Positions 1 through 64,000 of a DNA stretch of 64,000 nucleotides are shown here, piece after piece. Position 1 is the stretch's first letter; every line of letters starts with the position of its first letter. This DNA comes from Acidobacteriota bacterium (GTDB lineage Bacteria > Acidobacteriota > Thermoanaerobaculia > Multivoradales > Multivoraceae), in NCBI GenBank assembly GCA_003388555.1, contig QQVD01000042.1:1-64000 (forward strand), given 5' to 3'. A model generated the notes under the pieces. The model did not search any database. It saw nothing but the letters and a program-made list of their open reading frames with translations, and had not been told where the DNA came from. The position numbers were made by a program, and so were the translations under genes.

Positions 1-225
1 GGCGTCACCTGAGGCCTGGCGAGGCGGCGCGATGGACGCGTGAGTCCTTCTGGAACCTCGGGCTCCACAAGCTCAGGGGCACGGTCCGCTACCCGGAGGC
101 TGCGTAATGCCACGACCCGAGAGGCCAACCGTAAGCCGTGTGCGGGAAATCCGCATGCACGGTTTGAAAGGGGGTCTTGACATCTATCCGGGCGGGCAAC
201 CGCACGGAGGAGTGTAAGGATCTAC
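1..225 (+). mobile_element. Group II intron, 3' end (domains V and VI)
   Basis: Bases 134-164 fold as a canonical domain V. The lower stem AGCCGT/ACGGTT contains the catalytic AGC triad at 134-136 and a G135-U163 wobble. There is a two-base bulge at 157-158, an upper stem GCGG/CCGC and a GAAA-containing loop at 146-150. The following bases contain a GCGG-GCAA-CCGC hairpin (192-203), a candidate domain VI, and A216/A217 is in the right place for a branch-point A. The intron probably ends at the AC of CTAC near 225, three bases before the cupin start codon. The fold is seen directly; the exact splice boundary is inferred. The intron lies on the same strand as the genes downstream. Confidence 0.75.
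3..107 (+). CDS. Group II intron reverse transcriptase/maturase, C-terminal fragment
   Basis: An open frame enters from the left edge and stops with TAA at 105-107. It reads as the last ~34 residues of an intron-encoded reverse transcriptase, including a WNLGLHKLRGTVRYPEAA-like tail of the kind that ends many bacterial group II intron proteins. The assignment is strengthened by position: the stop lies about 25 bases before an unmistakable domain V, which is where the protein ends in these introns (domain IV carries the gene). Only the extreme C-terminus is visible, so the RT and maturase domains lie outside the window and intactness cannot be judged. Confidence 0.6.
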   Translation, partial: RHLRPGEAARWTRESFWNLGLHKLRGTVRYPEAA

Positions 226-227
226 CA

Positions 228-557
228 ATGAGCACCACTGTTCCGGTCGATCTCGCCCAGCTCGAGGAACGCGAGGTGATGCCAGGATTCCGCGGCCGCT
301 TCGTGCACACCGACCGCACCACCCTGGCCTTCTGGGAGATCGACGAGGGCGCCGAGCTGCCCGAGCACCGCCACCCGCACGAGCAGACGGCGCACGTGCT
401 CGAGGGCAGCTTCGAGCTCGTCGTCTCCGGCGAGCCGCACCGGCTGGGAGCCGGCTCGGTGTTGCCGATCCCGTCGCAGGCGCCCCACAGCGGAAGGGCG
501 ATCACCGCCTGCCGCATCCTCGACGTCTTCTCGCCGCCGCGCGACGACTACCGATGA
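228..557 (+). CDS. Small cupin-domain protein
   Basis: A 109-residue single-domain cupin. It shows the first cupin motif (HRHPHEQ followed by LEGSFELVVSG, around residues 46-65) and the second (GAGSVLPIPSQAPHSG). The histidines and glutamate suggest a bound divalent metal; no substrate can be deduced. I chose ATG 228 because the frame upstream of it runs through intron RNA structure. Its ribosome-binding sequence (GGAGGAG or AAGGA, 207-220) lies inside intron domain VI, so the insertion has supplied or replaced the translation signal. The stop overlaps the next start as ATGA. Such small cupins often act as regulators or sugar/oxalate-binding proteins, but nothing nearby decides this. Confidence 0.8.
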   Translation: MSTTVPVDLAQLEEREVMPGFRGRFVHTDRTTLAFWEIDEGAELPEHRHPHEQTAHVLEGSFELVVSGEPHRLGAGSVLPIPSQAPHSGRAITACRILDVFSPPRDDYR

Positions 558-790
558 GCGGCCACTCGGCGAGGAGCGGCGAGCAGTCGGTCAAGGGCCG
601 GCGGCGCCGGTCGATCCTGCGTGCGGTGGTCTATCTGGCGGTGGCCGCCCTGCTCTACCTCAGCGCGACGGACGTTCTCGGCGGGGGACCGATGGTCGGG
701 ACCGCGCTCGCGGCCCTGCTGCTGACCGGCGGCTTCTTCGAGCTGCTCTTCTGGCGCGAGCTGATCTTCGGCCACCCACGACGGGACTGA
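554..790 (+). CDS. Small two-helix membrane protein, unknown function
   Basis: A 78-residue protein whose ATG overlaps the cupin stop by four bases, which indicates translational coupling. An arginine-rich N-terminus (KGRRRRS) precedes two hydrophobic segments, roughly residues 23-42 and 46-65. This suggests a small inner-membrane protein with both ends inside by the positive-inside rule. I recognise no family. Because it is coupled to the cupin and followed 14 bases later by a phosphoesterase, it is probably part of a three-gene transcript. Confidence 0.6.
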   Translation: MSGHSARSGEQSVKGRRRRSILRAVVYLAVAALLYLSATDVLGGGPMVGTALAALLLTGGFFELLFWRELIFGHPRRD

Positions 791-804
791 GTCGAGCCTC
801 TGTC

Positions 805-1566
805 GTGCGCATTGCCGCGCTCTACGACGTGCACGGCAACCTGCCCGCACTCGAGGCGGCGCTCGGCGCGGCGCGCCGCGAGTCGGTCGACGAGATCGTC
901 GTCGGCGGCGACGTGGTGCCGGGGCCGATGGCGGTGGAGTGCCTGGTAGCGCTGGAGACATTCGAGGCTGCGCCCGTCGCCTTCCTCAGCGGCAACGGCG
1001 AGCGCGAGACCGGCGACGCGGCGCGCGGCGTGGTCTCGCCCCGGCTCCCCGGAGAGGTTCACGAGATCCTGCGCTGGACCGCTTCGAGGCTCGATCGCGA
1101 GTCGCTGGCCCGCATCGCCGCATGGCCGACCCTGGTCCGGCGCGAGATCCAGGGCCTCGGCCGGGTGCTCTTCTGCCACGCCACCCCCGACAGCGACGAG
1201 GTGATCGTCACCCGCCGCACCTCGCCAGACGATCTGAGAAGCCACTTCGCCGGACGCGACGCCGAGCTGGTGGTCTGCGGCCACACCCACATGGCGTTCG
1301 ATCTCGAGCTGGAGGCGAGCGAGGCGGGTCCCGGCGTGCGCGTGGTCAACGCCGGCAGCGTCGGCATGCCCTTCGGGCCGCCCGGAGCGTACTGGGCCCT
1401 GTTGACTCCGACCGGCGTCGAGCTCAGACGGAGCGCCTACGACCTCGAGGCAGCCGCAGAGCGGGTGCGCTCGACCGACTTCCCCCACGCCGACGCCTTC
1501 GCCGACGCCAACCTGCTCTCACCGCCGGGCGAGGAGGAGATGCTCGACCTCTACTCGCCGGTGTGA
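805..1566 (+). CDS. Calcineurin-like metallophosphoesterase (YfcE-like)
   Basis: A 253-residue protein with the dinuclear metal-site signature of calcineurin-like phosphoesterases: D8-x-H10 in LYDVHGN, D36 in GGDVV, N64 in GNGER, and a late GHTHM (about residue 158) where two histidines bind metal. The length and the NAGSVGMPFGPPGAYWAL segment match the YfcE/Mre11-like bacterial subgroup, which hydrolyses phosphodiesters in the cytoplasm; the natural substrate is unknown. The start is GTG 805, directly at the first strand of the domain. It lies 14 bases after the small membrane protein on the same strand, so it is likely co-transcribed with it. Confidence 0.85.
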   Translation: MRIAALYDVHGNLPALEAALGAARRESVDEIVVGGDVVPGPMAVECLVALETFEAAPVAFLSGNGERETGDAARGVVSPRLPGEVHEILRWTASRLDRESLARIAAWPTLVRREIQGLGRVLFCHATPDSDEVIVTRRTSPDDLRSHFAGRDAELVVCGHTHMAFDLELEASEAGPGVRVVNAGSVGMPFGPPGAYWALLTPTGVELRRSAYDLEAAAERVRSTDFPHADAFADANLLSPPGEEEMLDLYSPV

Positions 1567-1591
1567 GCGAGCGCGTCCGCGAGCCGTTTCA

Positions 1592-4324
1592 CTACGGGTA
1601 GTAGCCGCGTAGGGTCCGCGCGGTTCCGCCCCCTTCGACCTTCACCTCGATGCTGCGGAACTCGTCGGAGTCGCTGGTGTTGGAGGACTGGTAGGCGAGT
1701 AGGTACTTGGAACGCAGCTCCTCGGCGATCGAGGCGTAGACCGCGGTGAGGCCGGAGACGTCGTCGAGGAAGAAGCTCTGTCCGCCGGTCTCGGCGGCCA
1801 GACGCTCGAGCACCGTCTTCGGCTTCTCCTGCCGCTTCTCGCCGCGCGCCGGCTTCGGCGCCTTGTCGGGCAGATCGATGCCGACCGCGTAGATCGCCGC
1901 CTCGGAACGCTGGGCGTACTCCAGGGCCTGTTCGTAGTCGTAGCGGCTGTGCTCGTCGATGCCGTCGGAGAGCAGCAGTACGAAGCGCTGGCCGGGGAGG
2001 CCGTTGAGGTGGAAGAGGGCGAAGATCAGCGAGTCGTAGAGAGACGTGCCGCGCTCGGCGCGCAGTCCGAGCAGCCCGGAGGCGAAGTCGCTGCGCTGGT
2101 CGGTGAAGTTGGCGGCGACGTGCGGGCGGTCGTTGAAGGCGATCAACGACAGCTCGTCGCGCTCGGTGACCACGTCCTCGAAGAACTGGGCGGCGGCCTG
2201 GATGGCCTGGTCGATGCGGTCCTCCATCGACGCCGAGACGTCGAGCAGGATGGTGCCGCGCAGCGGCGTGTCCTCGACGCGGCGGAAGCGCGCGATCGTC
2301 TGCTGCACGCCGTCTTCGAGGACGGTGAAGGCGCTCTCCTCGAGGCCCAGCACCGGCCGACGCTGGTCGTCGGTGACGCTGGTGTAGAGCTCGACGAAGT
2401 CGACCTGCACCTCCTCGAGAGCGCCGGGGCCGTTGATCAGCACGGTGTCCTCGATCCATTCGCCGTCCTCGAGGTTGGCCTGCACCCTCACCACGGTGAG
2501 CTGCTGTGGCCCGCCGGGGAGCTCGATCGGCTGCACCCACGGCTCCTGGTAGAGGGTCGCTACCTTCTCCTCGTTGCGGAAGAACTCGAGCGAGCGCAGC
2601 GACTTGCCCTCTGGAACCACGAGATCGGCGCGCGCCCGGACGCTCTCGGCGTAGGTGCGGCCGGGGATCGGATCGATCAGCCGCACCGAGAAACGGTAGG
2701 GAGAGCCGTTGACCAGATAGGCGTCACTGGCGATCTCGTTGCCCTCGGCGTCCATCGCGATGGCGCGCAGCATCTGCGAGCGCGGCAGGCTTCCCAGATC
2801 GAGGTCGACGCTGAACGGGGCGCGGTTCTTCCTCAGCAGCGCCTTGCCGCCGAGCAGGAACTGCACCGCGTCGATCGGCCCGGTGACCGCGGTCTCGAAG
2901 CGCAGGTAGCCGCTGACCAGATCGTCGGGTGGCGCCAGGATCCGGATCGAGGGCTCACCCTCCTCGAGGCGGAAGTTGGCCTCCTCGAAAAGCTCGGTCA
3001 ACGGGTCGGGAATGGTGGGGTCGTATCCCGATTCGATCGCCGGGACGTCGATCGGCACCTGCTCGCGCCAGGCGGCTTCGCCGTGCAGGTCGTCGATCCG
3101 CAGCACCAGCTCGTAGCGGCCCGGGCGCAGGTAGCGCTGGGCGACGAGGGGCGCCGGTGGCGCGGCCGGCGCAGCCCCCTCGGTCGGTCCAGCGCCCTCA
3201 CCCTCACCCTCGCCGACGCCGAGCTGGTCGGGCGGCATCTCGAAGCGGTAGCGGAAGGTCTCGAACAGGCGGTTCTCTCCCTCCTCGTCGGGCCTGAGCA
3301 CCTCGCCGATCAGCTCGAAGGCGTAGGCGTCGTGCTCGAGGGCACGACCGAGGCTGGCGGTGGCGACGTCGACGGCGACGACCATCTGCACGATGGTGCG
3401 GCTCTCGCGACGCCCCGGGTAGGAGATCGCGACGTCCGCCTCGAGGCGCGGCGCTCCGTCGGGGATGTCGGTGGAGTAGGAGGTGAAGGTCTGCACCCAC
3501 TCCTTGGAGGACGGCGGGATGGGCTCGAGCCGCTCGCGCAGCATCTGTTCGTAGAGGAAGCCGAGGGCGCCGCCCTGACGGTTGATCAGGTTGATGACGC
3601 CGACCGCCAGCTCGAGCTCCATCTCCTTGCAGCCGCCGCTGAGACCGCTGCCGGCGCTGGTCATGCCGAGATTCGAGAGCTCCTCGCCGGGGCGCCAGGC
3701 GACCCACGGCCCACGGCCCCAGCGGCGGTGGAAGATCACCGCGAACTGACCGCGCCGGAGGCGACCGCGGCTGACCGTCTCGACCACCTCGGCGAGGTTC
3801 GAGAAGCCGTAGAACCAGGCCTCGATCTGGGTGCTGCTGCGGGGCGGGCAGATCGACACCTGGATCGGCGCCGGCCCGTTGAGCAGGTAGTAGCGGGCGC
3901 GCTCCTCGTCGGGGCCGTCGAAGAGCTGGTAGACCTCGGCCAGCCGCGACTCCCACTGCTCCTTGAACTCGTTGCGCGCGGTGTCGGGGAAGCGGTCGCG
4001 TACCTTCCAGAACTGCTCGATGAAGGCGTCGCGCTGGTAGTCCTTCTCGAGGCAGAGGAAGGTGGCGATCTCGGCGTCGCTGATCAGCAGGTCGACCTCT
4101 TCGATCCACTCGCGGTACTCGGCCGCCAGGCCGTCGTAGCGGTCGGCGCATTCGCCCCACTGCTTCGGCTTCTTCTTCTTGCGCGGTTCCCCCTCCTGTG
4201 AGCCGGCCGTGGCGGGCAGGGCGATCAGCGCGGCGAGGAGGGTTCCCAGCAGGGCCGGGAACAGGCGGCTCGGGTGCGAGGCGCGTGGGAGTGGTCGGTG
4301 CGCCGGAGTGCGGTCGGGGTGCAT
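1592..4324 (-). CDS. GWxTD and von Willebrand factor A domain secreted protein
   Basis: A 910-residue exported protein. ATG 4324 places a signal peptide (LFPALLGTLLAALIALPATAGS) near the N-terminus; a longer frame upstream lacks such a feature. After a lysine-rich stretch comes a GWxTD-type region (WIEEVDLLISDAE ... FWKVRDRFPDTARNEFKEQW), typical of Acidobacteriota and Bacteroidota periplasmic proteins. Beta-rich Ig-like modules fill the middle. The C-terminal ~280 residues form a VWA domain with the MIDAS motif DVSASM, the conserved Thr in GTSLYD and the Asp in LLLSDGIDE. The order GWxTD then VWA recurs in Acidobacteriota. Its role is unknown; MIDAS proteins usually bind protein ligands through Mg. 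It stands alone, convergent with the phosphoesterase. Confidence 0.85.
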   Translation of the reverse strand: MHPDRTPAHRPLPRASHPSRLFPALLGTLLAALIALPATAGSQEGEPRKKKKPKQWGECADRYDGLAAEYREWIEEVDLLISDAEIATFLCLEKDYQRDAFIEQFWKVRDRFPDTARNEFKEQWESRLAEVYQLFDGPDEERARYYLLNGPAPIQVSICPPRSSTQIEAWFYGFSNLAEVVETVSRGRLRRGQFAVIFHRRWGRGPWVAWRPGEELSNLGMTSAGSGLSGGCKEMELELAVGVINLINRQGGALGFLYEQMLRERLEPIPPSSKEWVQTFTSYSTDIPDGAPRLEADVAISYPGRRESRTIVQMVVAVDVATASLGRALEHDAYAFELIGEVLRPDEEGENRLFETFRYRFEMPPDQLGVGEGEGEGAGPTEGAAPAAPPAPLVAQRYLRPGRYELVLRIDDLHGEAAWREQVPIDVPAIESGYDPTIPDPLTELFEEANFRLEEGEPSIRILAPPDDLVSGYLRFETAVTGPIDAVQFLLGGKALLRKNRAPFSVDLDLGSLPRSQMLRAIAMDAEGNEIASDAYLVNGSPYRFSVRLIDPIPGRTYAESVRARADLVVPEGKSLRSLEFFRNEEKVATLYQEPWVQPIELPGGPQQLTVVRVQANLEDGEWIEDTVLINGPGALEEVQVDFVELYTSVTDDQRRPVLGLEESAFTVLEDGVQQTIARFRRVEDTPLRGTILLDVSASMEDRIDQAIQAAAQFFEDVVTERDELSLIAFNDRPHVAANFTDQRSDFASGLLGLRAERGTSLYDSLIFALFHLNGLPGQRFVLLLSDGIDEHSRYDYEQALEYAQRSEAAIYAVGIDLPDKAPKPARGEKRQEKPKTVLERLAAETGGQSFFLDDVSGLTAVYASIAEELRSKYLLAYQSSNTSDSDEFRSIEVKVEGGGTARTLRGYYP

Positions 4325-4536
4325 CGTGGTTCGATCAACAGGCGCTCCCGGCGCGTGGATTCCTCGCAGCGGCGATGTCGGCCGCACCGAGGTGGCGGCG
4401 CCGAGGACGGCTCGCCTGCTCCCGTCGCCGGACTCCCCCTCGCCCCGCCGTGGATCGCGGGGTAGGGTTCGGCGGTTCCGGCAACACGGCAGAGCACGAT
4501 CCGATCGGGTCAAGCATCGGGTCAAGGGAGGATTGC

Positions 4537-5322
4537 ATGGCGGAGCTGTTCACGATCGAGAACCTGGTCGCCCTCGGCATGCTGACGCTGCTGCAGGCGG
4601 TGCTCGGCTTCGACAACCTGCTCTACATCTCGCTCGAGTCGTCGCGGGCCCCGGCCGAGAAGCAGGCGATGGTGCGCAAGCTCGGCATCGGCATCGCCGT
4701 CGTGCTGCGCATCGTGCTGCTCTTCCTGCTGATGAGCATGATCCGGTGGTTCCAGGATCCGCTGTTCGAGCTGCATCTCGGCTTCGTCGACGGTGTCTTC
4801 AACCTGCACGCGCTGATCGTGCTCGCCGGCGGCGTCTTCATCATGTACACGGCGACCAAGGAGATCTGGCACATGATGAGCCTCGAGGCCGGACACGCCG
4901 AGGACTCGGGACCCAAGTCGGTGGTCCAGGTCATCACCTGGATCGTGCTGATGAACCTGGTCTTCTCCTTCGACTCGATCCTCAGTGCCATGGCCCTCTC
5001 CGACGTCTTCGCGGTGATGGCGACGGCGATCGTGATCGGCGGCGTGCTGATGATCGTGCTCGCCGATCACGTCTCCGCGTTCCTGCGCCGCAACCGCATG
5101 TTCGAGGTTCTGGGCCTCTTCGTGCTCTTCATCGTCGGCATCATGCTGCTCACCGAGGGCGGCCACCTCGCCCACCTCAAGCTCTTCGCGCAGCCGATCC
5201 ACGCGATGAGCAAGACCACCTTCTACTTCGTCATCGGCGTGCTGGTCCTGGTCGACATCGTGCAGACCCGCTACCAGAGGAAGCTGCTGCGGCAGAAAGA
5301 AAGAGTGGCGAAGGTGGGGTAG
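4537..5322 (+). CDS. TerC/Alx-family integral membrane protein
   Basis: A 261-residue membrane protein with seven or so hydrophobic helices. Two internally similar motifs are the hallmark of the TerC family: AVLGFDNLLYISLES in the first half and NLVFSFDSILSAMALSD in the second, each with an acidic residue inside a helix. TerC and Alx proteins export Mn or other metal ions, including during co-translocational metalation of exported proteins; this role is from the family, not seen here. ATG 4537 follows a good ribosome-binding site (GGGAGGA, 4527-4533). A much longer frame upstream is rejected because it overlaps the leader region of the divergent VWA gene. Confidence 0.85.
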   Translation: MAELFTIENLVALGMLTLLQAVLGFDNLLYISLESSRAPAEKQAMVRKLGIGIAVVLRIVLLFLLMSMIRWFQDPLFELHLGFVDGVFNLHALIVLAGGVFIMYTATKEIWHMMSLEAGHAEDSGPKSVVQVITWIVLMNLVFSFDSILSAMALSDVFAVMATAIVIGGVLMIVLADHVSAFLRRNRMFEVLGLFVLFIVGIMLLTEGGHLAHLKLFAQPIHAMSKTTFYFVIGVLVLVDIVQTRYQRKLLRQKERVAKVG

Positions 5323-5380
5323 GGCTGGTGGCGGATGCAGCGGACGAGCCTGCGGCTCGCCGCTGATCCGTTGCCGGACC

Positions 5381-5512
5381 GGAGAACGCAGAACGGAGAA
5401 CGCAGAACGCAAACGGGGAGCGGGGAACGGGGAACGAGGAACGCAGAACGCAGAGACGGTGAAGGCGGAGGGCGGAGAAGGCGGAGTGCGGAGGGGCGGA
5501 GTGCGGAGGAGC
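5381..5512. repeat. Short tandem microrepeats (GAACGCA and GGCGGAG types)
   Basis: The first half consists of loosely repeated GGAGAACGCAGAACG-like units, with exact GCAGAACG three times. The second half is GGCGGAG(AA/TG/GG) repeated about six times. The units are purine-rich on the plus strand and imperfect, as expected for a slippage-expanded array. The CAGAA core is shared with arrays elsewhere in the window (15675-15746, 49051-49089). Confidence 0.7.
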
Positions 5513-5561
5513 GGCGGCTGATCCGCGGTGGGGCGTGTTCGTCAAACTGTCACAACCCCAC

Positions 5562-5593
5562 CCCCTCCCTCCCCTTGAAAGGGGAGGGAGGGG
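5562..5593. terminator. Perfect 15-bp hairpin between convergent genes
   Basis: CCCCTCCCTCCCCTT pairs perfectly with AAGGGGAGGGAGGGG around a two-base GA spacer. There is no following T-run on either strand, so intrinsic termination is not certain. The stem resembles the CCTCCCCCTGAAGGGGGAGG hairpin in the 130-bp repeats at 37.5 and 48.7 kb, so this may be a diverged repeat remnant that also works as a bidirectional transcription stop. Confidence 0.45.
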
Positions 5594-5637
5594 AAGTGTG
5601 GCGTGGTGCGGCCGGGCTGCTGACGTCTGGTGAGGTC

Positions 5638-8535
5638 TCAGGGCGTGGACGACGTCCAGGCGGTGTTGTCTCCGGATTCGAAGCCGTCGGAGAAGATCCG
5701 CGCCGGCCCGTCGGCGAGCAGCAGCACGAAGCCGTCGTGGTCGCTGGAGCGCAGGGGCGTGGTGTCGTCGCCGAAGAGCACCCGCGGCGCGTCGGCGTTG
5801 CCGCGGCCGTAGGAGATGCGCTCGAGGCGGGCGAACGCGGGCTCGGTGAGCAGGGCGTGGTCGAGCATCTGCGCCGATCCCTCGAAGTGGAACGAGTAGC
5901 GCTCCTGGGGCGGCATCAGCAGGGTGGCCAGGGCCAGGTCGGGGTTCACCAGATCGGGGCCCGAGAGCAGGCTCTGGGTGGGATCGAAGTCGCCGCGCAT
6001 CTGGCCGACGGCGTCGACGTAGCCGTCGGTGAACTCGAAGGCGTTGAGGTCTCCGAGCACCACCAGCGGCGCCGCGTCGGGTGCGCTCTGGTAGTCCTGG
6101 ATGAGCTGCGCGATCGACTGCGCCTGCTCGAGGCGTTTGGTCTGCACCCGCCCTTGCTCGATGCCGCTGAGAGAGCGGTTGTGCAGCACCATGACCGCCA
6201 TCTCGACGGCGTCGCCGCGCGAGATCGAGAGGTTGACCTCGAGCAGCAGCGGCGGGCGGTCGTGGGTGAGGTCTGGTGGATCCGTCTGGTAGACGAAGGT
6301 CTCCTCGGCGGCCAGCTGGGTGACGCCGACGACCTGGATCGAGGTGAGCACCAGGAAGCCGACGTCGATGGTGCCGATGTCGTTGCCTTCGACGAGGTGG
6401 GCGTCGTAGGTGACCGAGGGATCGAGCAGCGCGATCTCGGCGGCCAGGGCCTGCAGGACGCTGAGGCTCTCGACCTCCTGCACCGCCAGGATCGCGGGGG
6501 ACTCGAGCACGTCGACGATGTAGCGGGCCAGCTTGATCCGGTGGGTGTTCCACTCCTGGGCGGTGCGCACCTCGTCGTTGCGGACCTCGCCGAGGCTGTT
6601 GGTGTCCGGTGGGTCGTCGACGTCGTCGAACAGCCGGAAGAGGTTCAGCGAGCCGACGGTGAGGTAGCCCGCGGGCGCCGGTGGGCGTGGCGGCACCTGC
6701 GCCCGGCTGCCCTGGTCGATCCGCGGCAGGGTGGCCTGGTCGAGGCTGAGCGCGCTCGGCCACAGCTCGTAGTCGCCGAACTCGTAGGCGAGCGCGCCGG
6801 TGGCGCTGAAGGTGGAGCCGCCGTTGATCTCGCCGAAGGTGAGCCCCAGCTTGTCGGCGTCGAGCTCGAACAGCTCGGGGTTGCCGTCCCAGGTCGGGAT
6901 GGCGCCGCCGAGGCCAGGGAACTCGACTCCGGTCTCACGCCGCACCCTTGTCCCGCCAGCGCTGACCTCGACCTCGGCCGTCGGGTCGGAGCCGAAGGTC
7001 AGGTTGCCGGTGTTCACGAACCCGGCCGGCACCGTCACCAGCATGCCCTCGAGGCACTCGAGTCGGTCGACGGAGCAGGTCGGGGCCCCAGGGTCGGGCG
7101 ATGGCGTGGCGGCGTCGAAGACCACCGGGGCGGGCAGCGGGTTGCCGCTGCTGGTGACGCTGACGTCGGGGTCGTTCGAGAGCTCGGTGAAATCGAAGAA
7201 CTCGACGACCTGACCCGACACGGTGACCTCATCGCCGACGGCGACGCCGGGCGCCGCGCCGGTGAAGACGTAGATCCCCTCCGAGGTTTCCGGATCCAGG
7301 TCGTCGAGACCGCTCGGCGTCTGCATGAAGAAGCCCTGCGGCCCCACCACGGTGACGATCGCACCGGCGACCTCGACCACTTGGTCGACGAAGGGTGAGG
7401 CGGCACCGCTGCCCTGGATCTCGTGGATCGCGAGCGCCAGCGCGTCGTCGTTGAGGATCGTGCCGACGGCGGTGGCGACGGCGCCGCGCCCGGAGCGTAG
7501 ACCGCTGAAGTTGGAGACGACGACCTCGAAGGTCTCGTCCTCCTCGGGGTCGCTGTCGCCGTGCACCGTGACCTCGAGGACGTACTCTGTCTCTCCCTCG
7601 GCGATCGACTCGGCCTCGAGGTCGACCGCGTCGTAGTCCCCGTCCGCCACCGTGGCGGTGCCGTCCTCGGTGGCGATGTCGAAGGTGACGCCGCCCGGGG
7701 GCGCCGGCTCGGAGAGGGTGACGGTGAACTCGAAGAGCGTGTCTCCGCTGTCGCCCTCGGCGGCCTCGACGTCGCCGATCGACAGCGCCTCGGAGCAGTC
7801 GGTCGTCGAGACGGCGATGTCGTCGATGCCGATCCACTCGTCGCTGCCGGCGGCGTTGGTGGTCATCCAGCGCAGCTCGACCAGACTCTCGTCGTCGACG
7901 GCGGCAGGAAGCTGCACGCAGACGGCGGTCTCCTGGGTCGCGCCGCCGGTGGAGGCATCGGCGAGGTAGGCGGCCGGCACGTCGACGTAGGAGCCGGCGC
8001 CGCCGACACGGTAGTGCAGTGCCAGCTGCGAGATCGCGTCGTCACCGGTGGCGTCCTCGAGGTCGCGTACCCGGTACGAGACCCAGATCCCACTCTCGCC
8101 CGTGGTGTCGAGGTGCAGGACCAGATGGGGCGCGTCGGCGGTGCCGGAGCCGGCCAGGGCCACCACCGGATCGCTGAGCTCGAATTCGGCGAGCCCACCG
8201 GTGCTGAAGGAGCTCGGCGTCGACTCCCCTTCGTTGACATCCTCGGGCGTGGCGCTGCCGTCGGCGAGGATGGTTCGGGGATCGGTCCCGGTCGAGGAGG
8301 TGAGATCGTCGCCGCGGTAGCCGACGATGCCGGGCACCCCGGACCAGTCGTCGTCGGCGGTGATGAGGTCGGTGTCGGTCCAGGCCTGGCTGAAGGGCAG
8401 GCTCTGCGCGGTGGTGTCGGCGGAGAGTGGAACCGCGCCGGACAGCGCCTGCAGAAGCAGGAACGACAGGGCCGTGAGGAGGCCGCGTGGGCCGAGGTCG
8501 CAGGGGGTTGGGGACGGCAGGATCATGGTGCGCAT
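5638..8535 (-). CDS. Secreted ExeM/NucH-like nuclease with Calx-beta domain
   Basis: A 965-residue exported protein. ATG 8535 gives a signal peptide (LLTALSFLLLQALSGAVPLSA). An N-terminal beta-sandwich region is followed by a Calx-beta module (about residues 255-365, ending TAVGTILNDD) and an OB-like region of the ExeM type. The C-terminal endonuclease/exonuclease/phosphatase domain contains LAVQEVE (catalytic Glu), VLGDLNAF (Asp and Asn) and SSDHDGF (catalytic His). The family degrades extracellular DNA. The protein ends in IFSDGFESGDNTAW, a C-terminal tag also found on the protein at 41275-42969. It is divergent from the outer-membrane-like gene at 8648, with only 112 bases between the starts. 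Confidence 0.85.
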   Translation of the reverse strand: MRTMILPSPTPCDLGPRGLLTALSFLLLQALSGAVPLSADTTAQSLPFSQAWTDTDLITADDDWSGVPGIVGYRGDDLTSSTGTDPRTILADGSATPEDVNEGESTPSSFSTGGLAEFELSDPVVALAGSGTADAPHLVLHLDTTGESGIWVSYRVRDLEDATGDDAISQLALHYRVGGAGSYVDVPAAYLADASTGGATQETAVCVQLPAAVDDESLVELRWMTTNAAGSDEWIGIDDIAVSTTDCSEALSIGDVEAAEGDSGDTLFEFTVTLSEPAPPGGVTFDIATEDGTATVADGDYDAVDLEAESIAEGETEYVLEVTVHGDSDPEEDETFEVVVSNFSGLRSGRGAVATAVGTILNDDALALAIHEIQGSGAASPFVDQVVEVAGAIVTVVGPQGFFMQTPSGLDDLDPETSEGIYVFTGAAPGVAVGDEVTVSGQVVEFFDFTELSNDPDVSVTSSGNPLPAPVVFDAATPSPDPGAPTCSVDRLECLEGMLVTVPAGFVNTGNLTFGSDPTAEVEVSAGGTRVRRETGVEFPGLGGAIPTWDGNPELFELDADKLGLTFGEINGGSTFSATGALAYEFGDYELWPSALSLDQATLPRIDQGSRAQVPPRPPAPAGYLTVGSLNLFRLFDDVDDPPDTNSLGEVRNDEVRTAQEWNTHRIKLARYIVDVLESPAILAVQEVESLSVLQALAAEIALLDPSVTYDAHLVEGNDIGTIDVGFLVLTSIQVVGVTQLAAEETFVYQTDPPDLTHDRPPLLLEVNLSISRGDAVEMAVMVLHNRSLSGIEQGRVQTKRLEQAQSIAQLIQDYQSAPDAAPLVVLGDLNAFEFTDGYVDAVGQMRGDFDPTQSLLSGPDLVNPDLALATLLMPPQERYSFHFEGSAQMLDHALLTEPAFARLERISYGRGNADAPRVLFGDDTTPLRSSDHDGFVLLLADGPARIFSDGFESGDNTAWTSSTP

Positions 8536-8647
8536 CGAGTCCAGGGGCTCCGTGACGATCGTAGTGGTCGTGGCGAGGAGACGGCGCCGGCTCGAAGGCG
8601 TCCGACCGGCCTTTGCGGCAGAATACCGGGCCGTGGGCCAACCGCCG

Positions 8648-9925
8648 ATGAACAGGTCGAGAAGAACCCCCGCAGCCTGCCTTGCGACGGCCATCGCGGT
8701 GCCGAGGAGGCTTCTCGTGGCCGCGGTCCTCTGCCTGCTGACGGCGTGGCCGGCGGGCCCGGCGGCGGCTCAACCTCCTGGCGAGGAGTCCGCCGCCCGG
8801 CGGGACGAGCCCGAGGGGGAGCGCGGCGACGATGCCTCGAGTCGGGTCTCGGCAGACGATCCCTCCGCCGGGCCGCGCCAGCAGGATGGCGACGACGTGC
8901 CCGCCACGCCGCCGGGCGAGGACTGGGACCCGCTGATGGACCAGGACTTCGAGGAGGCCGAGAAGGCGGCCCGCAAGGCGGCCCGCCAGGCCGCCCGGCA
9001 GGAGGCGTGCCCGTCCCCCGACCTGTCGCAGAGCGAGGCGATCGACAAGGTCCACAAGGGCATCTACAAGGCGGTCTGCGCCTCGGCGTTCTGGTTCGAC
9101 AGCCTGTTCGGCGATGTGCGGATCGACGAACAGCGCGAGGACACGTACGGACGGCTGCTGGTCGGCCTGCGCTACAACGAGCCGGACGGGTTGCGCGACG
9201 AGATCGACTTCCGCGCCCAGGTCACGCTGCCGACGATGGAGCGGCGGCTGCGTGCGTTCGCCAGCCGCGGCGATGCCGGCGAGCTGCTCTCGGACACCAC
9301 CGAGACGCGGATCCCGAGCAACAACCCGGCGCTCGCCCTGCCCGACGACGACGAGTGGCTGATCGGGCTCGGCTACTCGCCTCCGGGACGCCACGGCGGC
9401 GACTTCGACTTCGATGTCGGCCTCGATCTGGACTTTCCGTCCGAGCCCTTCGTCAAGGCCCGATACAGCTACAACCACTTCTTCAGCGACCGCTCGCTGC
9501 TGCGTGTGCGCCAGACGCTCTTCTGGGAGCGTGAGGACGGCTACGGCACCACCAACCGGGCCGACTGGGAGTACCTGTTCTCGCAGGAGAGGCTGCTGCG
9601 CGCCCGCACTTCACTGCGCATCTCGGAGATCATCGACGGGCTCGACTGGTACGGCGAGCTGACCCTCTTCACCCAGGGAAGCGGTCGCAACGCCCTCGGC
9701 TACCAGGTCGCAGCGACCGGCGAGACCGAGGCCGAGGTGACCCTGCGGCGCTACGTGGCCAGGGTCATCTACCGTCGGCGGTTGCACCGCGACTGGTTCT
9801 TCCTCGACGTCCGGCCCGGGGTGGCCTGGGCGCGCCGCGAGGGAGACCTGAAGCGGGAGTTCGAGCCGGTGCTGCTGATCGGCACCGAGATCCTCTTCGG
9901 CGAGCGCGAGCGGCGGCGTCCCTGA
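8648..9925 (+). CDS. Predicted outer-membrane beta-barrel protein, unknown function
   Basis: A 425-residue protein starting at ATG 8648, with a signal peptide (LLVAAVLCLLTAWPAGPAAAQ). A low-complexity acidic linker and an Ala/Arg/Lys-rich segment (EKAARKAARQAARQEAC) follow. The rest is alternating polar and aromatic strands such as DVGLDLDFPSEPFVKARYSYNHFF, ending with a strand-like LLIGTEILFGE. This pattern suggests a transmembrane barrel facing the cell surface. I recognise no specific family. Upstream in-frame codons overlap the promoter region of the divergent nuclease gene, so I do not use them. Confidence 0.6.
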   Translation: MNRSRRTPAACLATAIAVPRRLLVAAVLCLLTAWPAGPAAAQPPGEESAARRDEPEGERGDDASSRVSADDPSAGPRQQDGDDVPATPPGEDWDPLMDQDFEEAEKAARKAARQAARQEACPSPDLSQSEAIDKVHKGIYKAVCASAFWFDSLFGDVRIDEQREDTYGRLLVGLRYNEPDGLRDEIDFRAQVTLPTMERRLRAFASRGDAGELLSDTTETRIPSNNPALALPDDDEWLIGLGYSPPGRHGGDFDFDVGLDLDFPSEPFVKARYSYNHFFSDRSLLRVRQTLFWEREDGYGTTNRADWEYLFSQERLLRARTSLRISEIIDGLDWYGELTLFTQGSGRNALGYQVAATGETEAEVTLRRYVARVIYRRRLHRDWFFLDVRPGVAWARREGDLKREFEPVLLIGTEILFGERERRRP

Positions 9926-9986
9926 TTCCGAGATCTCCGTCCGCTCACTCCGCGGCCTCGGCGATCCCGGCGGTCGGTCTCCGCCC

Positions 9987-12764
9987 TCAGATCCCGGCTC
10001 GGCGGCCTTCGATCACCTCGAGCACCAGGCCGAGCCAACCCTCGATCACCTCGAGGCGCACGGAGCTGGCGGGCAGCTCGTTGTCCTCGATGGCGACGAA
10101 TCTGCTCCCGTCCGGCGCCAGCTGCAGCTGCGGGATCTCGCTCGGATTGCGGTAGAGGTGCCGCTCGAGGACGGCGGTCGGCTCGGAGACCTCGATCCGC
10201 GGCTGTCGGGAGACCTCGACCCGCCAGAGCACGTCGCCGCTGCGGTAGTGCAGCCAGCGCCCGTCGGGCGACCACACCGGCTCGCCGGCGCCACTGGTGG
10301 ACACTTGCAGGCGACCGCGCAGGTCGGGGTAGGTCGCCACGTAGACCTCGTAGCGGCCGGTGGCGTTCGAGACGTAGGCCAGCAGCGAACCGTCGGGCGA
10401 GGGGGCGCAGTAGCCTTCGTCGAATCGGGTCGCCAGCACCTGCTCTGCGACCGGCTGGTCGGGCCGACTCATGTCGAGCCGCCAGATGTCGCCTCCGCCT
10501 TCCTCCGAGCGCTGTACGAAGAGCAGCTCGCTGCCGTCGCTCAGGAACTGGTCGGCGATCTGCAGGTGGCTCGAGGGTGCCAGACGCTCGGGCACCGCCT
10601 CCGGCTCGAGCGGCAGACGGTAGAGATTGGGGGTGCCGTCGCGGTCGGAGGTGAAGACGATGCTGCGGCCATCGGGATGCCAGATGGGGATGAAGTTGAG
10701 AACGCCGCCCCCGGCCAGGAGACGTGGTTCGGTGGTCTGAGCGCCGTCGAGCTGGTAGAGCCAGATGGCGTCGAGCTCGTGGTTGGCGACCAGCCGATCG
10801 CCCTGGGGAGCGAGGCGCACGTGGAGGAAGGGCGCCGGATCGATGGGTAGCGCCTCGACGCTCCCGTCGGGATCGAGCAGGAGGACGCGGCGGCTCGCCG
10901 GCGGCCGCCGCATGGAGGACGGCACGTAGAGCAGCGAGCCGTCGGTGGCGATGGCGAAGCGGCTCGGAGCGGTCTCCGGCTCGGCCAGGTCCTCGACCCG
11001 CAGCGGGACCGGCGATCCGAGTGCGGGCGATGTCGCGTCGAGGGAGGATTCGGCGACAGACAGCCCTCCGGGCCTCGCCCAGACCACGTGGCCGGTGGGC
11101 AGCTGCGCCGGCTGCAGCAGACCGTGGCCCTCGAGCAGGGTGTCGACGCGCGAGGTCTCGAGATCGAGATGCTGGAGTCTCGAGGGGGCACCGCCCGCCC
11201 GGTTGGCGACGAAGAGCACGCCGCGGCCGTCGACGGTGAAGGCCGGCGTGACGTGGGCGACGTCCTTGGCCGAGTCGTCGAGCCGGGTGATCTCCTCGAC
11301 GGCTCCGCCCCGCGCCGGAACGCGCAGCAGGCCGCGGCCGAACTCTCCCCAGAAGACGATCTGATCGTCGGGGCCCCAGGCGCCGCCGATCGGCAGTGTG
11401 GCGCCTGCCAGATCGCGCACCGAGCCGGTCTCCAGGTCGAGGCGCTTGAGCCTGGAGCCGGGACGGGTGAAGAAGGCGACCGAGCGGTCGTCGGGCGAGA
11501 AGAACGGCGACATCGCGTTCTCGGTTCCCGCGAGCACCCGTCCCTCGAGCTGGTCGAGCGGTCTCAGCACCAGATGCGAGCGTCCGTCGAGAGAGGCCAC
11601 GTAGACCAGTTGGCGCGAATCGCCGGACACCGCCAGCACTCCGTCCGTCGCCGAAGCCGGGTGCAGCGGCAGCTCGGCCGGCAGATTGACCTGGAAGCGC
11701 TTCACCGGCTTCGGCTCCCAGCTCGGGGTACCGGGTCTTTCCGCCAGCAGGCCCCACAGCAGCCATCCCCCGACGAGCAGACCGCTGACGGCGAGCAGGG
11801 TGACCGTCAACGAAACAGCCGCACGCCTGCCCCGCCGCACCAGCCCGGTGGAGCGGGCCAGGGCAGCGACGGCGCCCGACGCCGCACCGGTGGCGCGAGT
11901 GGGCTGCAGGCCGCGCAGCTCGCGCGCCAGCTCCGTGCCGTCGGCGTAGCGTTCCTGGGGATCCTTGCGACAGCAGCGATCGATGATCGGTGCCAGCTGG
12001 AGGGCGAGGGGCGTACGCGAGACCTCACGCAGATCCGGGGTCGGCTCCCGCAGCACCGCGGCGATCCACTCGGCGCCGGTGTCGCACTCGAAGATCGGCT
12101 CACCGGCGGCCATCTCGAAGAGCATCATGCCGAAGGCGAAGACGTCGGTCGCCGGGCCCACCGCGGCTCCGCGCAGCTGCTCCGGCGACATGTAGCGCAG
12201 GGTGCCGACGGTGGTCCCCGTCTTGGTCAGGGCGGTCTCTGGCCTCGGCGTGCCCATCGCCAGGGTCCTCGCCTCGGGGTCGCTGCGCGCCTCCGCCTTG
12301 GCGATGCCGAAGTCGAGCAGCTTGGCGCCCTGCGGCGTCAGCATCACGTTCGACGGCTTGGTGTCGCGGTGCACGATGCCTGCCTCGTGGGCGGCGCCCA
12401 GGGCGTCGGCGATCTGCACCGCCACGGAGAGAAGCTCGGCGTCGGCGAGGGGCCCGCGTCGCAGTCGCTCCTCGAGGGTCTCGCCGGCGAGCAGCTCCAT
12501 CACCAGGTAGGTGCCCGACTCGTGATCGATCACGTCGTGCACGGCGCAGATGTTGGGGTGCGCCAGGCGCGAGACCAGCTTGGCCTCTCGCTCGAACCGG
12601 CGCCGCCTCTGCTGGCTGTCGGCGTCGCCGTCCGGAAGCCGCTTGATCGCGACGTCGCGCTCGAGCCGGGTGTCGGTGGCGCGGTAGATCTCGCCCATGC
12701 CGCCGGCGCCGATCCGCTCCTGCACCAGGTAGCGGCCGAGCCGTGTGCCTTGAGTCAGCTGCAT
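9987..12764 (-). CDS. Membrane serine/threonine kinase with TolB-like propeller
   Basis: A 925-residue Pkn-type kinase. The N-terminal domain has the glycine loop IGAGGMGE (19-26), catalytic lysine K41 in VAIK, the catalytic loop HRDTKPSN (about 132) and DFG. HRDTKP replaces the usual HRDLKP, leaving the catalytic Asp and Lys intact. A single transmembrane helix (about 315-338, ending WLLWGLL) leads to an exported C-terminal half made of TolB/WD40-like blades (repeated motifs such as WSPDGRW, PDGSLLAY, FFSPDDRSVAFF), likely a sensor or binding platform. This architecture is common in Acidobacteriota. It is convergent with the gene at 8648 and divergent from the sigma-factor operon. Confidence 0.9.
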   Translation of the reverse strand: MQLTQGTRLGRYLVQERIGAGGMGEIYRATDTRLERDVAIKRLPDGDADSQQRRRRFEREAKLVSRLAHPNICAVHDVIDHESGTYLVMELLAGETLEERLRRGPLADAELLSVAVQIADALGAAHEAGIVHRDTKPSNVMLTPQGAKLLDFGIAKAEARSDPEARTLAMGTPRPETALTKTGTTVGTLRYMSPEQLRGAAVGPATDVFAFGMMLFEMAAGEPIFECDTGAEWIAAVLREPTPDLREVSRTPLALQLAPIIDRCCRKDPQERYADGTELARELRGLQPTRATGAASGAVAALARSTGLVRRGRRAAVSLTVTLLAVSGLLVGGWLLWGLLAERPGTPSWEPKPVKRFQVNLPAELPLHPASATDGVLAVSGDSRQLVYVASLDGRSHLVLRPLDQLEGRVLAGTENAMSPFFSPDDRSVAFFTRPGSRLKRLDLETGSVRDLAGATLPIGGAWGPDDQIVFWGEFGRGLLRVPARGGAVEEITRLDDSAKDVAHVTPAFTVDGRGVLFVANRAGGAPSRLQHLDLETSRVDTLLEGHGLLQPAQLPTGHVVWARPGGLSVAESSLDATSPALGSPVPLRVEDLAEPETAPSRFAIATDGSLLYVPSSMRRPPASRRVLLLDPDGSVEALPIDPAPFLHVRLAPQGDRLVANHELDAIWLYQLDGAQTTEPRLLAGGGVLNFIPIWHPDGRSIVFTSDRDGTPNLYRLPLEPEAVPERLAPSSHLQIADQFLSDGSELLFVQRSEEGGGDIWRLDMSRPDQPVAEQVLATRFDEGYCAPSPDGSLLAYVSNATGRYEVYVATYPDLRGRLQVSTSGAGEPVWSPDGRWLHYRSGDVLWRVEVSRQPRIEVSEPTAVLERHLYRNPSEIPQLQLAPDGSRFVAIEDNELPASSVRLEVIEGWLGLVLEVIEGRRAGI

Positions 12765-12855
12765 GGAGCGCTAGTCGGCCTTGGTAGTGCAGGAGAAGGT
12801 CAGGGGACGAGCGACTCAGTCTAGCGGTCCCCGCCTCACCGTACGGGAAGGAAGT

Positions 12856-12882
12856 TGAAACCCTCCAGCCGGGTCGCGCGTC
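12856..12882 (+). promoter_or_regulatory. Candidate ECF sigma promoter upstream of the sigma-factor operon
   Basis: TGAAACC (12856-12862) and CGTC (12879-12882) are separated by 16 bases. This is the arrangement recognised by many ECF sigma factors (AAC in the -35, CGT in the -10). It lies about 85 bases before the start of an ECF sigma gene, so autoregulation is a natural reading. Seen as a motif match only. Confidence 0.4.
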
Positions 12883-12968
12883 AACGGATCTGTAGGCACC
12901 GGCGCCGCTCGGCCTCTCTGCTCGCAACCTCTTCGCGACCGAGCATCTGGTGCCCCGGCCGACCTCTG

Positions 12969-13613
12969 ATGGACCTCCCCTATCCCACCCTCATGGCTCC
13001 GCCGCTCTCCTCGACGCAGCGCCGCTCCGGCGACGTCGTGGGGAGCGCTCGGCAGGCCGTCGGCCGGTTCGAGCAGATCGTCGCCGAGGAGAAGGACCGC
13101 GTGTACTCGTTCGCCTACTACTATCTCGGCAACGCCGTCGAGGCCGAGGACGTGGTGCAGGAGTCGATGATCAAGCTGTGGCAGAACCTCGGCGAGATCG
13201 AGGGCGCCTGCGGCGGTTGGCTGCACCGGGTGGTGCGCAACGCCTGCTTCGACCGTCTGCGCCGCCGGCGGACGGCACGCAGGGTCCTCGCCGAGGGAGC
13301 CGACACCGCCCACGTGCCGGACAGTGCACCGGAACCGGGCGATGCGGCGGAGCGCCGCGACCTGCAGGGGCATGTGCGGCGTCTCGTCGCCGAGCTCCCC
13401 GAGCCCTACCGCTCGGCGATCGTGCTGCGCGAGATCCAGGAGCTCAAGTACCGCGAGATCGGCGAGATGCTCGATCTGCCGGTGAACACCGTGAAGACGC
13501 ACGTGCACCGCGGCCGTCAGATGCTGCGCCAGTCGCTCGGCGGCACCGTGCTGGCGGAGGCCGGGCCGGCCGGGCTCGGCGAAGGTGCGGGAACTCTGGG
13601 GAGCGCGGGATGA
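12969..13613 (+). CDS. ECF-type RNA polymerase sigma factor
   Basis: A 214-residue sigma-70 family protein. Region 2 is visible as FAYYYLGNAVEAEDVVQE and IKLWQNL, followed by WLHRVVRNACFDRLRRRR. Region 4 is a helix-turn-helix (LPEPYRSAIVLREIQELKYREIGE ... LPVNTVKTHVHRGRQMLR). Regions 1.1 and 3 are absent, as in ECF factors. ATG 12969 is chosen; ATG 12993 is an alternative. The stop overlaps the anti-sigma start as ATGA. It should direct transcription of a regulon responding to an envelope or stress signal held off by the next gene. A candidate self-controlled promoter sits upstream. Confidence 0.9.
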   Translation: MDLPYPTLMAPPLSSTQRRSGDVVGSARQAVGRFEQIVAEEKDRVYSFAYYYLGNAVEAEDVVQESMIKLWQNLGEIEGACGGWLHRVVRNACFDRLRRRRTARRVLAEGADTAHVPDSAPEPGDAAERRDLQGHVRRLVAELPEPYRSAIVLREIQELKYREIGEMLDLPVNTVKTHVHRGRQMLRQSLGGTVLAEAGPAGLGEGAGTLGSAG

Positions 13614-14326
13614 GCGACCGTTTCGACGCCGATCTGGCGGCGCTGCCGGACGCCTGTCGCCGCTGCCGTCTGCACCTCGAGGAGTGGATCGACGCCCGAT
13701 CGGCGCGCGGTATGCGCCTCGCCGGTCGTGGCGCTGCCGACACTGCGGACACTGCCGTGCTCGAGCAGGTCTCGCGACACATCGAGAGCTGCGAGGCCTG
13801 CGCCGAGGAGGCGCGCTGGGCGCAGGAGGTCCGTCGCGCGCTCGCCGAGCTGCCGCCGATGCGCTGCCCCGACGAGCTCGCCGCCCGCCTGGTGGCGATT
13901 CCTCGCCAGCACGAGGGGGCAGAAGCGGTCTCGCGGCGGTTCCGAGGCCCGTTCGGCGAGCTCGCGGCGGCGGCCGCCCTCCTCGCCCTGGTTGCAGGGG
14001 CGATCTGGCTCGCGCTCGGCGCGCCGGTGCCGTCGCGCCACGCTCCGGCAGGCGAGCGGCCCGTTGCCGAGAGGCCCACAACGGAGCCCGCTGCCGCCGT
14101 CCGCGCCGCCGCCGCCACAGCAGCCGGCTCGGGCGAGGGCCCAGCGGAGACCCTGGACGAGATCACTCCGGCCGACCTGGAGCGGGCCGAGCGGGAGGCG
14201 CGGGTGGCCCTGGCGCTGCTCGGCGCCGTCTCCCAGCGGGCCGGCTTCGTGCTGCGCGACGACGTGCTGCGCGATCAGGTCGCGATGGCGCCGCGCCGCG
14301 CCCTGTCGCGCCTGGTGTCCGATTGA
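13610..14326 (+). CDS. Zinc-finger anti-sigma factor, membrane-anchored
   Basis: A 238-residue protein coupled to the sigma gene by a four-base overlap. The N-terminal part has a ZAS/zf-HC2 signature: an early CRRCRLHLEEW pair and HIESCEAC (H-x3-C-x2-C). One transmembrane helix (about residues 106-128) is followed by an Ala/Pro-rich periplasmic linker and a helical tail. The cytoplasmic zinc finger would bind and inactivate the ECF sigma factor, with release upon an outside signal. Family logic and operon position give the role. Confidence 0.85.
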   Translation: MSDRFDADLAALPDACRRCRLHLEEWIDARSARGMRLAGRGAADTADTAVLEQVSRHIESCEACAEEARWAQEVRRALAELPPMRCPDELAARLVAIPRQHEGAEAVSRRFRGPFGELAAAAALLALVAGAIWLALGAPVPSRHAPAGERPVAERPTTEPAAAVRAAAATAAGSGEGPAETLDEITPADLERAEREARVALALLGAVSQRAGFVLRDDVLRDQVAMAPRRALSRLVSD

Positions 14327-14351
14327 ACCGCTTCTGCAGGAGCACATCGAA

Positions 14352-15023
14352 GTGAGAGTCAGAGCACCCATCCGACGCCAGAGCACCGGTGCCGCGACAG
14401 CGCGGCGGGCAGTGGTTCTAGGAGCCGTCCTCCTCGCCACCGCCCTCGCCGCCAGCGCCGCTGCCGCAGCGGCCTCGGGGCAGCCTCCGACCCGCGAGCT
14501 CCGCCAAGAGCCCGGTTTCGTCGACCTCGAGGCGTTCGGCGACTTCGATCCCGATGCGATCAAGCTCGAGATCAACCTCGGCGGAGCGTTGCTGCGCCTG
14601 CTCGGTTCGGCGGTCGAGGAGGAGGACGGTGAGTTCGCTCAGCTACTGCGCTCCCTGCGCTCGATCCAGGTCGTCGTCTACGACGCCCAGAAGGTCGAGG
14701 CGGAGGGGACCTCGGGTCGGATCCGCGGCGTGATCCGCGATCTGCAGCGCGGCGGCTGGGAATCGGTGGTCACGGTGCGCGACCAGGGCAGCATGAATCT
14801 GCTCGTGCGCAGCAACGACGAGCTGATCCTCGGACTGCTGGCGACCTTCACCGACGACGAGGGCTCGCTGGGGTTCCTCAACATCGTCGGGGACTTCGAT
14901 CCGGTGCAGATCGGTCGGCTGGCGCGCCAGCTCGATCTCGACGCCCTCGATGGTCTCGATCTCGGCGGGCTCGCCGAGCCCCCACCGTCGCCGCCGCGCG
15001 ACGAGAAGGGACCGCCGCGATGA
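14352..15023 (+). CDS. DUF4252 domain protein, exported
   Basis: A 223-residue protein with an N-terminal hydrophobic export signal (VVLGAVLLATALAASAAAA). The mature region matches DUF4252 in layout: an LGGALLRLL helix, a central RSIQVVVYD strand, SVVTVRDQGSMNLLVRSN, and the characteristic SLGFLNIVGDFDPVQIGRL near the end. The function of DUF4252 is unknown. I chose GTG 14352, preceded by CAGGAG (14338-14343). It follows the anti-sigma gene by 25 bases and overlaps the next gene by four. DUF4252 genes commonly follow sigma/anti-sigma pairs, so it probably belongs to the same signalling or envelope response. Confidence 0.75.
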   Translation: MRVRAPIRRQSTGAATARRAVVLGAVLLATALAASAAAAAASGQPPTRELRQEPGFVDLEAFGDFDPDAIKLEINLGGALLRLLGSAVEEEDGEFAQLLRSLRSIQVVVYDAQKVEAEGTSGRIRGVIRDLQRGGWESVVTVRDQGSMNLLVRSNDELILGLLATFTDDEGSLGFLNIVGDFDPVQIGRLARQLDLDALDGLDLGGLAEPPPSPPRDEKGPPR

Positions 15024-15682
15024 AGAACCGTCACGCTTTCTGCGCGGGGCGGCTCGGCCTCCCCCTGCTCTGTGCGCTGCTCCTGGCCGGTTGTTTCACC
15101 TACACGCCGCGCGTCGACACCATGGCCGATCGCCTCGAGCGCGACCTTCCCGGCGCGTCGCTGGAGCGGGGGCACGGGGCCAAGCTCGGTCGCCTCTCCC
15201 TCGGGCTGGCGCGGGCGGTGGCCGGCGCCGCGATCGACGACGACGAGGATCCGGAGGCTGCCGCGGGCCTGCGCATCGCGCGCGGGATCAAGCGGGTCGA
15301 GTTCCGCCAGTTCACCATCGACGGCGCGGTTTCGGAGGAGTGGTCCCCGAGCCGCCTCGAGCGCCGGCTGGAGAGCCGCGGCTGGGACACCGTCGCCAGG
15401 GTGGTCGGCGACGAGTCACTGGCGTGGGTGCTGGTCCGCTTCGACGATCGCCACGTACGCAGCGCCATCGTCCTGGCCCTCGACGGCGAAGAGCTGGCGC
15501 TGCTGCGGCTCTCGGGACGGCTCGATCGGGTGATCGCCGAGGCGATCCGCTTCGCCCGTTCCGAGGTGCACGAGGACGACTGGCACGACGAGTGGGAGGA
15601 AGCACCGGATGCCGAGGAGTGGGACGAGATCGAGTCGAGCGGCACGGTGGCGGAAGCCTCCGGTGCCACGACTGTCTTCTGA
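15020..15682 (+). CDS. Lipoprotein with a DUF4252-like fold
   Basis: A 220-residue protein starting at an ATGA overlap with the previous gene. It has a lipoprotein signal with lipobox LLAGC at residues 21-25, so it is probably anchored in the membrane. The middle (VEFRQFTIDGAVSEEWSPSRL ... VLVRFDDRHVRSAIVLALDGEELALLRLSGRLDRVI) parallels the previous DUF4252 protein, suggesting a duplicated pair. The C-terminal tail is very acidic (DDWHDEWEEAPDAEEWDE). It is the last gene of the sigma-factor operon; its stop codon lies within the first unit of a tandem repeat. Confidence 0.7.
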   Translation: MKNRHAFCAGRLGLPLLCALLLAGCFTYTPRVDTMADRLERDLPGASLERGHGAKLGRLSLGLARAVAGAAIDDDEDPEAAAGLRIARGIKRVEFRQFTIDGAVSEEWSPSRLERRLESRGWDTVARVVGDESLAWVLVRFDDRHVRSAIVLALDGEELALLRLSGRLDRVIAEAIRFARSEVHEDDWHDEWEEAPDAEEWDEIESSGTVAEASGATTVF

Positions 15683-15746
15683 CCTGAACTTCTGACGCCA
15701 CTTCTGACCTGACTTCTGACCCACTTCTGACCCACTTCTGACCCAC
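15675..15746. repeat. Tandem TTCTGAC array
   Basis: Six copies of TTCTGAC, spaced irregularly then regularly by ACCCAC or CTGAC. The reverse complement GTCAGAA shares a CAGAA core with the arrays at 5381 and 49051. The first copy contains the TGA stop of the preceding lipoprotein gene. Confidence 0.8.
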
Positions 15747-16050
15747 CGCGTCCGAGCCACGACTCTCGATCGGCTGCACCGGGTGCTGCTTCCCCGGCTC
15801 GTCGGTGAACGCAGCGCCGCGCGCTGCCGCTGAACGTGTGCCGTCGCTGCCGCTCTCGGAGCGAGACCAGCTGGGGTGCAGGCGCGACGGCTCCCTGGCC
15901 GTGACGTGAGTGAGCGTCTTGGTGGGTCGTCGGCTTTCCTCGGGACTCGAACGCCGAGTTGGTAGAGGCTTTGCTTCCCGCCTCTGAAGTGGCGGCCGAA
16001 TCGCAGGTATCGTCACCCCAACAGGACATCTCTTCCGTCGGAGGCTACGT
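15683..16050. other. Intergenic region with tandem repeat at its left end
   Basis: A 368-base gap. Its first ~65 bases are tandem TTCTGAC units; the rest shows no gene. It should contain the promoter of the secreted protein at 16051, whose ribosome-binding site (GGAGG, 16040-16044) is visible, but no convincing -35/-10 pair stands out. Confidence 0.6.
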
Positions 16051-17349
16051 ATGACCCGTCCCAGCAGTCCCTTGCCGTCCAGATCCCTGCAAGCCCTTTC
16101 CGCTTCCGCCCGCCTCCGCGGTCCGGCCGCGACGTTGTGCGTCGGAGCGCTGTCGCTGCTGCTGGTCGGCGCCGCCGCCGCCCAGGAGATCGGCCCGCGT
16201 CCGTCGCTGCGTGCGGTGAGCGGGTCCCAGGAGGCGCCCCGCACCCGGCCGATCGACGCGATGGCCCGGGCCAAGGCCGAGCTGCGCGCCGGTGCCGGGC
16301 TGCAGCAGTCGACCGCGCCCCTGGGTGACGTCGGATCGGCGGGCTCTGGCCTGTGCGTCATCGACACGATCGCCTGCGGCGAGACGGTACAGGGTCTCCT
16401 GGAGACGAACGACTGCGAGTTCGGCGACGGCACCTTCGTCGACATCTACGAGTTCGAAGGCGTCGCCGGCCAGACGATCCAGGTCGACATGAACGCGATC
16501 GACGATTTCCTCGATCCGTATCTACTGCTCGAAGATCCGGGGTTCAACTTCCGCGCCGAGGACGACGACAGTGGCGGCGGGCTCGACTCGCGGATCGTCT
16601 TCACCACCGACGTCGACGGTCTCTGGGCCGTCTACGCCAACCACTTCGAGCCGGTCGCCGGCGATCCCGGGCGTTACTCGGTGACCCTCCAGTGCCTCGG
16701 TGCGCCCGAGCGCCCCACCGTGCTCAGCGCCACGACGCTGGGCAGCAGCTCGATCGGCCTCGACTGGCGTGACAACTCGAACAACGAGGACGGCTTCGAG
16801 ATCTTCTTCACCGAGAGCGGCGGCTCGTTCGCGCTCCTCGGCTCGGTCGGACCGAACACCACCGGTGTCGACATCGTCGACCTCGACAGCGGTGTCAGCT
16901 ACGACTTCCGCGTGCGCGCGTTCAACGACAGCGGAGACTCCGGGTTCTCGAACATCGCCACCGCCACGACCGAAGGCGGCGGCGGCAGCACCGAGCCCTG
17001 CGTGCTCGGGCCGAACACGCTGTGCCTGAACGGTGGGCGTTTCGAGGTCGAGGTCGAGTGGGAGGACTTCGAAGGCAACGACGGCTTCGGCAATCGCGCC
17101 AACGCCGGCACCGACGACTCCGGCCTCTTCTACTTCTTCGACCCGACCAACTGGGAGATGCTCGTCAAGGTGATCGACGGTTGCGGCATCAACGGTCGCT
17201 ACTGGGTGTACTCCGCCGCCACCACCGACCTCGGGCTGACCCTGCGGGTCCGCGACACCGACACCGGACAGGTCAACCGCTACACCAACCCGCTCGGTCA
17301 GGCGGCGCCCGCGATCACCGACTCGTCGGCTTTCGCCACCTGTCCCTGA
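16051..17349 (+). CDS. Secreted protein with PPC, fibronectin III and C-terminal repeat module
   Basis: A 432-residue exported protein (signal ends near LLLVGAAAAQ). Modules in order: a bacterial pre-peptidase C-like domain (about 100-215; VDIYEFEGVAGQTIQVDM, SVTLQC), a fibronectin type III domain (about 217-310; PTVLSATTLGSSSIGLDW ... FRVRAFNDSGDSGFSN), then a ~120-residue C-terminal module beginning CVLGPNTLCLNGGRFEVEVEW and ending PAITDSSAFATCP. That last module is one I associate with secreted proteins of this bacterial group. No catalytic domain is seen, so a binding or surface role is likely. ATG 16051 has a GGAGG site seven bases upstream. Confidence 0.7.
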   Translation: MTRPSSPLPSRSLQALSASARLRGPAATLCVGALSLLLVGAAAAQEIGPRPSLRAVSGSQEAPRTRPIDAMARAKAELRAGAGLQQSTAPLGDVGSAGSGLCVIDTIACGETVQGLLETNDCEFGDGTFVDIYEFEGVAGQTIQVDMNAIDDFLDPYLLLEDPGFNFRAEDDDSGGGLDSRIVFTTDVDGLWAVYANHFEPVAGDPGRYSVTLQCLGAPERPTVLSATTLGSSSIGLDWRDNSNNEDGFEIFFTESGGSFALLGSVGPNTTGVDIVDLDSGVSYDFRVRAFNDSGDSGFSNIATATTEGGGGSTEPCVLGPNTLCLNGGRFEVEVEWEDFEGNDGFGNRANAGTDDSGLFYFFDPTNWEMLVKVIDGCGINGRYWVYSAATTDLGLTLRVRDTDTGQVNRYTNPLGQAAPAITDSSAFATCP

Positions 17350-17377
17350 GAGCAGAGCGGTCGGGGCCGCGGTGAGT

Positions 17378-17407
17378 AGCCGGGGTGCGAAACACCGCGC
17401 CCCGGCT
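17378..17407 (+). terminator. Possible terminator hairpin after the PPC/FN3 gene
   Basis: AGCCGGGG (17378-17385) pairs with CCCCGGCT (17400-17407). No T-run follows, so factor-dependent or purely structural roles are equally possible. It lies 28 bases after the stop of the gene at 16051-17349. Confidence 0.4.
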
Positions 17408-17463
17408 CGGCGTAGTGGCGCTCGTCGGGTTCGATCTGCCGCCTAGAGTGTCTGGAGGCCGAG

Positions 17464-18093
17464 ATGTTCGAGAGCGTTCCGCAGCTGATCGCCACTCCGT
17501 GGCTGGCCCTGGTGGTGGGCGTGGTCCTGCTGCTCTTCGGCAGCCGCCTCTACCATCTGCTCCTCGGCACCGTCGGCTTCGTGCTCGGCTGGGCGCTGGT
17601 GCAGCAGCTGGGGCTCGGCGGGCCGCCGTGGCTCGAGCTGGCCGGAGGGGTGCTCGTCGGACTGATCTGTGTCGCTCTGGCGTTCTTCGTCCAGAAGGTG
17701 GCCCTGACCCTCGCCGGCGCCGTTCTCGGCGGTTTCGGGGGGCTCTGGCTGGCGGAGGTCTTCGCCCTGCCGGTGGAGGGCGTCGGTCTGCTGGCGGTCG
17801 CGGCCGTGGCGGCGGTCCTCGGCGCCCTCCTGCTGCACGGCCTCTTCCGCCTCGGTCTGGCCCTCCTGTCGTCGTGGATCGGCGCCGGGTTCATCCTCCA
17901 GGCGCTTCCCCTCGAGGCGAGCACGTCGGTGCTGGTCGGGCTCATCCTGGTGATGGTCGGTACCGCGACGCAGCTGCGGGACGGCGACTCGCGCGGCCGC
18001 AGCGCCGAGCGACGGGCCGAGCGCAAGCAGGAGCGCCGGGCGGAGAAGGCCGAGCGGCGGGCACGGCGCCGCCGGGCGGCGGCGCGAAGCTGA
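17464..18093 (+). CDS. Polytopic membrane protein with basic C-terminal tail
   Basis: A 209-residue protein with six or so closely spaced hydrophobic helices rich in Gly, Leu and Val (for example WLALVVGVVLLLFGSRLY and AGAVLGGFGGLWLAEV). The layout is reminiscent of DUF4203-type membrane proteins, though I cannot confirm the family. The last ~40 residues are almost entirely Arg/Glu/Lys/Ala, so the C-terminus is a cytoplasmic charged helix that might contact nucleic acid or ribosomes. ATG 17464 follows a GGAGG site. It converges with manA, only three bases apart. Confidence 0.6.
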   Translation: MFESVPQLIATPWLALVVGVVLLLFGSRLYHLLLGTVGFVLGWALVQQLGLGGPPWLELAGGVLVGLICVALAFFVQKVALTLAGAVLGGFGGLWLAEVFALPVEGVGLLAVAAVAAVLGALLLHGLFRLGLALLSSWIGAGFILQALPLEASTSVLVGLILVMVGTATQLRDGDSRGRSAERRAERKQERRAEKAERRARRRRAAARS

Positions 18094-18096
18094 GCG

Positions 18097-19362
18097 CTAC
18101 TTCGAGCGCGCGACAGCCAGCGGCGTCCTGGCGCGGAACAGGAGGCCCGAACCGGTGATCCGGTAGCGAGCGCAGGCCGCCGGAACGACCGCGGCGTCGG
18201 TGGCTCCCAGGGCCACCGACCGACCGGCCGCATCGGCATCGGCATCGGCGTCGGCGCGGAGCTCGAAGGCGCCGCGGGCCACCAGCAGCAGCTCGAGACG
18301 ATCGGCCGTCTCGACGCCGATCTCCATGGCGTCGTCTCCCGGGACGCTCAGCTCGGAGAGCTCGAACTCCTCGGCCGGAGTGCGGAAAGTGCGGAAGGCG
18401 CCGCCACCGCTCGCCTGCGAGCCGCTGTCCGGCACGCTGCGGCGCTTGACCACCACCGCCTTGCGCGAGTCGACCACCCGCAGGAGCTCGTGGGGATCGA
18501 CCGGCTTCGAGGTCAGGCCGGCGCGGATGACGTTGTCGGAGCTGTTCATCAGCTCGACGCCGAGGCCCTCGAGGTAGGCGTGCGGGACGCCCGCCTCGGT
18601 GAACAGTGCCTCGCCGCGATCGAGCTCCACCAGGTGCAGGAGCAGCGGAGCCAGGATCCAGGGATCCTCCGGGTAGTGCTCGGCGAGCTGCTGGATCCAG
18701 CGACACTCCTTCGACCACCGCCGCGCAGGAGTCTGCTGGTGCGAGGCCGCCTCGAGCACCCGCGCCGCGAAGTCGGCCCGGGCCCGGCCTTCCAGCAACA
18801 CCATGCGCTCGATCTGGGCTCGCACTGTGGTGCCGGGGAGCAGGTCGCCGAGGCCGAGATCGGCGAGCGCCGTGCCGATCTGGGCGCGGGGCCGGAAGCC
18901 GTAGAGGGCCGTGAACGGGCTCAAGGCGCGCAGGATCTCGGGCTTGTTGGAGCGGTCGCAGTAGACGCGGTCGGGTGCGGTCACCGGTCTGCCACTCTCC
19001 TCCTCGCGGGCGAAACCCCGGCGCGCCTGCTCGACCGATGGGTGCACCTGGATCGACAGCGGCGTCGCCGCCGCCAGCAGCTTGATCAGGAAGGGGAGCT
19101 GGCGATCGCCGCGACCGGTGCCGAGCCACCAGTCCGGCCGTGCCGAGATGACCGCGGCCAGCGGCGCGGACCGCTCGCCGTCCACGATGCTGGCGGGCCC
19201 TCCGGGGTGGGTGCCGTACCACAGCTCGGCCTCTGGCCGGGCGCTGGGCGGCTCGCCACGCAGCTCGGCGAGCAGGCTCCTCGAGCCCCAGTGGTAGTTG
19301 CGGATCCTGCCGCGCAGCCGGTATGGCCGCGGCTGCCAGATCGAGGCGTTCTCTCCGGTCAC
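18097..19362 (-). CDS. manA: Mannose-6-phosphate isomerase, class I
   Basis: A 421-residue type I phosphomannose isomerase interconverting mannose-6-phosphate and fructose-6-phosphate, which feeds GDP-mannose and glycan synthesis. Diagnostic segments are IRNYHWGSRS near the start, ELWYGTHPGG, the zinc-site motif SIQVHPS, KPEILRALSPF, and GVPHAYLEGLGVELMNSSDNVIRAGLTSKPVD. A repetitive ADADADADA segment lies near residue 370 in a loop. Its start overlaps the stop of the MocA-like gene by four bases, so it is the last gene of an operon with molybdenum-enzyme maturation genes, an unusual pairing. Confidence 0.9.
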   Translation of the reverse strand: MTGENASIWQPRPYRLRGRIRNYHWGSRSLLAELRGEPPSARPEAELWYGTHPGGPASIVDGERSAPLAAVISARPDWWLGTGRGDRQLPFLIKLLAAATPLSIQVHPSVEQARRGFAREEESGRPVTAPDRVYCDRSNKPEILRALSPFTALYGFRPRAQIGTALADLGLGDLLPGTTVRAQIERMVLLEGRARADFAARVLEAASHQQTPARRWSKECRWIQQLAEHYPEDPWILAPLLLHLVELDRGEALFTEAGVPHAYLEGLGVELMNSSDNVIRAGLTSKPVDPHELLRVVDSRKAVVVKRRSVPDSGSQASGGGAFRTFRTPAEEFELSELSVPGDDAMEIGVETADRLELLLVARGAFELRADADADADAAGRSVALGATDAAVVPAACARYRITGSGLLFRARTPLAVARSK

Positions 19363-20033
19363 CGCCGGTCTCCGGCCGAGCTCAGCGCGGCGAGGTCCTC
19401 GACGGTGTCGACGTCGACGACCTGATGGCGGTCCTCGACCTCGACCCAGCGCACCGGCTCGCCGGAGCGGATCAGTTGTCGCCCCCCCTCGTCGCCGTGC
19501 AGACCCGCGAGGGCCTCGAAGAGGCGAGCGGGAAAGAGCGTCGGGGAGGCCGGACGCCCGTCGTGGCGTGGCTGTACCACCCGGTCCGGCTCGTCGACGT
19601 GGGCCTGCACCAGACGGTCGACCAGCGAGGCGTCGAGCCCGGGGAGATCGATCGGCACGAAGAGTGCCGCGCTGACGGTCGGCTCGCGCTCGCGCAGTGC
19701 GGCGAGGCCGACCGCGACCGAGCTGGCGAGTCCACGCTCGGGTCTCGGGTTGGTCGCCAGGACCAGCGGATCGAGGTCGTCGAGCTCACGCCGCACCGCC
19801 TCCGCTCGGTGTCCGAGCACCACGACCACCGGGTGGCAGCGGCTCGCGAGCAGGGTGCGGGCGGTGCGGCGGACGAGCGTCTCGCCGCGGTGCACCGCGA
19901 GCTGTTTCGGCCCCGCCTCGAAGCGCGACGACAGGCCGGCGGCGAGCACCACGGCGCCGACGGTGCTCGCGAGGTCGCGGCCGATGCCCGAGTCGGTTCG
20001 GTCTCGCTGCGGGTCATCGCCTACGCCTTCCAT
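19359..20033 (-). CDS. MocA-like molybdenum cofactor nucleotidyltransferase
   Basis: A 224-residue NTP-transferase of the MobA/MocA class. It shows the nucleotide-binding signature VVLAAGLSSRFEAGPKQLA (about 28-46), FVPIDLPGL with the metal-binding Asp, RPASPTLFP, and GDEGGRQLI. This pattern is typical of MocA, which makes molybdopterin cytosine dinucleotide for xanthine-dehydrogenase-family enzymes; a purine-catabolism or sugar-nucleotide role is less likely given the adjacent XdhC genes. It starts eight bases after the XdhC Rossmann gene and overlaps manA. Confidence 0.8.
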   Translation of the reverse strand: MEGVGDDPQRDRTDSGIGRDLASTVGAVVLAAGLSSRFEAGPKQLAVHRGETLVRRTARTLLASRCHPVVVVLGHRAEAVRRELDDLDPLVLATNPRPERGLASSVAVGLAALREREPTVSAALFVPIDLPGLDASLVDRLVQAHVDEPDRVVQPRHDGRPASPTLFPARLFEALAGLHGDEGGRQLIRSGEPVRWVEVEDRHQVVDVDTVEDLAALSSAGDRR

Positions 20034-20040
20034 CGCCGCC

Positions 20041-20802
20041 TCACTCCGCCCTGCCGTAGCGCACCGCTACCAGCTCGGCGGCGATCGCGAGGGCGATCTC
20101 CTCGGGCTTGCGCCCTCCGAGGTCGAGGCCGATCGGTGCGTGGATGCGCTGGATCAGGTCGTCGGCCACGCCCAGCTCGCGCAGGCTCTCGATCCGCTTG
20201 GCGTGGGTGCGTTTGGATCCCAGCGCGCCGACGTAGCGAGCCTCGCGGCGCAGCGCCACCGCGATGGCGGGATCGTCGAGCTTGGGGTCGTGGGTCAGGA
20301 ACACACAGTAGGTCTCGTCGTGGATCGGCAGCTGCTCCAGGGTCTTGGAGGGCCACGCCACGATCAGCTCGTCGGCGTGGGGGAAGCGCTCCGCGGTAGC
20401 GAACACCGCGCGGGCATCGAGCACCAGGCAGCGAAAGCCGAGGCGCTTGGCGAAGTGCACGAGATGCACGGCGACGTGCACCGCGCCGACCACGATCAGC
20501 TTCGGCGGCGGCTGCAGCAGCTCGACGAAGAGCTCGATCTCGCCCTCTCCGGTGGCGAGGGTGACGATGCCGCTCTCGGTCGCCTCGGCGCTCGCCGCGA
20601 TCGCCCGCCGGTCGATCTCGGTCGAGCCCAGAGATCCGAGACGCTCGCCCGCCGAGGTGACGATCAGGCGGCGGCCGAGAGGCGAGGGAGCGTCGGAGGC
20701 CGCCGGATCGCTGGCCGGTCCGACCCAGGTGACGACGGTGGCCCGGACCTCGGCGCGCACCAGGCGGCGCAGGTCGTCGAAGGTGGCGCCGACGGAGGTC
20801 AC
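20041..20802 (-). CDS. XdhC-family maturation protein, Rossmann-domain half
   Basis: A 253-residue protein whose C-terminal half has an XdhC Rossmann domain: LIVVGAVHVAVHLVHFAKRLGF (glycine motif reads GAVHVA), LVLDARAVFATAERFPHAD, and YVGALGSKRTHAKRIESL followed by IHAPIGLDLGGRKPEEIALAIAAE. XdhC proteins help sulfurate and insert the molybdenum cofactor into hydroxylases. In many genomes this domain is fused behind an XdhC/CoxI N-terminal domain, which here is encoded by the preceding, overlapping gene. The ATG overlaps the previous stop by four bases, so the split looks programmed, not a frameshift. Confidence 0.85.
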   Translation of the reverse strand: MTSVGATFDDLRRLVRAEVRATVVTWVGPASDPAASDAPSPLGRRLIVTSAGERLGSLGSTEIDRRAIAASAEATESGIVTLATGEGEIELFVELLQPPPKLIVVGAVHVAVHLVHFAKRLGFRCLVLDARAVFATAERFPHADELIVAWPSKTLEQLPIHDETYCVFLTHDPKLDDPAIAVALRREARYVGALGSKRTHAKRIESLRELGVADDLIQRIHAPIGLDLGGRKPEEIALAIAAELVAVRYGRAE

Positions 20803-21155
20803 GTGCTCTCTGGGTCGGATGCCGGCGGTGCCGCGGCGCCCTCGGGCTCGAGGCGTTCGATCAGCACCTCGAGGGTACCGCCGCAGCTCAGCCCGACGCT
20901 CCAGGCCTGTTCGTCGGAGATGCCGTAGTCGAGCCGCTTGGGCACTCCGTTCTCGAGCACCTCGCGAGCCTCCTCGAAGACGGCGCCCTCGATGCAGCCG
21001 CCGCTCACCGAGCCCGCCATCTGGCCGTCGTCCGAGATCGCCATGCGCGAACCGAGCGGTCGTGGCGTCGAGCCGGCGGTACGGATGACCGTGGCCAGGG
21101 CGACGCGCCGCCCCTCGCCACGCCAGCGGTCGATCTCTTGCAGGATGTCGTGCAC
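20799..21155 (-). CDS. XdhC/CoxI-family protein, N-terminal-domain half
   Basis: A 118-residue protein matching the XdhC/CoxI N-terminal domain: ATVIRTAGSTPRPLGSRMAI, then GSVSGGCIEGAVFEEA and LSCGGTLEVLIERL, each with conserved cysteines thought to act in sulfur or Moco handling. The start is GTG 21155, just upstream of HDILQEIDRW. It is the first gene of the XdhC/XdhC/MocA/ManA operon. The longer frame running upstream to 22196 overlaps the FecR-domain gene in the wrong frame and is not used. Confidence 0.8.
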   Translation of the reverse strand: MHDILQEIDRWRGEGRRVALATVIRTAGSTPRPLGSRMAISDDGQMAGSVSGGCIEGAVFEEAREVLENGVPKRLDYGISDEQAWSVGLSCGGTLEVLIERLEPEGAAAPPASDPEST

Positions 21156-21191
21156 GTTCCGAACGCTACAGGAATGAAGCCGCGAGGACGA

Positions 21192-21247
21192 TGGCGGGAG
21201 GAGGTTGGCGGGTGGAGTTGGCGGGTGGACGTTGGCGGGAGGGAGCG
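21192..21247. repeat. Tandem TTGGCGGGTGGA units
   Basis: Four adjacent, slightly varied copies of a 12-13 base unit (TTGGCGGGTGGAG/C, first and last with GGCGGGAGGA/G) sit in the 179-base gap between the XdhC operon and the FecR-domain gene. The unit is G-rich with no hairpin. Nothing else is recognisable in that gap. Confidence 0.75.
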
Positions 21248-21334
21248 ATGGAGCGCAGGAGCTCAAGTCGAGCAGCGGTGGATGCTCCGTCGCCTCCGAC
21301 CGTCTCGCCGGTCGCCCGTGAAGCCGTCCCGGGG

Positions 21335-23167
21335 TCAGGGCCGCGCGAGCTCGAGCCGTTCGCTCGACTGGTTGCCGACGCGGTCGGCGGCGACGACGAC
21401 GATCGCCTCGTCTCCCGGTGCGCCCGAGGCGGCTCCCTCGAGTCGCGCCCGCAGAGAGCGCAGACCGATCTCCGGATCGTCGGCGGTGATGCGCAGCGCT
21501 CCCGGGCACCGTGGGCTGTCGGCGTCGGCGCGGCGCAGGCAGCGACCGCCGCCGCGTAGCTGGAGCTCGAACGGCGCCGACAGCAGCAGGACCTCCTCGT
21601 CGCCGAAGGGGCGCCAGGAGATGCCGTCGAGTGACCACAGCACGCCGCTGGCACTCTGGTCCGGGGAGTCGGCGGGAGCAGCCTCGGCGGTGGCAGCGCC
21701 CTCCAGGGCGGAGATCTCGAGCCGCGGCGCCGAGCCCTCGACGACGAAGCGCAGCGGCTCGGAGCGGGCGACGTTGCCGGCGACGTCGGTGACCTCGAGC
21801 CACACCTCGTACTCGCCGCTGGGCAGCAACCCGGCGGGGTCGCGCAGCTCGTCGAGAGGGCCGTCGGCGGCGATCAGGCGCCAAGAGCCGACCCCGGAGT
21901 CGTCGTCCTCGGCGGTCACCTCGAAGTCGGGGGCACCGCCGACGACCTCGCGGTCGCCATAGGGCACGGTACGGTCGCGCAGTGCCAGGGCCGCCCGCGG
22001 TGGATCGGTCTCGACCGGCAGGCTCTCGACGACGCGCAGCGAAGTCGGCTCGCTGGGATATCCGTCGAGGCCGCTGGCGGAGATCAGCGTCACCCGCCAC
22101 CAGTAGTCGTCGCGCGGCAGGGGAGCAAGGGTGCGCGTGGTCTCGGTGCCCTGCACGAAGCGCTGCAGCAGCTGGGCGCAGCCAGGGTCCCGGCACAGCT
22201 CGACGACGGTCCCGGCGTGACTCTGGCCGGGTTCGGGCGCGGCGGTCCAGGAGAGCTCGACCGGTGAGCCCTCGGCGACCTCGGCGCCGTCCTCCGGGCG
22301 GAGGTCGGTCGGCGGCGGCAGCAGCTTCTCCGGCACCGGGGGCTCTCCCGCCGCCGCCACGACGCCGGTGCCCGCGGCGAGGTCGATCGACTCTCCGGAG
22401 CTCGAGAACTCGGCCGCCGGGCCCTCGTAGACCGAGGTCTTGGCACGGCTCTCGTCGATGCGGCCGGCACGCAGCTTCGAGCCGCCTGCGCCCGTCACCT
22501 GGAGGCGCGCCGTGCCGAGCACCACGTCGACTCCGGCGGCCGCGGCGGCGCTGGCGCTAGTCGCCGTCGGCGCCTCGACGCGCAGGTCGGCCTGGCCTTC
22601 GACGATCTCGATCTCCGACGCCTCCTGCACCGTCAGCCGGTCGCCGAGCCGGCGCAGGAAGACCAGCGACTCCGGGCTGATGGTGATCTCGGCGCCGTCT
22701 CCGACGACGAGTTGCGCCGAGGAGTCGGGACCTGTCCGCGTCGCGTCGTCCTCGAGCAGGAGATCGAGCCGGACCAGGCCGCGCCAGTCGAGCGGCGCGG
22801 GCTGCGCCTCGACGTTCCCGGAGCTCTGCTCCACACGGGCCGCGGTGGGGTGCCGGCGGGGATCGATCAGCACCAGCATGCGCTCGCCCGGCTGCAGCTG
22901 GCGTTCCAGGTAGTCCGGATTGAGCTCCTGGTTGCGGCGCCACTCGCGCGCCGAGCCGAGCAGCTTGCTGGTGATCGTCGAGAAGGTGTCGCCAGGCCGG
23001 ATGAAGTGGTTCACCACCTGCATCCGTCGGGTCTCCCGCTCGACGTCGGCCGCTTCTACGACGTCACCCTGCGCACGCAGCGCCGGCGCCGAGCCGGCCA
23101 GGAGCAGGATGCAGGAGGCCGCGAGGGTCCGGGCGGGGCGTCGGCTGGCCGCTTTCTCGAACGGCAT
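21335..23167 (-). CDS. Secreted LysM and FecR domain protein
   Basis: A 610-residue exported protein (ATG 23167; signal around LAASCILLLAGSAPALRA). A LysM-like segment comes first (VVNHFIRPGDTFSTITSKLLGSAREWRRNQELNPDYL), followed by a FecR-type region (VRLDLLLEDDATRTG, LVVGDGAEITISPESLVFL, VLGTARLQVTGAGGSKL) that usually forms a beta-helical periplasmic domain. The C-terminal part has Ig/FN3-like modules with PPPTDLRPEDGAEV and SWRLIAADGPLDELRDPAGLLPSGEY-type repeats. A peptidoglycan-binding scaffold is likely. The adjacent iron-uptake operon is a separate, same-strand unit upstream, so a FecR-like regulatory role is not implied. Confidence 0.75.
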   Translation of the reverse strand: MPFEKAASRRPARTLAASCILLLAGSAPALRAQGDVVEAADVERETRRMQVVNHFIRPGDTFSTITSKLLGSAREWRRNQELNPDYLERQLQPGERMLVLIDPRRHPTAARVEQSSGNVEAQPAPLDWRGLVRLDLLLEDDATRTGPDSSAQLVVGDGAEITISPESLVFLRRLGDRLTVQEASEIEIVEGQADLRVEAPTATSASAAAAAGVDVVLGTARLQVTGAGGSKLRAGRIDESRAKTSVYEGPAAEFSSSGESIDLAAGTGVVAAAGEPPVPEKLLPPPTDLRPEDGAEVAEGSPVELSWTAAPEPGQSHAGTVVELCRDPGCAQLLQRFVQGTETTRTLAPLPRDDYWWRVTLISASGLDGYPSEPTSLRVVESLPVETDPPRAALALRDRTVPYGDREVVGGAPDFEVTAEDDDSGVGSWRLIAADGPLDELRDPAGLLPSGEYEVWLEVTDVAGNVARSEPLRFVVEGSAPRLEISALEGAATAEAAPADSPDQSASGVLWSLDGISWRPFGDEEVLLLSAPFELQLRGGGRCLRRADADSPRCPGALRITADDPEIGLRSLRARLEGAASGAPGDEAIVVVAADRVGNQSSERLELARP

Positions 23168-23404
23168 CGTGATCCTCGTCGATCGGTGCGTGGGGGCGCA
23201 GCAGTATAGCGGCGCCACTGCGGCCTGGCCCGGACGCTCGCGCCGCGGCGATCGCCGGATCAGAGGTCGAGGGCGCCTTGGCGCATCGCTGCGAGTCTTC
23301 CCCCAAGGAGCGCGTTGGCCCGAAGGGTCGTGCACCGCTTCTCGGGCCTCTCGCTGGCGAGGTGCCGCCGCCGTTACCGCCGGCGACGGATCCACGCGCG
23401 GACG

Positions 23405-24397
23405 TCATTCCTCGAGCGGACTGACGACGCGGAAGAAGCAGCGGACGCCCGGCGCCCAGCCGCGGTGGCGGAAGTCCAGCGCCTCGATCCGCTCATCCTC
23501 GCCGGCGCCTCCACAGGAGAGAGTCAGACGGTCCATGCCCGCCATCGGCCGCACCGCGACGATCGTCGCCGCGGAGTAGCCCGGCGCCTCCCGGCGTCGC
23601 AGCCGCACCGCGTCGGGCCGCACCAGAGCGCCGCGAAAGTGCTGGATCGGTCCGAAGACCCGTGCCACCCGCTCGTCCCGGGGGGTGAAGTAGAGCTCGT
23701 CGCGGTCGCCGGTCTGTGCCACGACGCCGCCGAGCAGCACGCTGATCCGGTCGGCGACGGTGAGGGCTTCGAGGGGATCGTGGGTGACGAGCAGGGTCGC
23801 CACCGACGTCTCGCGCAGGATGCCCAACGTCGCCTCGCGGATCTCCTCGCGCAGGCCGCGATCGAGGTTGGAGAACGGCTCGTCGAGCAGCAGCACCACC
23901 GGATCGGGAGCCAGCGCCCGGGCCAGAGCGACCCGCTGCTGCTCGCCGCCGCTCAGGGTGTGCGGCATCCTGCGGCCGGCGCCGGCCAGATCGACCAGCT
24001 CGAGCAGCTCCGCCGTGCGCCGCTGGCGTTCGGCCCGCGACAGACCGCGGAGGCCGAACTGGATGTTGCGGGCCACGTCGAGGTGCGGGAAGAGAGCATA
24101 GTCCTGGAAGACGAAGCCAACGCGTCGGCGCTCGGGCGCGAGCTGCTTCGCCGGCGTCGAGACCACTTTGCCGGCGAGCGAGATGGTGCCCGTCTGCAGC
24201 GTCTCGAGACCGGCGATCAGGCGCAGCAGCGTCGACTTGCCGCTGCCCGAGGGCCCGAGCAGGCAGTGGATGCCGCCCGCCGCCACGGCGAGGTCGACGT
24301 CGCGGAACACCTCCGAGCTGCCGTAGGCGTAGCTCACCCCGGCGATCTCGAGGGCTGGGGGCCCGCGTCGGCCGGCGTCCACGGCGTCGGCGCTCAT
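23405..24397 (-). CDS. Ferric iron ABC transporter ATP-binding protein (FbpC-like)
   Basis: A 330-residue ABC ATPase with Walker [11 protein letters not shown]-loop FQDYALFPHL, signature LSGGEQQRVALARAL, Walker B VVLLLDEPFSNLD and the switch histidine in LLVTHDPLEAL. A C-terminal regulatory extension of ~95 residues (RPDAVRLRRREAPGY) is TOBE-like, as in FbpC and related importers. ATGA overlap with the permease stop shows it is the third gene of the iron operon. It would power ferric iron import through the permease at 24394-26064. Confidence 0.9.
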   Translation of the reverse strand: MSADAVDAGRRGPPALEIAGVSYAYGSSEVFRDVDLAVAAGGIHCLLGPSGSGKSTLLRLIAGLETLQTGTISLAGKVVSTPAKQLAPERRRVGFVFQDYALFPHLDVARNIQFGLRGLSRAERQRRTAELLELVDLAGAGRRMPHTLSGGEQQRVALARALAPDPVVLLLDEPFSNLDRGLREEIREATLGILRETSVATLLVTHDPLEALTVADRISVLLGGVVAQTGDRDELYFTPRDERVARVFGPIQHFRGALVRPDAVRLRRREAPGYSAATIVAVRPMAGMDRLTLSCGGAGEDERIEALDFRHRGWAPGVRCFFRVVSPLEE

Positions 24398-26064
24398 CGA
24401 TTCCACTCGCTCCTCGCCCCGCGGTGGGCGCGCTCGAGAAACGAGCCGAGGAGCAGCACCGGTAGCACCCCGAGCACGATCAGCACCAGGCCGCCGGTGG
24501 CCGCCTCGCTCAGACGTTCCTCGGAGGCGAGCTGGTGGATGCGCACGGCGAGAGTCTCGTAGCCGAAGGTGCGCAGGATCAGGGTCGCGGGCAACTCCTT
24601 CATCACGTCGACGAAGACCAGCAGAGCCGCGGCAGCCATGGAACCTCGCAGCAGCGGCAACGTCACCTGCAGTCGACTGCGCAGCGGCGAGGCGCCGAGG
24701 GTGCGCGCCGCCTGATCGAGGCTGGGCCGCACGCGCTGCAGGCCGCTGGCGACGAAGCCCAGCGCCACCGGCAGGAATCGCGTCTGGTAGCCGTAGACCA
24801 GAGCTGCGATCGAACCGCTGAGGATGAGCCCGGTCGAGAAGCCGAACCACGACCCCAGGCCTCCGACGAGCCGGCGGTCGAACCAGGTGACGCAGGTGAG
24901 GATACCGATCGCGATGACGCCGCCCGGTATCGCGTAGCCGAGCCCCGCCAGTCGGTGGCACAGCCGCGCCAAGATCCCTTCGCGGGGTCGGCGGGCGAAG
25001 CTGAGGAAGGTGGCGAGGACGACCGCGACCAGGCTGGCGACGGCGCCGAGCAGCAGCGAGTTGCGGCTGAACTCGCCGAACAGCTCGAGACCCCGTCGAT
25101 CGCCGCCGGCGAGCGTCAGCCGGACGAAGAGGGCCAGCGGCACGGCGAAGCCGAGGGCGATCGGCGCCAGGCAGACCAGCAGCGCGGCGGCGGCACGCCA
25201 TCCGCGCAGGCCGGTCGCCGGTACCTGGCGATGGCGAAGGGTGGTGGAGTGGTAGCGCGCACCGCGCCGCGCGCGACTCTCCAGCACCAGGAGGAACGCG
25301 ACCAACGCCAGCAGGCAGGTCGACAGCTGCGCAGCGGCGACGAGCGCCGCCGGGTCGGGGAGCAGGAAGGTGCGGTAGATGCCGGTGGCGAAGGTGTCGA
25401 CCGCCAGGTGCTGCACGGCGCCGAACTCGGCGAGGGTCTCCATCAGCACCAGCGCCAGGCCGGCGACGATCGCCGGGCGCGCCAGCGGCAGCGCCACGCG
25501 CCGCGCCGCTCCCCACGGCCCCGAGCCGAGCGTGCGCGACACCTCCAGCACGCAGAGCGACTGCTCGAGGAAGGCGGAGCGGGCGGCGAGGAAGACGTAG
25601 GGATACAGCCCGAGCGACAGCACCAGGATCGCCCCCGGCAGGGACCGGACCCGAGGGAACCAGTAGTCGCCGGCCGACCACTCGAAGGTCGTACGCAGCA
25701 GGGTCTGCACCGGGCCGGCGAACTGCAGCGCGTCGGCGTAGGCGTAGGCGCTGAGATAGGCGGGAATGGCGAGAGGAAGGAGCAGCGCCCAGCGCAGCCA
25801 GCGACTCCCCGGGAAGCGGCAGACGCTGACCAGCCAGGCGGTCGACACTCCGAGGATCGCGGAGACCAGACCGACGCCCAGTGCGAGCGCCACGGTGTTG
25901 CGCAGGTAGCGCGGCAGCACGGTGCCGGCGAGATGCGAGAACAAGCCACCCGAGTCGGCGCCGACCCGTGCGACGACGACGAGCACCGGCAGCGCGACCA
26001 GCAGCGCGACGGCAGCGGCGAGCGTCGCCGCGGGGCCCGGCGCGCGCCGCGCCGCGGACGTCAC
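24394..26064 (-). CDS. Ferric iron ABC transporter permease, fused double domain (FbpB-like)
   Basis: A 556-residue permease with about twelve transmembrane helices in two homologous halves, as in FbpB/AfuB. Each half carries an EAA-type cytoplasmic loop: EVSRTLGSGPWGAARRVALPLARPAI in the first and DQAARTLGASPLRSRLQVTLPLLRGSM in the second. The start is GTG 26064, overlapping the substrate-binding protein stop by four bases. It forms the inner-membrane channel for ferric iron. Confidence 0.9.
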   Translation of the reverse strand: MTSAARRAPGPAATLAAAVALLVALPVLVVVARVGADSGGLFSHLAGTVLPRYLRNTVALALGVGLVSAILGVSTAWLVSVCRFPGSRWLRWALLLPLAIPAYLSAYAYADALQFAGPVQTLLRTTFEWSAGDYWFPRVRSLPGAILVLSLGLYPYVFLAARSAFLEQSLCVLEVSRTLGSGPWGAARRVALPLARPAIVAGLALVLMETLAEFGAVQHLAVDTFATGIYRTFLLPDPAALVAAAQLSTCLLALVAFLLVLESRARRGARYHSTTLRHRQVPATGLRGWRAAAALLVCLAPIALGFAVPLALFVRLTLAGGDRRGLELFGEFSRNSLLLGAVASLVAVVLATFLSFARRPREGILARLCHRLAGLGYAIPGGVIAIGILTCVTWFDRRLVGGLGSWFGFSTGLILSGSIAALVYGYQTRFLPVALGFVASGLQRVRPSLDQAARTLGASPLRSRLQVTLPLLRGSMAAAALLVFVDVMKELPATLILRTFGYETLAVRIHQLASEERLSEAATGGLVLIVLGVLPVLLLGSFLERAHRGARSEWNR

Positions 26065-27170
26065 CGCCAGCCGCAGCGGTCGGTCAGCCGCAACGCCGCG
26101 GCGCCGCCGTCTCCGAGCACCGAGGCGTTCAGCGGGTCCTCGTCGAACGCTCCGAAGGCTTCGAGCTCGGGCACCGCCTCGTACCCGGCCGCCACCGGGT
26201 ACTCCCTGGTCTCCGCCACCAGCGCGCTCTGCGCCTCGGGTCCGGCGAGGAACTCGAGCAGACGCACCGCGTTGTCGCGGTTGGGAGCCCCGGCGACGAC
26301 GCCGCCGCCGGAGATGTTGACGTGGGTGCCGCGGCCGCCCTGGTTGGGGAAGACGACGCCGACCCGCGCCGCCGCGGCGCGGTCCTCCTCGCTGCCGGCG
26401 AGCATCTGGGCCAGGTAGTAGGTGTTCGACACCGCGATGTCGGCCTCGCCGGCGGCGACGGCCCGGATCTGGTCGCGGTCGCCACCCTGCGGCGGCCGCG
26501 CCAGGTTCGCCACCAGCCCGCGGCACCACTCCTCGGTCGCCTCCTCGCCGAGCGCCGCGATCAGCGAGGCGACCAGCGACTGGTTGTAGACGTTGGTCGA
26601 GCTGCGGATGGCGATCCTGCCCTTCCACCGCGGATCGGCGAGGTCCTCGTAGGTCGTGATCTCGCTCGGATCGACCCGGTCCTTCGCATAGACGATCACC
26701 CGGGCCCGCTTGGTGAGCCCGAACCACAGGCCCTCGGGATGCCGGAGCTTCTCCGGGATCCGCTCCTCGAGCACGGCCGAGCGCACCGGCTGGAAGGCGC
26801 CTGCCTGCTCGGCCTGGTGCAGCCTCCCGGCGTCGACGGTGATGAACAGGTCGGCAGGGCTGTCGGCGCCCTCGCGCGTCAGCCGCTCGAGCAGCGCCGC
26901 GGAGTCGGCCTCCAGCAGCTCCACCCGGATCCCGGTCTCGGAGGTGAAGCGCTCGTAGACCACCTCGTCGCCGTCGTAGTGACGGGCGGTGTAGAGGTTG
27001 ACGACGCCGGCTTCGTCGGTGCCGACGGTCGCGTCGGCCTCGCCGGAGCCGCCGCTGGAGTCGGGGCGGCAGGCGGTCAGGAGCAGTAGAGAGAGCGCTG
27101 GCAGCAGCGCCGTGAGCAGCGCCGGAGACAGGCCGGCGCGGCTGTGGGAGCGGTCGGGCGAACGGGTCAT
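26061..27170 (-). CDS. Ferric iron ABC transporter substrate-binding lipoprotein (FbpA-like)
   Basis: A 369-residue lipoprotein with lipobox LLLTAC near residue 33. The body matches the FbpA/FutA group: VNLYTARHYDGDEVVYERFTSETGI, ADLFITVDAGRLHQAEQAG, WFGLTKRARVIVYAKDRV, and SNTYYLAQML with the tandem tyrosines that bind ferric iron. ATG 27170 is favoured over ATG 27179 because GGAG lies nine bases upstream of the former and directly abuts the latter. It is the first gene of a three-gene operon and delivers iron to the permease. Confidence 0.9.
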   Translation of the reverse strand: MTRSPDRSHSRAGLSPALLTALLPALSLLLLTACRPDSSGGSGEADATVGTDEAGVVNLYTARHYDGDEVVYERFTSETGIRVELLEADSAALLERLTREGADSPADLFITVDAGRLHQAEQAGAFQPVRSAVLEERIPEKLRHPEGLWFGLTKRARVIVYAKDRVDPSEITTYEDLADPRWKGRIAIRSSTNVYNQSLVASLIAALGEEATEEWCRGLVANLARPPQGGDRDQIRAVAAGEADIAVSNTYYLAQMLAGSEEDRAAAARVGVVFPNQGGRGTHVNISGGGVVAGAPNRDNAVRLLEFLAGPEAQSALVAETREYPVAAGYEAVPELEAFGAFDEDPLNASVLGDGGAAALRLTDRCGWR

Positions 27171-27350
27171 CGGGGGCATCTCCTGCCTCGCTCGAGGCGT
27201 CAGTGTCGCCGCAGGGTAGACCGAAGAGACGGCTCGGGCCTTGACCCAGATCAGGCCGAGGGCAGGCGGGCGCCGATAGACTCCGGCCTGCCAGGCGGCG
27301 AGCCCACAGCCCGACGGGCCGCCGGATCGTTCCTCAGGGGAGAAGCCTCC

Positions 27351-27707
27351 GTGCCCAGAGTCGCCACCAGTTTCGGGATCTTCCTCATCGCGCTGGGAGT
27401 CGCCGGCTATCTGCTCACCGGCCGCGCCAGCGTCACCGCGCTCATCCCCGCCTTCTTCGGCGTTGGTCTCGTGGCTGCCGGCCTCGTCGGGCGCAGGGAA
27501 CAGCTGCGCAAACACGCGATGCACGCGGCGGCGGTGATCGCCCTGCTCGGCGTGCTCGGCGCCTTCGGCCGAGCGGTGCCGGCGATGCTGGGCGGCAGCC
27601 TCGGCACCGCGATCGTCATGCAGCTGATGATGGGAGCGGTGCTGCTGGTCTTCCTCATCCTCTGCGTGCGCTCGTTCCTCGACGCCCGGCGCAGCGGCGC
27701 GGTCTGA
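27351..27707 (+). CDS. Four-helix membrane protein, unknown function
   Basis: A 118-residue hydrophobic protein with four predicted transmembrane helices (starting near FGIFLIALGVAGYLL, ALIPAFFGVGLVAAGLVG, AAAVIALLGVLGAFG and MQLMMGAVLLVFLILCV). I place the start at GTG 27351, which has AGGGGAGA 9-16 bases upstream. I recognise no family beyond a generic small membrane protein. It is divergent from the iron operon and converges with the kinase at 27712, four bases away. Confidence 0.6.
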   Translation: MPRVATSFGIFLIALGVAGYLLTGRASVTALIPAFFGVGLVAAGLVGRREQLRKHAMHAAAVIALLGVLGAFGRAVPAMLGGSLGTAIVMQLMMGAVLLVFLILCVRSFLDARRSGAV

Positions 27708-27711
27708 GCCC

Positions 27712-29784
27712 TCAACGCGCCAGCGAGGAGATCCGCGACGTCTCGAGCGTCGTCGTCTCGATCCATTGCGCGCGCGCCCTCGTGGTGCGGCGCTCTTCGC
27801 CCTGGTGCAGCAGCTGGAGATCGGGCAGCGTCCAGCTCTGGTTGAGGCGCTGGCAGATCGACTGCAGCTCGGTCCGCGCCTCCGCGGCGTTCGGCCTGAG
27901 CAGCGGATCGGCCTGGATCAACCGCTCCACCAGCTGGAGCAGCTCGGGGTCGAGGTCGTCGCGCACCCGCTCGAGCGGTAGATGCTTGCCGCGCACCGTC
28001 TCGCGCAACGTCGCCGGGATGTTGACGCCGATGAAGGGCAGCCGGCCGGCGGCCGATTCGTAGAGCACCACTCCGAGTGCGAAGAGATCCGCCGCCGGCG
28101 TCGGTGGATCGCCTCGGATCACCTCCGGGGCGACGTAACCCGGAGTGCCGAACACCAGACCGTCCTGCTCCCGGGCTGCCGTGGCGAGCTGGGCGAGGCC
28201 GAAGTCGACCACCTTGACCGAGCCGTCGCGGCCCAGCAGCACGTTGGGCGACTTGATGTCACGGTGCAGCACACCGCGCTCGTGGGCCGCCTCGAGCGCC
28301 CGCGCCAGGTGCAGGCCGAGCGGCGCGACGCGCTCCTCATCGAGGGCGCCGAAGTAGTGCAGGTGCTCGAGGGTGACGCCGTCGACCAGCTCCATCGCCA
28401 GGAAGGCGCTGCCGCCGAGCTCCTCGAAGTCGTACACCGTCACAACGTTCGGGTGGTTGAGCTGCGCCACCAGGATCGCTTCGGCGAGCAGCGAGCGCAC
28501 CTTCTCGTGGTGCTCGCCGGGAGAGTCGGGCAGCGCGCCGCGATCGAGGCGCACGGTCTTGAGCGCCACCGGTCGCTCGAGCTTGGGGTCCCAGCCACGG
28601 AACACCGTTCCCATGCCGCCGCGACCGATGAGCTCGATCACCTGGTAGCGGCCGAGGAAGACCTTGCCGAGGTCCTCCGAGGCGCGCACCCGCTCCTCGA
28701 GGGCGAGGAAGCTCTCTTCGAGCTGACCGAGGATGCCGCCCGGCTGCGCCTCACCTTCGCCGCTGCCCTCCGCGCCGGCGGGGCTCGCCAGCCGACGCTG
28801 CGCGTCGAGCAGACGACGCAGCGGACGCACCACGACGCCGTAGGCGCCGCCGAGCAGCAACGAGACCAGAGCCGCGGCGAGCAGCAGCACCAGGCCGGCG
28901 CGCTGCTGCATGCGCAGCGCCGTCGCCTCAGCGGCGGCCCGCGGCTGCACCGAGAGCACCCGCAGGGAGGTGGCGCCGGCCGGTGCGTAGGCAGCCAGGA
29001 ACTCGCCACCGGAGGGGTCGGCGAAGAATCCCGAGCCGGCGACGCGCCCGGAGAGAGCGGCCTCGAGCAGGGAGGGAGGCAGGTCGCGGAGGGGGTCCGC
29101 ATCGGCGGGCCCGGCGCCAGGGGCGCCGGCGACGTGACGTCCGTCGGCGTCGATCGCGAGGAGCTGGGCGTCCGGGGCGCCGAGCAGCTCGCGTGCGGCG
29201 AGGGGCGCCGAGATCCGCTCCCGATCTCCGGCGAGGACCACGAAGCCGATGGGCTCGCGGCCGCCGCCCTGCGTCGCGATCCGGATGGGTGCACGCACGA
29301 AGACCGGGTCGCCGAACCAGATCGCCGGCCCGCCGGTCGCCGACCGGGTGCTGCCGGGCGGCTCGAGCGGCTGCCAGGTCAGCGATGGGATCGGCGCGAA
29401 GTCGACGCCCGAGTCATCGGAGCGGGTACCGACGACGAGCACGCCACCGGGATCGACGATGCCGAGCCCGTCCACCCCGAGCGGGCCCCAGTTCGCCAGG
29501 CTGTCGCGCAGCAGCTGCGTCATCGCGTCGTCGCTTGCCGCGGTCACGGCGGGATGGTCGGCCAGCGAGCGGGCGAGGGAGAGCCACGAGGCGAGCTGGC
29601 TCTCGAGCTGCTCAGCCACGGTGCGGGCGGCGAGCACGTTGGTGCGCTCGACCTGCTCGCGCATCGCGCCGCGATTCAGCGACACCAGCTGCCACGAGAC
29701 GAAGAGCAGCGGCAGCAGGGCGACCAGTGCGAGCGCCACCGCGATGCGCACCAGCGGGCTGGCGAGGAGACTGCGCAGCTTCAC
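27712..29784 (-). CDS. Sensor serine/threonine kinase with extracellular Cache-like and HAMP-like regions
   Basis: A 690-residue protein built like a sensor histidine kinase but ending in a Hanks-type kinase. The first transmembrane helix is at about 12-33; a ~260-residue extracytoplasmic sensor (dCache-like, DGLGIVDPGGVLVVGTRSD) follows. The second helix, about 295-316, leads to a HAMP-like linker (VRPLRRLLDAQRRLASP). The kinase has glycine loop IGRGGMGTVF, VALK, HRDIKSPN and DFGLAQ, with GTPGYVAPE in the activation region. All catalytic residues are present. N-terminal sensor and C-terminal Ser/Thr kinase is less common than the reverse order. It lies downstream of the CoxE-like gene on the same strand. 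Confidence 0.85.
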   Translation of the reverse strand: MKLRSLLASPLVRIAVALALVALLPLLFVSWQLVSLNRGAMREQVERTNVLAARTVAEQLESQLASWLSLARSLADHPAVTAASDDAMTQLLRDSLANWGPLGVDGLGIVDPGGVLVVGTRSDDSGVDFAPIPSLTWQPLEPPGSTRSATGGPAIWFGDPVFVRAPIRIATQGGGREPIGFVVLAGDRERISAPLAARELLGAPDAQLLAIDADGRHVAGAPGAGPADADPLRDLPPSLLEAALSGRVAGSGFFADPSGGEFLAAYAPAGATSLRVLSVQPRAAAEATALRMQQRAGLVLLLAAALVSLLLGGAYGVVVRPLRRLLDAQRRLASPAGAEGSGEGEAQPGGILGQLEESFLALEERVRASEDLGKVFLGRYQVIELIGRGGMGTVFRGWDPKLERPVALKTVRLDRGALPDSPGEHHEKVRSLLAEAILVAQLNHPNVVTVYDFEELGGSAFLAMELVDGVTLEHLHYFGALDEERVAPLGLHLARALEAAHERGVLHRDIKSPNVLLGRDGSVKVVDFGLAQLATAAREQDGLVFGTPGYVAPEVIRGDPPTPAADLFALGVVLYESAAGRLPFIGVNIPATLRETVRGKHLPLERVRDDLDPELLQLVERLIQADPLLRPNAAEARTELQSICQRLNQSWTLPDLQLLHQGEERRTTRARAQWIETTTLETSRISSLAR

Positions 29785-29884
29785 GGCTGGAGTCTAGCCA
29801 CGAGCACGGCTTCCCTGGCGCAGGGCGGCGAGGATCGGGCTCGTGGCGACCCCCACGGTCGGCGGGCCGGCCACCCCATGCCGT

Positions 29885-31087
29885 CTAGGCCGTGGCGCGG
29901 GAGGCGACGGCGGCAGACGACCGCACACCCCGGTCGGTGAGCCTCTCGAGCAGTTTGCCGAGCTGCTCGAGCGAGTGCAGGTCGTGAACCGGCAGGAAGT
30001 CGTCGACGTGCGGCAGGGCCGCCTGCATGCCGCGGGTGAGGGGCTCGTACGTCGGCGAGCCGAGCAGCGGGTTGAGCCACACCAGCCGATGGCTGAGACG
30101 GTGGAGCAGCGCGATCTCGCGCCCCAGCAGGTCGATGTCGCCGCGGTCCCAGCCGTCGGAGATGAGCAGCACCACGGCGCCGCCGGAGAGCACCCGCCGC
30201 GCCCACTCGCGGTTGAAGGTGTGCAGCGCCTCGCCGGTACGGGTGCCGCCGCCCCAGTCCTCGACCCGGCGCGTCGCCGCCCGCAGGGCATCGTCGACGT
30301 TGCTGCCGCGCAGCTCCGCAGTCAGCCGGGTCAGGCGAGTGCCGAAGGCGAACGCCTCGACCCGCGCCTGCGAACGGCGCAGGAAACGACTGTGGCTGAT
30401 CGCGTACACGAACTCGAGCAGCAGACGCGAGTAGGCCTCCATCGACCCCGAGACGTCGCACAGCAGCACCAGTGGCCGGCGCCTGCGCTTGCGCCTGCGG
30501 CGCTTCAGCTCGATGAGCTCGCCACCGTGCGCCAGGTTGCGGCGCAGGCTGCGCCGCAGGTCGAGGACCTCGCCGCGGCGGGCGGCGGTGAGGCGGCGCG
30601 AGCGCCTCGTCTCGAGATCCCAGCGCATGCGCCGCATCATCCGCCGTACCTGCTCGAGCTCCTCGGCGTCGAGCTCGGCGAAGTCCTTGTGACGCAACTG
30701 CTCGCGGTCGCTCCAGGCCGCCACGCGCTGCTCGTCCTGATCGTCGCGGGAATCCTGGCCGGGCGGCGGCGTGCTCGCCTGCAGCCCCGTCAGGGCCGCC
30801 TGCCGCCGGCGCTCCACCTGCCGCTGCACCAGCAGCCCCAGCTCGAGACCCTCCAGCTCGCGCGGGTCACGCGCCTGCCAGAACAGCTCGAAGGCGGCGT
30901 CGAACCAGTCGAGGTCCTCGCGCCGGCTCACCAGCAGCGCACTCGCCGCGCTCTTCACCTGCTGCTTGCTGCGCAGGTCGACGTGGGTCAGCGCCCGCAG
31001 CCAGTCGGAGAGCTGGTCCGGTCCCGCGTCGAGCCCGCCGACGCGGAGCAGGCGGGCGAAGAGGACTGCGTTCTGGAGGAGGGACAA
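29885..31087 (-). CDS. CoxE-like VWA domain protein
   Basis: A 400-residue protein of the VWA/CoxE family. The N-terminal region (VLFARLLRVGGLDAGPDQLSDWL ... FELFWQARDP) and the RRMMRRMRWDLETRRSRR stretch are typical. The VWA domain has MIDAS motif LLCDVSGSMEAYS, the GGGTRTG threonine and LLISDGWDRGD. CoxE works with the MoxR-type ATPase CoxD in maturing the active site of CO dehydrogenase and related molybdenum enzymes. The only visible start is TTG 31087; no ribosome-binding site precedes it because the inverted repeat of an inserted element begins five bases upstream. The insertion may have replaced the original 5' end. Confidence 0.85.
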   Translation of the reverse strand: MSLLQNAVLFARLLRVGGLDAGPDQLSDWLRALTHVDLRSKQQVKSAASALLVSRREDLDWFDAAFELFWQARDPRELEGLELGLLVQRQVERRRQAALTGLQASTPPPGQDSRDDQDEQRVAAWSDREQLRHKDFAELDAEELEQVRRMMRRMRWDLETRRSRRLTAARRGEVLDLRRSLRRNLAHGGELIELKRRRRKRRRRPLVLLCDVSGSMEAYSRLLLEFVYAISHSRFLRRSQARVEAFAFGTRLTRLTAELRGSNVDDALRAATRRVEDWGGGTRTGEALHTFNREWARRVLSGGAVVLLISDGWDRGDIDLLGREIALLHRLSHRLVWLNPLLGSPTYEPLTRGMQAALPHVDDFLPVHDLHSLEQLGKLLERLTDRGVRSSAAVASRATA

Positions 31088-31091
31088 GGGA

Positions 31092-31126
31092 GGGGTTGGG
31101 GGTCAGGGGTTAGGGGTTAGGGGATC
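31092..31126 (+). repeat. Left terminal inverted repeat, G-rich heptamers
   Basis: Units GGGGTTG, GGGGTCA, GGGGTTA, GGGGTTA, GGGGATC. Five G4 runs with three-base spacers give a strong G-quadruplex pattern on the plus strand. Confidence 0.85.
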
Positions 31127-31271
31127 GGGACCAGGGAGCAGGGACTGGGGACTGAGAAGAACAGAGAGCTGAACGGCGTCAGGGATGGAGGTCGCGCGGC
31201 GTACTAGAGAGAAAGTCGCGAGAGGTCACGCGACTCTCGAAGTGCTGGCGGGCAGGGCGAGGGAGGGCGCG

Positions 31272-31649
31272 ATGAAAGTCAGCAGCTTCAGGGACCTCGA
31301 TGTGTGGAACAGAAGTATCGATCTCCTCCCCAAGGTCTACCAGCTACTCCGGCAGCTGCCCGTCGAGGAGAGGTTCGCCCTCGCTGATCAGATCCGTCGA
31401 GCCTGCGTTTCGATCCCGGCGAACATCGCTGAAGGGCATGCTCGCCAGCATCGCAAGGAGTACGTGCAGAGTCTCTTCGTCGCCAAGGGCAGCCTGGCCG
31501 AGCTGCAGACGCTCCTCGTAGCGGGAAGGAAGCTCGACTACTTTTCTTCGGCCGACACTCGCGAGGTCGAGCTCGAAATGGAAGAGATCGCCAAGATGCT
31601 CAATGGGCTCGTTCGATCTCTGCGTCGCAGGATCTCGAGAGGTTCTTGA
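31272..31649 (+). CDS. Four-helix-bundle protein of the S23/23S rRNA intervening-sequence family
   Basis: A 125-residue helical protein. The N-terminal FRDLDVWNRSIDL, the IPANIAEGHARQHRKEY motif (about 53-69) and the LAELQTLL...KLDY segment are characteristic of S23/IVP four-helix bundles. Some relatives lie within intervening sequences of 23S rRNA genes, and the fold also occurs in the Avd protein of diversity-generating retroelements. No 23S rRNA or reverse transcriptase is next to it here. Basic residues suggest nucleic-acid binding. ATG 31272 follows GGGAGGG. Codon use is less GC-biased than the neighbours (AGA, AGG, AAA, ATC, TTT), which fits transfer. It is the only gene in a putative inverted-repeat element. 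Confidence 0.9.
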   Translation: MKVSSFRDLDVWNRSIDLLPKVYQLLRQLPVEERFALADQIRRACVSIPANIAEGHARQHRKEYVQSLFVAKGSLAELQTLLVAGRKLDYFSSADTREVELEMEEIAKMLNGLVRSLRRRISRGS

Positions 31650-31682
31650 TCCCCTGACCCCTAACCCCTGACCCCTAACCCC
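31648..31682 (-). repeat. Right terminal inverted repeat, G-rich heptamers
   Basis: Read on the minus strand: GGGGTTA, GGGGTCA, GGGGTTA, GGGGTCA, GGGGATC. It matches the left end at 33 of 35 positions and contains the TAG stop of the CoxD-like gene. Confidence 0.85.
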
Positions 31683-32595
31683 CCGCGCCAGCGGCGCGGC
31701 TGCGCTGAATCAGCCGCCGCGCCGCTTCCGAATCGATCCGCTCCAGATCGTCCTGGTACTTGAGCAGCACGCCCAGGGTGCGTTCGAGGATCTCGTCGCT
31801 GAGGGTCTCCTGGTCGAGGGCGAGGAGGGCCTGCAGCCAGTCGATGGTCTCGGCGACGCCGGGGCGCTTGAACAGCTCCTCGCTCCGCAGCTCCTGCACC
31901 AGGGCGACGGCCTCGCGGGCGAGTGTCTCGGGCGCCTCCGGCACGCGGCGCAGCACGATCTCGACCTCCTTGTCGAAGCTGGGGAAGTCGAGCCAGTGGT
32001 AGAGGCAGCGGCGCTTCAGGGCGTCGTGCACCTCGCGGGTGCGGTTCGAGGTCAGCACCACCACCGGGGGGGTCTCGGCCCGGATCGGCCCGATCTCGGG
32101 GATGGTGACCTGGTAGTCGGCGAGGATCTCGAGCAGGAAGGCCTCGAACTCCTCGTCGGCGCGGTCGATCTCGTCGATCAGGAGCACCGCTCGGCCGCCG
32201 GTTTCCGCCGGGTCGATCGCGCGCAGCAGCGGCCGCGCGATCAGGAACTCGCGCCGGAACAGATCGTCGACCGAGGCACCGTCGCCCGAGGCTCGCAAGC
32301 TGAGCAACTGACGGCCGTAGTTCCACTCGTACAGGGCCTGGGCGACGTCGAGGCCCTCGTAGCACTGCAGCCGGACCAGCGGCACCTCGAGCAGCTGCGC
32401 CAGGGCGCGCGCCACCTCGGTCTTGCCGACGCCGGGCTCGCCTTCGAGGAAGAGGGGTTTGCCGAGTCGACGCGACAGGAAGATCGCGGTGGCAAGCGCC
32501 GGGTCGGCGACGTACTGCTGGGTGCGCAGCAGCTCGCTGACGTCGGGGACTGCGCCGAACGGCTGCTGGAAGTCGAGGCTGGTCGTGGCGCTCAT
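31675..32595 (-). CDS. MoxR-family AAA+ ATPase (CoxD-like)
   Basis: A 306-residue AAA+ protein with Walker A EGEPGVGKTE, Walker B VLLIDEIDRADEEFEA, sensor 1 VLTSNRTREVHDALKRRCLYHW and a C-terminal helical lid. The insertion RLQCYEGLDVAQALYEWNY and overall length match MoxR proteins of the CoxD type, which act with a VWA partner in metal-enzyme maturation. The start is ATG 32595. Its last codons and TAG stop run into the inverted repeat of the inserted element, so its native stop and the link to the CoxE-like gene were probably altered by insertion. Confidence 0.9.
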   Translation of the reverse strand: MSATTSLDFQQPFGAVPDVSELLRTQQYVADPALATAIFLSRRLGKPLFLEGEPGVGKTEVARALAQLLEVPLVRLQCYEGLDVAQALYEWNYGRQLLSLRASGDGASVDDLFRREFLIARPLLRAIDPAETGGRAVLLIDEIDRADEEFEAFLLEILADYQVTIPEIGPIRAETPPVVVLTSNRTREVHDALKRRCLYHWLDFPSFDKEVEIVLRRVPEAPETLAREAVALVQELRSEELFKRPGVAETIDWLQALLALDQETLSDEILERTLGVLLKYQDDLERIDSEAARRLIQRSRAAGAGG

Positions 32596-32614
32596 TGCGG
32601 AAGGCGGGGCGGAG

Positions 32615-32639
32615 AGGGGTCAGGGGTCAGGGGTCAGGG
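32615..32639 (+). repeat. Third GGGGTCA heptamer tract, upstream of the MoxR gene
   Basis: Three GGGGTCA units followed by GGG, about 20 bases before the CoxD-like start. It is the same heptamer type as the element ends and in the orientation of the left end. It could be a solo end or an unrelated expansion. Confidence 0.75.
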
Positions 32640-32760
32640 AAGGAGGAGACGAGACGAACGCGGAGAGGTGTCGGGCGATGGAGAGCCTGCCGATGATCCG
32701 GCTTGCTCTCGGCGGCGATGGAGTGTTGGGTTCTGATCGCCATCGCGTGCCGACGAACGT

Positions 32761-32991
32761 TCAGAGGGTGAAGGCGGGGCCTCTCGGCGGCTGACGCGCT
32801 GCCAGGCGGGCTCGGCTGGGAGAGGGCAGGGCCGCCAGCACTCGCCGCCAGCGCTCGGCCGGGAGGTCGCGTTCGGACGCGCGGCGCAGACGTCGCAGCG
32901 TCGCGATCTCTTCGCCGCTCGCCTGGGGCAGGCCTTGGTAGAGGGTCTCGATCGCCTTGCTCTGGGTCTCGCTGCACTGCATCTCGCTCAT
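32761..32991 (-). CDS. Small helical protein coupled to a nucleotidyltransferase gene
   Basis: A 76-residue protein starting at ATG 32991, which overlaps the stop of the upstream nucleotidyltransferase gene by four bases. It has a predicted helix-rich body with TLYQGLPQASGEEIATLRRL and many arginines. I recognise no family. The tight coupling suggests a partner of the nucleotidyltransferase, either as a toxin-antitoxin style pair or as a stabilising subunit. A longer frame to 33099 is not favoured because it would overlap the partner more deeply. Confidence 0.55.
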   Translation of the reverse strand: MSEMQCSETQSKAIETLYQGLPQASGEEIATLRRLRRASERDLPAERWRRVLAALPSPSRARLAARQPPRGPAFTL

Positions 32992-33581
32992 CCTCGCGCT
33001 GCGGAATCGGGCTGCTCGGCAGAGCGATCCCCATCGCTGTCTTCTTCTTCGGAGCCGGCCTGGTTGCAGAGCTGCCTGAACAGCGCCTCCTCGCCCCACT
33101 TCTCGAAGTACGGCTGCACCGTCTCGGGGTGGACGCCTGGCAGCTCGAGCAGGCGGGCGATGTCCACCTGGTCGCCGAAGCGCCGGTCGGGATCGGAGGC
33201 GATCGCCGACAGCTTCATCGCGATCAGGTGCTCGGGGCAGGCGATCGGGGCCCGCACGGCTCCGAGCAGCGGCAGCACCCGCGTCGATCCGGCGACGGTG
33301 GCCGCGGTCTCGGCGTCGACGTACACCAGGTCGACCCGGCCCAGATCGCGGTCGGGGTGCAGGTGCGAGGAGAAGTTCTCGGAGCGGTGCACGGTCTCGT
33401 AGCCCAACGCCTCGAGCACCTCGACGATGTCGTCCTGGTGCTCGCGCTCGACCATGAGGTCGAGATCGAAGGTGGTGCGCTGGATGCCGTGGGCGACCAG
33501 CGCGAAGCCTCCGACCACGGCGACGAAGCCGTGCGGTTCGAGTCTCTCGAGCAGCGTTCTGGCGACCTGTTCGACGTCCAT
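32988..33581 (-). CDS. Nucleotidyltransferase of the AbiEii/MNT-like fold
   Basis: A 197-residue protein with the nucleotidyltransferase signature: a glycine pair VVGGFALVAHG, then TTFDLDLMVE with the two catalytic aspartates (DxD), and a third acidic position in RVDLVYVD. The motif and the IAMKLSAI segment resemble AbiEii-type and related putative toxin transferases that modify tRNA or proteins; the substrate here is unknown. The C-terminus is acidic (EEEDSDGD). It is the first gene of a two-gene unit with the small protein at 32761-32991. ATG 33581 is the first Met before the conserved region. Confidence 0.75.
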   Translation of the reverse strand: MDVEQVARTLLERLEPHGFVAVVGGFALVAHGIQRTTFDLDLMVEREHQDDIVEVLEALGYETVHRSENFSSHLHPDRDLGRVDLVYVDAETAATVAGSTRVLPLLGAVRAPIACPEHLIAMKLSAIASDPDRRFGDQVDIARLLELPGVHPETVQPYFEKWGEEALFRQLCNQAGSEEEDSDGDRSAEQPDSAARG

Positions 33582-33691
33582 GGCGATTGGAGATCCTTCC
33601 CGAACCTCCGAGCTTCTCACAAGACGGTAGGTTCGTGGCCGGAGGTCGGGGAGGGATCCTGGCCGCGTCCGGCAGCGCCAGTGCCGCCGGT

Positions 33692-34885
<1,194 letters not shown>

Positions 34886-34932
34886 ATCGATGGTTCCTTT
34901 CGTGGAGAGAACGCTGCCTTGCGGAGGAGATT

Positions 34933-34950
34933 CTACCATCCGTTCGGTAG
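34933..34950. promoter_or_regulatory. Candidate TetR-family operator upstream of the thiolase gene
   Basis: CTACC (34933-34937) and GGTAG (34946-34950) are perfect inverted arms around ATCCGTTC. The resulting ACC...CCGTTCGGT pattern resembles operators bound by TetR-type repressors of acyl-CoA degradation genes. No TetR gene is present in the window, so this is motif-based inference. Confidence 0.4.
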
Positions 34951-35100
34951 GTACGTCTGGCAGCCGTTCACGGATCGCTGCGTCGTAGCTCCTACCCAGC
35001 GCCCCAAGGCAGGAGCCCGGAAGATTGGAGCGGCCAAAGGCCCCCGAGGAGTCGGCGGGCTGCGGTCGCCGGCAGCGCGTAGAGTTGCGAAAGGCGAGCG

Positions 35101-37467
35101 ATGACCCAGCGATCCGACGAACCCGGCCGCCTACGCGACCCCGACACCGAGGTCCTCGAATCAGGGCCCGGCGCGCCGCTGCGCAACGTCGGCCCGTACC
35201 GGCTGCTGGAACGGGTCGGCGCCGGAGGCATGGGCGAGGTCTGGCTCGCCGAGCAGGAGACGCCGCGGCGCAAGGTCGCGGTCAAGCTCATCCGCCCCGG
35301 CCTGGTGACCCGCGAGCTGGTGGCGCGCTTCGAAGCCGAGCGCCAAGCGCTGGCCCTGATGAGCCACCCCAACGTCGCCCGGGTCTACGACGCCGGCGAG
35401 GCCGACGGAGTGCCGTACTTCGTGATGGAGTACGTGCCCGGTCTGGAGCTCACCGACTACTGCGACCACCACGCGCTGCCGCTCGACCGGCGCCTGCGAC
35501 TCTTCGTGCAGGTCTGCGACGGTGTGCAGCACGCCCACCAGAAGGGCCTGGTGCACCGCGACCTCAAGTCCTCCAACGTGCTGGTGCACGAGGTCGACGG
35601 CGTGGCGACACCGAAGATCATCGACTTCGGCGTCGCCAAGGCCACCCAGCAGCCGCTGACCCAGCGCACCCTGCACACCGAGGCCGGCGCTCTGATCGGC
35701 ACTCCCGAGTACATGGCGCCGGAGCAGTTCGAGAGCGAGAAGCTCGACGTCGACACCCGGGCCGACGTCTACGCGCTCGGTGTGCTGCTCTACGAGCTGC
35801 TCTGCGGCGAGCGCCCGTTCGAGCGCCCTGACGGCGGCATCGCGGCGCTGATCAACCTACGTCGCCGCATCCTCGACGAGGACGCGCCGCTGCCCAGCAC
35901 CCGGCTCGCCAGCGCCGTCGCCGATGCCGCCGCGCGGGCCCGGCGCCGCGGCGTGGAGCGCTCGATCCTGCGCCGCCGGCTGCAGGGCGACCTCGACTGG
36001 GTGGTGGCGAAGGCGCTGGAGAAGAACCGCGAGCGCCGCTACCAGACCGCCCTCGAGCTCGGCAGCGACGTGCGACGGTCGCTGGCTCACGAACCGGTCA
36101 GCGCCCGTCCCCCCTCGGTGAGCTACCGGGCCTCACGCTTCGTCCGCCGTCACCGCATCGGTGTCGCCAGTGCCGCTGGCGCCGTGCTGCTGCTGATCGC
36201 CGCGGTCGTCGGCACCAGCTGGGGCCTGCTGCAGGCGCGGCGCGAGGCGGAGCGGGCCCAGCGTGAGGCGCGCACCTCCGACGAGGTGTCGGAGTTCCTG
36301 GTCGATCTCTTCGAGACGGTCAACCCGGAGTCCGAGCCGCGGCCGGACATCGAGGCGCGCGAGATCCTCGATCGCGGCGTCGTCCGCATGCGTACCGATC
36401 TCGCCGACCAGCCCGAGGTGCTGGCCCGTCTGCTGGCGACGGTGGGCAGCACCTACCAGGGCCTGGGCCTCTACGACCAGGCGTCGGAGCTGCTCGACGA
36501 CGCGGTCGAGCTTCGCCGTCGGTTGGGGGCCGGCGACGTCGAGCTGGCCGACGTGCTAGTGCGACTCGGCGACGTGCAGCGCGAACGCGGCGAGATGGAG
36601 GCATCGCGCCAGCTCCTCGAGGAAGGTGTGCGGCGGCTCGAGGCGAGCGCTCCCGAGAGTGAAGAGCTCGCCGAGGCGCTGCACATCCTCGCCGCCGCGC
36701 GGGCCGATGGCGGCGAGCCCGATCGGGCGCAGGAGCTCTTCGAGCGCAGTCTGGCGCTGCGCCAACGGCTCTACGAGACCGACGATCTGCGCATCGCCCA
36801 GTCCCTGAACTCGCTCGGTGTGGTGCGCGCCGATCTCGGCGCCTACGACGAGGCGATCGGCCACTTCGAACGAGCGCTGCAGATCAAGCGTCGGCAGCTA
36901 CCGGACGACCATCCGAGCATCGCGGCTTCGCTGGTGAATCTCGCCACCGCGCTCAACGGACTGGACCGTGGTCCCGAGGCCGAGGCTCTGCTGCTCGAGG
37001 CCCTCGCCATCGAGCAGGTCAGCAAGGGCGCCGACCACCCCGACGTCGGCGCACTGCACAACAACCTCGGCTCCATCCTCGAGCGGATGGGCAGGCTCGA
37101 CGAGGCCGAGACCCATCTGCGGCGCGGCCTCGAGGTGTGGACCGCGGCGCTCGGGGCGGAGCATCCCGACGTCGGCATCGCCCTGCACAACCTCGGCAAC
37201 CTGAAGCGCGCCTCGGGCGATCACCAGGAAGCGCTCGACCACTACCGCCGCTCCTACGCGATCTGGAGAGCCGCTCTCGGCCCCGAGCACTTCTACCTCG
37301 CGATCAGCCGCGCCGAGATGGCCCAGTCCCTGCAGCGACTCGGCCGTCGCGACGAAGCCGCGGAGGCGCTGCGCCAGAGCCTCGAGGTCGCCGAGACCAG
37401 CCTCGGCCCCGACAACCCCCGCACGGTGGAGATCCGCACCAAGCTGGCGGAGGCGATGGGGGAGTGA
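35101..37467 (+). CDS. Serine/threonine kinase with TPR sensor domain
   Basis: A 788-residue membrane kinase. The N-terminal kinase domain has VGAGGMGEVW, VAVK, HRDLKSSN and DFGVAK, with GTPEYMAPEQ in the activation segment. A transmembrane helix (about 352-374, SAAGAVLLLIAAVVGTSWGLL region) follows. The remaining ~400 residues are tetratricopeptide repeats of the NB-ARC-associated type (LVNLATALNGLDRGPEAEALL, LHNNLGSILERMGRLDEAE and so on). Catalytic residues are intact. It should report on protein interactions outside the membrane. It is divergent from the thiolase gene with 215 bases between starts. Confidence 0.9.
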   Translation: MTQRSDEPGRLRDPDTEVLESGPGAPLRNVGPYRLLERVGAGGMGEVWLAEQETPRRKVAVKLIRPGLVTRELVARFEAERQALALMSHPNVARVYDAGEADGVPYFVMEYVPGLELTDYCDHHALPLDRRLRLFVQVCDGVQHAHQKGLVHRDLKSSNVLVHEVDGVATPKIIDFGVAKATQQPLTQRTLHTEAGALIGTPEYMAPEQFESEKLDVDTRADVYALGVLLYELLCGERPFERPDGGIAALINLRRRILDEDAPLPSTRLASAVADAAARARRRGVERSILRRRLQGDLDWVVAKALEKNRERRYQTALELGSDVRRSLAHEPVSARPPSVSYRASRFVRRHRIGVASAAGAVLLLIAAVVGTSWGLLQARREAERAQREARTSDEVSEFLVDLFETVNPESEPRPDIEAREILDRGVVRMRTDLADQPEVLARLLATVGSTYQGLGLYDQASELLDDAVELRRRLGAGDVELADVLVRLGDVQRERGEMEASRQLLEEGVRRLEASAPESEELAEALHILAAARADGGEPDRAQELFERSLALRQRLYETDDLRIAQSLNSLGVVRADLGAYDEAIGHFERALQIKRRQLPDDHPSIAASLVNLATALNGLDRGPEAEALLLEALAIEQVSKGADHPDVGALHNNLGSILERMGRLDEAETHLRRGLEVWTAALGAEHPDVGIALHNLGNLKRASGDHQEALDHYRRSYAIWRAALGPEHFYLAISRAEMAQSLQRLGRRDEAAEALRQSLEVAETSLGPDNPRTVEIRTKLAEAMGE

Positions 37468-37514
37468 AGGGCGGCTCCTCGCTTCTCTCACCCTGAAGCG
37501 CTTGCGCTCTATGT

Positions 37515-37567
37515 GACACCCCCACCCAGCCTCCCCCTGAAGGGGGAGGAGCCGGAGCGCGAAGCTC
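37515..37567 (+). repeat. Partial copy of the ~130-bp dispersed repeat
   Basis: This copy has the hairpin part only: ACACCCCCACCCAGCCTC followed by CCCCTGAAGGGG and AGGAGCCGGAGCGCGAAG. Same family as 37579-37710 and the array at 48663. Confidence 0.8.
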
Positions 37568-37578
37568 CGTTCTGTGTT

Positions 37579-37710
37579 CTGTCATCCCGGACTCGGTCCA
37601 CGGATCCATGCGTTGCGTGAAGCGGCGACGCACGATGGTGCCGAACTCGCTGGTCGAGACACCCCCACCCAGCCTCCCCCTGAAGGGGGAGGGGCCGGAG
37701 CGCGAAGCTC
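37579..37710 (+). repeat. Full copy of the ~130-bp dispersed repeat
   Basis: Begins with GTCATCCCGGACT, passes GCGTTGCGTGAAGCG and GAACTCGCTGGTCGAGAC, and ends with the hairpin CCTCCCCCTGAAGGGGGAGG and GCCGGAG. Orientation is opposite to the array at 48663-49052. Both this and the partial copy lie in the convergent gap between the kinase and acyl-CoA dehydrogenase genes, where they may stop transcription. Confidence 0.8.
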
Positions 37711-37721
37711 GCTCACACCAG

Positions 37722-39647
37722 CTACGCCACCTCCGCCACCAGCGGCCGCTCGCTCGGGGTGTGCAGCTCCTCGAGCAGCGCCTCCTGCCAGATCTGGCCG
37801 CCCTTCAGCACGTCGACGGCGAGGGCGTACTCGCGCTCGTCGTCGTTGGCCCACAGCTCGTGGAAGAGCTGGTCGATCTTGCGCCGCGAGGAGCGTGCGA
37901 AGACGTCGGCGAGCTCGCAGGCCTTCTCGGCGTGCGGCGCTCCCTCGGCGCGCAGGCTGGAGGCGCGTGAAACCGAGGCGGAGATGGCGAAGAGCTCCAT
38001 CACGATGTCGACCAGGCGGTTGAGGAAGCGCTGCTTGCGCTCCATCTTCTCGCGGTAGACGAGCATGCCGTGGAAGCTCTGGCGGGCCAGCTTGCGGGCG
38101 GCGCGCTCGACGAAGCGCAGGTGCTTCGCCAGGTCGCCGTGAGCCGAGTACTTGGGCCAGAAGCTCCAGCCGAGCCAGCGGGTGGGGTACCACCAGGCGT
38201 AGAACAGACCGATCTTCGGCAGCGCCGCCAGCTTGGTGCCGACGCTCGCCTTGGGATCGATCAGGGCGCCGGCGACCTGCAGGTGCTTGTCGACCGCCTC
38301 ACGGGCGATCAGCAGGTGCATGATCTCGCTCGAGCCCTCGAAGATCTTGTTGATGCGGAAGTCGCGCATCATGCGCTCGACGCCGAACTCCTCCTCGCCG
38401 CGCGCCTCCTGCGAGCTCGAGGTCTCGTAGCCGCGGCCGCCGCGCACCTGCATGGTGGCGTCGATGATCTCCCAGCCGCGCGCAGTGTTCCACTCCTTGC
38501 AGGCGGCGCTCTCGAGACGCAGGTCGAGCTTCTTGTTCTTCGACAGCTCGGTCGCCAGCTTGACGATCGACTCCATGGCGAAGGTCTCGGCGGCGATCTT
38601 CGAGATCATCTGCGCCACCGCCTCGTGGCGCCCCACCGGCTGACCCCACTGCACCCGCTCGGAGGCCCAGCGGCGCACGATGCGCAGGCACGCCTTGCCG
38701 ACGCCGACGCAGGCGTTGGGGATCGACAGGCGGCCGTCGTTGAGCGTGGTCAGGGCGATCTTGAGGCCACGGCCCTCCTCACCGATCAGGTTCTCGCGCG
38801 GCACCTGCACGTTGTCGAAGCGGATCACTCCGTTGGCCAGCGCGCGCAGCCCCATGAAGTGGCAGCGGCGCTCGACGGTGAGGCCCGGCGAGTCGGTCTC
38901 GACGACGAACGAGCTGATCTTGTCGCTCTCCGGATCGCGCGCCATCACCACCAGCATCTTCGCCTTGGTGCCGTTGGTGCACCAGAGCTTGGCGCCGTTC
39001 AGCGTGTAGAAGTCGCCGTCGAGCTTCGCGGTGGTGGCCAGGCGCGCCGGGTCCGAGCCGACGCCCGGCTCGGTGAGCGCGAAGGCGGAGATCTCGCCCC
39101 GGGCGCAGCGCGGCAGGTACTTCTCCTTGAGCTTGTCGCTGCCGAAGAGCAGCACCGGCTGCGGCACCCCGATCGACTGGTGGGCCGACAGCAGCGCCAC
39201 GAGGTTGGCGTCGTAGCAGCCCAGCAGCTCCATCGCCTGGCCGTACTCGACCTGGTGGAAGCCCATGCCGCCGTACTGCTTGGGGATCTTCATCCCGAAG
39301 GCGCCGAGCTCGGCCAGGCCCTTCACCACGTGCTCGGGATACTCGGCGCTGCGGTCGATCTCGTCGGGATCGACCTGATCGCGCAGGAAGGCCTCGAGCT
39401 TGTCGTAGAACTCGGCGAACTCGGGGCGCCAGTTGCTGCGGTCGGCGTAGGTGTAGGAGTACGGGTGGATGAGGTCGAAGCGGAAGTTGCCGAGGAAGAG
39501 CTCCTTCATGAACGAGGCGCTCTTCCACTCCTGCTCGCGCGACTCCTCGGCGACGCGGCGCGACTCCTCCTCGCTGACCTCGCGCACCTGCACCACCGCG
39601 CGGTCGGGGTTGGGTTCGGCGGCGGGGGAGACCGGTTCGATGCTCAT
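37722..39647 (-). CDS. Long acyl-CoA dehydrogenase (VLCAD-like length)
   Basis: A 641-residue FAD enzyme, longer than the usual ~380-residue acyl-CoA dehydrogenases. The core is clear: QYGGMGFHQVEYGQAMELL, FALTEPGVGSDPARL, LNGAKLWCTNGTKA, and KIFEGSSEIMHLLIAREAVD with the catalytic glutamate region. The extra ~200 C-terminal residues form a helical extension as in very-long-chain enzymes, and the N-terminal extension (residues 1-90) is also present. It performs the first step of beta-oxidation with electron transfer flavoprotein as acceptor. No signal peptide. It lies upstream of a minus-strand amidohydrolase and downstream of repeat sequences. Confidence 0.9.
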   Translation of the reverse strand: MSIEPVSPAAEPNPDRAVVQVREVSEEESRRVAEESREQEWKSASFMKELFLGNFRFDLIHPYSYTYADRSNWRPEFAEFYDKLEAFLRDQVDPDEIDRSAEYPEHVVKGLAELGAFGMKIPKQYGGMGFHQVEYGQAMELLGCYDANLVALLSAHQSIGVPQPVLLFGSDKLKEKYLPRCARGEISAFALTEPGVGSDPARLATTAKLDGDFYTLNGAKLWCTNGTKAKMLVVMARDPESDKISSFVVETDSPGLTVERRCHFMGLRALANGVIRFDNVQVPRENLIGEEGRGLKIALTTLNDGRLSIPNACVGVGKACLRIVRRWASERVQWGQPVGRHEAVAQMISKIAAETFAMESIVKLATELSKNKKLDLRLESAACKEWNTARGWEIIDATMQVRGGRGYETSSSQEARGEEEFGVERMMRDFRINKIFEGSSEIMHLLIAREAVDKHLQVAGALIDPKASVGTKLAALPKIGLFYAWWYPTRWLGWSFWPKYSAHGDLAKHLRFVERAARKLARQSFHGMLVYREKMERKQRFLNRLVDIVMELFAISASVSRASSLRAEGAPHAEKACELADVFARSSRRKIDQLFHELWANDDEREYALAVDVLKGGQIWQEALLEELHTPSERPLVAEVA

Positions 39648-39709
39648 GCCACTACCTCCAGGGCTCGTTCTCTCGTTGAACCCCCTCAGTGTAGCGCTGC
39701 GCCGCTCCG

Positions 39710-41170
39710 CTACTCCTTACCGTAGGCCTTGGCGACGGCGGCGAGCTTGGCGTCAAGGGCGGCGCGATCGAGCCAGCGTCCACGAGTCATCACCCCGGCG
39801 ACGCGCTCGGTGTTCTCGATCGCTTCCAGCGGATTCGCGTCGAGCAGCAGCAGATCGGCTTCGAGCCCGGGCGCCACCCGACCGAACACCTCCTCCTGGC
39901 CGAGGAAGCGGGCCGGCTGCACCGTGGCAGCGCGTAGAGCCTGCCAGGGGGTGAGGCCGGCCTCGACGAAGCGCTGCAGCTCCTCGTGCACCGAGTAGCC
40001 GGGGAAGACGAACGGGTTCGGCGTGTCGGTGCCCAGCATCAGCTCGGCGCCGGCCTCGTGCAGCGCCTTGACGATCGGCGCGTGCAGGGCCGCCGAGCGG
40101 GCGCGCGCCGCGAGCTGCTCCTCGCTCACGTCCTGCAGCCGGAAGTCGTTGTTCGGGTTCCAGAATGAGAGCGTTGGCCCGCTGACGTAGCGCATCTGGG
40201 GATGGGTCTCGACCCACTCCTGCTTCTGCGCGGCGGAGGCGGTGATGCGCTCGATGACCACGAAGGTCGGGATGTTCCACACCCCGTGCTCGACCATCCA
40301 GCCGGCCACCGTGGGCAACTTCTCGGGATCGAACCCCTCGACCTGCAGCCGGGTGATCTCGTAGCGGTCGGTCGCCCGACGCTCGTCAGGAGTCAGGGCC
40401 AGGTAGGGGGAGTCGTCGCGCTGCGCGGCCGGCAGGAACCCGGTGAGGTGCTCGATGAAGTCCATGCCGCGCGCCGTGGCATCTTCGAGCGGCACGCTTC
40501 CGGGCACGTGACCGCCGGCCATCAGCCCACGCTCGTGGGCCGCTTCGATGGCGGCGAAGAACGGGTCCGGACGCAGCAGGCTGTAGACCTTGACGAAGTC
40601 GTAGCCGGCCTCCGCCTGTTTGGCCACCGTCTCGCGGGCCGCCTCGGCCGTGGTCACCGCATCCGAGCCCGGCCAGATCGGCGGATCGCCGTCGACGATC
40701 GGACCGGCGGTGAAGAAGCGCGGGCCGACGATCGCGCCCTGCTCGATCTGCGCCCGGGTGTTCAGGGCGAAGGCGTTGCCGAACAGGTTGCGCACCCCGG
40801 TGACGCCCCAGGCGAGGTTGAGGTCGAGATCGAGAGGCGCGAAGAGGTGCACGTGGCCGTCGAAGAGCCCCGGCATCAGCACCTTGCCCGAGGCGTCGAC
40901 GCGGGTCGCCCCCTCGGGCACCTCGAGCGAGCCGCTGGGGCCCACGGCGCGGATCCTGGTGCCGCACACCAGCACGTCCTGATCCGGCGTCGGCGCATCG
41001 ACCTCGTCGCCGGCGAAGCTGATCAGGGCGGCGCCCGAGAACAGCGTGCACGCGTCGTCGGCTGGGAAGGGCTGGGGCCGCGTCGGTTCTGGCGAGGCAA
41101 GCCAGAGCACCACGATCGAGGAGGCGGCGAGGAGAGCGGAGCGAGTACCTGGCGCATCGGTCGTCGTCAT
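39710..41170 (-). CDS. Exported metal-dependent amidohydrolase
   Basis: A 486-residue amidohydrolase with an N-terminal hydrophobic signal (SALLAASSIVVLWLASPEP). Metal-ligand motifs are LFDGHVHLFAP (HxH), YDFVKVYSLL (candidate carbamylated lysine), GLMAGGHVPG, FIEHLTG and LMLGTDTPNPF (Asp). This pattern fits the imidazolonepropionase/prolidase-like branch of periplasmic amidohydrolases, several of which cleave dipeptides or lactams; the substrate is unknown. ATG 41170 is the first Met giving a normal signal peptide. Confidence 0.85.
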   Translation of the reverse strand: MTTTDAPGTRSALLAASSIVVLWLASPEPTRPQPFPADDACTLFSGAALISFAGDEVDAPTPDQDVLVCGTRIRAVGPSGSLEVPEGATRVDASGKVLMPGLFDGHVHLFAPLDLDLNLAWGVTGVRNLFGNAFALNTRAQIEQGAIVGPRFFTAGPIVDGDPPIWPGSDAVTTAEAARETVAKQAEAGYDFVKVYSLLRPDPFFAAIEAAHERGLMAGGHVPGSVPLEDATARGMDFIEHLTGFLPAAQRDDSPYLALTPDERRATDRYEITRLQVEGFDPEKLPTVAGWMVEHGVWNIPTFVVIERITASAAQKQEWVETHPQMRYVSGPTLSFWNPNNDFRLQDVSEEQLAARARSAALHAPIVKALHEAGAELMLGTDTPNPFVFPGYSVHEELQRFVEAGLTPWQALRAATVQPARFLGQEEVFGRVAPGLEADLLLLDANPLEAIENTERVAGVMTRGRWLDRAALDAKLAAVAKAYGKE

Positions 41171-41274
41171 GTGGCCATCCTGACGCATGCGGGCAGTGCG
41201 TCGGAAGTGCACATGCTGGCTGACGCGTCATCTTCGCCCTCCATCGGGCCGGTTAAGCCCGCCGTCGCTCGGTG

Positions 41275-42969
41275 TCAGGGAATGCTGAGACTCCAGGCCG
41301 TGAGATCACCGGACTCGAATCCGTCGGCGAAGATGTCCGAGCCTCCAGTACAGGTGTCGAACTTGACCGCACCGATACCGACCGCTTTGCCGCTCGGGTT
41401 GTACATGCCGAGGAACCAGAAGGTGCATCCGTCGACCGGATCGACGCCCATCTGGTTGTAGTCGCCGTAGCGGATCGAGTTGTTGACTCCACCACCCAAC
41501 GACAGTGTCGTCTCCGGAACCGTCATCGTCCCGGCTGCATCGCCCGCCAGACGCCCCGTGTACCGGATGCTGGGGAAGACGCTCGTGCTGCTCACGTTGT
41601 AGGCCAGGAGGATGTTGCCGTCCGCGTCCATTGCCGCGGTGCCCATGAAGCGGTGCTCGGCGTCGGGAGAGTAGGTACCTTCCTGGAACAGCGACCAGGC
41701 GCCCCCGCCGGTGCGGCGGAATTCCATCCATCGCTCGCCCGAATGGTCCTGGAAGTCACCGACATCCGTCTGCAGGACCGCCAGAAGGCTCTCGTGACTG
41801 CCGAAGTTCCGGTACACGGCCCGGTTCATGATGACCTCCAGCAACGGATCGAGCGCCTGGCCACCGCTGGGCTGCGGCACGCACGAGAAGAAGCTGATCG
41901 GCGGACAGAGGTTGGAGTCGAAGTCCGAGACGATGAGGTCGGGGAGCTGTGAAAAGGTGGTGTTGCCGGCGTTGTCGAAGTCGACGTCGAGAGCCCACAT
42001 CTCGATCTTGTCGGTCGTCGGACTCGGGCTCGGATCCCCGTTGAGCTCCTCGTCGCGGTGGCGGACGAAGTACGCGGGGTTGCCGGGCGGAGGCTCCGGG
42101 CCATCGAGGTCGACTGGCGTGAAGGCCTCGAACCCGAGTCCAGGCAGGCCTGGGCCGGTGACCTTCTGGGGCGCGCGAGCGGTGGGACAGGTCGTGCCGT
42201 CGGGGGAAAGCATGTTGACGCGGTCGAAGGCGTAGACCGGAGGCACGTTGCCCTGGTTGGCGCTCGCGATGTACGCGTCCGGCCAGATCCCGTACTTGGG
42301 GTAGTCGGGGAAGCTCGAGTCCGCGAACTCGTAGCCGCACCAGCCGCCGGCGATGGGATCGGCGGTTCGCGAGGTGTAGACGCAGAGACGGTTGCCGCCG
42401 CTCGAGAACTCGGTCAGCAGCCAGCGCTCGGCCATGTGGTCGTAGAGCACGATCGGGTCACCGAGCCCCGCGGCACAGCTGCCGGAGCCGAAGGTGTCCA
42501 GAGCGAAGGGGCCGGCCTCCAGTGAGCCGTCGGTCTTGTCGTAGATCGTCACCGAGGTGCCGCCCGGTCCGTTGATCGCCTCGATGAAGTAGGCGGCGCC
42601 GATGTCTCCGGTCGGATCGTTCGGGTTGGCGGTCGACGAGTTGCCGTTGAAGTTGAGCAACTCGGTGATGGCCGGCCCCGGGCCTCGGCGGTCCCACTGG
42701 CGCTGGACCAGCGGATCGAGGCGCGGCGGCGTGTCGACCACGGGTTCGCCGCTGCCGTCGTCGCGCCGTGGTACCTCCCGGATCGGATCGCCAGGCCTCC
42801 AGGGCGGCAGGGTCTCGACGAACCGGAGATCGATGTCGATCGGCACGCCGGCTACCGAATCGCCGAGCACCTCGGCATGCTGTGCCGTGAGGCCGTGGAG
42901 GGGCGTGAGCGCGAAGAGGATCGCGATCAGGAAACAGAGTGGTCGAGAAAACGTGCGGTATCCGGACAT
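41275..42969 (-). CDS. Secreted protein with FESGD C-terminal tag
   Basis: A 564-residue exported protein (ATG 42969, GCAGGAG eight bases upstream; signal near LCFLIAILFALTPLHGL). The body has repeated aromatic and acidic motifs suggestive of a beta-propeller (YDHMAERWLLTEFSSGGNRL, GIWPDAYIASANQGNV, SIRYGDYNQMGVDPVDG) but no recognised family. It ends in DIFADGFESGDLTAWSLSIP, the same tag type as the nuclease at 5638. The upstream minus-strand gene at 43032 is 62 bases away and may share its transcript. Confidence 0.7.
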   Translation of the reverse strand: MSGYRTFSRPLCFLIAILFALTPLHGLTAQHAEVLGDSVAGVPIDIDLRFVETLPPWRPGDPIREVPRRDDGSGEPVVDTPPRLDPLVQRQWDRRGPGPAITELLNFNGNSSTANPNDPTGDIGAAYFIEAINGPGGTSVTIYDKTDGSLEAGPFALDTFGSGSCAAGLGDPIVLYDHMAERWLLTEFSSGGNRLCVYTSRTADPIAGGWCGYEFADSSFPDYPKYGIWPDAYIASANQGNVPPVYAFDRVNMLSPDGTTCPTARAPQKVTGPGLPGLGFEAFTPVDLDGPEPPPGNPAYFVRHRDEELNGDPSPSPTTDKIEMWALDVDFDNAGNTTFSQLPDLIVSDFDSNLCPPISFFSCVPQPSGGQALDPLLEVIMNRAVYRNFGSHESLLAVLQTDVGDFQDHSGERWMEFRRTGGGAWSLFQEGTYSPDAEHRFMGTAAMDADGNILLAYNVSSTSVFPSIRYTGRLAGDAAGTMTVPETTLSLGGGVNNSIRYGDYNQMGVDPVDGCTFWFLGMYNPSGKAVGIGAVKFDTCTGGSDIFADGFESGDLTAWSLSIP

Positions 42970-43031
42970 CGAGAGCTCCTGCACTGATCAGACGGGTGGA
43001 CGAGTCGTGGACTTGTGGTGATCGGTTTTGG

Positions 43032-43946
43032 TCACGGACTGGCGCCCTGACCGGTCTGCGGGACAGCCTGCGGTTCGAGGTCGGCAGGCGGATCGAGCGG
43101 CTCCGGGTCGCTCCAGTCGACGGGCGAGACGAGCAGGCTCAGGCTGCCCTGAAAGGACTCCAGAACGAGCGAGGCGATGTCCGAGGCGGTCGAGCTGGTC
43201 TGCACCCGACCGACTTTGAGCGCGCTCCGCGGGTCGCGCTCGATGTCGATCGAAAAGTCGGTGGTGAAGCGCCCCCGGCTCTGGAGTCGAGCCGCGAAAT
43301 CCTGGGAGCCGGGCACCTCGACGGTGATCGGGCTCGTCGTGCTCGACATCTTCACCGTGCTGCCTCTGGGCATCCTGGGGAGCTGGATCAGCACCTCGCC
43401 GTGCTGGGAATGGGCCTCGATCGGGGCGCCGGCCCGAACCCGGAGCTCTCCGCGCTCAGTGCGGAGTCGGCCGATCCGTGGCACGCCGCGGATCTCCAGC
43501 AGGCCGTCGGTTGTGGTGGCGTGGAGTAGAACTGCTTTGGGAACGAAGACGGTGAGGTCGGCTCGTCTGGCGTTCCAGGACTCTGGCTCGGCTGTATCGG
43601 ACGTTCCCTCCGGCGAGCCGCTCAGATGCACGCGCAGCGCGGCGGGCTCGGCTCCGCTGGGGGGCTCGAGCACCACCTCGAATCGACGTGGGTCCGCCTG
43701 AGCCCGCTGTGTGTGAGCCAGCCAGTAGAGCTCGCCCGCGTCGCCGGCGCGCACTCTCAGATCGCCGAATGGATTCGACACCGCGACCTCCTGGAGATCG
43801 CGGAGCGGAAGCGTCGCGTCGACGCGTTCCAGATGCCAATCCGCGGGAACGACCTGCGCAGCGACCGAAGCCGCCGTCAGTGCCGCGATCAGGCAGCCGA
43901 GGAGAATCCGGCGGCTGGCAGAGGGGCCGCTGAGCGGAAGGTTCAT
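43032..43946 (-). CDS. Exported DUF4097-like beta-helical protein
   Basis: A 304-residue protein from ATG 43946 with a signal peptide (ILLGCLIAALTAASVAAQ). Repeats such as DLQEVAVSNPFGDLRVRAGD, LLHATTTDGLLEIRGVPRIGRLRTERGELRVRAGAPIEAHS and SPITVEVPGSQDFAARLQSRG show the short periodic strands of DUF4097-like adhesin domains, usually right-handed beta-helices outside the membrane. The role is unknown. It probably precedes the FESGD-tagged gene in one transcript. Confidence 0.65.
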   Translation of the reverse strand: MNLPLSGPSASRRILLGCLIAALTAASVAAQVVPADWHLERVDATLPLRDLQEVAVSNPFGDLRVRAGDAGELYWLAHTQRAQADPRRFEVVLEPPSGAEPAALRVHLSGSPEGTSDTAEPESWNARRADLTVFVPKAVLLHATTTDGLLEIRGVPRIGRLRTERGELRVRAGAPIEAHSQHGEVLIQLPRMPRGSTVKMSSTTSPITVEVPGSQDFAARLQSRGRFTTDFSIDIERDPRSALKVGRVQTSSTASDIASLVLESFQGSLSLLVSPVDWSDPEPLDPPADLEPQAVPQTGQGASP

Positions 43947-44205
43947 TTCGTGCGGACGGAGATCAGAGGCAGCGAGCCGGACCGCTGGTTCGGACCCTGG
44001 AGAGGCGCTCGCTGAGGGTTTCTGGACAACGTACCACAGCAGCGCAGAGGCGTCGGGGAGAAAGAGCGGCAGCGGTTCCGGCACTCCCGCGGAACAACTC
44101 TTCCGCCGAGCTCGTAGGTCAGGAGACCCACGTTCGACAGGTGCGCGGACGACACCGACGCATTGCTACGATCCAAGCCCCCGCGACTTCGATTCCGAGG
44201 CGCCA

Positions 44206-45432
44206 TTGACCACCTCCGACGGGCCCTCCCGACCCGACCTCTCCGCCCTGCGCATGGACCGCAGCGAGCCGACGCCGCGACGCGGCTGGGGCTGGCTGGT
44301 GGCGCTGGTGGTGCTGGCGGCCCTCGCGGCGGCGGCGTGGTGGTTCCTGCGCGCCGGCGCCCTGCCGCCGCGGGTCGAGCTGGCGACGGTGCAGTCGGTC
44401 AGCGTCACCGAGTCGCAGACGGTGCTCACCGCCACCGGCTACACCTACGCCCGCAGCCGCGCCGCGGTGGGCTCGAAGATCATCGGCCGGGTGGTCGAGC
44501 TGCCCTACGACGAGGGCGACCGGGTGCGCCGTGGCGCGACCCTGGCAGTGCTCGACAGCGAGGACCTCGAGGCGTCCAGGCGCCAGGCCGAGGCGCGCCT
44601 GGCCGAGGCCGAGGCCCGGCTCGCCGACGCCGAGCGCGAAGTCTCGCGTCGCCGCGCCCTGGTCGACGCCGACGTGATGGCGCAGGCCGAGCTCGACGCC
44701 GCGGTCACGGCGCTCGACGTTGCCGAGGCGCAGGTCGGCACCGCCCAGGCGTCGCTCGACTCGATCGTCGCGCAGCTCGGCTACACCGTGATCCGGGCCC
44801 CGATCGACGGTGTCGTGATCCAGCGCAACGTCGAGGTGGGGGAGATGGTGGCGCCGGGCGGCTTCACCACCCAGCAGTCGACCGGCGCGATCGTGCGCCT
44901 GGCCGATCCCGCGTCGCTCGAGATCGAGGCCGACGTCAACGAGAGTTACATCTCGCGCCTGCAGGTGGGCCAGCCGGTGACCATCCGGGTCGACGCGGTG
45001 CCCGGCCACGACTACCACGGAGAGCTGCGCCAGATCGTACCCACCGCCGACCGCCAACGCGCCGTGGTCGAGGTCAAGGTGACCATCGACGACCGCGACG
45101 AGCGGCTGGTCCCGGACATGAGCTGCACCGTCAGCTTCCTCGAGGAGGGCACCGCGCGCGAGCAGCTCGAGACCGAGGACGAGATCGTGTTGCCGAGCAG
45201 TGCCCTGGTGCGCGACGGTGCCAACGCCTACGTGATGCGCTTCGAGGACGGCCGCGTCGAGCGTCGTCTCGTCGAGCTGGCGCAGGCCGAGGGCGACGGT
45301 GAAGATGGCGACGGGGCGGCGGCCGACTCGGCGATGGTCGAGGTCGCCAGCGGCGTCGTGCCAGGCGACCGTGTGGTGCGTACCGGCGCCGAGCATCTCG
45401 AGGACGGCCAGCGGGTGCGGGAACAGAAGTGA
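44206..45432 (+). CDS. Efflux periplasmic adaptor (HlyD/MacA-like)
   Basis: A 408-residue membrane-fusion protein with one N-terminal transmembrane helix (about 26-46), a lipoyl-like half (VGSKIIGRVVELPYDEGDRVRRGATL), a coiled-coil hairpin rich in Ala/Glu/Arg (about 120-165), second lipoyl half (LGYTVIRAPIDGVVIQRNVEVGEMV) and a beta-barrel. The start is TTG 44206 with GAGG upstream; ATG 44254 is an alternative without a clear ribosome-binding site. It is the first gene of an operon with an ABC ATPase and two FtsX-type permeases, the MacAB layout for export. Confidence 0.85.
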   Translation: MTTSDGPSRPDLSALRMDRSEPTPRRGWGWLVALVVLAALAAAAWWFLRAGALPPRVELATVQSVSVTESQTVLTATGYTYARSRAAVGSKIIGRVVELPYDEGDRVRRGATLAVLDSEDLEASRRQAEARLAEAEARLADAEREVSRRRALVDADVMAQAELDAAVTALDVAEAQVGTAQASLDSIVAQLGYTVIRAPIDGVVIQRNVEVGEMVAPGGFTTQQSTGAIVRLADPASLEIEADVNESYISRLQVGQPVTIRVDAVPGHDYHGELRQIVPTADRQRAVVEVKVTIDDRDERLVPDMSCTVSFLEEGTAREQLETEDEIVLPSSALVRDGANAYVMRFEDGRVERRLVELAQAEGDGEDGDGAAADSAMVEVASGVVPGDRVVRTGAEHLEDGQRVREQK

Positions 45433-45552
45433 GCGAGCTCGCGTAGGAAGCGGGTGGTCCACGCGACTGGGAGATGCGATCAGGCGGCGGGCATCGCCGC
45501 CTTCGAGGTCCGGGCCGGTGCACGGCCACAAGATGGTAGGGAGGGGAGAGCG

Positions 45553-46332
45553 ATGAGTGACGCGACGCCAGGGTCCGGCGCCGGAGCCGCCGCGGGCGGC
45601 GAGCTGGCGGTCGAGATCCACGACCTCACCAAGAGCTACAAGCGTGACCGCTTCGACATCAAGGTGCTCGACGGGCTGTCGCTGGCGGTGCGCAGCGGCG
45701 AGTTCGTCGCCCTGATGGGGCCTTCCGGATCCGGCAAGAGCACCCTGCTCAATCTGCTCGCCGGCGTCGACCGACCCACTTCGGGCGAGCTGCGGGTTGC
45801 CGGCCAGCGGGTGGGAGGGCTGTCGGACCGCAGGCTGGCCGAGTGGCGGCACCGCCACATCGGCTTCATCTTCCAGTTCTACAACCTGATCCCGGTGCTC
45901 ACCGCCTACGAGAACGTCGAGCTGCCGCTGACCCTCGAGCGCCTCAGCAAGGCACAGCGCCGGGTCAAGGTGGAGACCGCGCTCGGCGTCGTCGGTCTGG
46001 GCGACCGCATGCGCCACTATCCACGCCAGCTCTCGGGCGGCCAGGAGCAGCGGGTGGCGATCGCCCGCGCCATCGTCACCGATCCAACCCTGCTGCTCGC
46101 CGACGAGCCGACCGGCGACCTCGACGCCACCAGCGCCGCCGAGGTGCTCGACCTGCTGGTGCAGCTCAACCAGGAGTTCGGCAAGACGATCCTCATGGTC
46201 ACTCACGATCCGCGTGCCGCCGAGCGCGCCTCACGCCTGCTGCACCTCGAGAAGGGCAAGCTGGTCGAGTCGGAGCAGGAGGCGCTCGGCGAGACGGCGC
46301 CCTCTCAGCCGGTCGGGGCGCGGGAGGCCTAG
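45553..46332 (+). CDS. ABC transporter ATP-binding protein (MacB/LolD-like)
   Basis: A 259-residue ABC ATPase with Walker [12 protein letters not shown]-loop [22 protein letters not shown], signature [16 protein letters not shown], Walker [13 protein letters not shown] and [15 protein letters not shown]. The LolD/MacB subgroup features ([21 protein letters not shown]) are clear. In the signature LSGGQ is followed by E-Q-R, normal for the family. It would energise the two downstream permeases. A short GGCGGC/GCCGCC inverted repeat lies in the 120-base gap after the adaptor gene. Confidence 0.9.
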
Positions 46333-46336
46333 GACC

Positions 46337-47485
46337 GTGCGCAAACTGATCTGGCGCAATCTCCTGCGCAACAAGGTGCGCACCCTGCTGACGGTGCTGA
46401 GCGTCGCGATCGCACTCTTCCTGCTCACCCTGCTCGGCGGCGTCTACCGGGCGCTCACCGCTGTGGGCAGCGAGAACTCGGCCGAGCTGCTGGTGGCGCG
46501 CAACGCGATCTCGCTGACCTTCCAGCTACCCGAGGCCTACGGCCAGCGCCTGCGCTCGATCGAAGGCGTCGAGGAGATCGTCGGCACCACCTGGTTCCAG
46601 GGCGTCTACAAGGACACCCGGCCGGAGAACATGTTCCCGCGCTTCGCCGCCGACGAGACCCTGTTCGAGGTCTACCAGGAGATCGAGATCTCCGACGAGC
46701 ACCTGCAGGCGTGGCTCGCCGAGCGTGACGCCTTCGTCGCCGGCCGAGCGCTGGCTGAGAAGCAGGGCTGGGAGATCGGCGACCGGATCCAGATCCAGGG
46801 CGACATCTACCCGGTGAATCTCGACCTGGTGCTGCGCGGGCTCTTCGAGTGGCCGGGGGAGGAGTTCCAGGAGAACCTCATCTACTTCCACCGCCGCTAC
46901 CTCGAGGAGGCGACCGGCAACCCCGGCATCGTCGGCACCTACTGGATGCGGCTGAGCAGCGAGGACGTGGCGCCGCAGGTGATCCAGACCTCGGAGGCGA
47001 TGTTCGAGAACTCGGCGGCGCAGGTGCGCACCGAGACCGGCGAGGCGTTCGCGGCTTCGTTCACCGAGATGCTGGGCAACGTGCAGTTCCTCTTCGGCGC
47101 CATCGGCCTCGGCATCGTCATCTCGATCCTCTTCATCACCGCCAACACCATGGCGATGGCGGCGCGCGAGCGCACCACCGAGACCGCGGTGCTGCGCACG
47201 CTCGGCTTCCAGCGGCCGGCGGTGCTCGGCATGGTGCTCGGCGAGGCGCTGCTCGTCGGCGGGCTCGGCGCGCTGCTCGGCGTACTCGGCGGCAGCCTGG
47301 CCCTGCAGGGCCTGGGCGAGGCGATGCAGCAGTTCGCGCCGACCTTCGCCGCAGTGCGCGCGACGCCGGGGATCCTCGCCGGGGCACTCGGTCTGGGGCT
47401 CGTCATCGGCTTCGCCTCCGGCATCATTCCGGCGGTGGCGCAGGCGCGCGCCTCGATCGTCGACGGCCTGCGCAGCGTCGGTTGA
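46337..47485 (+). CDS. FtsX-family ABC permease
   Basis: A 382-residue permease of the MacB/LolC type: N-terminal helix (VRTLLTVLSVAIALFLLTLLGG), a large periplasmic domain (about 55-260) and three C-terminal helices with the FtsX motif (ARERTTETAVLRTLGFQRPAVLGMVLGEALLVGGLGALLG). The start is GTG 46337, four bases after the ATPase stop. It is the first of two permeases that probably pair as a heterodimer for lipid, lipoprotein or drug export. Confidence 0.85.
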   Translation: MRKLIWRNLLRNKVRTLLTVLSVAIALFLLTLLGGVYRALTAVGSENSAELLVARNAISLTFQLPEAYGQRLRSIEGVEEIVGTTWFQGVYKDTRPENMFPRFAADETLFEVYQEIEISDEHLQAWLAERDAFVAGRALAEKQGWEIGDRIQIQGDIYPVNLDLVLRGLFEWPGEEFQENLIYFHRRYLEEATGNPGIVGTYWMRLSSEDVAPQVIQTSEAMFENSAAQVRTETGEAFAASFTEMLGNVQFLFGAIGLGIVISILFITANTMAMAARERTTETAVLRTLGFQRPAVLGMVLGEALLVGGLGALLGVLGGSLALQGLGEAMQQFAPTFAAVRATPGILAGALGLGLVIGFASGIIPAVAQARASIVDGLRSVG

Positions 47486-47498
47486 CGGAGACCTCACG

Positions 47499-48656
47499 AT
47501 GATCCCCATCAAGTACAACGTGCGCAGCCTCTTCGTGCGCCGCGGCACCACTCTGATGACCATCTTCTCGATCGCCCTGGTGGTGCTGGTCTACGTCGGC
47601 GTGCTGGCCCTCGCCGGCGGCATCCGGGTGGCCTTCGCCGCCACCGGCGACGAGGCGACGGTGATGGTCACCCGTGACGGCGCCCAGGCCGAGATGGACA
47701 GCGGTTTCGCCACCGACACCAAACGGCTGCTCGGCACCCTGCCGGGCGTGGTCAAGGACGCTGACGGAGAGCCGATCGCCTCCGGCGAGACGATGCACCT
47801 GCAGATCCTCGAGCGCGCCGACGGCAGCGAGGCGAACGTCTCGCTGCGCGGCGTCGAGGACGAGGCGTTCGCGTTGCGGCCGTGGCTCGAGATCGTCGAC
47901 GGGCGCCGCTTCGAGCCCGGCAAGAAGGAGGTCATCGTCGGCGCCAACCTGGTCGACCGGTTCCCGGCGCTCGAGCTCGGCAAACAGATCCGTTTCGGCC
48001 GTGACACCTTCCGCGTGGTCGGGGTGTTCGACGGCGGCGCCTACTCGAGCGAGGTGTGGGGCGCGGTGAACGACTTCGGCGACTCCTTCCGACGCAGCAA
48101 CTACTACTCGAGCACCCGGGTGAAGGTCGCCTCGCCGTCCGCCGTGCCCGAGCTGATCGACCGTATCGAGGCGGATCAGCGGCTGCAGGTGCAGGCCGAG
48201 GGCGAGGCCGAGTACTACGCCAGGCAGAGCGCGACCAACTCGCAGCTCTTCGTCATCCTCGCCAATCTGCTGGCCTTCTTCATGGCCTTCGGCGCCTGCT
48301 TCGCCGCCGCCAACACCATGTACGCCCAGGTCTCGTCGCGCTCGAAGGAGATCGGCACCCTGCGCGCGCTCGGCTTCAAGCGGCGCAACATCGTCGCGGC
48401 GTTCCTGATCGAGGCCACCGTGCTCGGCCTCGTCGCCGGGCTGGTCGGAGCTCTGCTGGCGCTGCCGCTCAACGCGGTGACCGCCGGCACGATGAGCCAG
48501 ACCAGCTTCTCCGAGCTCACCTTCGCCCTGCGCACCACCCCGATCGCGCTCGCCTCCGGCATCGGCCTCGCCGTCTTCACCGGCATCCTCGGCGGCCTGC
48601 CGCCGGCGCTGCGCGCCGCCCGAAGGCCGATCTCGGAGCTGCTGCGCGAGGCCTGA
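47499..48656 (+). CDS. FtsX-family ABC permease, second subunit
   Basis: A 385-residue permease with the same layout as the preceding gene: helix TTLMTIFSIALVVLVYVGVLAL, a periplasmic domain (about 45-265) and three C-terminal helices with SSRSKEIGTLRALGFKRRNIVAAFLIEATVLGLVAG. ATG 47499 follows the previous stop by 13 bases. The two permeases differ enough in sequence to suggest a heterodimer. The gene is followed immediately by the ~130-bp repeat array. Confidence 0.85.
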   Translation: MIPIKYNVRSLFVRRGTTLMTIFSIALVVLVYVGVLALAGGIRVAFAATGDEATVMVTRDGAQAEMDSGFATDTKRLLGTLPGVVKDADGEPIASGETMHLQILERADGSEANVSLRGVEDEAFALRPWLEIVDGRRFEPGKKEVIVGANLVDRFPALELGKQIRFGRDTFRVVGVFDGGAYSSEVWGAVNDFGDSFRRSNYYSSTRVKVASPSAVPELIDRIEADQRLQVQAEGEAEYYARQSATNSQLFVILANLLAFFMAFGACFAAANTMYAQVSSRSKEIGTLRALGFKRRNIVAAFLIEATVLGLVAGLVGALLALPLNAVTAGTMSQTSFSELTFALRTTPIALASGIGLAVFTGILGGLPPALRAARRPISELLREA

Positions 48657-48662
48657 GGCGGC

Positions 48663-49052
48663 GTCAACCTCCGGCCCTGTCCCCCTTAAGGGGAGGCTGG
48701 GTGGGGGTGCCTCAGCCAGGGAGCTCGTCGCATCTCGCGGCGTTGCCGTTTCACGCAAAGCGTGGATCGGGTCCGGGATGACAGCTGGGAGCGTCACCCT
48801 CCGGCTCCTCCCCCTGCAGGGGGAGCCTGGGTGGGGGTGCCTCAGCCACGGAGCTCGTCACACCGCTCAGCATCTTCGCTTCACGCAAAGCGTGGATCGG
48901 GGTCCGGGATGACAGCCGGGAGAGTCACCCTCCGGCTCCTCCCCCTTCAGGGGGAGGCTGGGTGGGGGTGTCTCAGACAGCGAGCTCGTCGCACCGCCCG
49001 GCGTCATCGCTTCACACAAAGCGTGGAACCGTGGATCAAGTCCGGGATGACA
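48663..49052 (-). repeat. Three tandem copies of a ~130-bp repeat
   Basis: Copies begin at 48663, 48793 and 48924 with GTCAMCCTCCGG (M = A or C). Each has the hairpin CCCCCTKMAGGGGGAG type, GCTGGGTGGGGGTG, GAGCTCGTC, CGTTTCACGCAAAGCGTGGA or a variant, and ends in GTCCGGGATGACAG. The period is 130-131 bases. The same unit occurs in reverse at 37579-37710 and in part at 37515. There are no unique spacers, so this is not a CRISPR array. The hairpin at each unit may terminate transcription. Confidence 0.85.
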
Positions 49053-49089
49053 GAAGGCAGAAGGCAGAGGCAGAAGGCAGAAGAGACAG
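49051..49089. repeat. Tandem CAGAAGG/GCAGAAG microrepeat
   Basis: Four to five copies of a 7-9-base unit around CAGAAGG directly follow the GATGACAG end of the last 130-bp repeat copy. The CAGAA core is shared with arrays at 5381 and 15675. Confidence 0.75.
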
Positions 49090-49289
49090 ATCGCCCAGAG
49101 CATCGTCGCCTCTCGTCCGGGTCGCCTCGACTCTCGGGAAGGACCGCCGCCGGTGCCGATCCGGCCGTACTGCAGCTCAGTGGCTGAGGCAGAATCGTCC
49201 TTCTCCGATCCATCGACCACCGCGCTCCGACCGCCCGCCGCGACGATCTCCAGGCGCTCGGCGCTCGGAGCGCCCCTGAGAGGTCCACC

Positions 49290-49772
49290 TTGAAGAATGC
49301 CCCGCACTCCCTGCTCGCCTTTCTCCTCCTGACTCTCCTGTGCTCCGCAGCGCTGGCCCAGCAGTCCGAGCTGCCGCCCTGCGGCCCCAAGGGCGACCTG
49401 CCGCCCGAGCTGTCGCGCAACGTCGCCGAGGACTCGCGCTGCTTCGAGATCCGCATGTACAAGGTCGATGCCGAGCGCGTCGGCACCAAGGACTTCAACG
49501 GTGAGATCGACGCACTCCACCAGCGTTTCCGCGAGGAGGAGGTGGCGATCTTCCAGCGCCTCGGCGCCGAGATCGTCGGCATGTTCCAGAGCCTCGACGA
49601 TCCCGACACCCTGGTGTGGATGCTCGCCTACCGCAACCGCGCCCACCGCCAGGAGGTGTGGGAGGCGTTCTCCAAAGACCCGGCCTGGAAGGTGCTCAAG
49701 GCCAAGTACAACGTGCCGGTGAAGGCCGAGGCCTTCCTGCTCAGCGCGACCGACTACTCGCCGCTGAAGTAG
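49290..49772 (+). CDS. Exported NIPSNAP-like protein
   Basis: A 160-residue protein with a signal peptide (LLAFLLLTLLCSAALAQ) and a NIPSNAP-like fold: CFEIRMYKVDAE...LHQRFREEEVAIFQRLGAEIVGMFQSL, VWMLAYRNRAHRQEVWEAFSKDPAW. This ferredoxin-like dimeric alpha/beta fold lacks a known catalytic site. The start is TTG 49290 because no in-frame ATG precedes the signal peptide. The bacterial function is unknown. Confidence 0.7.
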   Translation: MKNAPHSLLAFLLLTLLCSAALAQQSELPPCGPKGDLPPELSRNVAEDSRCFEIRMYKVDAERVGTKDFNGEIDALHQRFREEEVAIFQRLGAEIVGMFQSLDDPDTLVWMLAYRNRAHRQEVWEAFSKDPAWKVLKAKYNVPVKAEAFLLSATDYSPLK

Positions 49773-49809
49773 GAGCGTTCCTCGATCTTAGCCCCGCTAA
49801 GATCTGTTC

Positions 49810-50031
49810 GTGGAAGCTCCGCCGAGAGAAGAAGGCGACCAGGTCGTGAGCCGCGAGATGGCCGCCGTGCTGCGCGCCAAGTCGCCGGCGGAGAGACTGG
49901 CCATCGGCTTCGGGATGTGGAGCTCGGCGCGGCGAATGCTGCGGGCGCATCTCCGGCACGAACATCCCGAGTGGAGCGCCGCCGAGCTCGATCGGGTCGT
50001 GGCGAGGCGATTGGCTGATGGATCCTGGTGA
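49810..50031 (+). CDS. Small helical protein preceding a nucleotidyltransferase gene
   Basis: A 73-residue protein starting at GTG 49810, whose last codons overlap the start of the nucleotidyltransferase at 50018 by 14 bases. It has two helices, RLAIGFGMWSSARRMLRAHLRHEHPEWSAAELDRVVARRL; the WSSARRMLRA...HP-W-x-x-AELDRVVARR pattern is seen in a common family of small proteins found before nucleotidyltransferase genes. A partner or antitoxin role is inferred from coupling. Confidence 0.6.
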   Translation: MEAPPREEGDQVVSREMAAVLRAKSPAERLAIGFGMWSSARRMLRAHLRHEHPEWSAAELDRVVARRLADGSW

Positions 50032-50572
50032 GCTGCTCTCGCACGTCGCCAGCGTGCTCGCGCGACTGGAGCTGAGGTACTTCGTCACGGGGTCGACCGC
50101 GACGATCGCCTATGGCGAACCGCGCTTCACCAACGACATCGACCTCGTCCTGGACCTGCCAGCTGGGCGCATCAAGGACTTGGTGGAGAGCTTTCCCGGG
50201 CCTGAGTTCTACCTGGCCGAGGAGGCGATCCAGGGCGCGATCCGGCGGCGATCGAGTTTCAACCTGATCCATCCGACCTCCGGGCTGAAGGTCGACTTCA
50301 TGGTGGCGGAGTCGTCGGCGTTCAACAGGAGTCGCTTCCAGAGAGTGCGGTCCCTGGAGGTGGGGGCCTCGCTGCCGATCCCGTTCGCCTCCCCCGAGGA
50401 CGTGATCCTGAAGAAGCTCGAGTACCACCGGGAGGGTGGATCGCAGAAGCACCTGCGCGACATCGCGGGCGTGCTGAGGACCACGACCGATCTGGAGCTC
50501 GACTACATCGAGCGTTGGGCCGCTGAGCTGGGCGTCCTCGACGAGTGGGAGGTTGCGAGGAAGCTCGCCTGA
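50018..50572 (+). CDS. Nucleotidyltransferase-fold protein
   Basis: A 184-residue protein with the nucleotidyltransferase signature GSTATIAYGEPRFTNDIDLVLDL (Gly-Ser and D-x-D) and a third acidic position in GLKVDFMVAESS. The segment PEDVILKKLEYHREGGSQKHLRDIAGVL is typical of the family that pairs with the small protein at 49810. It is unlike the nucleotidyltransferase at 32988 in sequence but shares the fold and the two-gene arrangement. The biochemical substrate is unknown. It converges with the hydrolase at 50582. Confidence 0.75.
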   Translation: MDPGELLSHVASVLARLELRYFVTGSTATIAYGEPRFTNDIDLVLDLPAGRIKDLVESFPGPEFYLAEEAIQGAIRRRSSFNLIHPTSGLKVDFMVAESSAFNRSRFQRVRSLEVGASLPIPFASPEDVILKKLEYHREGGSQKHLRDIAGVLRTTTDLELDYIERWAAELGVLDEWEVARKLA

Positions 50573-50581
50573 GCTGACTGC

Positions 50582-51607
50582 CTATTCGCCAGCCGTCGCT
50601 CTCCCCAACCTCCCCAGCAACGCTGCCAACTCCCGCCGCACCTCCATGCCTGCCTCGGTGCGCGGCGCGATGAGCTCGAAGTGGCCGGCGCCGGGGAGCT
50701 CGCGCAGCAGCACCTCGGAGGGATCGGTGGCGCCGTCGTGGTAGGCGAACGCGTCCCGGCCGAAGCCGCGATCGAGGTTGCCGCCGACCAGCACCTGCGG
50801 CACTCCCTTGGGCCGCAGCTGCATCGGTGAGGCGGCTGCGTAGCGCTCGGGATGCTGCTCGGGCGATCCGCCCATCAGAGCGTCGACCACTCCGCCGCAG
50901 GTGCCCGCGGCATGATGCGCGGCGAGATCGGGGGCGGCGGCGAGGGCCAGCACGCCGTGGATCGGCAGCGGGTCGTCGCGGTGCAGCTCGGAGCCCTCCG
51001 GGATCTGGTCGCGCGCCGCGAGCCAGAGAGCGAGCTGGCCGCCGGCGGAGTGGCCGACGGCGATCACGCGCGAGAGATCGAGCGGATGACGGCGGCTCAG
51101 TTGGCGCAGGTGGTCGGCGCCCTCCGCGACGTCGAGGAAGGTGCCCGGCCAGCCGCCGCCCTCGTCGCCTACCCGGCGGTACTCGAGGCTCCACACCGCG
51201 AAGCCGTCCTCGGCGAGGGCCATCTCGAGCGCCGCGAGGTGCGAGATTTCGTACTGCGACAGCCAGCACCCGCCGTGCACCAGCAGAGCCACGGGGAAGG
51301 GCCCCGTCGGGTCGTGACCGTGGGCGCGCTGCGGCAGGCGCAGGTGGCCGAACTGGAGCGGCGAGGCTTCGCCGTAGGGCACGCGGTGCACGATGCCGGC
51401 GGGCAGCGCCAGCTCCCGCAGGTCGCTCGGAGTCATCAGCTCCTGGTCCTGCGGCGCCGCAACGCCAGGCACGAAGACGCCGCCGGCGAGCATCAGCAGG
51501 CCTCCGGCGAGCCGCGGGATCGCGGCGCGAGCTGGTGCGGCCGACGGAACGTCGTCAGCGGCGTGGCGCCGGGCCGTGTGGTCCGTGCGTTCGCTCTGAT
51601 CGGTCAT
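50582..51607 (-). CDS. Exported alpha/beta hydrolase
   Basis: A 341-residue hydrolase with an N-terminal hydrophobic export segment (LAGGLLMLAGGVFVPGVAAPQ). It shows the oxyanion motif LLVHGGCWLSQYE (HGG), nucleophile elbow VGHSAGGQLALWLA, an Asp region VLVGGNLDRGF and catalytic His in LPGAGHFELIAP. This is the pattern of BD-FAE/HSL-like serine esterases; substrate unknown. ATG 51607 is preferred, nine bases after GGAG; ATG 51613 is an alternative. It overlaps no neighbour and follows leuS by ~110 bases on the same strand. Confidence 0.8.
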   Translation of the reverse strand: MTDQSERTDHTARRHAADDVPSAAPARAAIPRLAGGLLMLAGGVFVPGVAAPQDQELMTPSDLRELALPAGIVHRVPYGEASPLQFGHLRLPQRAHGHDPTGPFPVALLVHGGCWLSQYEISHLAALEMALAEDGFAVWSLEYRRVGDEGGGWPGTFLDVAEGADHLRQLSRRHPLDLSRVIAVGHSAGGQLALWLAARDQIPEGSELHRDDPLPIHGVLALAAAPDLAAHHAAGTCGGVVDALMGGSPEQHPERYAAASPMQLRPKGVPQVLVGGNLDRGFGRDAFAYHDGATDPSEVLLRELPGAGHFELIAPRTEAGMEVRRELAALLGRLGRATAGE

Positions 51608-51717
51608 CGTCATGGACTCCGGGTCGCCTCGGTGCGAGCAGCCATCAGGATCGGGATTCAAGGGAGCCCGCTCGTCTCGGCCGACCGGTAACGCTCGCCG
51701 AGCCGTCGCGAGGTCGC

Positions 51718-54306
<2,589 letters not shown>

Positions 54307-54615
54307 CGTCCTCGTCCTCGAATCCTCGGCGCCGCGAGCGCTCGCCTGACGCGATGCGTGCGGCCCTCTCGGGGCGCCATCCAACCAAGGCCGGCGCTGC
54401 GGGTGTCGCAGGATAACGACTTCCGCTGCCAGCACGAAGTCGCCACCGGTGCGCTGGGCTGCCGGCCGCGACCGGGTGATAGCGTGCCGCGGTCGGCGAA
54501 CGGCGCAGCAGGGACGCGCGTCGGGAACGAAGTCTCGCCAGATCTCCGTCAGCTCTCCCAGTCAGATCTACCTTCAGATCTCTCTTCGGATGACCGCCTG
54601 CGCCAGGGAATCGAC
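54307..54615. other. Divergent intergenic region between leuS and the epimerase gene
   Basis: A 309-base gap between divergent genes. It has three AGATCT palindromes at 54540-54545, 54564-54569 and 54576-54581 on the epimerase side, each preceded by C. No gene or T-box-like structure is recognised upstream of leuS. Confidence 0.5.
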
Positions 54616-55578
54616 ATGCGCGTCTTGTTGACCGGCTCGGCCGGGTTCATCGGCTTCCACACTGCCCGACGCCTGCTCGCGGAGGGGATCGAGGTCGTCG
54701 GCTTCGACAACTTCAACCCCTACTACGACGCCACGCTCAAGGAGCGCCGCAACCAGCAGCTCGAGGGCCATGACGGTTTCCGGCTGGTGCGCGGCGACCT
54801 CACCGACCCGCAGGCCCTCGACCGCGCCTTCGAGCTGCTCGGCTCGGGCGACGACACGCGCGTGTGCCATCTCGCCGCGCAGGCCGGTGTGCGCCATTCG
54901 ATCGAGCACCCCGAGGACTTCGTGCGCGACAACCTCGTCGGCTTCAACAACGTCATCGAGCGGGTGCGCCGGCGCGAGGTCGGCGGTCTTGTCTACGCCT
55001 CGACGAGCTCGATCTACGGCGACCAGGACGTCGAGCGGCTGCACGAGGAGCTGCCCACCGATCGGCAGGCATCGCTCTACGGCGTGACCAAGAAGGCCAA
55101 CGAGCTGCAGGCCGGCGTCTACCACCGGCTCTACGGTCTGCGCAGCACGGGGCTGCGGTTCTTCACCGTCTACGGGCCATGGGGCCGGCCCGACATGGCC
55201 CTCTTCCTGTTCACCGACGCGATCCTGCACGACCGCCCGATCAAGGTGTTCGGTCACGGCGAGATGCAGCGCGACTTCACCTACGTCGACGACATCACCC
55301 AGGGCGTCGCCGCGGCGCTGCGCCGCAACTACGAGCTCGAGATCATCAATCTCGGTCGCGGCAAGACCGAGCAGCTGATGCGCTACATCGAGATCATCGA
55401 GCAGTGCTGCGGCAAGGAGGCGGAGAAGCAGTTCCTGCCGATGCAGCCGGGCGACATGCGCCGCACCAGCGCCGACACCGGCAAGGCGCAGCGCCTGCTC
55501 GAATACGCGCCGTCGACCGACATCGACGTCGGCGTGCCGCGCTTCGTCGACTGGTACCGCGAGTACCACGGCGTCTGA
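54616..55578 (+). CDS. NAD-dependent UDP-glucuronate epimerase-like protein
   Basis: A 320-residue short-chain dehydrogenase-type sugar epimerase: NAD site GSAGFIGFHTARRLL, catalytic YGVTKKANE (YxxxK) with the STSSIYG serine/threonine, and FFTVYGPWGRPDMALFLFTDAILHDRPIKVFGHGEMQRDFTYVDDI. The last region is typical of UDP-glucuronate 4-epimerases. It probably makes UDP-galacturonate for surface polysaccharides. ATG 54616 has AGGGA seven bases upstream. Confidence 0.85.
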   Translation: MRVLLTGSAGFIGFHTARRLLAEGIEVVGFDNFNPYYDATLKERRNQQLEGHDGFRLVRGDLTDPQALDRAFELLGSGDDTRVCHLAAQAGVRHSIEHPEDFVRDNLVGFNNVIERVRRREVGGLVYASTSSIYGDQDVERLHEELPTDRQASLYGVTKKANELQAGVYHRLYGLRSTGLRFFTVYGPWGRPDMALFLFTDAILHDRPIKVFGHGEMQRDFTYVDDITQGVAAALRRNYELEIINLGRGKTEQLMRYIEIIEQCCGKEAEKQFLPMQPGDMRRTSADTGKAQRLLEYAPSTDIDVGVPRFVDWYREYHGV

Positions 55579-55760
55579 ACCGGCTCTCCGGACCGGGGCG
55601 CCGGCACTCAACTCCCGGACGACGGGTACCGGATCGCTTGCAGCGGGATCGTGCCCCGTGCTCCGCCATGCGCCGGCGCGGGCTCGGTGAGTGGATGGCG
55701 CGGGCCAGGGTCCGGCCGATCGCGACATCCGAAGCGCCGCCGATGGCGTAGCCAGGACGC

Positions 55761-56831
55761 ATGAGACGCCTTCCAGGCCGCCCGCGCCCCCGACTCCTTC
55801 CGCTGCTGCCGTTCCTGATCTCCTCGCTGGTCGCGACCGGCTGCGCGACGGTTGCCAAGAACGATGTGGGCCGAGCGATCCCGGGAGAGAGCTTCGTCTT
55901 CGCGGCGGGCGAGAAGCAGGGCCTGTTCGGCCGCACCTACCGCCTGCACCTGCCTCCCGGCGCCGAGGACGGAGTCGCCAGGCCCCTGGTCGTCGCGCTG
56001 CACGGGGGATTCGGCTCGGCACGCATCTTCGATCGCCAGACCGGTCTCTCGTCGCTGGCCGACGAGCACGACTTCATCACCGTCTTCCCCAACGGCATCG
56101 GAATCTTCTCGCTGCTGCGGCACTGGAACGGCGGCTGGTGCTGCGGCAAGGCGGCGTCCCGGCCGGTCGACGACATCGCCTACGTCGACCGGGTGATCGA
56201 GCAGGTCGCGGCGCGCTGGCCGGTCGATCGCGATCGTGTCTACGTGATCGGCTACTCCAACGGCGGCATGCTGGCGCACCGCTACGCCGCGGCGCGTGCC
56301 GAGACGCTGGCCGGGGCGGCGATCTGGGCCTCCGCGGTCGGCGTCGCGCCGGTGGAACCGGATGTCGAGCCCAGCAAGCCGCGCGAGACCTGGCTGCCTC
56401 CGACACCGAGCCAACCGCTGCCGGTGCTGATCGCCCACGGCAGCGACGATCGACGCGTCGCACCCGAGGGCCGGACGCTCGGCCGGCTCTTCGCCTCCTC
56501 CGGCCTGCGCACGCTGTCGATCGACGAGAGTGCACGCTGGTGGGCCCGCGCCAACGACTGTGCTGCCGGCGCTCCGGCGCAGCGGCGGGACGCGGAGCAG
56601 GCGTCGATCCTTCGGGACTACTGTCAGGCGGGCGAGGACGGTTCGCGGGTCGAGGTGCTGCTGCTCGACGGCGCGACCCACGACTGGCCGTCGCCGCCGC
56701 GCACGCTCGAGCGCGACCCGAGGGATCCGCTGCACGGCTTCGACCTCACCCTCGACATGCTCGAGTTCTTCGGCCTGGTGGACGCGGAGAGAGGCGACGA
56801 CGGCAGGGGCGAGGTGACACCGACGCCTTGA
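55761..56831 (+). CDS. LpqC/PHB-depolymerase-like lipoprotein esterase
   Basis: A 356-residue lipoprotein (LISSLVATGCA) with an alpha/beta-hydrolase fold related to polyhydroxybutyrate depolymerases and feruloyl esterases: VVALHGGFGSARIF, WCCGKAASRPVDDIAYVDRVIEQV, nucleophile GYSNGGMLAHRYA, Asp in LIAHGSDDRRV and His in GATHDWPSPP. It probably hydrolyses an ester outside the cytoplasm. It is convergent with the methyltransferase gene and follows the epimerase by 182 bases. Confidence 0.8.
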   Translation: MRRLPGRPRPRLLPLLPFLISSLVATGCATVAKNDVGRAIPGESFVFAAGEKQGLFGRTYRLHLPPGAEDGVARPLVVALHGGFGSARIFDRQTGLSSLADEHDFITVFPNGIGIFSLLRHWNGGWCCGKAASRPVDDIAYVDRVIEQVAARWPVDRDRVYVIGYSNGGMLAHRYAAARAETLAGAAIWASAVGVAPVEPDVEPSKPRETWLPPTPSQPLPVLIAHGSDDRRVAPEGRTLGRLFASSGLRTLSIDESARWWARANDCAAGAPAQRRDAEQASILRDYCQAGEDGSRVEVLLLDGATHDWPSPPRTLERDPRDPLHGFDLTLDMLEFFGLVDAERGDDGRGEVTPTP

Positions 56832-56841
56832 GCCCCTCGCT

Positions 56842-57555
56842 TCAGCCGGGGGCGACGGCTTCGAGACCCCACGACAGCTCGGAGAACCGGCGTACGGCGT
56901 ACGAGGCGCAGCCTCCGGAGGCCACCACCTTGTCCAACTGCGCGCGCGCCCCGGCGAGGTCCCAGAAGAACTCGTCTTCGATCTCGTCGGCGAGCTCGCC
57001 CCGCCCCTCGGCGCGATAGGCGTCGAGGATGTGCCGCTGTGCGGCCTCGTCCTCGCACATCAGGTCGCCGACGACGAGGCGTCCTCCGGGCGCGAGACGC
57101 TCGAGCGCCGCTGCGGTGAACGTACGCTTCTCGGCTTCGGTGAGGTGGTGCAGGGTGTAGGTCGAGACGATGGCGTCGAACGCGGTGGCGTGTACCGCCG
57201 GGTGGCTGAGGGCCTCGAGCACGTCGGCCTGGAGGAACTCGATCTCGCTGCGGCCCGCCAGCTTGGCGGCCGCCAGGCGGGTCATCTCGGCTGAGACGTC
57301 GACGCAGACGATGCGTCGCCCCGGCGGCAGGAGGCGGGTGAGGTTGCCTGTGCCCGAGCCGAGCTCGAGGACCGTCGACGACGGTGTGACCTGGGCGCGC
57401 TCCGCCACCCAGTCGAGCAGCGCCGTGTAGCCGGCCCGGATCGGATCGCTCTCGTTGCGCACGTCGGCGTCGTAGTCGGCAGCGTCCTCGTCGTGGTTGA
57501 AGCGGTCGACGTGCTCGCTGCGGTGCAGGGCGGGCGGGATCGAAGGCTCGTCCAT
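56842..57555 (-). CDS. SAM-dependent methyltransferase
   Basis: A 237-residue class I methyltransferase with motif I VLELGSGTGNLTRLLP, the acidic strand end IVCVDVSAEM, and AFDAIVSTYTLHHLTEAEK (post-motif loop). The family (YrrT/UbiE-like) methylates small molecules; the substrate is unknown. ATG 57555 is the first Met and close to the domain. It is divergent from the SMP-30 gene with 120 bases between starts. Confidence 0.8.
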   Translation of the reverse strand: MDEPSIPPALHRSEHVDRFNHDEDAADYDADVRNESDPIRAGYTALLDWVAERAQVTPSSTVLELGSGTGNLTRLLPPGRRIVCVDVSAEMTRLAAAKLAGRSEIEFLQADVLEALSHPAVHATAFDAIVSTYTLHHLTEAEKRTFTAAALERLAPGGRLVVGDLMCEDEAAQRHILDAYRAEGRGELADEIEDEFFWDLAGARAQLDKVVASGGCASYAVRRFSELSWGLEAVAPG

Positions 57556-57675
57556 CGTACGATCGTAGCCCGACAGGCGTGACGGAGCCCCGTGACTCCC
57601 GGCGTCGTCTTCCCTCTACCGGTGCCACGGCACGTGGCGCCTCGTTTCTGGGTCGCAGCTTCAGGGAGTGCAGGA

Positions 57676-58620
57676 ATGGGCGAAGAGCAGGAGAGCGCAC
57701 TCGACTTCGAGCTCGTCGCCGAGGGCCTCGAGTTTCCCGAAGGCCCGATCGCGTGCCCGGACGGCAGCGTGGTGCTGGTGGAGATCGCCGCCGGTCGGCT
57801 GACCCGGGTGCTGGCGGACGGCTCGAAGGAGGTGGTCGCCGAGCTCGGCGGCGGCCCCAACGGCGCCGCCTTCGGCCCCGACGGGCGGATCTACGTCTGC
57901 AACAACGGCGGCTTCGAGTGGCGCCGAGTGGACGGTCGGCTCTATCCGGGGCATCAGGCGGTCGACTACGTCACCGGCTCGATCCGGGCGGTGGATCCGG
58001 CCACGGGGGAGGTCGAGCTGCTCTACACCGAGTGTGAGCTCAACCCCCTGCGCGGGCCCAACGACATCGTCTTCGACGCCGCCGGAGGCTTCTGGTTCAC
58101 CGACCACGGCAAGACGCGGACCCGCGAGCGCGACCGCACCGGGCTCTTCTACGCCCTGCCCGACGGCTCGTCGATCCGCGAAATGGCCTTTCCCCTCAAC
58201 GCGCCGAACGGCGTCGGGCTGTCGCCCGAGGGCGATCGCGTCTACGTCGCCGAGACCGAGACCGGGCGCGTCTTCTACTGGAACCTCGTGGGCCCCGGCG
58301 AGATCGATCCCCACCCGCGCTCGCCGCACGGCGGCCACTTCCTGTGCGGGTTGCCGGGGCTGCAGATGTTCGATTCGCTGGCGGTCGAGCAGAGCGGCAA
58401 CGTCTGCGTCGCCACCCTGATCCGCGGCGGCGTCACCGTGCTCTCGCCGCCGGGCGAGGTGCTCGAGCAGCCGCGCACCGACGATCCGCTGACCACAAAC
58501 CTCTGCTTCGGCGGCGAAGACCTGCGCACCGCCTACGTCACCCTGTCGTCGACCGGGAGGCTGGTGAAGGCGCGGTGGCCGCGGCCGGGGCTGGGCCTGC
58601 ACTTCGGGCCGCGGAGCTGA
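57676..58620 (+). CDS. SMP-30/gluconolactonase-family protein
   Basis: A 314-residue six-bladed propeller of the SMP-30 family. Motifs include LEFPEGPIACPDGSVVLVEI (metal-ligand Glu), GPNGAAFGPDGRIYVCNNGG, GPNDIVFDAAGGFWFTDHGK (Asn and Asp region) and NAPNGVGLSPEGDRVYVAET. These enzymes hydrolyse sugar lactones, a step in sugar acid catabolism. ATG 57676 follows GGGAG and AGGA. No signal peptide. It is convergent with the ADOP permease. Confidence 0.85.
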   Translation: MGEEQESALDFELVAEGLEFPEGPIACPDGSVVLVEIAAGRLTRVLADGSKEVVAELGGGPNGAAFGPDGRIYVCNNGGFEWRRVDGRLYPGHQAVDYVTGSIRAVDPATGEVELLYTECELNPLRGPNDIVFDAAGGFWFTDHGKTRTRERDRTGLFYALPDGSSIREMAFPLNAPNGVGLSPEGDRVYVAETETGRVFYWNLVGPGEIDPHPRSPHGGHFLCGLPGLQMFDSLAVEQSGNVCVATLIRGGVTVLSPPGEVLEQPRTDDPLTTNLCFGGEDLRTAYVTLSSTGRLVKARWPRPGLGLHFGPRS

Positions 58621-58710
58621 GCTGGCCGAGGCCACGGCCACACTCGGCTCACCGTCTCGGGCAGCCGCGACGGTGAGCGCGCCGTCGCGGGAGATCCTCG
58701 AGCGACCCGC

Positions 58711-61131
58711 CTATTCGGTCCGCAGGGCGACCAACGGGTCGACCCGCGCCGCGCGCCGGGCGGGGATCCACGCCGCGAGCAGGGCGGCGGCGAGGAGCAG
58801 CGCCGAGACCGTCGCGAAGATCACGGGATCGAAGGGAGAGACCTCGTAGAGCTGCGAGCGGATGGAGCGGGCCGCCGCCAGCGCCAGGACCAGGCCGACA
58901 CCGAGCCCGACCGCCGCCAGCGCCAGGCCCTTGGCCACCATCCAGCGCACCACCTGGCTGGGGAGCGCGCCGAGCGCCAGGCGCAGGCCGACGTTGCGCC
59001 GCTCCTGCTGCAGGGTGATCGAGAGCACGCCGTAGACGCCCACCGCGGCGAGCAGCGCCGCCAGGGCCGCGAAGACCACGAGCAGCGTGGTCTGGGTGCG
59101 CTCCGCTTCGCTGGCTTCGCTCACCAGCGTCGACAGCGGAGCTTCGCTGTGCACCGCCTGCAGCGGGTCCACCGACTGCACCGCGGAGCGGATCGCGGTG
59201 GCGGCCATCTCCTCGGACTCGCCGCGCGCCACGAGGATGGCGCTTCCCCCTCCTCCGCCTCCTCCCTGCTGCTGCAGGAACGGGAGGTAGTAGACGGCGC
59301 GGGTCTCGGCGTCGGTCAGGGGGCCCTCCTGGGTGTTGCCGACGATGCCGACGATCTCCATCGGCTCGGAGCCCTCGCCGAGGCCGAACGCGAAGCGTTT
59401 GCCGAGAGCGCTCGATCCGTAGAAGCGCTCGGCGAAGGCGGCGTTGACCACTGCCACCCTGGCCGCCCCCTGGCGATCCGCCGCCGTGAAGGTGCGGCCG
59501 GCGAGCAGGGGGATGCGCAGCGTCTCGAAGAGCCCGGCGGAGACGATCCGGATCTGCGGGAAGACCGGCGCCTCCGACGAGGTGGTCTCGGAGTCGAGGA
59601 TGTGCACCGAGTTGTCGTTGAGGTTGGTCATCGGCAGCAGCGACGTGGCGCCGGCCTGCTCGACCCCCGGGCTGGTGCGCACGCGCTCGAGGATCTCCTC
59701 GAAGAAGACGTTGCGGGCCTCCGTCGAGGGATAGCGGCCCGCATCCAGCGTCACCGAGGCGCGCACCGCCGCCCGGGTCTCGAAGCCCGTCTCCACGCCC
59801 AGCAGATGGTCGAGGCTGCGCAGCACCAGGCCCGCCGTCACCATCAGCGCGAGGGCCACCGCCAGCTGGGCGACCACCAGTACGCGGCGGGTCGTCGCGA
59901 CGCTGCGGTCCTCCGAGCGCCCCCGCAGGTTGGAGACGTGGGCCAGGCGCAGCGCCGCCGGAATGGTGACCGCTGCCACGATCATCCCGAGGAGCAGGCA
60001 GAGGGCGAAGGCGAACGTCCCGACGCGCCAGTCGAAGCTCAGGCTCTCCAGGGCGATGCGCGCGTCGAGGACGGGCCGCAGGGTGACGCCAGCGAAGAAC
60101 GACAGCACGACTCCCAGGACCCCGGCGAGGGCGCTGATCACGAGCGCCTCGCTGAGGAGCTGGCCGGCGATCCGCCGGCGGCTGGCTCCCACCGCCGTGC
60201 GCACCGACAGCTCGCGGCGTCGCTCCGAGGTGTGGGAGAGGAACAGATTGGCGACGTTGGTCGCCGCCACCAGCGCCACCACCGCCACCGCCGCCATCAG
60301 CAGGAGCAGGACCGGGCGGACGTCGCGCACCATGGCGTCGCGCAGGCCGCGCACGCTCGAGCTCCAGCCCCACTCGGGGTTGGAGTACCAGTCGTTGCTG
60401 GCTCTCATCACCGTCTCGTGGGCGAACACGGCGTCGCGGGCCTGCGCCACGTTGACGCCGGGGGCCAGCCGGGCGAAGGCCGTCCAGTTGCGCCAGCCGC
60501 GGTGGGGCGGATCCTGAGCATCGATCCGGGCCGCCCGCCACAGGTCGATGTTGCGGTTGGGGAACGACATCGGCGGCAGCACACCGAGGACGCGATGGGC
60601 CTCGCCGCCGAGCTCGATGGTGCTGCCCACGAAGCCCTCGTCGCCGCCGAAGCGGCTGCGGAAGAGGCGGTCGCTGAGCAGCACCGTGGCCTCGGCCCCC
60701 TCGGCGCCGTCCTCTTCGACGAAGGCGCGTCCGACGGCTGGCTGGATGCCGAGCAGGGCCGGCAGATTCGGTGTCACCTCGATCGCCGCGAGGTTCACCG
60801 GCGAGCCCTCTCCGGCGCTGAAGTTGAACTCGGCGCCGCGGAAGCCGGCCGTGTCGACGATGGCGTCGAGCTCCCGGTAGTCCCTCATCTCCGGATACGA
60901 CAGCGACGTGTGCTCGTAGCCCAGCCCGCCCCAGGTGTTGCCGAGCGAGACCAGCGAGCCCGGGTCCGAGACCGGCAGCGGCCGGAGCAGGACCTCGTTC
61001 GAGACCTGGAAGATGAGCACGTTGACAGCCACCCCCAGGGCCAGGGTGAGCACCGCCACCAGGAGGAACTGTGGCCGGCGGCGCAGCGCCTGCATTGCGC
61101 CTCGCAGCTCTTGGTGGATCCTGTCGATCAT
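58711..61131 (-). CDS. Orphan duplicated FtsX permease (ADOP-like)
   Basis: An 806-residue permease with two FtsX halves, each with a periplasmic domain. The start is MIDRIHQELRGAMQALRRRPQF, then helix LLVAVLTLALGVAVNVLIFQVSN. The first FtsX core has SERRRELSVRTAVGASRRRIAGQLLSEAL and the second QQERRNVGLRLALGALPSQVVRWMVAKG. This is the Acidobacterial duplicated orphan permease layout. No ABC ATPase gene is adjacent, as usual for the family, and no PadR regulator is seen. A Gly-rich loop (GGGGGGGSA) lies in the second half. Its transport substrate is unknown. Confidence 0.85.
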   Translation of the reverse strand: MIDRIHQELRGAMQALRRRPQFLLVAVLTLALGVAVNVLIFQVSNEVLLRPLPVSDPGSLVSLGNTWGGLGYEHTSLSYPEMRDYRELDAIVDTAGFRGAEFNFSAGEGSPVNLAAIEVTPNLPALLGIQPAVGRAFVEEDGAEGAEATVLLSDRLFRSRFGGDEGFVGSTIELGGEAHRVLGVLPPMSFPNRNIDLWRAARIDAQDPPHRGWRNWTAFARLAPGVNVAQARDAVFAHETVMRASNDWYSNPEWGWSSSVRGLRDAMVRDVRPVLLLLMAAVAVVALVAATNVANLFLSHTSERRRELSVRTAVGASRRRIAGQLLSEALVISALAGVLGVVLSFFAGVTLRPVLDARIALESLSFDWRVGTFAFALCLLLGMIVAAVTIPAALRLAHVSNLRGRSEDRSVATTRRVLVVAQLAVALALMVTAGLVLRSLDHLLGVETGFETRAAVRASVTLDAGRYPSTEARNVFFEEILERVRTSPGVEQAGATSLLPMTNLNDNSVHILDSETTSSEAPVFPQIRIVSAGLFETLRIPLLAGRTFTAADRQGAARVAVVNAAFAERFYGSSALGKRFAFGLGEGSEPMEIVGIVGNTQEGPLTDAETRAVYYLPFLQQQGGGGGGGSAILVARGESEEMAATAIRSAVQSVDPLQAVHSEAPLSTLVSEASEAERTQTTLLVVFAALAALLAAVGVYGVLSITLQQERRNVGLRLALGALPSQVVRWMVAKGLALAAVGLGVGLVLALAAARSIRSQLYEVSPFDPVIFATVSALLLAAALLAAWIPARRAARVDPLVALRTE

Positions 61132-61560
61132 GGCGATCTTCTCCGACTCTGGTCGTTCTTTGGTGGTCTGCTGGGGTCCACTGGGGTCCGTCGGCAGGGG
61201 CACCGGTCGCGGGTGGCCACGCGGCGCCGCCCGGGGGCGCAACTTCGTCTCGACCGTTCAGGCTCAGTCTACGGTTTCTCCGCCTTGCGGGTTCTCAGCT
61301 CGGTGCGTGCGCCGCGCGCCGAGCTGCTGCCGCACCTCCTGTGGATGTGGCGCCGCCGCCCTCCCCGCTGCGCGATGCGTCGAGGCTCCCGCCTGCCGAG
61401 CCGTCGAGCGCTGCAGCGGTGGACGGTGGCCTGCGAATACGATCCACCGGCGCGGACAAATCCGTGACCCGATCCGCGAACCTCAGGGGACGTGTGCACC
61501 GGTCTGCGCCCACGGCGCGAACACTGCGCCCACGGTCGTCGGCCAACGGCGGAGGTGGAG
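61132..61560. other. Intergenic region between ADOP permease and selenium-binding-like gene
   Basis: A 429-base gap between divergent genes. It holds a short direct repeat (CTGGGGTCCACTGGGGTCC near 61171-61191) and probably both promoters, but no gene or clear operator is seen. Confidence 0.5.
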
Positions 61561-62952
61561 ATGAATGGAGTTCCAGCAGCGGGCGAGCGCGGGGAAGCGG
61601 GACAGTCCGGAACCGAGCCGACGTGGCGCGCCGGCAGCCCCGCACGGCGTAGCGGCGTGACACGCACCCTCCTGGCGCTGGCTGCCGCCCTGCTGAGCCA
61701 CGCGGCGTGCGGTCGGGCTCCCGACCAGGGCTCCGGCTCGCCTGCGGTGCAGCAGGCCGACGGCGCCGCCTCGTCCACCTCGACCCCGTCCGGCGGCGCG
61801 ACCCATCTCTTCGTCTGGTCGGCGGACGCCGACTCCGAGGACTCCGACTTCCTCGCCGTGATCGACGCCCGCGTCGGCGAGCCCACCTACGGCGACGTGG
61901 TGGCCACGCTGCCGGTGGGCGCCGCGGGCACCATGCCGCACCACATGCAGTACGAGTTCCCGACCAACGGCCGTCTGTTCGCCAACGGCTGGCACGCCGG
62001 GCGCACCTTCGTGGTCGACGTCAGCGATCCTCTCGCTCCGATACTCGCCGCGAGCTTCGAACAGGCGGCGGGCTTCAGCTACCCCCACAGCTTCGCCCAG
62101 CTCCCGGATGGCCGCGTGCTGGCGACCTTCCAGACCGTGGGCGGCTCGCAGGTTCCTCCCGGAGGCCTGGTGGAGTTGACCGCCGACGGCGAGGCGATCC
62201 GCGCCGTGTCGTCACGTACGCCGGAGATCGACGACGACCTCAACTGGCCGTACAGCCTGGTGGTACTGCCCGAGATCGATCGGGCGGTGTCGACCAGCGC
62301 CGACATGGGTTTTCACCCCATGGACGAGTGGGAGTACCACTACACGCGGCACGTGCAGATCTGGGAGCTCGGCTCGCTCGAGCTGCTGGCCAGTGTGCCG
62401 CTGCCCGAGGGGCCGGTGGGCGAATACCACTTCGCACCGGCCGAGCCGCGCCGGCTGCGAGACGGCACCGTCTACGTGAGCACGTTCGGCTGCGGCCTCT
62501 ACCGCCTCGACGACATCACCACTTCGCAGCCGTCCGCTGTCTTCGTGCACGCCTTCCCAGGCAGCCTGACGCCGGGCGAGGAGTGCTTCGTTCCGGTGGT
62601 GGTGGGGAGGTACTGGGTGCAGACCGCGGCGGCGCTGCCGGGTCTGGTGGTGCTCGACGTCGGCGATCCCACCGCGCCGCGCGAGGTGGCGCGCCTCGAG
62701 CTCGACGCCGAGCTCTATCCGGTGCCCCACTGGATCGCCGCCGACCGTGGCTCCGGCCGCCTGGTGGTGGCGGGAAACAACGAGACCTGGGTGCTGGTGG
62801 TGGAGATCGATCCGGAAAGCGGAGCGCTCAACGTCGACGGAACGTTCGGCGCGCCAGGCGCCGATGTGCCCGGGATCCGCTTCGACCGCGACGAGTGGCC
62901 GCACGGCAGCACCGGCCCCGCCTGGGTGCACGGGGCGCTCTTCGGCGGCTGA
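61561..62952 (+). CDS. Exported selenium-binding-protein-like beta-propeller
   Basis: A 463-residue protein whose body resembles SBP56/methanethiol-oxidase-like propellers: MPHHMQYEFPTNGRLFANGWHAGRTFVVDV, SYPHSFAQLPDGRVLATFQ, NWPYSLVVLPEIDRAVSTSADMGFH and HVQIWELGSLELLASVPL. The many histidines suggest a metal site. ATG 61561 has GGAGG five bases upstream, giving a long 33-residue leader before the signal-like LLALAAALLSHAAC lipobox; GTG 61657 would give a more typical lipoprotein start. The role could be sulfur-compound oxidation, inferred only from fold. Confidence 0.7.
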   Translation: MNGVPAAGERGEAGQSGTEPTWRAGSPARRSGVTRTLLALAAALLSHAACGRAPDQGSGSPAVQQADGAASSTSTPSGGATHLFVWSADADSEDSDFLAVIDARVGEPTYGDVVATLPVGAAGTMPHHMQYEFPTNGRLFANGWHAGRTFVVDVSDPLAPILAASFEQAAGFSYPHSFAQLPDGRVLATFQTVGGSQVPPGGLVELTADGEAIRAVSSRTPEIDDDLNWPYSLVVLPEIDRAVSTSADMGFHPMDEWEYHYTRHVQIWELGSLELLASVPLPEGPVGEYHFAPAEPRRLRDGTVYVSTFGCGLYRLDDITTSQPSAVFVHAFPGSLTPGEECFVPVVVGRYWVQTAAALPGLVVLDVGDPTAPREVARLELDAELYPVPHWIAADRGSGRLVVAGNNETWVLVVEIDPESGALNVDGTFGAPGADVPGIRFDRDEWPHGSTGPAWVHGALFGG

Positions 62953-63020
62953 TCGGGCGCAACGACGAATCAGTCGATCTCGAGGGGAACGCGTAGCGGG
63001 CCGCGGCGTTCTACGAAGTG

Positions 63021-64000
63021 ATGCTGAACCACTGCAAGCCGCCACGAGTCGGCGGCGGTGTGCGCCTCGGTGGGCTCGTCGCCGTCCTGCTGCTGCCCGG
63101 TCTCGCGACGACTGCCGTTGCCGCCCAGCAGCCATCGCTCCGCGAAGCTGATCGCCTCCGCCTCGCCGAGGCCTTCCGGCTCGCCGACGAGGTGCGCGAG
63201 GGGATCTGGCCCGGCTGGAGCGAGGTGCCCTTCGCGGTGCTGCTGGTGACGCCCGAGCAGGAGTTCCTCGTTCGCCATCCCGCACCGTCCGACGAGTTCG
63301 CCGTCGTCACCGAGCGGGACGCGCTGCTGGGCAGCGCCGTGCACGTGCGCGAGCGCCAGTTCGCGCCCAACCTGCTGGCGACCTTCCCCGCGGTCGGCGG
63401 CGTCTCCACCGTCGTCGTCGGTCAGCCCGAGAACACCGGCAGGTCGTCGACGGAGTGGGTCGTCACGCTGCTGCACGAGCACTTCCACCAGCTCCAGAAC
63501 ACCCAACCCGACTACTTCGAAGCCGTCGCCGCGCTCGACCTCTCGGGCGGCGACGAGACCGGGATGTGGATGCTGAACTACCCGTTCCCCTACCAGGAGC
63601 CGGCGGTCGGCGAGCGCTTCGCCGCCTACCGCCTCGCGTTGCGGGATGCGCTCGAGCGCCTCGATGGCGGCGAAGACTCACAGCGGGACCTGGGCGCAGT
63701 GCTCGCTGCGAGGGCGCGGCTCCGGAACGAGGTCGACGACGCCGACTACCGCTACTTCTCGTTCCAGCTCTGGCAGGAAGGCGTGGCGCGCTTCACCGAG
63801 CTGCGGGTCGCCGAGGCCGCCGCCGAGGCTGCCGCGTCGGGACGTGGTCCGCTGCCGGCGTTCTCTGCCCTCGCAGACGTCGTGCCCTACCAGCAGGTCG
63901 CCGAGGCGCTGCGCCGCGACCTGGTGGAGGAGCTGACGGCGCTGGATCTCGCCGCGTCCGGGAGACTCGTCTTCTACAGCGTCGGCGCCGCCGAGGCCCT
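63021..64000 (+). CDS. Exported HExxH protein, truncated at the window edge
   Basis: An open frame from ATG 63021 to the end of the window (at least 326 residues, no stop). A signal peptide (LGGLVAVLLLPGLATTAVAAQ) leads to VPFAVLLVTPEQEFLV and the zinc-protease-like motif HEHFHQLQ at about residues 152-159, in which His-Glu-x-x-His is intact. The rest is a mixed alpha/beta region with aromatic patches. A metallopeptidase-like activity outside the cytoplasm is plausible but no family is recognised, and the C-terminus is missing. GTG 63018 is an alternative start. Confidence 0.7.
   Translation, partial: MLNHCKPPRVGGGVRLGGLVAVLLLPGLATTAVAAQQPSLREADRLRLAEAFRLADEVREGIWPGWSEVPFAVLLVTPEQEFLVRHPAPSDEFAVVTERDALLGSAVHVRERQFAPNLLATFPAVGGVSTVVVGQPENTGRSSTEWVVTLLHEHFHQLQNTQPDYFEAVAALDLSGGDETGMWMLNYPFPYQEPAVGERFAAYRLALRDALERLDGGEDSQRDLGAVLAARARLRNEVDDADYRYFSFQLWQEGVARFTELRVAEAAAEAAASGRGPLPAFSALADVVPYQQVAEALRRDLVEELTALDLAASGRLVFYSVGAAEA

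Follow-up and report, generated by a model that had tools for sequence, protein, structure and literature searches.

Among the closest described counterparts of the locus analysed here are the intervening sequences of 23S rRNA. In Coxiella burnetii, this insert of approximately 430 nt consists, like the present unit, of an S23 gene and complementary terminal repeats, which in Coxiella form a 28-bp stem, and tandem heptamers (GACAGAT) lie beside the S23 frame (PMC4990558). Intervening sequences reside within rRNA genes, and RNase III excises them from the rRNA. They have long been suspected to be mobile; a 1993 proposal, cited in PMC4990558, attributed this mobility to the S23 frame. Dispersed, intergenic and G-rich heptamer arrays like those of the genome studied here were reported in Xanthomonas and Nostoc, and two genomes of Xanthomonas contained 70-75 pairs in convergent, inverted arrangement; that paper draws no link from the arrays to S23 genes or mobile elements (Rehm 2015, PMC4692102). 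In REPIN-RAYT systems (PMC3116915), a single- or few-copy gene is flanked by repeats, and many inverted pairs without the gene are dispersed in the genome; the RAYT is a Y1 transposase and the REPs are palindromes. MITEs are short and show inverted ends and target duplication without a transposase. Finally, the Avd proteins of diversity-generating retroelements form a four-helix-bundle family related to S23 (bAvd, PF22296). Among open-access papers, we found none in which S23 genes located outside rRNA were connected to heptamer arms.

The window, which means the whole stretch of 64,000 nt of acidobacterial DNA that was analysed, contains an S23 gene between two inverted arms inside a coxD/coxE pair (Table 1). 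This observation, first made in a preliminary description from the letters alone, was confirmed. The arms are 35 nt long, inverted and 94% (33/35) complementary, and the left one consists of heptamers with a GGGGATC cap, both as originally described. The G-run array was found to run inward beyond the 35-nt left arm, to approximately position 31148, giving nine G-runs. Terminal inverted repeats such as characterise MITEs and insertion sequences are present. The S23 gene was the sole gene between the arms and no transposase was detected within the unit.

Table 1. Coordinates of the S23 unit, its neighbouring genes and a nearby array in the window.
Feature	Position	Strand	Remarks
CoxE-like VWA gene	29885..31087	-	VWA_CoxE PF05762, E 1.1e-65; TTG 31085-31087, 4 nt beyond left arm
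Left arm	31092..31126	+	Heptamers GGGGTTG GGGGTCA GGGGTTA GGGGTTA, cap GGGGATC; 33/35 complementary to right arm
Inner extension of left array	31127..31148	+	Altered units GGGACCA GGGAGCA GGGACTG GGG; nine-G-run array
S23/IVP four-helix-bundle gene, 125 aa	31272..31649	+	ATG 31272; TGA 31647-31649 overlaps right arm
Right arm	31648..31682	-	Inverted copy of left arm; C-rich on + strand; holds coxD stop
CoxD/MadB-like AAA ATPase gene	31675..32595	-	Last codons and TAG stop (31675-31677) supplied by right arm
Unpaired (AGGGGTC)n array	32615..32639	+	Just upstream of coxD; one of many S23-less arrays

The S23 protein scored 119.8 bits against PF05635 (23S_rRNA_IVP; curated cut-off 33.8; E 7.7e-35) and 116.5 bits against TIGR02436 (four helix bundle; curated cut-off 24), and it also matched bAvd (PF22296) just above the cut-off. 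No catalytic domain was found in the protein by family searches. Its solved relatives are 2GSC and 2RLD, and the closest one is XCC0516 (2GSC, E 2e-22), which is a toroidal homopentamer (PMC4990558). A second in-frame ATG is located at 31185 and would give a protein of 154 aa; the family homology begins near 31272, and the GGGAGGG directly 5' of the ATG at 31272 could be a ribosome-binding site. The gene opposes its neighbours, its codon use is less GC-biased than theirs (GC3 of 0.74 vs 0.94 for coxE and 0.93 for coxD), the coxD stop falls within the right end and the coxE TTG lies just beyond the left end; in all of these points the preliminary description held. For each strand, pairing of the arms into one long stem was predicted, with z of -4.3 and -5.3. 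Since the unit lies outside rRNA, between protein-coding genes, whereas intervening sequences lie within rRNA genes, it is by definition not one of them.

The coxD-coxE junction was compared with that of relatives. Among relatives from the same family and order as the window, it measures 13-109 nt and lacks S23 in 18 loci, which supports the earlier claim that the S23 gene was inserted into the pair. Nine genomes of genus g2 (L043, L045-L047, L050-L052, L054 and L057) carry another insert of approximately 1.1 kb between coxD and coxE, in which S23 is absent. The native start of coxE was probably displaced, because the coxE frames of relatives start further upstream. At the focal copy, no target duplication was visible and no empty site was found in a close relative; protein identity to the closest relatives that have the locus is only approximately 70%, so the ends of the insertion are unreadable. 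From the junctions without S23 in these relatives, we infer that the focal copy moved into the coxD-coxE junction.

The arm heptamer is common in this genome. The pattern GGGGTYAGGGGTYA gave 300 matches (181 forward and 119 reverse) against 3 for the reversed-pattern control, and the window holds 11 heptamer matches at ≤2 mismatches vs 1.15 expected. Because both arms are arrays of this common heptamer, the 33/35 match alone is not strong evidence; other arrays of the genome fit the left arm no worse than the right arm does. A search of the genome for further copies of the arms thus returned many arrays, some of them paired, but no S23 gene other than the focal one, and since a single S23 gene stands beside many arrays, most arrays may predate or be independent of it. 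In a partial sample of 40 array clusters, 19 array pairs less than 1 kb apart ran from G-rich to C-rich, none ran in the reversed order and 4 were on the same strand, and no recognisable S23 was found in the spacers of the other pairs. Four spacers between arrays share a core of approximately 150 bp that is 86-95% identical while their outer flanks are unrelated, a pattern as expected of a small dispersing unit; no similarity between this core and the S23 unit was detected. Arrays were also observed within approximately 250 bp of the ends of contigs C4, C24, C27, C49, C52 and C74; as the assembly breaks at heptamer arrays, the array counts are probably low. Two other repeats were seen in the window. 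At 15672-15746, there is a tandem array of period 11/22 (unit ACTTCTGACCC), which on its opposite strand resembles arm repeats of the CAGRAGT type but has a longer period, and at 48663-49083 a 131-bp tandem repeat of 2.8 copies is followed by (CAGAAGG)n at 49051-49083.

Hundreds of S23-less arrays in this genome, together with the G-rich heptamer arrays known in Xanthomonas and Nostoc (PMC4692102), would agree with the arrays being ordinary G-rich simple-sequence repeats, of a G-quadruplex type regulatory nature or produced by slippage, with the S23 gene lying between two of them by chance. The flanks of S23 genes in general bear on this explanation. One genome per species was surveyed, which yielded 80 S23 loci from many phyla, 77 of them with enough flank, and the 250 bp upstream was compared with the 250 bp downstream as inverted repeats at a score of at least 14. 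Matching inverted arms were found at 59 of the 77 loci, which are partly non-independent (six Rhizobiales loci have one common arm type), against only 2 of 231 pseudo-gene placements set at equal spacing elsewhere in these loci; when arms were swapped between loci, approximately 9% matched. The remaining loci (18/77) fell below the threshold. The upstream arm was richer in G than in C in all 59 cases, and the best arm period was 7 or 14 in 55. The repeats themselves differ widely between loci (GGGGTTA, AGGTGTC, TAGCGAA, TAGGCAR, AGGATTC, TTTAGCG and others). The flanking frequency and the fixed polarity speak against simple repeats; so do the many arms whose units (TAGCGAA, AGTTGTT and CAGRAGT) do not supply the G-runs that a quadruplex requires, and the clean empty sites described below for the arms plus the gene. 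This explanation was already disfavoured, the flanking association persisted in the gene-centred survey, and we now regard chance placement among simple repeats as very improbable.

In a second set, nearly all of the same class, arms were present at 32 of 33 S23 loci, the repeats measuring 7 or 8 nt, and a single genome (G076) contained five different arm repeats. Two loci (L022 and L023, in G064 and G054, respectively) have octamer arms (GGGGCTTA), and G-run arrays there were enriched at spacing 8, not 7. Across 99 related genomes, the number of G-run matches at spacing 7 minus that at spacing 8 had a median of 94 in genomes with a strong S23 vs 4 in the rest (Mann-Whitney p 1.8e-9, with kinship ignored). 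The possibility raised at the outset, that the repeats are widespread and unlinked to S23-type genes, was therefore borne out in its first half, the heptamers being widespread and mostly without S23, but not in its second, as they are strongly linked to S23 across genomes. Arm similarity also tracks S23 protein similarity (Mantel rho 0.205, approximately 4 sd above permutations), for which shared descent is a possible reason. The S23 genes in units show a dN/dS of 0.10-0.15, namely purifying selection; being conserved by selection inside the units, the protein therefore matters. No conserved 23S motif was found in the scanned S23 loci, no S23 was found in phages, and viral contigs gave one weak partial match. 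A separate observation was made on a Pseudanabaena galeata plasmid (L220, approximately 3010-3369), where S23 lies between cas6 and cas4 and the arms are long (AAAAGCT)n and (AAAAGCC)n arrays that are direct rather than inverted. As far as genome sequences go, the survey showed that the arrangement of inverted heptamer arrays around S23 genes is general.

Occupied and empty sites were compared in other bacteria. In Trichormus variabilis, a 423-bp S23 unit bounded by an exact 5-bp target duplication (GTAAT) occupies a site that is empty in Aulosira, Tolypothrix and others, with flanks 97-98% identical. One homologous gene cluster occurs on plasmids of Nostoc ATCC 53789, C052, C057 and N6 and carries S23 units at different junctions; the plasmids of ATCC 53789 present reciprocal occupied and empty junctions. 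The unit at the A-B junction of this cluster has TTCTA duplicated at its bounds, and a different unit, whose arms are made of GGGAAAA, occupies the B-C junction; CAGRAGT and GGGAAAA arms were both found in one Nostoc strain. Furthermore, an S23 unit stood against an empty site at the nrdB/nrdA junction in a Calothrix comparison, another was found at the cas10/cmr3 junction in comparison with PCC 7002, and two further junctions had an S23-unit insertion. At most other junctions, 11-16 nt were unaligned and a duplication was unreadable, so that the 5-bp duplication could be read in two comparisons only. Over their whole length, arms included, the S23 units of three Nostocales are approximately 80% identical, and their flanks are unrelated. 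Inserts bounded by arms but lacking S23 also occur, and two of them interrupt S23 genes. These alignments showed that S23 units of cyanobacterial plasmids have been inserted into junctions that are otherwise intact; in two cases, 5 bp of the target were duplicated.

Three candidate comparisons were rejected as empty sites. The Calothrix brevissima plasmid pair shares 3.6 kb and is thus not informative about the unit ends. In Anabaena 90 vs Dolichospermum, the junction sequences between cas6 and cas4 have been replaced, leaving no clean boundary. The comparison among G088, G094 and G099 is not a simple empty site, as the homologous flanks reach only as far as the arms and the right one runs in the opposite direction; the alignment of L210 (G099) with L013 (G088), in which this was seen, suggests an inversion with its breakpoint at the unit.

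The preliminary description had presented the locus as a putative mobile element. Insertions of S23 plus arms at empty sites elsewhere support this for the kind of unit, but not a recent movement of the focal copy. We consider it very likely that an S23 gene between inverted tandem arrays, approximately 420-600 bp in all, constitutes a mobile unit of a widespread class. Empty sites and target duplications in relatives distinguish these units from intervening sequences. Because the gene, the terminal stem and, in Coxiella, the tandem heptamers are the same, the rRNA intervening sequences are probably S23 units that landed in rRNA genes.

How such a unit would move can be explained in more than one way. 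Inverted ends and 5-bp target duplications fit a MITE-like unit moved in trans by an unrelated transposase, and the lack of a catalytic domain of S23 in family searches would agree with the protein being a passenger or a regulator that stabilises or silences the unit. However, a sequence-specific transposase should not tolerate wholly different arms within one genome, such as those of G076 and of the Nostoc strain mentioned above, and a passenger is at odds with the near-universal association with S23 and with its conservation by selection. Unlike MITEs, S23 units carry a conserved and selected gene and their ends have no fixed sequence. On this evidence, movement by an unrelated transposase appears rather unlikely.

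The explanation that we prefer, and consider likely overall, is a mobile unit of S23 plus arms in which S23 acts on the folded arms and a host enzyme does the cutting. The unit would comprise an S23/IVP gene between inverted arrays of a 7-nt, sometimes 8-nt, repeat, with the 5' arm G-rich. In the present genome, it would have been inserted at the coxD-coxE junction, where it now ends coxD and abuts the coxE start. Its transcript or a single DNA strand would fold on the arms into a long stem, to which an S23 pentamer would bind by structure and 7-nt period, not by a fixed sequence. Units of a single genome can have totally different arms that nevertheless share orientation, period and polarity; it is therefore more plausible that folded shape and period are recognised than a fixed sequence. 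A host-encoded nuclease or recombinase would then make a staggered cut (5-nt stagger) and join the ends. Pairs of arrays without S23 would be mobilised in trans as satellites, in the way proposed for REPINs and their RAYTs. The part assigned to S23 in this scheme, acting on the folded arms, is put forward tentatively.

Two other routes involve enzymes known from the related systems. The weak relation of the S23 family to Avd proteins of diversity-generating retroelements, together with the stem-forming RNA predicted here, could point to movement through an RNA intermediate, for which a reverse transcriptase would act in trans and S23 would play an accessory part comparable to that of Avd. This route is improbable, as no reverse transcriptase (PF00078) was found in this genome, nor in a genome with 25 S23 matches (G087), although an enzyme may have been present in the past. 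The arrays could also be REPs moved by RAYT/Y1 transposases, to which S23 would be incidental; Y1_Tnp genes were present in 14 of the 15 S23-bearing genomes examined, including three weak ones in this genome. These three (L238, G000:C21:98500-111000) lie approximately 4 kb apart and possibly belong to one repeated unit. The sampled Y1 genes have ordinary palindromes at their flanks, in which a 7-nt period is missing, and heptamer arms are absent from all three Y1 genes of this genome. Moreover, two units show a 5-bp duplication, and IS200/IS605-type transposition is not known to make a target duplication. We therefore give movement by RAYT/Y1 transposases hardly any credence. Because this genome has no reverse transcriptase and the Y1 genes of these genomes have non-heptameric palindromes of their own, a host cutting enzyme working with an S23 complex is favoured.

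In organisation, REPIN-RAYT is the nearest analogy to the S23 units. In REPIN-RAYT a Y1 gene adjoins the repeats, whereas the Y1 genes here have other flanking repeats; S23 units also differ in having no known catalytic domain, variable tandem-heptamer ends and an observed 5-bp target duplication. Going one step further, S23 may be the mobility factor of a distinct, transposase-free class of bacterial mobile element with ends recognised by their shape, an inverted hairpin of 7-nt period, and not by sequence. This class would have given rise to the intervening sequences of rRNA as well as to the heptamer arrays dispersed in many genomes, although we hold this with reserve.

The role of S23 and the spread of rRNA intervening sequences have been standing questions since the early 1990s, and Rehm et al. 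left the convergent heptamer pairs unexplained (PMC4692102). An S23 gene, a terminal stem and tandem heptamers were already known in combination from the rRNA intervening sequences of Coxiella. The present analysis joins S23 genes and heptamer arrays as parts of one dispersing unit in many phyla, which suggests that small mobile DNA of this kind is widespread and has largely been overlooked. Given the empty sites and the two 5-bp duplications, the question becomes testable with a marked unit. Such a unit would also account for many of the genes annotated as 'four helix bundle protein' that lie between operon genes, for instance between nrdB and nrdA or among cas genes.
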